Origin: a virus
DNA length: 25,569 nt
IMG/VR virus record: IMGVR_UViG_3300042303_001034
Coordinates: 1 to 25,569 of that record
Direction: 5' to 3' (one strand)
The notes under the pieces were generated by a model, which saw only the letters and a program-made list of their open reading frames with translations, was not told the origin of the DNA and ran no database searches. Each line of letters begins with the position of its first letter. The first letter of the stretch is position 1. The translations under genes and the position numbers were made by a program. This document shows, in pieces, positions 1 through 25,569 of this stretch.

Positions 1-402
1 ATGAATAATATCGAAGAATTCTTGAAAGCAAGCACGTTCGCTGTGGCCGGCGCATCGCAAGACCGATCCAAGTACGGCAACAAAGTCTTTCGAGCACTCG
101 TCGCTTCGGGTCGCACTGTCTATCCGCTCAATCCGACAGCAACCGAAGTAGAAGGCTATCCCGCGTTCGCCTCGATTGATGATCTACCCGTTGTCCCAGA
201 GTCTTTATCGATCATAACTCAACCTCACATCACGCGAGAAGTTATCCAACAAGCGATCGCTGCTCGCGTCAAGAATATTTGGATGCAACCCGGAGCAGAA
301 GATTCCAAAGGAAGCCAGGCCGCGAGAGAAGCTGGGCTCAACGTCATCGACGATGGAAGCTGTATACTTGTTAGTCTTTCCATTGAACGTTCATCAAGGT
401 AG
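1..402 (+). CDS. CoA-binding domain protein (YccU-like)
   Basis: A 133-residue protein that matches the small single-domain CoA_binding_2 family, which has a Rossmann-like fold. The N-terminal stretch with FAVAGASQDRSKYGNKVFR fits the nucleotide-binding loop (V-G-A-S-x-x-x-x-K-Y-G). The following YPLNPTATEVEGYPAFASI segment and the later KNIWMQPGAED segment are the other family hallmarks. Usual family length is about 130-145 residues, so the gene looks complete even though its ATG is the first base of the window; an upstream start cannot be excluded. The precise substrate or partner in the cell is unknown for the family. A small zinc-knuckle gene follows after 12 bases on the same strand and is probably co-transcribed. 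It is likely a host gene. Confidence 0.88.
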   Translation: MNNIEEFLKASTFAVAGASQDRSKYGNKVFRALVASGRTVYPLNPTATEVEGYPAFASIDDLPVVPESLSIITQPHITREVIQQAIAARVKNIWMQPGAEDSKGSQAAREAGLNVIDDGSCILVSLSIERSSR

Positions 403-414
403 AAAACGAAGCAA

Positions 415-600
415 ATGAAAGTCGAGAATCAGGATAACGCTGGCCAAACCAATCCGGTCGTGAAAGTGACACAATCAGAGAAACAATGCCAACCGGCTTG
501 CCCTGTGTGCGGCGGATCGCTGATGGAGATCCGTGCGAAGTTTCAGTGCACCAGGTGTCACAGGATTTGCGAAACTTGCTGTGAAGGTGGTCGTGGATAG
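415..600 (+). CDS. Small zinc-knuckle protein
   Basis: A 61-residue protein with a basic, glutamine-rich N-terminus and a cysteine-rich C-terminal half. It contains CPVCGG (about residues 29-34), then CTRCHRICETCCEGG near the end. The spacing CxxC-x14-CxxC suggests one zinc ribbon plus extra cysteines. It starts 12 bases after the CoA-binding gene. The ribosome binding site is weak (AACGAAG), which fits translational coupling. No function can be assigned; nucleic-acid or protein binding is the usual role of such knuckles. It could be a false gene, but the clean cysteine pattern argues that it is real. Confidence 0.65.
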   Translation: MKVENQDNAGQTNPVVKVTQSEKQCQPACPVCGGSLMEIRAKFQCTRCHRICETCCEGGRG

Positions 601-759
601 CCTCGACTCAAACTACTTATGAGTCTAGCAAGCCACCAACAATACTTATCCCGCTTACAGTTTCACCGCTTCAACTTCTGCTAGAAATAGCCGGCACTAT
701 TACCAGCGGAAATTAACCATTTTGGAGAAATTATAATCAGCGAGCGTGACTGGTGGTCG

Positions 760-1836
760 TTAAAGCTCCACATGGACGACTCCACGCACTTCATCGAAAT
801 GGCCGATCTTGAGTACGGTACCATCGCCATCTGGCATTTCCGCGACAAAGACGGGATCGCATACGATAATCGGAGGAGCCAATGCCAAAGCAACAAGCTT
901 GAGATTAGCGATCCAATATGCGGCCAAAGGCAAAGTGATGAACCAAGGCAAAGCGATTACAGATGCTTCCAAAAGCCTCTGTTTCTGAGCTGGAGTCATT
1001 TGATGGTCGGCTGCGTACTTCTCAATCACATCTATCCGATCGGGAGTTTTTGTAATCGATAGAACATCATCGAACGTACAATCGTGGGTTCGGCACTTGC
1101 GGTGCAAACTGACCACACGCATGGCTGCCTTGCGTCGATTGAACTCCAGTTTCGCATGATAAGCTTCGATCGCACGCTTCTTGCGCTCCAACACATGCTT
1201 GATCATGCGACGAGGATAATAGGCCAATGAGTCCAAGGCATTCATCAGATCTTGTCCCGGACGTTCCCACACATATTGCTTTCGATACTCGGCGAAAACT
1301 TCACGTTGCACGTTGGCAATTGCTTCTTCTAACTCAGACTGTTTCGTGAAGATCAAATCGTCTCCTACTTCGACGCAAAGAGGCTTCAGGTAGTAGACTC
1401 GAACTCCTCGTTGTCGGCCGGGCCCATCTAGAAACTCGTCGAGTCGCGTCTGAACGCAGTTGGGAATCGGATCCGAGATCTTGTCAAAGTCGGATCTTTC
1501 CGTCACCGTTACAAATAGTCGACTCTTTGGCAATCGAATGGATGCTTTGGTAAGTTCGATTTCACGTACTTGCGTGAACTTAGAGCGATGTTTTTGAACG
1601 ATCGATTTCCAGCAATCTTCTTTGGAAGACAGCAATCCATGATCCTCGAGCATGGAGCAAGCTAGTTCTTTACTTGCGTCCTTGGGCGGGACCCAAACTG
1701 GTTCGCTGACCCAGCGGCCGAATGGCTCAAGAGTCTGATCGAGCGTGAATGGCGATGGCTCCTTCAAGATAGATGGCAAAACTCGACCATTCGATTTGCC
1801 CCCAATAGACTTCAATTCAGCGGTTGCAACTTTCAT
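760..1836 (-). CDS. Hypothetical protein with C-terminal hydrophobic segments
   Basis: A 358-residue protein not assigned to a family. The start is supported by a GGAG sequence seven bases upstream of the ATG. Residues 1-190 are mixed alpha/beta with no recognised motif. Residues 195-250 are strongly basic and helical, rich in K, R and E, and could form a coiled coil. Around residues 290-330 there are two hydrophobic stretches (VIALPWFITLPLAAYWI and LVALALAPPIIV) that look like membrane spans or a hairpin. The last 30 residues resemble a small beta domain (FDEVRGVVHVEL). It stands alone on the minus strand between the zinc-knuckle gene and csrA. The ORF is long and the codon use looks normal, so it is real, but its role is unknown. 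Confidence 0.75.
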   Translation of the reverse strand: MKVATAELKSIGGKSNGRVLPSILKEPSPFTLDQTLEPFGRWVSEPVWVPPKDASKELACSMLEDHGLLSSKEDCWKSIVQKHRSKFTQVREIELTKASIRLPKSRLFVTVTERSDFDKISDPIPNCVQTRLDEFLDGPGRQRGVRVYYLKPLCVEVGDDLIFTKQSELEEAIANVQREVFAEYRKQYVWERPGQDLMNALDSLAYYPRRMIKHVLERKKRAIEAYHAKLEFNRRKAAMRVVSLHRKCRTHDCTFDDVLSITKTPDRIDVIEKYAADHQMTPAQKQRLLEASVIALPWFITLPLAAYWIANLKLVALALAPPIIVCDPVFVAEMPDGDGTVLKIGHFDEVRGVVHVEL

Positions 1837-2023
1837 ATACCCACTCCGACAAGAAGACGAGGAAATGTTCGTGGCAAAACGAACTTGCGTTGCTCATCGT
1901 AAGGGTCGCGCAGACCGCTGTCAAACTTTTCTAGATGGAAGTTGCTTCACGCAATTCAAGTAACGATTCTCCATACTGCTTCTGAGTATCGAACACGCTA
2001 CACTCACGAGATGGGACGACTTG

Positions 2024-2230
2024 TTACGCCACGAGCATGCCGTCTTCGACAACCATCTCAACGGTTTGGGCAAACGCTTTAGGCTCGGTCAGCTCACCGC
2101 GAAGAATCTTGACATTGGAAGGGGCAATGATGCCGAGCGAGATTCGGTTGCCTTGAATCTTGACGACTTCTACCGTGATGATGCCGTCGATAACTAGCTT
2201 ATCACCAACTTTGCGACTTAAAACTAGCAT
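2024..2230 (-). CDS. csrA: Carbon storage regulator CsrA
   Basis: A 68-residue protein with the CsrA/RsmA signature. It begins MLVLSRKVGDKLVI and continues with VVKIQGNRISLGIIAP, the beta strands that form the dimer and the RNA-binding face. CsrA binds GGA-containing hairpins in mRNA leaders and represses or stabilises target transcripts. The ATG at 2230 is chosen over a longer frame to 2299 because it begins exactly at the conserved MLVLSR and has AAGGAAG a few bases upstream. The R/K residue usually near position 44 (LRGEL here) is conserved. The C-terminal tail is acidic and slightly longer than in the shortest homologues. Planctomycetes often carry several CsrA copies. The gene lies just outside the putative element, so it may be host-encoded or part of the flank. 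Confidence 0.93.
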   Translation of the reverse strand: MLVLSRKVGDKLVIDGIITVEVVKIQGNRISLGIIAPSNVKILRGELTEPKAFAQTVEMVVEDGMLVA

Positions 2231-2364
2231 TTTGATTCTTCCTTGAGTTCGATTGCTGCGGCAGTGCGGGAATCGTTGGTCTGCCGCGTCCCAACACATT
2301 CATTATCAGCTAGGCCTGTGACAACTTAGGTCAATGCCCGTGTGAATTTGAGATTATTAGATAA

Positions 2365-2601
2365 TTAAGGTTTCCAGTAACCGCTGTCATCGACCAAATC
2401 TCGAAGCGGTACTTTGGCAAGCGTTGCACCGTTGGGAAATTGAAGCGTTGCGGTTTCACCGTCAACTGAAACAAGAATTGCCCGCTGGCCCCGCACGTAG
2501 CGGTTGCTGAGTGGGACTTCTTGTCCGATTCGTGACCTGATAGCGTTAAGCTGATCTTCGGCTTCCCTGCGAAAGTCGATTTCCTTGGGTTTCTTTGGCA
2601 T
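2365..2601 (-). CDS. Small hypothetical protein
   Basis: A 78-residue protein with a basic start (MPKKPKEIDFRREAE), a helical segment, then a predicted beta-rich half containing VRGQRAILVSVDGETATLQF. That half could be a small SH3- or KOW-like barrel. The start is supported by AAAGGAG seven bases upstream of the ATG at 2601. A competing frame over the same bases (2331-2606) lacks a convincing composition and ends in low-complexity residues, so it is treated as a shadow. Downstream lies csrA on the same strand. No family is recognised. Confidence 0.6.
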   Translation of the reverse strand: MPKKPKEIDFRREAEDQLNAIRSRIGQEVPLSNRYVRGQRAILVSVDGETATLQFPNGATLAKVPLRDLVDDSGYWKP

Positions 2602-2725
2602 TGCATTACTCCTTTGTCAAGAGTGTCGCCAAGGCGATGACACGTATGGTCAATCGCCTTTCGAGCCTACACCATCGGTTGAATCGGCTCATTTCCAAAT
2701 TGACTCGTTGACGATCGAATCGATG

Positions 2726-3121
2726 CTAACGCGATTTAATCTTCTCCCACATTTTTCTTTGTATGCCCCAATCACGCTCGGCGGTCAGGGGGCGTAGCAG
2801 CTTCTCGTGAATCGTGGCTTTACCCTGGATGATTCCTGGCAGGTGTAGTAGTTCTTCTTGGATGTCTGGGGCCAAGAGTAGCAAGTTCATGATTTGGGTC
2901 ATCCGTGGCTGACTGATTCTGCCCATTTCGGCAAGCTGCTGGTAGCTTTCTACCTGACCAGAATCAAGCATCGATTGCATGCGACTTGCAAGAGCAACAA
3001 GCTTGGCAATCCTCGGAATCGGACCGGACTGGTTGGCATTCGCCTCGATACTAGCTTGCGCGTCCTCGCGGCGCTTTTTGACCTCGGATTTAAACATGAA
3101 TTTGCGTTTGAGCGTGCTCAT
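2726..3121 (-). CDS. Helix-turn-helix protein coupled to the recombinase
   Basis: A 131-residue basic protein whose ATG overlaps the recombinase stop codon (ATGA), implying translational coupling. The N-terminus is rich in K, R and E. The central stretch VESYQQLAEMGRISQPRMTQ looks like a helix-turn-helix of the ParB/KorB type, in which QLAEMGRISQPRMTQIMNLL would be the two helices. The following LAPDIQEELLHLPG is typical of ParB-like HTH regions. The C-terminus is basic and helical (ERDWGIQRKMWEKI). A role as recombination directionality factor, recombinase accessory protein or repressor of the operon is inferred only from position. It is the last gene of the integration operon. Confidence 0.75.
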   Translation of the reverse strand: MSTLKRKFMFKSEVKKRREDAQASIEANANQSGPIPRIAKLVALASRMQSMLDSGQVESYQQLAEMGRISQPRMTQIMNLLLLAPDIQEELLHLPGIIQGKATIHEKLLRPLTAERDWGIQRKMWEKIKSR

Positions 3122-4695
3122 GCAGATACCTCAATGGTTTCGACCACTCCTTCACCGGATAATGATTGGATCGCTGATGCATGAAAGGAAACGGATAAAG
3201 ACGTATCGCTGGGATCGTATTCCACCCGCTCCACGAGAACTCTGACGAGTTTCGCTTGTTCGCGCATCGTAAGGGTGTGCCACATTTTTTCGAAGTCACC
3301 GAAAGCGGTTCGCACTTCTTCGTCCGCCAATTGCATTACCTGCAACTTGTTCATTCGTGATCGTAGTCCGTGAAGTTCCGGCTCCGTTTTGGCGATCCGA
3401 TCATGCAGGTCGGCAAGACGCGATAGCGTCGGATCATTCGGATTGGCCATGGCACCGATTCGCTGGATCTCCGCATGGTCACGGGCCAACTGCTTCTTGT
3501 AATTCTGCAACTGTCGCTGCAATTCAGCGAGTTCTGCTTCCACCGTCTTCTTGGATTTATCGATCACTTCTTGAATCAATCTCTTGTCTGTGGCGATGCA
3601 TCGAATCTGGTCGATGACAGCCGATTCCAATTCTGCGGCAGGAAGCGACTTCGAGGGGCAACTGTCCCAACCATTTTTTATCGCTTTGAGACAGGTGTAA
3701 TATCGATACCGTTTGGTTTCTCGATTCGCCATCGTGTGAACCATGGCTTTATTGCAAGCGCCGCAGTAGACCAAGCCTTTGAGTAACGCACCGTATTTGT
3801 TCGTGAGTCCGTTTCCCTTGCCACGTCCGTGGGCTTTCAACATCGCTTGCACCGAGTCGAACGTCTTCTGTTCAATGATCGGCTCGTGTTCACCATCGAA
3901 CATCAAGTCCTTGTGCTTGATCTTGCCAGCATAGATGGGATTGGTCAGTAACGTGTGCAGCGCCGGCTTGTCAAATGGCCTTCCGCCACGCTGGGCGCCA
4001 CTTTTCGTTTGCCACTGTTTGTTGCGCCAACCCCTTTTAGAAAGCTCCTGCATTACCGGCGTTAGCGATTCCAGCGTCACATACAGATTGAACACTTCTT
4101 GAACTCGAATTGCCTCTTTGGCGTTGATGACGAGCTTCGAGTTGGGCGTCGATCGATCCACGTCGTACCCCAAGACAGGGTGACCGCCAGCCCATTTTCC
4201 TTTACGTCGTTGAGCAGCGATCTTGTCTCGAATCCGCTCGCCAATGATTTCGCGTTCGAATTGTGCGAAGGACAGAAGGATGTTCAACGTAAGTCTGCCC
4301 ATCGAGTGGGTCGTATTGAACTGCTGGGTCACCGAGACAAACGAAGCTTGATGTTTGTCAAACGTTTCCATGATTCTGGAAAAATCCATCAAGGAACGGC
4401 TGAGGCGGTCTACTTTGTAGACGACGACGCAGTCGACTTTGCCAGCTTCGATGTCGGAAAGCAATCGATTCAACGCAGGACGCTCTAGGCTACCACCGGA
4501 GAAACCGCCATCGTCGTAAAGTTCCGGATTGCAAACCCAACCCTCATGCTGTTGGCTAAGGATAAATGCTTCCGCTGATTCTCTTTGGGCGTGGAGTGAA
4601 TTGAATTCGAGCTCGAGCCCTTCTTCACAGGATTTGCGAGTGTAGATGGCACAACGAATTGCGGATTTACCAACTGTTTTTGGAGGCTTGTTCAT
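3118..4695 (-). CDS. Large serine recombinase / integrase
   Basis: A 525-residue site-specific recombinase that cuts and rejoins DNA through a covalent serine intermediate. The resolvase-type catalytic domain spans about residues 12-165. The nucleophile is Ser22 in AIYTRKS, and the active-site arginines lie in VYKVDRLSRS (92-101). The Recombinase domain follows at about 172-290 (GHPVLGYDVD through NPIYAGKI). A zinc ribbon has Cys311, Cys314, Cys335 and Cys346. A coiled coil at about 360-410 (VEAELAELQRQLQNYKKQL) matches the motif that controls synapsis in this class. Length is typical for the class. Its first codons overlap the DUF2924 stop and its stop overlaps the HTH start, so the three are one translational unit. 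All key residues are present, so it is probably active. Confidence 0.95.
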   Translation of the reverse strand: MNKPPKTVGKSAIRCAIYTRKSCEEGLELEFNSLHAQRESAEAFILSQQHEGWVCNPELYDDGGFSGGSLERPALNRLLSDIEAGKVDCVVVYKVDRLSRSLMDFSRIMETFDKHQASFVSVTQQFNTTHSMGRLTLNILLSFAQFEREIIGERIRDKIAAQRRKGKWAGGHPVLGYDVDRSTPNSKLVINAKEAIRVQEVFNLYVTLESLTPVMQELSKRGWRNKQWQTKSGAQRGGRPFDKPALHTLLTNPIYAGKIKHKDLMFDGEHEPIIEQKTFDSVQAMLKAHGRGKGNGLTNKYGALLKGLVYCGACNKAMVHTMANRETKRYRYYTCLKAIKNGWDSCPSKSLPAAELESAVIDQIRCIATDKRLIQEVIDKSKKTVEAELAELQRQLQNYKKQLARDHAEIQRIGAMANPNDPTLSRLADLHDRIAKTEPELHGLRSRMNKLQVMQLADEEVRTAFGDFEKMWHTLTMREQAKLVRVLVERVEYDPSDTSLSVSFHASAIQSLSGEGVVETIEVSA

Positions 4696-5204
4696 TTGGC
4701 ATCTCCGAGCTTGAAGAATCGAAAGCCGTTCATGTGGCTCCCTGTGATATCCTTGGCGATCGCGGAGAGGGTCTTGTACTTTTGGCCGTCGAGTTCAAAG
4801 CCATCTGCAAGCACGCTGACTTGAAGGACTCTGCCTTTATATACACGTTGGATGCAACTGCCTTTGGGTGGTAAACGCTTGTCGGGCCCGACTTCCGCTG
4901 CAGAGATTCTCTTTCTTTCGTTGGGCTGGTTGGACATCAAAGTCTTCCGGTTCTTTGGAGGCGTAAGTCGTACTTCCGCATCATCTGCCAATTCTTCAAT
5001 ACGACGTTTGGCTCGTTCGGAGAGTCCGCCTTCCGCATTGGCCTGCAGTCGCCATGCGATCCGGCGCACGAGGTATGTCTTGTTGCAAGAGCGGCATGGC
5101 TCGCCAAAGAGCTGCTCGTATCGCTTCTTTAGCTGGACCGCCTTCATCAACTCCAAATTACACAATTCACGCTGTAGTGCCGCTGCACTCTTCGTACTCT
5201 TCAT
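4692..5204 (-). CDS. DUF2924 family protein
   Basis: A 170-residue protein of the DUF2924 family, which is repeatedly found beside large serine recombinases in phage-like elements. The N-terminal half contains YEQLFGEPCRSCNKTYLVRR and IAWRLQANAEGGLSE, the usual core of the family. The C-terminal half contains LPPKGSCIQRVYKGR followed by a small beta domain (VLADGFELDGQKYKTLSAIA) ending in FRFFKLG, also typical of the family. The start at 5204 has AGAGGGA upstream, and the gene ends in an ATGA overlap with the recombinase. Its biochemical role is not established. The strict coupling suggests that it assists the recombinase in DNA binding or directionality; that part is inference. Confidence 0.9.
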   Translation of the reverse strand: MKSTKSAAALQRELCNLELMKAVQLKKRYEQLFGEPCRSCNKTYLVRRIAWRLQANAEGGLSERAKRRIEELADDAEVRLTPPKNRKTLMSNQPNERKRISAAEVGPDKRLPPKGSCIQRVYKGRVLQVSVLADGFELDGQKYKTLSAIAKDITGSHMNGFRFFKLGDAK

Positions 5205-5206
5205 CT

Positions 5207-5437
5207 CTAAATCCCTCTGGTTAGTTGTCTCTTGGGGGAACGTTCCCCACGTGTGACATTGAGCAGAGTTTCAGAGACAAGCTCAAGGCCAGAGTTGGAG
5301 TCATCGGAGAGATTTCCACACATCGAGGGAAGTGTTGGGCGCATGCGCAGAATGGCACCGGCGAGAAGGGAAGCGACTTGGCTGAGGCGGTCCTCGGGTG
5401 TCAGTTCTTCGTCTGGAGATTCCTGTTCATGTTCCAT
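5207..5437 (-). CDS. Small protein heading the recombinase operon
   Basis: A 76-residue protein that ends two bases before the DUF2924 start. It begins MEHEQESPDEELTPEDRLSQ and continues with a helix VASLLAGAILRMRP; short proteins of this look often precede DUF2924 genes in planctomycetes. The start at 5437 is a judgement. The same frame is open to 5572, but those extra 45 residues look random and the upstream sequence has no clear ribosome site at either start. An alternative frame (5463-5753, 96 residues) would end 25 bases before this start and could be an additional first gene; it is not listed because it has no good start signal. The 3' end contains a perfect 14-bp palindrome (5235-5248). 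Confidence 0.55.
   Translation of the reverse strand: MEHEQESPDEELTPEDRLSQVASLLAGAILRMRPTLPSMCGNLSDDSNSGLELVSETLLNVTRGERSPKRQLTRGI
5235..5248. repeat. Perfect 14-bp palindrome
   Basis: The sequence GGGGAACGTTCCCC is its own reverse complement over all 14 bases. It lies inside the 3' end of the small gene before the DUF2924 gene. It may be an operator or simply a coding coincidence; no second copy was noticed in the window. Confidence 0.5.
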
Positions 5438-5806
5438 GTGCACTGCTACTGTTCGCAAGAGATTACATCGCCCGTCTACCTGTACTACTTCCCGGTTGCG
5501 ACGCGATTTGACGGAATTCGGAGCGGATTTTGAAAGATAATTTTCGAACGTCCAATTGGGGTAATGTCGCATCCAAATTGCAATTATCTGGTAACGGCAA
5601 CTGAACCAAATCCATCAACAACTTTTCCACCGCATTTGCGCTAGCAGCAAACTGTTTTTTCAAATTTCGTTTGCGCATTGCAGGCGAACAAATAATCGGA
5701 TTTCGCAAGGAGAACGAATCCATTTCCAATTCCACCGTGACCAAACTTGTCATGGCGATCTATCAGATTGCTAGCCAATGGACTCGACACACCTTTTGTG
5801 CTTTTT

Positions 5807-5818
5807 AGTTTGGAAACT
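5807..5818. promoter_or_regulatory. Candidate operator at the LexA-like start
   Basis: AGTTT-GG-AAACT is a perfect inverted repeat of 5-bp arms that ends eight bases before the chosen ATG of the LexA-family gene. Autoregulation is normal for this family, and the position between the divergent integration and early operons fits. A similar GTTT-C-AAAC sits just before the next gene (6568-6576), but its spacer differs. This is a suggestion only. Confidence 0.3.
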
Positions 5819-5825
5819 TAGAACC

Positions 5826-6461
5826 ATGGTTAGCTCAAATAATGATTTAACACCCGTGCAACTGAAGATCTATCGCGCGATCAAGCGATTTATGGAAGAG
5901 CATGGATACCCACCGACAGTTGGAGAACTTTCGGAATCGCAGTCGCGGACTAAGGCGAGCATCCATGCGGTGCTGAATAGCTTGATTCAGAAGGGATTCA
6001 TTCGCCGATCTGTGGGTAAGGCTCGCAGCTTGGAATTACTGCGTATGCCTCAAGCGACGGTCATCGATGTGATTGCGATTCCACGGTTAGGAAGCGTTCC
6101 GGCCGGCAATCCGATCACTGCCGAAGAGAATCGTGCGGGTGAAGTATTTGTTGAGGCGTCCATTGTGGGCAAGGACCGTTGCTTTGCTCTAGAAGTAACT
6201 GGCAGCAGCATGATCGGCGCAGACATCTTGGATGGCGATACGCTCATCGTACGACTCCAGCCACTGGCTGAGAGCGGGGACATCGTTGTTGCATCTGTCG
6301 ACGGCGAAGTAACAGTGAAGCGTCTCTCGATGATGGCTGGCGTCATTCGACTTCTTCCAGAGAACAAGACATTCAAGCCAATCGAGGTGAGCAACGCGAG
6401 TGACTTTCGAATTCTTGGAAAGGTGATTGCAACTCGACGACTAGTGGCAATTGCAAAATAG
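5826..6461 (+). CDS. lexA: LexA-family self-cleaving repressor
   Basis: A 211-residue LexA-like transcription repressor. The N-terminal winged helix (about residues 6-75) includes LTPVQLKIYRAIKRF and HGYPPTVGEL, the classic LexA DNA-binding domain. The C-terminal S24 peptidase domain has the Ala93-Gly94 cleavage site in GSVPAGNPI, nucleophile Ser128 in TGSSMIGADILDGD and the general base Lys165 in DGEVTVKRL. All parts needed for RecA-stimulated self-cleavage are therefore present. The ATG at 5826 is chosen because the first 16 residues of the longer frame (5778) are not LexA-like. The gene is divergent from the integration operon and heads the early operon, the place of a phage lysogeny repressor tied to the SOS response. 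It may be the element's own copy rather than the host LexA. Confidence 0.93.
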   Translation: MVSSNNDLTPVQLKIYRAIKRFMEEHGYPPTVGELSESQSRTKASIHAVLNSLIQKGFIRRSVGKARSLELLRMPQATVIDVIAIPRLGSVPAGNPITAEENRAGEVFVEASIVGKDRCFALEVTGSSMIGADILDGDTLIVRLQPLAESGDIVVASVDGEVTVKRLSMMAGVIRLLPENKTFKPIEVSNASDFRILGKVIATRRLVAIAK

Positions 6462-6576
6462 TTCTCCGTGAAAAGATTGTTGGACCGAACAAAATTTCGA
6501 TTCCGTGAGACACCAGAACCGAGTTCCGCGTATGTAAGTAATATCAAGAAAGCAGTTTCCACAAAGAGTTTCAAAC

Positions 6577-6894
6577 ATGATTGCAAAGACCTTCAGCGCA
6601 CTGTCGCCAGCACAACAACGAATCACCAAGCGCATGCGTGAAATGGGATTCGGAAAGATCCGAGACATCTCGATTATCAATGGAGAACCAATCCTAAAGG
6701 GAGCCACCATCACCACACGTCACAAACTGACAAAGCCGGAAACAATGTTCAAATTCAAGGGTGACTTTGAATTACGTACAGAACACCTCGAGTTGTTCCG
6801 AACGATCAATGAGATCCAGAATGGCATCATCGCTTGCTTGGAAGTGCAGCATGGTTTGCCCTGTCACCTCGAGATCGACGACAAAGACAATTAA
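6577..6894 (+). CDS. Conserved small phage-type protein
   Basis: A 105-residue protein. The segment KRMREMGFGKIRDISIINGEP is followed by a short linker and by VQHGLPCHLEI near the end. This two-part layout (FGxI-x-x-(I/V)-x-(I/V)-x-(N/G)GEP and then (V/Q)xHGLP) resembles a short conserved protein seen in phage-like islands. Its function is not known to me. There is no strong ribosome site; AAAGAG lies about 10 bases upstream. It lies between the LexA-like gene and the sigma-like pair and is probably part of the early operon. Confidence 0.65.
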   Translation: MIAKTFSALSPAQQRITKRMREMGFGKIRDISIINGEPILKGATITTRHKLTKPETMFKFKGDFELRTEHLELFRTINEIQNGIIACLEVQHGLPCHLEIDDKDN

Positions 6895-7069
6895 TCACAC
6901 CCTAGTTCATTAACGAATTAAACGCGCCAGACATACTGCCGACCGCGAAGCGGAAGCACTTGTGGGCCTGCTGAAGCCCTCGTCATTGATAAGTCGGGAA
7001 TTTCTCCTGCAAGGCTCTGACGAGGAAGTGACAAAACAGTCCTCCATTCTATTCGCGGAGTCATTTTCT

Positions 7070-7660
7070 ATGCTAGTTCCAAGAAATGTACCCATCGTTG
7101 ATGAGGTAGCACTTCGGTCCATACACGTTAGTGTAAATGCGTTCATCCGGAAGTTTAACCATCCAATTGTAGATCGAGACGATCTCATTCAAGACGTCGC
7201 TCTGCACCTCATTCAGCAAGCGGAGAACTTTAACCCGACTGTTGGCGCATGGTCCACATTCGTGAAGTGCGTCATTCGGAGCAAACTCGCGTCGATTCGG
7301 AGAGCGTCCAAGACAAAGAAGAACCGAAAGTTCACAAGGACGGTTTCGCTAAACGAAAAGACACGAGACCAAGATGGTCGTACTGCCGAGTTTGGATCAC
7401 TAGTTGAGGAAGGGGAATCAACTTCAAGGAAGCTCAGAAAGATTCGGTCTACCCAATCCCACAGCGAACTGAAGTTAGATGTCCACATAGTGGTCCGCAA
7501 GCTCAAGCCAGAGTTACGAGCGATTTGCAGGGAATTTCTATCCGAGCGCAATATCACCGAGGCATCAGAAGAGCTCGAGCAAGCGCGAGAAACGACTTAT
7601 CGTCGCATTAAGCGGATTCATGAGACGATGACCGAGTATGAAATTCATCAGTATCTGTAG
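7070..7660 (+). CDS. Sigma-70-like protein, first of a pair
   Basis: A 196-residue protein resembling a short sigma-70 family factor. Residues about 12-85 look like region 2, with the diagnostic VDRDDLIQDVALHLIQQAEN followed by FNPTVGAWSTFVKCVIRSKL. A basic linker (SKTKKNRKFTR) follows. Residues 143-195 look like region 4, an HTH with ELRAICREFLSERNITEASE and ARETTYRRIKRI. The ATG at 7070 has GCGGAG nine bases upstream; a GTG at 6962 in the same frame would add 36 residues that are not sigma-like. It would direct RNA polymerase to element promoters or act as an anti-repressor-like regulator; which is inference. A second related gene follows 91 bases later. Confidence 0.75.
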   Translation: MLVPRNVPIVDEVALRSIHVSVNAFIRKFNHPIVDRDDLIQDVALHLIQQAENFNPTVGAWSTFVKCVIRSKLASIRRASKTKKNRKFTRTVSLNEKTRDQDGRTAEFGSLVEEGESTSRKLRKIRSTQSHSELKLDVHIVVRKLKPELRAICREFLSERNITEASEELEQARETTYRRIKRIHETMTEYEIHQYL

Positions 7661-7751
7661 GACTTTCTGATTCCGTCCGCAGTCGGATGGATCAAGTCAC
7701 TCTCTTCCACGGCATAGTCACCTTCCCACACACATTTGACGGAGCGTTTTC

Positions 7752-8378
7752 GTGCGCAAATTTTTAACAGTTGAGATCGGTCGGACCCCAGAGGAAACAT
7801 TCGACCCAAGCAAAGATTCATTTACAAAGGCACTGATCAATCGCAAAGTGAACATGCTGATCGAGCGCCTCGGATTCAGATATCACGAGCGTGACGATTT
7901 AAAGCAAGATCTCCTAGCTCGAGTCATTAAAAGCCTGGAAAGTTACGACGCGAGCATTGGAAATCCCTATCCATTCATTACCGCCGTCGTGGATCGTCAA
8001 GTTTCCAACATCTTGCGAGACCGAAACGCGGACAAGCGCTGCAGCGGCGAGATGGTGAGTCTAAACGTCAACATCATGAATGAGGATGCAGGCCCAACCG
8101 AACTGCTCCAAACGATCAGCGATCGAGAAGTCGACCGACGCCTTGGACGCGAGCGCACGTTGAGCGAAGAACAATTGAACGATCTTAAATCCGATATGGG
8201 GAACGTGATCAAACGATTGCCAAAACGACTTCAAGATTTTCTGGAGCTTAAGAAAACACTAAGCCTAAATGAAATCGTGAATGAACTCGGCGTTCCTAGA
8301 TCGACGCTTGGAGATTGGATGAATGAGATCCGCGTTCACTTTGAAGAAGCCGGTCTCGAAAAATATTTCCTCAAATAG
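7752..8378 (+). CDS. Sigma-70-like protein, second of a pair
   Basis: A 208-residue protein with the same layout as the gene before it. Region 2 (about 22-95) includes HERDDLKQDLLARVIKSLES, then YDASIGNPYPFITAVVDRQV and the basic LRDRNADKR. Region 4 (about 150-205) includes KRLPKRLQDFLELKKTLSLN, NELGVPRSTLGDWMNEI and the final EEAGLEKYFLK. The start is a GTG at 7752 with GGAG seven bases upstream. The two proteins share about the same length and motif order, so they are probably paralogues from an old duplication. Both look intact. A role in switching element transcription is inferred. Confidence 0.78.
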   Translation: MRKFLTVEIGRTPEETFDPSKDSFTKALINRKVNMLIERLGFRYHERDDLKQDLLARVIKSLESYDASIGNPYPFITAVVDRQVSNILRDRNADKRCSGEMVSLNVNIMNEDAGPTELLQTISDREVDRRLGRERTLSEEQLNDLKSDMGNVIKRLPKRLQDFLELKKTLSLNEIVNELGVPRSTLGDWMNEIRVHFEEAGLEKYFLK

Positions 8379-8466
8379 TTCCGTCAGTTTGCGCTCCAAC
8401 CGGGAAGTAATACCAATAGAGAAACACTCTTTTCAAAACATCACGCACAGCATAAGGATCATCAAT

Positions 8467-8706
8467 ATGTCCGGTCCACAATTAGATATCGATACACGCA
8501 TCAGTATTTCACTCGCAGTTGGAAGTTACTTGCGAGCAGTCGATCGCTTCGACGCGGCGTCCCAAGCGATGACGGAGGCATGCTCTGAACTGAGAGAGCA
8601 AATCGACGGGCCAGCACGATTCGTGGTCCAAGTTGAGTATAGGCACTATCTCGTCACCAGAGACCACGAAGGCAACTTCGAAATCGAGCAAATCGAGTCG
8701 CTTTAG
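8467..8706 (+). CDS. Small hypothetical protein
   Basis: A 79-residue protein with an alpha-helical first half (LAVGSYLRAVDRFDAASQAM) and a short beta second half (ARFVVQVEYRHYLVTRDHEG). The start at 8467 has AAGGA eight bases upstream and begins a clean composition, whereas the open frame continues back to 8323 through sequence that belongs to the sigma-like gene. No family is recognised. It is the fifth gene of the early operon. Confidence 0.6.
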   Translation: MSGPQLDIDTRISISLAVGSYLRAVDRFDAASQAMTEACSELREQIDGPARFVVQVEYRHYLVTRDHEGNFEIEQIESL

Positions 8707-8757
8707 AGACGCCGCAATCCAGCATGAAGAAAGCAACAGGTCAGGAGGCCATACAAC

Positions 8758-8979
8758 ATGGACGAGCGAATAAACCCTTGCGTTCCTGCAGAACGCGTCT
8801 GCCTCAAGTGTGGTGAGAAATTCCTCTCGCGGGGACCTGCCAATCGCATTTGTAAGAAATGCGCTCGGATCAATGCGGGCTATGGTTCGATTCCTGAAAC
8901 CCTACTTGCCAAGCAACGAGGTTCCAAGCGCCACAACGGAATCATCATCGATGACACGGCTGACATCCTGCCCGACTAG
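8758..8979 (+). CDS. Small zinc-ribbon protein
   Basis: A 73-residue protein with CLKCGEKF (about residues 15-22) and CKKCARIN (about 32-39), that is CxxC-x13-CxxC, the spacing of a compact zinc ribbon. The rest is basic, with a short acidic tail. AGGAGG nine bases before the ATG is among the strongest ribosome sites in the window. Such proteins in phage early regions often bind nucleic acid or regulate transcription; no more specific role can be given. Confidence 0.78.
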   Translation: MDERINPCVPAERVCLKCGEKFLSRGPANRICKKCARINAGYGSIPETLLAKQRGSKRHNGIIIDDTADILPD

Positions 8980-9045
8980 TTAGGTGTCTGACGCAATTAC
9001 CAATCTCACCCGGCAATTTTATTGTTCCAAGCTCGAAAGATTACT

Positions 9046-10104
9046 GTGAATCTAACCATTTCCCCAACGAGTGAAAGCGGCGCCGGTTGCGACAAATTGG
9101 TTCTGACGTATTCAGCACTCAACACGTTTCGCAACTGCCCGCGCAAGTATAAGCATCGCTATCTCGACAACCTGCGTCCGCGTGAGCGGGCTGAGGCACT
9201 TTCCTTTGGAGGCATTGTCCACAGTACCATTGAACTGTGGTATCGCTCTGTCCGGGATCCGAATCGCTTGGAATCGGTATTGAATCATCTAGACGAACAA
9301 TTCCCGGATCAAAGTGTTGACGACTTGCAAAAGCCACTTTGGCATCTGGCTCGGGCCATGTTCACAGGGTATGCCAACCGCTATGCGACCGAAGACTTCG
9401 ACATCATTGAGATTGAAAAGGAATTCGTCGCTGAGATTCGTAATCCCGATACGGGGCGCCAAAGCCAAACGTTTCGAATCGCGGGTAAGGTTGATGGAAT
9501 CGTGAAGGTCCATGATGGCATGTATCTGCTGGAGCATAAGACAGCATCGAATGTCGATGCTAACTATCTCGATAAGCTGTGGACCGATACGCAAATCGCC
9601 CTTTACAGCCATTACCTACGTGAGCTTGGCTATCCAATCGTAGGGGTCATTTACAACGTGCTTTTGAAGTCACGTCTCAAACAAGGGCGTGGTGAGACGC
9701 AGCAGGAGTACGAGGTTCGGCATGCGGAGCTGGCTGCTAAAAACAAGAGCGGCAAATCAACTGCCAAGCGACAGATGCCTGAGACAGATGTTGAGTTTCA
9801 GTCGCGGCTGACTGAGTGGTACTCACGTCCCGAAGCGTTCCATCGCGAATTCATTTACTTGTCAGAAGATCGACTCGCCATGCTTCAAGACGAAGTTTGG
9901 GAGATCACGCAGCAATATCTCGATGCCAGGCGCCGAGGTAAGTGGCTTCTGAATACTTCGAACTGCTTCTCGTACCAGAGGCCATGTGAATACCTGCCGT
10001 TCTGCCAAAGCGGCTTCAATCCCAACGTTGCAGACAACCTCTATGAGATTGCACTGCCACACGAAGAACTCTCCCCTGTAGATTCTTACGCACCCTCGTT
10101 TTGA
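9046..10104 (+). CDS. PD-(D/E)XK nuclease of the RecB/Cas4/AddB type
   Basis: A 352-residue exonuclease-like protein of the PDDEXK_1 group. In order it shows SALNTFRNCPRKYKHRYL with Cys31, GGIVHSTIEL with His59, GKVDGIV with Asp150, LLEHKTAS with the E163-x-K165 pair, and QIALYSHYL with Gln183 and Tyr187. It ends with Cys307, Cys314 and Cys320 in NCFSYQRPCEYLPFC. One N-terminal plus three C-terminal cysteines is the pattern that holds a 4Fe-4S cluster in Cas4, AddB and Dna2. The start is uncertain: GTG at 9046 has a weak AAAG upstream, and TTG at 9022 is possible. The next gene, a Sak4-like ATPase, suggests joint work in recombination: resection followed by strand annealing. Confidence 0.9.
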   Translation: MNLTISPTSESGAGCDKLVLTYSALNTFRNCPRKYKHRYLDNLRPRERAEALSFGGIVHSTIELWYRSVRDPNRLESVLNHLDEQFPDQSVDDLQKPLWHLARAMFTGYANRYATEDFDIIEIEKEFVAEIRNPDTGRQSQTFRIAGKVDGIVKVHDGMYLLEHKTASNVDANYLDKLWTDTQIALYSHYLRELGYPIVGVIYNVLLKSRLKQGRGETQQEYEVRHAELAAKNKSGKSTAKRQMPETDVEFQSRLTEWYSRPEAFHREFIYLSEDRLAMLQDEVWEITQQYLDARRRGKWLLNTSNCFSYQRPCEYLPFCQSGFNPNVADNLYEIALPHEELSPVDSYAPSF

Positions 10105-10121
10105 AAGGAATTTTTTACACG

Positions 10122-10904
10122 ATGACATTAACACTACCAACGGAAAGAACCAAGACCGTGACCGAACTTGGGAAGCAGACTATCCTAGTTTATTCTGCAC
10201 CAAAATTAGGGAAAAGCTCGTGGTCTGCCCGGTTTCCCGAGGCGATCTTCTTCGAATGCGAACCAGGCCTAAATCACCTCGAGGTATTCAAGGTCCCGAC
10301 ATACAAGTGGGAAGACTTCCTCGACGCATGCAAGCTTATTGCAAAGGGTGATCATCCGTTCAAGACGATCGTTATCGATACCGTCGACAACGCGTTCAAA
10401 ATGTGCAGTGAGCATGTTTGTAGCAAGCATGGGATCGAATATGAAGGGGACCTCGGCCATGGAAAAGGCTGGGCTTTGGTCAAAAACGAGTGGCACCGAG
10501 TGCTTACTCGACTGGCAAGCCTTCCGTACGGTTTGATTCTGATCTCGCACGCTCAGGACAAGACCATCGAAACACGGACTGGTGAATATACCAAGACGCA
10601 ACCGAGTCTTCCCGATCGCGCCCGAAACGTTGTTCTCGGGTTGGTGGACATCATCCTCTTCGGTGAATCGATTCCCAAGAAAGATGCCGCAGGTAACGTG
10701 ACTATCGAACGAGTGCTGCGCACCAAGCCGCATCCAACGTACGAAGCTGGTGATCGCACAGGTCGGTTGCCAGACGTTCTCCCTCTTGATTACGACGCCT
10801 TTGTAACGGCATTCAATTCACCCGCTCGAGGCCAACAAACCGGCAATGGCATCGCAGCGACCAGTTCAACGCCGGCAAGTACCCAGATTGGAAAGGTTAA
10901 ATAA
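10122..10904 (+). CDS. AAA_24 / Sak4-like RecA-fold ATPase
   Basis: A 260-residue phage nucleotide-binding protein of the AAA_24 type. The Walker A motif is SAPKLGKSS (residues 25-33). The Walker B motif is TIVIDT (82-87). A later LILISHAQDK segment (138-147) fits the sensor motif of RecA-fold proteins. The family includes Sak4, which anneals single strands together with a phage SSB; this pairing is known for the family, and here a DUF669 protein follows directly. The ATG at 10122 is preferred over a TTG at 10101; AAAGGA lies 12 bases upstream. The stop overlaps the next start (TAATG). The C-terminal 40 residues are low-complexity and likely flexible. Confidence 0.88.
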   Translation: MTLTLPTERTKTVTELGKQTILVYSAPKLGKSSWSARFPEAIFFECEPGLNHLEVFKVPTYKWEDFLDACKLIAKGDHPFKTIVIDTVDNAFKMCSEHVCSKHGIEYEGDLGHGKGWALVKNEWHRVLTRLASLPYGLILISHAQDKTIETRTGEYTKTQPSLPDRARNVVLGLVDIILFGESIPKKDAAGNVTIERVLRTKPHPTYEAGDRTGRLPDVLPLDYDAFVTAFNSPARGQQTGNGIAATSSTPASTQIGKVK

Positions 10905-11359
10905 TGAGTGAATACGAAAGTCATAAATCCGACAGCGTTGACCTCACATCGTTTGACGATGAGTTCAACACAGTAGAGGCACCTAGCCAGGAGGATGTCG
11001 CAGATGGCAAGTATCAAGTCCGCATCGAGTCGGTGCGACTCGAGAGCAGTCAAAAGGGCGACCCGATGATCAAGTTCGATTTGGAAGTGCTGTCTGGCTC
11101 CCAAGCGGGCCGCCACATCTTCAAGAACTCAGTCATCACGCAGGCTTCGTTGCCGTACGTAAAAGGCGATTTGAAAACGCTCGGCATCGAGCTTGCCAGA
11201 TTCAGTGCATTGGCTGGCCGACTTGAAGAACTGCTCGATGTGACCTTGGAAGTCACGAAGCGGACTCGCGGTGACTACACCAACGTCTACTTCAATCGAC
11301 GCGTTAGGCTTGCTACGAACACTAGAAAAAGTGTCTCCGATGCCGATCTGCCGTTCTAG
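10904..11359 (+). CDS. DUF669 protein, probable phage SSB
   Basis: A 151-residue protein of the DUF669 type, which occurs beside Sak4-like ATPases in phage replication modules. It has an acidic N-terminus, then GKYQVRIESVRLESSQKGDP and an OB-like beta region containing HIFKNSVIT and YVKGDLKTLGIEL. The last six residues are DADLPF (146-151), which closely resembles the acidic DDDIPF tip with which bacterial SSB recruits partners. Single-strand binding is therefore the best guess; the fold itself was not tested. Its start overlaps the previous stop (TAATG), and a bidirectional terminator follows. Confidence 0.85.
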   Translation: MSEYESHKSDSVDLTSFDDEFNTVEAPSQEDVADGKYQVRIESVRLESSQKGDPMIKFDLEVLSGSQAGRHIFKNSVITQASLPYVKGDLKTLGIELARFSALAGRLEELLDVTLEVTKRTRGDYTNVYFNRRVRLATNTRKSVSDADLPF

Positions 11360-11375
11360 TTCGCTAATGAAACTC

Positions 11376-11414
11376 AAAGGGGGATAGGCATCAATCGAGG
11401 TCTATTCCCTTTTT
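11376..11414. terminator. Bidirectional factor-independent terminator
   Basis: AAAGGGGGATAG (11376-11387) pairs with CTATTCCCTTT (11402-11412) with one bulge and a G-U pair, around a 14-base loop, and is followed by a run of T on the plus strand. It lies between the DUF669 stop on the plus strand and the toxin reading frame ending at 11424 on the minus strand, so it can end transcription from both sides. Its position right after 11424 also supports the read-through end of the toxin as the original gene end. Confidence 0.75.
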
Positions 11415-11423
11415 CAAGCTGGT

Positions 11424-11714
11424 TTACTTTCGTTGATTCCATGTCTCATGAGGAACACTTGAATGAACAAGCCCCAACACGACAATTCACTCAAACACAT
11501 AGCTCAAGATATACGGAAACTGTCGAATTGGGACTGGTCGAACCTTTCCGTATGTCGACGCATAGAGCTCTGGAAACTGTTTGATTCGATCAATACTTTC
11601 TGTCACCGAGTCACGGGCATCATCGCCAAGTTCTTCCGAGATAGAGCCATAGAACTCGTGCATCCCTCGAATCTCGACTTCAGCTTCGGGGCGAATAATT
11701 ACTGGATAGCTCAT
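11424..11714 (-). pseudogene. RelE/ParE-type toxin with in-frame stop
   Basis: The ATG at 11714 overlaps the antitoxin stop (ATGA). The first 75 codons encode a RelE/ParE-superfamily toxin: SYPVIIRPEAEVEIRGMHEF, then a helix ending in ESIDRIKQFPELYAS, then RPVPIRQFPYILSYVFE. There a TGA (11487-11489) stops translation. Reading on in the same frame gives IVVLGLVHSSVPHETWNQRK and a TAA at 11424-11426. This is exactly the missing last strand and tail of the family (compare the usual VLGVVHSSRHPETW). The full frame of about 96 codons equals the normal family length, so a single nonsense mutation is the simplest reading. The last strand carries active-site or core residues in this fold, so the 75-residue product is probably inactive. 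A sequencing error must be ruled out. Confidence 0.8.
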
Positions 11715-11926
11715 TGCTTTTTGAACAGTTCCGCCTTCACTTCCTCCCAAGGTCGACCTTCCGTTGGGTCAGCCTCGTACTTGGCTAGCCGTTCATCAAG
11801 TATTCGGCGGTGTTCCTCAGAAAGCTCAATTTCGTTCGGTTGAATGGAATCCCAGATTTGAGCCGCCAATTCCATCCGCTGTGAAACGGGTAGGGCAAGT
11901 ATCTCAGGAGGTAGGGAGGTTGGCAT
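11711..11926 (-). CDS. Antitoxin of the addiction-module component family
   Basis: A 71-residue protein like the TIGR02574 / PF09720 antitoxins that pair with RelE/ParE toxins. The hallmarks are LALPVSQRMELAAQIWDSI in the N-terminal half and HRRILDERLAKYEADPTEG followed by PWEEVKAEL at the end. The ATG at 11926 is preferred over a TTG at 11932; there is no strong ribosome site. Antitoxins of this class bind the toxin with the C-terminus and the operator with the N-terminus. The pair sits against the flow of the early operon, between DUF669 and rusA, as an inserted cassette. With its toxin broken it may now be an orphan. Confidence 0.85.
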   Translation of the reverse strand: MPTSLPPEILALPVSQRMELAAQIWDSIQPNEIELSEEHRRILDERLAKYEADPTEGRPWEEVKAELFKKQ

Positions 11927-11990
11927 CGTCAAGACTCGCTAATCGTTGGGAAATTTGTGTGACGAATAAATTATACAACAAGGAAGGGCC

Positions 11991-12338
11991 ATGTTAAATC
12001 TTGATCTCCCGTATCCGCCTTCTGTTAATCACTACTTCAGTTACTACCAGGGGCGTCCCGTTTTATCCAAGGACGCACGCACCTATCGACATCAAGTGCG
12101 CCGCATTGCAATCACCAAGGGTATCAAGCCATTGATGGGACCGCTGAATGTTCATATCGATATTTTTCCACCGGATAAACGAAGGAGAGATATCGACAAC
12201 TGTTTTAAGAGTGTTTTGGATGCCTTGCAGCATGCTGGAGTCTTTTGGGATGACAGCCAGATCGTTGTTCTGCATGCAATTAAGCATCCGCCTAATCAGG
12301 AAGGCCACGTCGTAGTCTCAATTATGGAGATCGCTTAG
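11991..12338 (+). CDS. rusA: RusA-type Holliday junction resolvase
   Basis: A 115-residue protein of the RusA family, which cuts four-way junctions made in phage recombination and replication. The N-terminal YPPSVNHYFSY is the usual start. The catalytic core is KRRRDIDNCFKSVLDALQHA, with Asp67 and Asp69 of the D-x-D-N motif and Lys73, followed by WDDSQIV with the third acidic residue at about 87-88. Length is typical (about 120). AAGGAAGG lies just before the ATG. It is divergent from the antitoxin gene, so its promoter probably sits in the short gap before it. Confidence 0.93.
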   Translation: MLNLDLPYPPSVNHYFSYYQGRPVLSKDARTYRHQVRRIAITKGIKPLMGPLNVHIDIFPPDKRRRDIDNCFKSVLDALQHAGVFWDDSQIVVLHAIKHPPNQEGHVVVSIMEIA

Positions 12339-12340
12339 CC

Positions 12341-12607
12341 ATGTCGCAACTCACCCGTTTCAGTCGCCCAATCGTTCGGCATCTGCCACGTCTCAACCTC
12401 GTTGTCCGTTTCGATGATTCGGGCATTGCAGTCCGCGCGTATCGCTGCCGCAAATGGAAAAGCGTTACATGGGCGCAGCTCGCGTCTCTGTCTGATGATT
12501 CGACGCCAGTGGTCAAAGCCTGCGAGGTCAAGGATGGACTACGAGTTCTGAATGCTCTAGGTGCGACCGTCGCCATCGAAGGAAGCAAGGACGCTCCCAA
12601 GCAATGA
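12341..12607 (+). CDS. Small basic hypothetical protein
   Basis: An 88-residue protein with a basic N-terminus (RFSRPIVRHLPRLNLVVRF), a hydrophobic middle and a variable C-terminus. It starts two bases after the rusA stop, and its end overlaps the helicase start (ATGA), so it is translated in the same unit. A beta-rich core (GIAVRAYRCRKWKSVTW) suggests a small DNA-binding or partner protein. No family is recognised. Confidence 0.6.
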   Translation: MSQLTRFSRPIVRHLPRLNLVVRFDDSGIAVRAYRCRKWKSVTWAQLASLSDDSTPVVKACEVKDGLRVLNALGATVAIEGSKDAPKQ

Positions 12608-14961
12608 CCAACGCACCCTCCAATCTCAAGCTTGAGCAGATCCCGCTATCGTTGCGTTCGACTCCGCAGTGGGTCGCGTGGCGTTACATCACTCGCAATA
12701 GCAAGCAAACCAAAGCGCCAGTCTCACCCCATGATGGTAGTCTCGCTGATTCAACTTCCGGAAAGACTTGGGGTACGTTCGACAACGCCGTCGAAGCATG
12801 TCAAAGTGATAGCTCGCTTGCTGGCGTCGGCTTTGTATTCACGGCTGATGATCCGTACTGTGGACTCGATCTCGACAACAGTATTGACGCGGACGGCAAC
12901 ATTAAACCGTGGGCTCTCGATCTGCTGGCACAGCTGGACAGCTACGCAGAGATCAGTCCATCGCGACGCGGACTCAAGGTCTTCATAAAAGCCAACAAGC
13001 CAGGGAAACGTTGTCGGAAGGCTTATCACGATGGCGGCATCGAGATATACGATCGTGATCGCTTCTTCACAGTAACGGGCGAGCGTCTACCAATCTATCC
13101 ATCAGACATCAATCTCCGCCAGCAGTCGCTCGACCTTGTGTATGGATCAGTCTTCGGAGGCGATGAACCAGGTTCGGCCGTATCCAGCAATCGTGGACCA
13201 TCACCTCCAACCGACGACAAAGCCTCGGTCGCGCTGAGCGATAACGAGATTATCGAGCTCGCGTGCAAGAAACCTCGCACCGGCGATAAGTTTCGATCGC
13301 TGTTGGATGGCAACTGGAATGACAATTACAACTCGGCCAGCGAAGCAGATTCTTCGGTCGTATTTACTTTGGCTTATTACACCAAAGATGCGGCACAGAT
13401 CGATCGTATCTTTCGACAATCAAAGCTCATGCGATCCAAGTGGGATCAGTTGCATGGCAGCGAGACTTACGGTGCAACGACGATTTCGAAGGCGCTCAGT
13501 AAGGTCACCAAGCAATACACACCGAAGAAAAAGCGACCTAGTTCGCAGAGAAGCCAGCCACCAGCGAATCTCGGCTTTCCAAAGTCCGCTATTGACTGGG
13601 ATTTCAAAAGCGATCAGACCGAGAACGCCATGGCTGTCGAGTTCATCGACGGTAATCAAGCCAAATTGCGATACGTTCCATCTTGGAAAAAATGGTTAGC
13701 CTGGGATGGGAAGCGATGGAAGGTCGACGTAGATACGAGCAGAACCACACGGTTAGCTAGGAGGCTCGTTCGCAACTACTGGGATCGTCTACAGCACGTT
13801 CAGTCTGAGAAGCAACAGAAGGAATGGGCCGACTTCTGTCGCTGGGCCAATCGCAAGACCACGATCGAGAACGTTGTCTCTCTTGCTCGATGTGACGCTA
13901 GGACGACGATTGATCACGAGTTGCTGAATCAGAATACTCACTTTCTGAATTTGCAAAACGGAACTCTCGACATGTCTACATGGGATTTTCGAGACCATCG
14001 CCAAACCGACTCCATTACTCAGATCGCCAATGTTGCTTTCGATCCTAAGGCCAATTGTCCAAAGTGGCGTGCGTTCATCGATTTGATTTTTGGCAGCGAT
14101 GATGAAGCTAAGCGATACATCCAGGCACTACTCGGTTATTCTTGCTCTGGCGACGTAGGAGAGCATATCCTGCCGATCTGCTACGGATCCGGTGCCAACG
14201 GGAAATCGACCCTGTGGAATGCAATAGTCGAGTTGCTTGGCGACTATGCGATGCTCGCACCTAGCAAGCTTCTTCTTGGCACAACGAACGAACACGACAC
14301 TGTCATCGCGTCGCTCTACCAGCGGCGTCTGGTAGCCATCAGTGAGCCCGACGAGGGTTCAAAGCTGCGTGAGGCTCGTGTCAAGGAACTGACGGGCGAC
14401 GAGCAAATCACCGCGAGGCGGATGCGTGAGGATTACTGGAGCTTTCGCCGGACGCATAAGTTTTGGCTAAGTACGAATCATTTGCCGCAGATCAACGGTA
14501 CCGATGAAGGCATCTGGCGTCGCATCAAGCTGATTCCGTTCCGAGTTGACCTCCGGAAAGTTACCGAGCCCATCCCTGACTACCACAAACTGCTGGTCGG
14601 CGAGGAAGGACCTGGCATTCTGAATTGGCTGCTTGCGGGGTTCAGGGACTGGAAGGCCAACGGGTTCATTGAGCCTCAATCTGTCATCAATGAGACCCAG
14701 TCGTATCGCGGTAGTTCCGACGAACTCGGTCGCTTCATAACGGACTGCTGCGATGTCTCTCCCGAGCTCGTAGTCGCTTCGTCAGAGCTCTTTGATGCCT
14801 ACCGAGTATGGGGTGGCGACATGAGCCAAGTGCGTTTTTCGAAGCAGATGCAAACCCGTTTTGCGCACTCAAAACGCACTTTCGGAAGGTACCGAAACAA
14901 ACAGGTGTTTGAGGGCATTTCTTTGTCAGAAAGTGATGAAATTGCGCAACTCAATGACTAA
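12604..14961 (+). CDS. Primase / SF3 helicase of the P4-D5 type
   Basis: A 785-residue replication protein. The N-terminus (about 1-180) is an archaeo-eukaryotic primase-like domain: GVGFVFTADDPYCGLDLDN carries the Asp89-x-Asp91 metal pair, then SPSRRGLKVFI and GGIEIYDRDRFFTVTG. Around 210-300 is a linker region like the primase C-terminal domain. From about 440 to 680 lies the phage P4/D5 superfamily-3 helicase: FLNLQNGTLDM, Walker A GSGANGKST (528-536), Walker B-like LVAISEPDEG (576-585) and the sensor WLSTNHLPQINGTDEGIWRR. The C-terminal 100 residues form an HTH-like tail. It would melt the origin, unwind and prime. Its ATGA overlap with the previous gene and the hairpin-rich DNA right after it are notable. 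Confidence 0.92.
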   Translation: MTNAPSNLKLEQIPLSLRSTPQWVAWRYITRNSKQTKAPVSPHDGSLADSTSGKTWGTFDNAVEACQSDSSLAGVGFVFTADDPYCGLDLDNSIDADGNIKPWALDLLAQLDSYAEISPSRRGLKVFIKANKPGKRCRKAYHDGGIEIYDRDRFFTVTGERLPIYPSDINLRQQSLDLVYGSVFGGDEPGSAVSSNRGPSPPTDDKASVALSDNEIIELACKKPRTGDKFRSLLDGNWNDNYNSASEADSSVVFTLAYYTKDAAQIDRIFRQSKLMRSKWDQLHGSETYGATTISKALSKVTKQYTPKKKRPSSQRSQPPANLGFPKSAIDWDFKSDQTENAMAVEFIDGNQAKLRYVPSWKKWLAWDGKRWKVDVDTSRTTRLARRLVRNYWDRLQHVQSEKQQKEWADFCRWANRKTTIENVVSLARCDARTTIDHELLNQNTHFLNLQNGTLDMSTWDFRDHRQTDSITQIANVAFDPKANCPKWRAFIDLIFGSDDEAKRYIQALLGYSCSGDVGEHILPICYGSGANGKSTLWNAIVELLGDYAMLAPSKLLLGTTNEHDTVIASLYQRRLVAISEPDEGSKLREARVKELTGDEQITARRMREDYWSFRRTHKFWLSTNHLPQINGTDEGIWRRIKLIPFRVDLRKVTEPIPDYHKLLVGEEGPGILNWLLAGFRDWKANGFIEPQSVINETQSYRGSSDELGRFITDCCDVSPELVVASSELFDAYRVWGGDMSQVRFSKQMQTRFAHSKRTFGRYRNKQVFEGISLSESDEIAQLND

Positions 14962-15012
14962 TCCAAAAACCTCAAAAACATTGGGATTTTGCCATTTGCG
15001 CCGGCTTGTGGT

Positions 15013-15068
15013 GGGTCACTTCATTATCTTCCATATGCGTGCGTGCATGGAAAACAACAAAAGTACCC
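15013..15068. repeat. Nested stem-loop after the helicase gene
   Basis: The outer arms are GGGTCACTT (15013-15021) and AAGTACCC (15061-15068), 8 pairs with one bulged C. The inner arms are TTCCAT (15029-15034) and ATGGAA (15047-15052), a perfect 6-bp stem around a 12-base loop. It lies 50 bases after the helicase stop codon. Confidence 0.5.
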
Positions 15069-15240
15069 AACGCACCTGGCGCACTGGGCTCAAAAGCGAC
15101 CTTCTGACGGTCGATGTTTCGAGCGCCGTTCGCTGCCCGATCGAGACGCTTCAAACTCACGGATGTAGCTCATCGATCGACGCTGGACTTCGCTTCCGAA
15201 CTTCGCGACTCCAGCATGCGTTCGAGTGTCGAACGACGTT

Positions 15241-15309
15241 GCGCACTGACGCGAGATCTCTTGCAAGCCGCCCAACGCGTCGCCTCGCGCACTCATCGCG
15301 TCAGTGGGC
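15241..15309. repeat. Long-spaced inverted repeat
   Basis: GCGCACTGACGCGA (15241-15254) and TCGCGTCAGTGGGC (15296-15309) are inverted copies matching at 13 of 14 positions, including 11 in a row, with a 41-base spacer. A further hairpin, GTGGGCCA and TGGCCCCAC (15304-15324), overlaps the right arm, so alternative structures are possible. Confidence 0.55.
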
Positions 15310-15627
15310 CAACAGTGGCCCCACAACGCGTCTGCCACTGTGGCACTCAGAGCACCATCCAATGGGTCCTCCCTGGCCCAAATCGTCGTCTAAGGGCTCG
15401 CGGAAAGGGCGCCTTGTTAGGCAGAGTTTGTTTCGAAGGTTCATATTTCAAGGAATTGACGACGAATGAGTGATTTTCAAACGCCTCGCGGTCAACGGAA
15501 CGACATTGTTGTGCCCGTTGTGAAAGGACTCGAAACGTTTTTTGGCGACTTGCATGGTTCGCCGTGCTCGTCGCATTCGTTTTTGGCCCACAGTGCAGCC
15601 GAATTTTTAGGCAGGAAAGGAAACCCA

Positions 15628-15891
15628 ATGATCAAGCTCAACCAGCCGCCAATTCCGGAGCAACGGATGTGTCTGATCTGCGATCGACAACCGAAGGCGG
15701 GAACTGACGACATGTGCGACGAGTGCGCTTCGCTACTCGCTCGCGCCTCATACAACCACCGTCGCGAATACTCGCAGTGGTCCAAGCAACCGCCGGATCG
15801 ACGCCGGCGAACGTATCGGGAGCGTGATGGCGACGATGCATCACCATTCCAAGAACATGTAATTCGAATGCACGAAGACTTTGGTAGCTGA
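15628..15891 (+). CDS. Small zinc-knuckle protein
   Basis: An 87-residue protein with CLICDRQ (about residues 15-21) and CDECASLL (about 31-38), CxxC-x12-CxxC, then a basic segment (NHRREYSQWSKQPPDRRRRT) and an acidic end. The ATG at 15628 is chosen because GGAAAGG lies seven bases upstream; the open frame upstream to 15466 looks random. It resembles the zinc protein at 8758 in general style only. Nucleic-acid binding is likely. The DNA methylase gene follows after 37 bases. Confidence 0.72.
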   Translation: MIKLNQPPIPEQRMCLICDRQPKAGTDDMCDECASLLARASYNHRREYSQWSKQPPDRRRRTYRERDGDDASPFQEHVIRMHEDFGS

Positions 15892-15928
15892 TTTGACTCT
15901 CACTTTTCTCAATTAGGAATTAACTCGA

Positions 15929-17332
15929 ATGGACATACAACTTTTCACGTTTGACCAAATTAAGCCATACGAAAACAACCCTCGCATCAACGATGACGCT
16001 GTCGATGCAGTTGCAGCATCGATCCGCGAGTTTGGATTTTCCCAGCCGATTGTTGTCGATAGCGATCATGTGATCATCGTCGGCCATACGCGATTGAAGG
16101 CAGCTAAGAAGCTTGGCCTCGAACGTGTACCGGTTTTAGTGGCTTCGCATTTGACGCCCGATCAAGTCCGGGCGTATCGTATTGCTGACAACCGGTCGGC
16201 AGAAATTGCCGAATGGAACTATGACCTGCTGCCGATTGAGATCGAAGCACTCAAGGAAGCCAACTACGATCTTGGGTTGCTCGGCTTCGACGCGGAAGAG
16301 CTGGCCAAGATCATGGGGAACGGAATCGAGGAAGGGCTGACCGATCCCGATGATGTTCCGCTGCCCCCGGACGAAGCGATCACGCAACCAGGCGACCTGT
16401 GGATACTTGGGAACCATCGGTTGCTCTGTGGAGACTCTTCGAATCCAGAACATCTCGATCGATTACTCGCTGGCAAGCCGATTCATCTTGTGAACACAGA
16501 CCCGCCGTACAACGTCAAGGTAGAACCACGGAGCAAGAATGCCATTGCGGCTGGCTTGAGTTCATTTACCAATGATGCAGCATCATCGAAACTAAAAAAC
16601 GATCAAGGCATGGCAGCGTTCACGCATGCGATTAATCAAAAGAACAAGTCCAAGGCCGGCGCGTCGGCAACTGCGACCATCGACGCATCAAAGCAGAAAA
16701 TGCGAGCCAAGGATCGACCGCTTGCAAATGATTTCGTCTCGGACGACGAGTTCGATCGTTTGCTCGATGCATGGTTCGGAAACATTGCACGCGTGCTTGT
16801 CCCTGGCGGCTGCTTCTACATCTGGGGTGGCTACGCCAATTGCGGCAACTATCCACCGTTCCTGAAGAAGCACGGCTTGTACTTCAGCCAAGCGATCATC
16901 TGGAACAAGATGCATCCGGTTTTGACACGTAAAGATTTTATGGGCGCTCACGAGTGGGCGTTCTATGGATGGAACGAAGGTGCCGGCCACAAGTACTATG
17001 GGCCGAACAACGAAACCGATTTGTGGAATGTTAAGAAGATCCCGCCACAACAACTCGAGCATCTCACTGGCAAGCCTGCCGAGCTCGCGGTTCGATCAAT
17101 TCAGTACTCGTCGCTCCCTGGCCAGAACGTACTCGATCTTTTCGGTGGTAGCGGATCAACCATGATCGGCGCTGAGCAAACGGGACGCAATGCGTTCTTA
17201 ATGGAACTCGATTGTCCATACGCAGACGTAATCGTTGATCGGTACCAAAGGTTTACCGGCAAGCAAGCGATTCTCGAGCGAACTGGTGAGTCACCGATTC
17301 CGATGAAGCCTCGTGAGGAGAACATGCGGTGA
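15929..17332 (+). CDS. ParB-domain DNA methyltransferase (beta class)
   Basis: A 467-residue protein. Residues about 8-100 are a ParB/sulfiredoxin-like domain with PYENNPRINDDAVDAVAASI, FSQPIVVDSDHVIIVGHTR and YRIADNRSAE. The rest is an N4/N6 methyltransferase of the DNA methylase family. The catalytic motif is DPPY (191-194), and the S-adenosylmethionine motif FGGSG comes later (405-409). This order, catalytic before cofactor motif, marks the beta class and leaves about 200 residues between them for target recognition. It likely methylates adenine or cytosine N4 in element DNA, against host restriction or for regulation. No matching endonuclease gene is seen. An AGGA about 11 bases upstream precedes the ATG. 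Confidence 0.93.
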   Translation: MDIQLFTFDQIKPYENNPRINDDAVDAVAASIREFGFSQPIVVDSDHVIIVGHTRLKAAKKLGLERVPVLVASHLTPDQVRAYRIADNRSAEIAEWNYDLLPIEIEALKEANYDLGLLGFDAEELAKIMGNGIEEGLTDPDDVPLPPDEAITQPGDLWILGNHRLLCGDSSNPEHLDRLLAGKPIHLVNTDPPYNVKVEPRSKNAIAAGLSSFTNDAASSKLKNDQGMAAFTHAINQKNKSKAGASATATIDASKQKMRAKDRPLANDFVSDDEFDRLLDAWFGNIARVLVPGGCFYIWGGYANCGNYPPFLKKHGLYFSQAIIWNKMHPVLTRKDFMGAHEWAFYGWNEGAGHKYYGPNNETDLWNVKKIPPQQLEHLTGKPAELAVRSIQYSSLPGQNVLDLFGGSGSTMIGAEQTGRNAFLMELDCPYADVIVDRYQRFTGKQAILERTGESPIPMKPREENMR

Positions 17333-17375
17333 AACTATTCGCGGTAGATCCAGTACCGTTCGGAGCTAAAACGAA

Positions 17376-17516
17376 TCATCGACTCAGTTTACTTTCCATC
17401 CTGAGTTTCACTTCTTCCCAAGGAATCTCAGGCGACTGGTCGTTGGCTTGGGCGATTGGTCCGGGATCCAGCGAAGTGTTACTTTCGGCTCGGAACCAAC
17501 ACGCATGCTCCGTCAC
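17376..17516 (-). other. Short frame with antitoxin-like PWEEVK tail
   Basis: This frame on the minus strand overlaps the end of the 139-residue gene and runs 46 codons from a GTG to TGA. Its last 20 residues include SPEIPWEEVKLRMESKLSR, similar to the PWEEVKAEL end of the antitoxin at 11711. There is no convincing start. It may be a decayed antitoxin end, an alternative C-terminus of the 139-residue protein by frameshift, or chance. Confidence 0.2.
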
Positions 17517-17898
17517 CAGTGATTGGGTACTCCCTCAATTCGCTTGTCCTTGCAAACAGCTGGCCGCTTCGACGAATCACATAGTCAACGTTAGCGAAGC
17601 ATTCGGTCTCATCGACACGCGTGAGTTGGTACCGAACTCCCGGTTCGGGAACCGCAATCTGATCGATATACAGGTCCTTTATGGACTTCACTTCGTTGAT
17701 ATAGGGGCCGGCTGGTCGCAAAATGCCCAGCGTGCTGCGAAACGAAATACGTTGGCCGTTTGCTTCGTTGGTGGCGATGACATGTGTGGTCTCGCCAATC
17801 TTCGACGGTTGAAAGATCGAGTCAACCTTGACGATGATTGTCGTACCACCATGGCAAGCGACATACCGCTCGCCAATCCGGATGTCTTTGGCTCGCAT
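17479..17898 (-). CDS. Paralogue of the HARE-HTH protein N-terminus
   Basis: A 139-residue protein. Its start, MRAKDIRIGERYVACHGG, mirrors MKKAEVTIGGKYYANVSG of the gene before it. The later stretch VIATNEANGQRISFRSTLGIL lines up with DATNLATGKKILIKSAQRL. The two therefore share an N-terminal beta domain of about 55 residues, here without the HTH. The C-terminal half (GVRYQLTRVDETECFANVD to CVLVPSRK) is its own. GAGG seven bases upstream of the ATG and a 3-base gap from the previous gene place it in the same operon. No function is known. Confidence 0.75.
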   Translation of the reverse strand: MRAKDIRIGERYVACHGGTTIIVKVDSIFQPSKIGETTHVIATNEANGQRISFRSTLGILRPAGPYINEVKSIKDLYIDQIAVPEPGVRYQLTRVDETECFANVDYVIRRSGQLFARTSELREYPITGDGACVLVPSRK

Positions 17899-17901
17899 GA
17901 T

Positions 17902-18486
17902 CTAGCCTCGTACCGTGAAGCGGCCGCGTTCTGTTTTGACAAACTTGCTGTCGTCCCCCTTGGCCAGGTCGCGAAGGATCGCGCTATACAAGGTCGCGTG
18001 CGGAGTCTTGCCACCAGGACTCGACCAGTAGCCTTTGGCTTCCATCGCGGTAATCAACTCTTGAGCGTTCATAGGATCGGAGGATTCGCCAAGGACCTTC
18101 AAGGCCGCCGTGACGCAACTCAATCGCTTCTCGCCGGCGTCGGCGTCGGCGTTGTCCGTCGCTGTTGCTGCAGTCTTTGCCTTACGAAGCTTCTTTGGAA
18201 CCGCCCCTACTGTGGATGCTGCTTCTCCAATCGTCTCGACCGTAGCCGGTTCATTCTCAACAATCGTGACGTTACCTTCGGTGGTTACCTTCGCGCCTCC
18301 GCGCCGCATGCCGACTTCACCCTGCAAGCGCTGAGCACTCTTGATCAGGATCTTCTTACCGGTCGCGAGGTTGGTGGCATCCCAGCCACCGCGCGGCTTC
18401 TCCGCATCGATCTGAATCTCACATCGATTGCCAGAAACGTTTGCATAGTACTTGCCGCCGATCGTAACTTCTGCCTTCTTCATCAT
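17902..18486 (-). CDS. HARE-HTH domain protein
   Basis: A 194-residue protein. Residues 1-58 are a small beta domain with GGKYYANVSGNRCEIQIDAE and GGWDATNLATGKKILIKSAQ. Residues 60-120 are a flexible, Ala- and Thr-rich linker. Residues 123-193 are a HARE-HTH winged helix: CVTAALKVLGESSDPMNAQE, KGYWSSPGGKTPHATLYSAI and the final KFVKTERGRFTVRG. In other proteins this domain is linked to DNA-modification and chromatin enzymes and to the RNA polymerase delta subunit. The start at 18486 (with a second ATG at 18483) is chosen because GGGAG lies just upstream; the longer frame to 18549 lacks one. Its neighbour across the strand is a DNA methylase. Reading or regulating modified DNA is an inference. 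Confidence 0.85.
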   Translation of the reverse strand: MMKKAEVTIGGKYYANVSGNRCEIQIDAEKPRGGWDATNLATGKKILIKSAQRLQGEVGMRRGGAKVTTEGNVTIVENEPATVETIGEAASTVGAVPKKLRKAKTAATATDNADADAGEKRLSCVTAALKVLGESSDPMNAQELITAMEAKGYWSSPGGKTPHATLYSAILRDLAKGDDSKFVKTERGRFTVRG

Positions 18487-18576
18487 TCTTTCTCCCAATT
18501 CGCATTCGTGGTTGGCTGCCATCGTCAGGTCGATCGAACCACCGATCAACTACGCGGTTCCGTTCCGCGTTTCGGC

Positions 18577-18912
18577 TTATTTGGAAAAGACCAGGTCGGC
18601 CAGTCCCATAGAGAGAAAATCCACAATCACCTGAATCTCGGTGTTGGCCGCGGGGACATCCAACCCGCGATCAAAGTTGAAAAGTGTTTTGTGGTCGGCG
18701 GTTCGTTCGATCCAAAGCTTCGAGATCTTGCTCTTGCCCAATTCGTAGTCTTCGCTTTTTGCGTGCTCGGCGAAAACCAAAGCGTTGAACTTGAATTGCT
18801 CGTTGACCGTTCCAATCACCCAGGTACCGCCACCCATGGTGCGTCGATCGATCTTGGTAATCGTCAGGTCGAGGTCTATGTCGTTTTCCCCGTTGTTGTT
18901 TGTCTTGGTCAT
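18577..18912 (-). CDS. Conserved small protein
   Basis: A 111-residue protein with an N-terminal basic/acidic segment, then TMGGGTWVIGTVNEQFKFNA, LVFAEHAKSEDYELGKSKIS and LWIERTADHKTLFNFDRGLD, ending in IVDFLSMGLADLVFSK. This order is familiar from small conserved proteins of phage-like islands, but I do not know a function. The ATG at 18912 has GGAG eight bases upstream. It lies in the middle of the minus-strand operon. Confidence 0.75.
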   Translation of the reverse strand: MTKTNNNGENDIDLDLTITKIDRRTMGGGTWVIGTVNEQFKFNALVFAEHAKSEDYELGKSKISKLWIERTADHKTLFNFDRGLDVPAANTEIQVIVDFLSMGLADLVFSK

Positions 18913-19046
18913 CTTTGCGTCTCCGCTTTGAAAAGCTGTGAACATCGTTTTGCGTCAACACACAGTTCGCATGCGCTTCGCATTACATCAAGCGCTGTTG
19001 GAAAAGATTCAGATAATTCTTTTCCGCAGCGCCGCAGTTCGTCGCG
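18909..19046 (-). other. Cysteine-containing ORF end, start unclear
   Basis: Between two good genes of the minus-strand operon, one frame ends in an ATGA overlap with the next start (stop at 18909-18911). It encodes DRDELRRCGKELSESF followed by MRSACELCVDAKRCSQLF and KAETQR. The pattern A-C-x-x-C-x5-C looks like a small metal-binding motif. No ATG, GTG or TTG gives a sensible start after the previous gene's stop at 19048; a 24-codon ATG start (18983) is the only one. It may be a truncated gene, a tiny coupled peptide or chance. Part of it coincides with the hairpin at 18992-19032. Confidence 0.25.
18992..19032. repeat. Strong intergenic hairpin
   Basis: GCGCTG (18992-18997) and GGAAAAG (19000-19006) pair with CTTTTCC (19019-19025) and CAGCGC (19027-19032). 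That is 13 base pairs with a small 2/1 internal mismatch, around a 12-base loop. It lies between two genes of the minus-strand operon. A second small hairpin, ATGCG-CTT-CGCAT, is just beside it (18971-18983). There is no T-run, so a plain terminator is unlikely; a mRNA processing or stability site, or a protein-binding site, is possible. Confidence 0.6.
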
Positions 19047-19047
19047 A

Positions 19048-19320
19048 TCAGAAATCTCGACACGTATCCCAGGCTCGTTTGCTGCCGTAGCAGATCTGCC
19101 CACCTTCGACGATGTAGACCGTGTTGTCATCGGCAACGTCTTGGGCATCGTCTTCGTCCGTATCTTCATCGCTTGCTTCGTTCATGTCGCGGCCGCTGGT
19201 CACGCCGCAGATACGGTTCTCGAAAGGCCAATTCTGCTGGGTCATCAACCGTACTTTGGCGTCGCCTCCGAACTCTTCGCGGTAGTCGTTAAGGATTTCG
19301 ATCAAGGTGTCGAGGTTCAT
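19048..19320 (-). CDS. Conserved small acidic protein
   Basis: A 90-residue protein. The N-terminal half (MNLDTLIEILNDYREEFGGD, then VRLMTQQNWPFENRICGV) and the C-terminal half (VYIVEGGQICYGSKRAWDTC) are well structured. They are separated by an acidic stretch of about 20 residues rich in Asp and Glu. This layout recurs in small proteins of planctomycete islands as far as I recall, with no known role. The ATG at 19320 has GGAG eight bases upstream. It is the second gene of the minus-strand operon. Confidence 0.75.
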   Translation of the reverse strand: MNLDTLIEILNDYREEFGGDAKVRLMTQQNWPFENRICGVTSGRDMNEASDEDTDEDDAQDVADDNTVYIVEGGQICYGSKRAWDTCRDF

Positions 19321-19365
19321 GTTCTTATCTCCGTTAGGGTAAATGAAAATTGTCTATTCGATGGT

Positions 19366-19623
19366 TTACAGGATGGCGCCGAGCCTACTTCGCTTCATTG
19401 CGTCGATGGCCTCGATGGCGTAAAGGTGTTCGACGAGCAAAGGGCCTGCGGACTCTTGTTGTGCTGCGTCGGCGATCTCGAGGGCGTCTGCCAAGGTTCG
19501 CAATCCCTCGATAGCGTTGTAATACGCTTCTCGTATCTCTTGTGCCTGGTGTGCGTCCATCGACTTGAAGATCTGGCGAAGGGCGGCGTCGGTTGCTTGG
19601 TGTGGTTTGTTGGCGTTGGCCAT
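19366..19623 (-). CDS. Small helical protein, first gene of the minus operon
   Basis: An 85-residue, almost wholly alpha-helical protein (ALRQIFKSMDAHQAQEIREA, then AIEGLRTLADALEIADAAQQ). It has no cysteines and no recognised motif. The ATG at 19623 has GGAG eight bases upstream, the same arrangement as in the next two genes, which supports a common operon. The upstream gap (19624-19886) separates it from the divergent packaging genes and must hold its promoter. Confidence 0.7.
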   Translation of the reverse strand: MANANKPHQATDAALRQIFKSMDAHQAQEIREAYYNAIEGLRTLADALEIADAAQQESAGPLLVEHLYAIEAIDAMKRSRLGAIL

Positions 19624-19763
19624 GTTTGTATCTCCGCAAGGGAAGAAGGTTTAAATCGATTACGCAATAACAGCCATGAAGCCATACGTTACGAATCAAA
19701 TCAAGTCATCCATGCGAAAACTCCAGAAGGAAATTGAATGGTTTTTTGGAGGCAACGTGGATC

Positions 19764-19796
19764 GCATGTTTGGGCCTCGGTGGCGTCCAAACATGC
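19764..19796. repeat. Perfect 10-bp-arm palindrome before the packaging genes
   Basis: GCATGTTTGG (19764-19773) and CCAAACATGC (19787-19796) are exact inverted copies with a 13-base spacer. Direct copies of ATCGCAT flank them (19761-19767 and 19797-19803). The site lies in the 263-bp gap between the minus-strand operon and the divergent packaging genes, 91 bases before the first of them. It could be an operator, a terminase recognition site or a mRNA hairpin. A 72-codon frame (19676-19894) crosses it but has no ribosome site. Confidence 0.7.
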
Positions 19797-19886
19797 ATCG
19801 CATAACAAGGCGAACATGCAAACAAAACGCGACTGTGGCGAACGTGTCGCAACCGGTGGCAATTCAACGCATCATGGAGGAATGGG

Positions 19887-20093
19887 ATGAGTGAAGGCAA
19901 CAACCAGGTCGACCCAACGCGACTTTCCATCGAGCAGGCATCGAAGCTGCTCTCGGCCGCATATCGCGAGAGGATTGATGCATCGAAACTCCAGGACGAT
20001 ATTGATTCCGGCGCACCAACCAATGCCGACGGAACGATCAACCTTGTGAACTATTCCGCCTGGCAAGCAGAGGAGATGGGACGTGGCGATTGA
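19887..20093 (+). CDS. Stand-alone paralogue of the terminase N-terminal domain
   Basis: A 68-residue protein with GGAGG six bases before its ATG. The pattern LSIEQASKLLSAAYRERIDA, then ASKLQDDIDSG, and at the end DGTINLVNYSAW lines up with LRPSELCRLLNST, SERQLYRHRQRAG and DGKTVDLLRYCAW in the next protein. The family looks like a small HTH-type DNA-binding domain. Its end overlaps the terminase start by ten bases. A small-terminase-like role in recognising element DNA is the best guess, by position and similarity; it is much shorter than usual small terminases. Confidence 0.72.
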   Translation: MSEGNNQVDPTRLSIEQASKLLSAAYRERIDASKLQDDIDSGAPTNADGTINLVNYSAWQAEEMGRGD

Positions 20094-22353
20094 TCCTAGA
20101 AAGCTTCGACCAAGTGAATTATGTCGTTTGCTGAACTCGACGCCGTTGGGCGAAGTCATAAGCGAACGGCAGCTATATCGGCACCGCCAACGTGCCGGCA
20201 ATCGTATTGGCGATGGCAAGACAGTCGACTTGTTGCGATACTGTGCTTGGATGCATGTGGTGCGACATACGCCAAAGCCAATATCGGATGTGGATCCGTA
20301 TGAACGTATGAAAGAATCGGCTCGCGCTCGCAACGCTGCACTTGCTCTAGCCGGTAGAGACATCGGGGAGCTACCCGCTGTGGAGAATCCAGATCGCAAG
20401 GAGAGGGCTTCGCGTGATTTTCAGTACTTCTGTGAAGCGTATTTTCCGTTGACGTTTCATTTGAAGTGGTCTCCGGATCACCTGAAGGTTATCGGTAAGA
20501 TCGAACAAGCGATCATCCATGGAGGACTGTTTGCACTTGCTATGAGTAGAGGGTCTGGCAAGTCGAGTTTGGCGGAAACAGCTTGCATTTGGGCGATGCT
20601 TTTTGGACATAGGGACTTCATTTGCCTCATCGGCAGCGACGAAGGTCACGCCTGTGACATGCTCGAATCGATCAAGACCGAGCTCGATAGCAACGATTTA
20701 CTATTGGCCGACTTTCCTGAAGTCTGCTATCCAATCCAGGCTCTCGATGGAATCTCGAATCGTGCCAACGGCCAGTTATTCAAAGGCAGCCGTACTCATA
20801 TCGGTTGGACGGCAAAGGAGATCGTGCTGCCGACTATCGCAGACAGTCCAGCCAGCGGGGCGATCATCAAAGTGGCAGGTATCACTGGTCGTATTCGCGG
20901 TATGAAGTATAAAAAAAGCGATGGCCAATCTGTTCGCCCGGCGCTTGTTGTACTCGACGATCCGCAAACAGATGATTCTGCGCGTTCGCTTTCACAATGC
21001 GCAAATCGTGAAAGTATCCTTGCCGGTGCCGTACTTGGTCTTGCTGGACCAGGTAAGAAGATATCAGGCATCATGCCTTGCACCGTAATCCGACCAGGTG
21101 ATATGGCAGACAACATTCTCGATCGAGATAAGCATCCCGAATGGAATGGCGAACGGACTCGAATGGTCTATGCGTTTCCAACGAATGAATCTCTATGGCA
21201 ACGCTACGCCGAGATTCGAGCCGAGGGGTTGCGAAACGGTGATGGTGGAACCTCTGCCACTGAATTCTATCGCCAAAATAAAGAGGCGATGGACGAAGGC
21301 TCGAGGATTGGTTGGCCGGAGCGATTCAACTATGACGAACTGTCCGCCATCCAGCACGCAATGAATCTGAAGCTCCAAGACGAGGCAGCGTTTTTTGCTG
21401 AATACCAAAACGAACCGTTGCCAACGAAGGTCGCGGCCGAAGGAGTTCTCTCAGCTGACGAGATCACTCGCAAAATCAACCGCATGGAGCGAGGCGTGCT
21501 ATCGATCGGCTGCAACCATCTAACCGCCTTCGTAGATATCCAACAGAAGTTGCTTTACTACATGGTTGTCGGTTGGGAAGATGATTTTACTGGGTACATA
21601 GTCGACTACGGAACGTACCCAGATCAGAAGCGATCGTATTTCACTCTGCGAGACGCGAGGCTAACGCTTACTACGTCTGCAGAGGGAACCGGACTGGAAG
21701 GATCGATCTATTCAGGCTTGAATTCTTTGACATCGGATTTGCTCGATCGAGAGTGGGTCCGAGATGACGGAGCAGCCATGAAGATTAGCCGTTGCTTGAT
21801 CGATGCCAACTGGGGCCATTCGACCGATGTGGTCTATCAATTCTGTCGCCAGTCGAAACACTCAGCGATTGTTATGCCAAGCCACGGACGATTTGTGGGT
21901 GCCTCGAGTATGCCGTTTAGCGAATACAAACGCCGACCGGGCGACCGAGTTGGATTGAACTGGCGCATACCAAGCGTTCACGGTAAGCGAGCTATACGGC
22001 ACGTGATCTACGACACGAATTGGTGGAAGTCTTTTATTTACGCACGACTTGCAGTCGCTATAGGTGATCGAGGTTGCCTTTCACTATTTGGCAACAATCC
22101 CGAGCCGCATCGAATGCTCTCGGAACAACTAACCGCGGAATACTACGTCAAGACGGAAGGCCGCGGCCGGACAGTGGATGAGTGGAAATCTCGACCCGAC
22201 CAGCCAGACAACCACTGGCTGGACTGCCTTGTGGGAGCAGCGATGGCCGCATCCATGCAAGGATGTGTGCTGTTTGGAACGGATGGCGGTCGGAGCGTCA
22301 AACGAAATGATCGTGTTAGCTTCAAAGAGCTTCAAAAGAGGCGAAAATCGTGA
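20083..22353 (+). CDS. Large terminase with N-terminal HTH-like domain
   Basis: A 756-residue phage DNA-packaging motor. Residues 1-60 are an extra HTH-like domain (RKLRPSELCRLLN through DGKTVDLLRYCAW). The ATPase domain has Walker A SRGSGKSS (155-162) and Walker B LVVLDD (288-293). The nuclease domain has Asp485 in TAFVDIQQK, Asp574 in CLIDANWGHS and Asp709 or Asp714 in DNHWLDCLVGAA, the usual three acidic residues. The start is a GTG with GGAG seven bases upstream. The protein is longer than typical large terminases (450-600), mainly through the N-terminal domain and inserts. It looks functional, but no portal or capsid gene follows. Confidence 0.92.
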   Translation: MAIDPRKLRPSELCRLLNSTPLGEVISERQLYRHRQRAGNRIGDGKTVDLLRYCAWMHVVRHTPKPISDVDPYERMKESARARNAALALAGRDIGELPAVENPDRKERASRDFQYFCEAYFPLTFHLKWSPDHLKVIGKIEQAIIHGGLFALAMSRGSGKSSLAETACIWAMLFGHRDFICLIGSDEGHACDMLESIKTELDSNDLLLADFPEVCYPIQALDGISNRANGQLFKGSRTHIGWTAKEIVLPTIADSPASGAIIKVAGITGRIRGMKYKKSDGQSVRPALVVLDDPQTDDSARSLSQCANRESILAGAVLGLAGPGKKISGIMPCTVIRPGDMADNILDRDKHPEWNGERTRMVYAFPTNESLWQRYAEIRAEGLRNGDGGTSATEFYRQNKEAMDEGSRIGWPERFNYDELSAIQHAMNLKLQDEAAFFAEYQNEPLPTKVAAEGVLSADEITRKINRMERGVLSIGCNHLTAFVDIQQKLLYYMVVGWEDDFTGYIVDYGTYPDQKRSYFTLRDARLTLTTSAEGTGLEGSIYSGLNSLTSDLLDREWVRDDGAAMKISRCLIDANWGHSTDVVYQFCRQSKHSAIVMPSHGRFVGASSMPFSEYKRRPGDRVGLNWRIPSVHGKRAIRHVIYDTNWWKSFIYARLAVAIGDRGCLSLFGNNPEPHRMLSEQLTAEYYVKTEGRGRTVDEWKSRPDQPDNHWLDCLVGAAMAASMQGCVLFGTDGGRSVKRNDRVSFKELQKRRKS

Positions 22354-22488
22354 TTGCCACAAAAGTGCCCATTTGGATTCTAAGCCGGGCTTTGATGCCT
22401 AACCATCGAACTGCATTTTGTGTTTTTGACTAAATCGTCTGAATCCCTTTCGGCGATCCGGCGTGCCAACAACGTGCCGACCCGGTGC

Positions 22489-22508
22489 GCGTTAGTTTTG
22501 GCTAACGC
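22489..22508. repeat. 7-bp-arm hairpin after the terminase
   Basis: GCGTTAG (22489-22495) and CTAACGC (22502-22508) are exact inverted copies around the loop TTTTGG. No T-run follows on either strand, so it is not a classical terminator. It could be part of an attachment site or a mRNA end. Confidence 0.55.
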
Positions 22509-22696
22509 AGTCAGAACTACGACACTACCAAAGAGCCAGGAGCAGATTGCGGAGTGGTTTTCTTACTTCGGTTAAAATCGGCAGCCGTGACAGTTTTTCC
22601 AGCTGACTCAACATCGACTTTGACTTCAAGGGCTTTGAACTTTCGGAAAGCGCTTCGGATCCCTCGCTGCTAATATCCGGTGGTCGCACCACAGGT

Positions 22697-22717
22697 GACT
22701 TGCGTAAGTGGCAAGTC
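22697..22717. repeat. 7-bp-arm hairpin near the leucine-rich-repeat gene end
   Basis: GACTTGC (22697-22703) and GCAAGTC (22711-22717) are exact inverted copies with a 7-base loop. It lies nine bases past the stop codon of the minus-strand leucine-rich-repeat gene, so it may protect or end its mRNA, although no T-run is present. Confidence 0.5.
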
Positions 22718-22725
22718 GTGCAAGC

Positions 22726-25569
22726 TCATTGTGCGATTTTCCATTTTCGTTCTAGACGCAATCGGACTACCTCGGATGGTGTAATGCGATTTGATTCAAC
22801 ACTCAGCTTGGTAGAATGACCAATCGCAAGAATTGCAGGAATAGACGCGTCGGTCAATTTGTTCAGTCCTAAGTCTAGCGATTTGAGCTGCTTAGTTTCG
22901 AGTGATGAAATGGCCTCGTCCTCTAAACCACAATTGTTAAGATTCAACCACTGTAGTTGTTTCAGACGATTAAGCGGCGAGAGGTCTTGGGTCTTAAACA
23001 CGCTTCCGTCCAACACCAAAGACTCAATCGCTTCATGGCGGCCGATCCAATCGAGTAGTTCCGGGGTAACCATTACCTCTGGCAAGGAGAGGCTTGTTAG
23101 CTGTGGAACGGTTGGCAGTTGCTCGGGTAACTCCGTCAGCTCCACTTTTTTGAACGGATTCATGAAATGATTAATATTGTTAAGAAACATCAGTCTTCTG
23201 AGTTTAGGCATAGTCGACGCAACTTCAAGCAAACTTCGCAAATCGACACCAACCTTCACGGTCAACATCGTGATCCCTGGATGTCCTCGCAACACTTCCA
23301 TGCGTTCTGCTGTCCAGGTGTGAGGTTCTAACCATAGCTCTGAAACAGTCGCTTCGACACGATTGGAACGATGGACCAACAAGTCGTTTCTGTAGATACT
23401 TATTCCATCGACATCAAGATGTTGAAGCCGTGGCAAGTTCAATGTTTCAAGCACTTCACCAACAGTTAAATTTGTTTCTGTCAGGCACAAAGAGTCCAAA
23501 CGCACCAACGAATTTAGACTCTTGAGATCTACTCTCGTAAGTGATGCATTCTCAATTTTCAATGACCTTAGCCTATCTCCCATTTCAACGATTAGAGCAA
23601 TCGATTCGCTATTAACCAAGGGGCCTCCTATCGCCAGGTTATCCAAGTCGGGTAACTTTACGAGTCGCGCGAGGCCATGATTCGATATTTTTGTTCCGGA
23701 AATATCCAACTCCTGAATTCGAACTGCCTGGGATACTATGCCAACAGCTTTGTCGGTGACAGGCTTATTGCGAATTCTAAGTTTCCTTGATTCGGACAGC
23801 CAATGGAGCTGAAACTGTTCATCCCTTATCTGCATCCTTTCGAAGTCGAATGCAGGATCGAAATACTCATCTAAAACAAATTCCTTGCCGGGAGTATCTA
23901 AATCTTGGGCAACAACGGTAGTTGGCGCGTTCTTGGAGACAATGTCGTTGGCCGGTTCATCGTTGACCGTTGGGGGAAACTCAGTCATTGAAGTACACTC
24001 GAGAGCTGGCGTGAATGACGGCCCGTTTAAAAGGTCCATCGTCGCTTTACTTGCGTAGCAATCTTTTAAAATGAGTTTTGCAAGCGATTGACTCTGCATT
24101 AGCGATTGGGCTCCAGCTTCTGTAATGAGTGTTCCTTCCATTTCGATGCAGATGATATTTGGTAACAACGCGATTTCATGGAGGGTCTCCTGGCTCAATT
24201 CACAACCACCAACCTTAATTCGCGTCAGTGTAGATAAAGATTGGGCAATTGTTGGTGACAAGGGGAAGCCAAGAATTGAGAGTTCTTGAAGATTCTTGAG
24301 GGATGCTAAAGATTGAATTCCCTCATTGGTCAACCGTGTATTGCTTAGATCGAGGCTATTCAAACTTTCGATGCGGACGATGTCCCTTAGATCTTCATCA
24401 GTTATATCCGTATTCTGCAAACTGAGTTGCTTCAGTCCTTGAAGAAGTGCTGCATGTTTCCATTGTCCAGAAACATCGTAGACGGAACCGCAAAGAAGCC
24501 TTGTTGGCATTGCGTCTCTTCCAGCCCGACCACCAAGACGAGTCAGAGTCTCTCGGTTAAAGTCGGATTCCGCGGGCACGACATGCTTTTGAACGCCGAG
24601 AAATTTTGGTAGCTTGGCAAGTTCTATGAGTCCCGCCAACGGTAGCTTGCAACTGCAACGATCGTTCCCCAAGAGAAGTATCCTGGAATTGCAATGATCG
24701 ATCCATTGGAGCGATGGAACTGATTTCAATGACGCTACTAAGTGACGAAGACTGGGTTGGTCTAAGCAGCCGATTTTCACCGCCTTTAAATGCTTCAAAC
24801 TCGAGATTCCAATAAAAAAATCGGTAGAATCTGGATCGTTTGTAAAACCGATTTGTTCAAGTCTCCTTAATGAGGACAAGTGCGCCAACGCTGAATCGTC
24901 CAAGCCACGCGTTGGGAAAACGAGTGAATTTAGGTTTCGGAATTGTGAGAAAGCAAATATGGCCTCCGTTGAAATTGAGTTATTGGGAAGATCAAGCTCA
25001 AGACTCTGAAGATTTGGAAGGTTTCGTAGTCGCTTGAAGCCGTCTGCAGCAATTGGCACCGCTGAATAATGACGAATTGTGAGATCCTTCAACGACTGGC
25101 ATCCGGATATAACATCCAAAGTCTCGACGTGTATTGGGCAGAAACTAATCTGGACGTGCTTGATTCGTCGATGAGATCCAACCGATGCAATCATGAGATC
25201 GATATCACTACAGTCTTCGATAACTAAGGCTTGCATTTTAGACGGCAATTGAAGTGGGGCCGAGTCCAGCCATCTGCAATTATCGAACATAATTCTCTTT
25301 AACTTCGGGACTCTACCTAGCCATTCCAGATCTTGGTTGTCAACTTCAGCATTTTGAAAACGAATCTCCTCCAGATAAGGAAGTTGGTAAAGATGTTTCT
25401 GCAGTGAACGAGGAATTCGTTCTTCGTATGCTGGTACTATTTCGATTCGTATAACACGCTTGAACAGATGCCCTTCATTCAGTTGCAGAACCGATTCTGG
25501 CAGCCAACTCAACCAAAACGAAGGTTCTTCAAATTCCCACTGAACCATTTGTGCGTTGTAACGTGGCAT
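22726..25569 (-). CDS. Leucine-rich-repeat protein, N-terminus off window
   Basis: The 947 codons in the window encode a leucine-rich-repeat protein of the planctomycete type. Repeats such as LRNLPNLQSLELDLPNNSIS, SLNSLDLSNTRLTNEGIQSL and LKQLQWLNLNNCGLEDEAIS recur about every 23-26 residues. Two repeat blocks, roughly residues 55-510 and 600-940, are separated by a charged linker containing TVVAQDLDTPGKEF. The frame is still open at the right edge, and the ATG at 25569 is the last codon of the window, so a longer N-terminus, in homologues often a membrane helix, is probably cut off. Such proteins usually mediate protein binding; no target can be named. It converges on the terminase and is probably a host gene or cargo at the element's edge. 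Confidence 0.85.
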   Translation of the reverse strand: MPRYNAQMVQWEFEEPSFWLSWLPESVLQLNEGHLFKRVIRIEIVPAYEERIPRSLQKHLYQLPYLEEIRFQNAEVDNQDLEWLGRVPKLKRIMFDNCRWLDSAPLQLPSKMQALVIEDCSDIDLMIASVGSHRRIKHVQISFCPIHVETLDVISGCQSLKDLTIRHYSAVPIAADGFKRLRNLPNLQSLELDLPNNSISTEAIFAFSQFRNLNSLVFPTRGLDDSALAHLSSLRRLEQIGFTNDPDSTDFFIGISSLKHLKAVKIGCLDQPSLRHLVASLKSVPSLQWIDHCNSRILLLGNDRCSCKLPLAGLIELAKLPKFLGVQKHVVPAESDFNRETLTRLGGRAGRDAMPTRLLCGSVYDVSGQWKHAALLQGLKQLSLQNTDITDEDLRDIVRIESLNSLDLSNTRLTNEGIQSLASLKNLQELSILGFPLSPTIAQSLSTLTRIKVGGCELSQETLHEIALLPNIICIEMEGTLITEAGAQSLMQSQSLAKLILKDCYASKATMDLLNGPSFTPALECTSMTEFPPTVNDEPANDIVSKNAPTTVVAQDLDTPGKEFVLDEYFDPAFDFERMQIRDEQFQLHWLSESRKLRIRNKPVTDKAVGIVSQAVRIQELDISGTKISNHGLARLVKLPDLDNLAIGGPLVNSESIALIVEMGDRLRSLKIENASLTRVDLKSLNSLVRLDSLCLTETNLTVGEVLETLNLPRLQHLDVDGISIYRNDLLVHRSNRVEATVSELWLEPHTWTAERMEVLRGHPGITMLTVKVGVDLRSLLEVASTMPKLRRLMFLNNINHFMNPFKKVELTELPEQLPTVPQLTSLSLPEVMVTPELLDWIGRHEAIESLVLDGSVFKTQDLSPLNRLKQLQWLNLNNCGLEDEAISSLETKQLKSLDLGLNKLTDASIPAILAIGHSTKLSVESNRITPSEVVRLRLERKWKIAQ

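Follow-up and report, generated by a model that had tools for sequence, protein, structure and literature searches.

A small domain shared by the large terminase of planctomycete prophages and the protein encoded directly upstream of it

Results

Gene organization at the terminase locus

The window, the whole stretch of DNA analyzed here, is a virus record of 25,569 bases. Each of its ends falls on the start codon of a flanking gene, and the record is therefore probably that of a provirus trimmed to gene boundaries. The features discussed below are the following.

19789-19833, plus strand: conserved non-coding DNA block (AAACATGC ... GCATAAC.AGGCGAACATGC ... AACGCGAC), from the upstream alignment of close relatives
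19887-20093, plus strand: small gene with ATG start, encoding a one-domain protein of 68 residues in the small-terminase (TerS) position (the free copy, S)
20083-22353, plus strand: large terminase gene (TerL) with GTG start, 756 residues
20083-20274, plus strand: TerL residues 1-64, the fused sister domain (T), basic and winged helix-turn-helix (wHTH)-like; hhalign to the S family, E 9e-9
20296-20364, plus strand: TerL residues 72-94, predicted long linker helix from the domain to the motor (AlphaFold2 model)
20383-21432, plus strand: TerL residues ~101-450, packaging ATPase (phrog_38 over 77-447; D3112 TerL)
21445-22263, plus strand: TerL residues 455-727, lambda gpA-type endonuclease (Pfam GpA_nuclease; phrog_15 over 457-727)

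Both open frames stand where a sequence-only reading of this DNA had placed them, at 19887-20093 and 20083-22353. A GGAGG at 19876-19880 precedes the ATG of the small gene, and the GTG of TerL at 20083 sits inside the small gene, an overlap of 11 nt that is the same in most relatives. The small gene is present with TerL in essentially all of 80 terminase relatives and is under purifying selection (pN 0.07-0.37 versus pS 0.50-0.79). Conservation and purifying selection establish it as a real gene.

Behind T and the linker helix, whose modelled confidence falls towards its end, the ATPase aligns with the TerL of the Mu-like phage D3112 (hhalign 99.7%), and the nuclease matches GpA_nuclease (PF20454) with an E-value of 2.2e-27, passing the cut-off. 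A gpA-type ATPase was not found in TerL by Pfam family search, and the hhalign match with gpA is confined to the nuclease half. With a D3112-like ATPase half and a lambda gpA-type nuclease half, TerL (20383-22263) looks mosaic.

Intact relatives share the order small gene, TerL, conserved short ORF, portal (lambda family) and protease/capsid fusion. The short ORF (L035:8324-8560 and equivalents, GPAKASGDAGSVEQH...RGLRFNKLVPP) takes the place of lambda gpW and has no NCBIfam match. It is absent behind TerL in the window, where 22353-25569 holds neither portal nor capsid genes; a leucine-rich-repeat-like gene on the minus strand follows TerL, and the record ends at its start codon. Since the gap between TerL and portal reaches 4-6 kb in several relatives (L037, L039, L057, L103, L120), the broken order of the window probably reflects a cargo site or a truncated record and not a special design. 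Elsewhere in the window we noted a ParB-N domain fused to an N6/N4 DNA methyltransferase (15929-17332), two adjacent sigma-70 region-2 proteins in the prophage early region (6962-8378) and, by eye, a ParE-like toxin with an addiction-module antitoxin on the minus strand (11487-11932), inside a replication operon on the plus strand.

Homology of the free and the fused domain

The likeness between the small protein and the terminase front had been proposed from the letters of this one locus, and it holds up at the level of families. Viral contigs yielded 80 terminase relatives, and bacterial genomes, mostly planctomycete MAGs, yielded 52 relatives of the small protein; we built family alignments of 71 small proteins (A1) and 43 terminase N-termini (A2). 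Compared with hhalign, the two profiles match with a probability of 95.7% and an E-value of 9e-9 over 60 columns, which is the whole domain. Pairwise local alignment joins S residues 8-59 to TerL residues 3-56 with a score of 47; when the small protein was shuffled 5000 times, 2 of the shuffles scored as high. Judged by sequence, the pairwise alignment alone is suggestive and the family profiles are clear. The borders first proposed for the terminase copy, residues 8-56, were too narrow, the homologous stretch lying nearer residues 2-64. The final motif is likewise shared, although not with identical spacing: it reads DG-xxx-L-xx-Y-x-AW in S and DG-xxxx-L-xx-Y-x-AW in the terminase, so that the alignment needs a one-residue gap.

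The small-protein profile alone also matches the TerL N-terminus directly downstream in other genomes (E 1e-5 to 1e-3), and distant family members match in both directions. The sequence-only reading had suggested a profile search for the domain in other planctomycete terminases. Across 294 genomes the small-protein HMM does match the TerL N-terminus, always directly downstream. Searches of Pfam, PHROGs, NCBIfam and PDB sequences with single proteins and whole families returned no credible match to S or T, and among 50,697 phage records tblastn with the small protein gave chance matches only. The small family did match TrwC (E 0.008), but only in part, and this was set aside.

Predicted fold

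Structure prediction of both segments gave confident AlphaFold2 models of the same topology (pLDDT 86.6 for S and 84.7 for T), with the order short strand, helix, helix, short strand, helix. S is modelled as a single three-helix domain of 68 residues. The best PDB match of this model in a second look was the excisionase (Xis) of mycobacteriophage Pukovnik (Z 5.5, 49 residues, rmsd 2.7), followed by Rex, RacA and Tn916 Xis; among viral structure models, excisionase, AlpA and HTH proteins matched weakly. Foldseek yielded no match at E<0.001 for the small protein, and neither S nor T has a credible match to a Pfam HTH family. The order beta-helix-turn-helix-wing-helix fits both models. The structural matches are weak; a winged HTH of the Xis/MerR/AlpA kind is the likely identity of the domain.

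Distribution, pairing and phylogeny

The small protein occurs in 24 of 294 planctomycete genomes drawn across the phylum. By coordinates, S adjoins T in 40 of 41 terminase-domain matches (E<=1e-6) in these 294 genomes, and the lone T without a neighbouring S (G284) is a partial match; the pairing of the two genes is near obligate. Several S/T loci per genome are common, with up to six matches to the small-protein profile, some of which are the terminase domain itself. The pair belongs to a widespread planctomycete prophage family.

In a FastTree phylogeny of 54 free and 61 fused domains, a single deep split divides S from T, with a support of 1.0 and a long branch. So clean a split points to one ancient separation and not to repeated copying. 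On this phylogeny, S and T are ancient paralogues that have been kept together.

In some relatives the small gene and TerL are set apart by a cassette of ~600-800 nt, which indicates that close coupling is not essential. In L003, L029, L082 and L090 the inserts measure about 700-800 nt and lie on the minus strand; by eye they resemble toxin-antitoxin modules, with a PIN-like protein and a short partner, and both flanking genes stay intact.

In genome G192 (L242:6659-7226), a diverged S and T stand as two adjacent free genes. No terminase core was found in the 16 kb around this pair, whose neighbours include a serine recombinase, an AlpA-like gene and a tyrosine-recombinase-like gene. Also nearby is a protein that by eye is the protease/capsid fusion of this planctomycete phage family. 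The motorless pair may be a product of decay, or else a recognition pair used without a motor of its own.

Charge of the two copies

T is basic throughout, with a net charge of +3 to +7 over TerL residues 1-64 and +2 to +5 in the second helix. S is usually acidic (-7 to 0; second helix -4 to 0), although not universally so, since values in distant branches rise as high as +4. Over a broader sample of 39 loci, T carries the more positive charge in 37; of the other two, one has equal charges and one is the motorless pair of G192 (S +2, T 0). Reference HTH regions carry 0 (lambda Nu1 1-55), 0 (D3112 protein 1-55) and +3 (P2 gpP 12-69); since a neutral charge is normal in known TerS HTHs, the charge of S does not by itself rule out that it binds DNA. 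The main DNA contact would nevertheless be better placed in T. What had been described as a duplicated DNA-recognition domain is thus one domain in a fused and a free copy; that both copies bind DNA fits poorly with a free copy that is usually acidic and has a non-basic second helix.

The small-terminase position and the upstream block

Does S replace a conventional small terminase, as had been surmised? The Pfam families Terminase_2, Nu1 and Terminase_4 have no match in 19 related records (34-107 kb), all of which encode S; this absence covers three Pfam families and leaves room for a TerS of an unrecognized kind. PF07471 (Phage_Nu1) matches neither the window protein nor family members nor the 19 records. 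S is encoded directly upstream of TerL, where TerS is expected. The surmise is supported to the extent that no known small-terminase family was found elsewhere in these records. In build S departs from a conventional TerS, a protein of 15-21 kDa with an HTH, an oligomerisation core and a TerL-binding tail (PMC9611059), since S has 68 residues and a single domain. It apparently stands in place of the usual small terminase subunit.

The conserved block at 19789-19833 lies at about -98 to -54 relative to the small gene and contains two copies of ACATGC as direct repeats. It is a candidate packaging site of the cosB/pac type and could equally be a promoter or operator that controls the late operon. 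An ORF in the block was rejected, since its frame, read by eye, is interrupted in several relatives.

Discussion

Why would a terminase carry at its front the sister of the protein encoded just before it? In P22, TerS is bound by the first ~58 residues of TerL (PMC9611059). The wHTH of lambda TerS dimerises and can also take up the Rpp proteins of satellites, themselves wHTHs, as heterodimer partners (PMC9026076). With the front of TerL being the sister of S, and with these precedents from P22 and from lambda and Rpp, the simplest mechanism is the docking of S on T. Our preferred reading, to which we assign a rough probability of 0.45, is a lambda-like terminase in reduced form, where S, a one-domain protein of the TerS type, would pair with a homologous DNA-binding domain in the motor; the source element would then be a temperate planctomycete phage with a two-chain terminase. 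S would do the job of TerS by pairing with T and not as a ring-forming subunit. It would dock as wHTH on wHTH, and the pair would recognize the packaging start, the fused copy contacting DNA near that start, perhaps at the conserved block just upstream. One TerL and one S would make up a two-wHTH unit, which lambda makes from two Nu1 N-terminal domains on one gpA. A more tentative extension makes S and T an obligate heterodimer in place of the TerS ring; one half of the recognizer would be part of the motor chain and S would provide the other, with recognition and motor loading coupled 1:1. If this were true, the motorless L242 pair (around 6659-7226) would be the same recognition unit, used alone by a reduced element.

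Other assignments of S have to be weighed against a two-chain terminase. In the sequence-only reading both copies recognize DNA; S would then be a minimal TerS that binds the packaging site alone, and T would bind a second site. The TerS position and gene overlap of S, the Xis-like fold match of the free copy and the direct repeats in the upstream block all speak for this; nonetheless, the usual acidity of S and its non-basic second helix argue against it, as do its 68 residues, which leave no room for the known TerS oligomerisation core and TerL-binding tail (PMC9611059), and we consider it rather doubtful. Could S instead have left packaging altogether? As an Xis/AlpA-like regulator of the late operon or of excision, it would be a descendant of the terminase domain with no packaging role left. 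Near-obligate adjacency to TerL across the phylum and the conserved overlap better suit a terminase partner than a mobile regulator, and make this unlikely, even though excisionases and small HTH regulators head the fold matches and the motorless, diverged S and T of one genome lie close to recombinase and AlpA-like genes.

TerS proteins diverge until they are no longer recognizable, and with three Pfam families searched the true TerS might be an unrecognized gene elsewhere in the prophage, both small domains being accessory; in P2, too, TerL bears an HTH and TerS is encoded apart from it, at another position. We find this improbable, as the usual TerS position directly upstream of TerL is taken by S in 19 of 19 records. 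Finally, the domain might not be a winged HTH at all and instead be an EF-hand-like helix-loop-helix pair, a protein-protein module. EF-hands are the top PDB matches of Foldseek, and the loop TNADGTI resembles the centre of an EF-loop. All of these matches, however, have E>0.1 and were judged generic helix-loop-helix similarity. For the small protein, the second look gave EF-hands a Z of 4.3 or less versus 5.5 for Xis, and the first and twelfth ligand positions of an EF-loop are, by inspection, not acidic in the window sequence. It is the most improbable of these assignments, with hardly any weight left to it.

How DNA passes from TerS to TerL during packaging is poorly understood. If S and T pair as the two-chain terminase reading holds, a one-domain recognizer with its sister in the motor would be a compact hand-over system and would show trading of domains between TerS and TerL. 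The profile also provides a handle on the packaging genes of many, largely uncultured planctomycete prophages that PHROGs, Pfam and NCBIfam leave unnamed.

How does this arrangement compare with known terminases? That motor and recognizer in one chain would be an unusual packaging design, as had been claimed, is only partly right. P2 gpP, a textbook large terminase, already has an HTH at the front of the motor (residues 12-69, PF06056), a region that also matches small-terminase profiles; what is unusual here is the pairing of a fused with a free sister. The gpP HTH is of a different family from T, PF06056 matching neither the window TerL nor 43 relatives, with P2 gpP matching as positive control. 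P2 moreover encodes its TerS (gpM) separately, downstream of the capsid gene, and we know of no free sister of the gpP HTH domain in P2.

With lambda gpNu1/gpA the locus shares the order TerS-TerL-W-portal (nu1-A-W-B-C), an overlap of the first two genes (26 nt for nu1/A, 11 nt here) and a gpA-type nuclease in TerL; the N-terminus of Nu1 is moreover a dimerising wHTH (PMC9026076). The candidate block, were it a packaging site, would sit by the small gene as cosB does beside nu1. It differs in that Nu1 has 181 residues with oligomerisation and TerL-binding parts, against the 68 of S, and in an ATPase that is not gpA-like. By hhalign Nu1 has no detectable match to S or T, a weak test of a single sequence against a shallow profile. 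The Mu-like TerL of D3112 resembles the one described here in the ATPase half, but has no N-terminal domain of the T kind and no gpA nuclease match. The TerLs closest in the ATPase, those of D3112 and Helicobacter phage, have only ~40-60 residues ahead of it and a separate HTH protein upstream, in D3112 one of 166 residues (DUF1804).

The Rpp proteins of satellites (Gram-negative PICIs) are small wHTH proteins that heterodimerise with a terminase wHTH (PMC9026076), as S may do with T. Rpp, however, is a satellite protein of 139-154 residues that redirects the terminase of a helper; here the small gene is the phage's own and the putative wHTH lies within TerL. Gp1 of RcGTA is likewise a short TerS-like protein beside TerL, its TerS role split from sequence-specific DNA recognition (PMC6854486). 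It keeps the coiled coil without the HTH, whereas here the HTH-like domain alone is kept. An HTH at the N-terminus of TerL was thus already known from P2 gpP; new are a domain family unrelated to that HTH, a free sister of the fused domain, and a protein in the TerS position that is cut down to this one domain.
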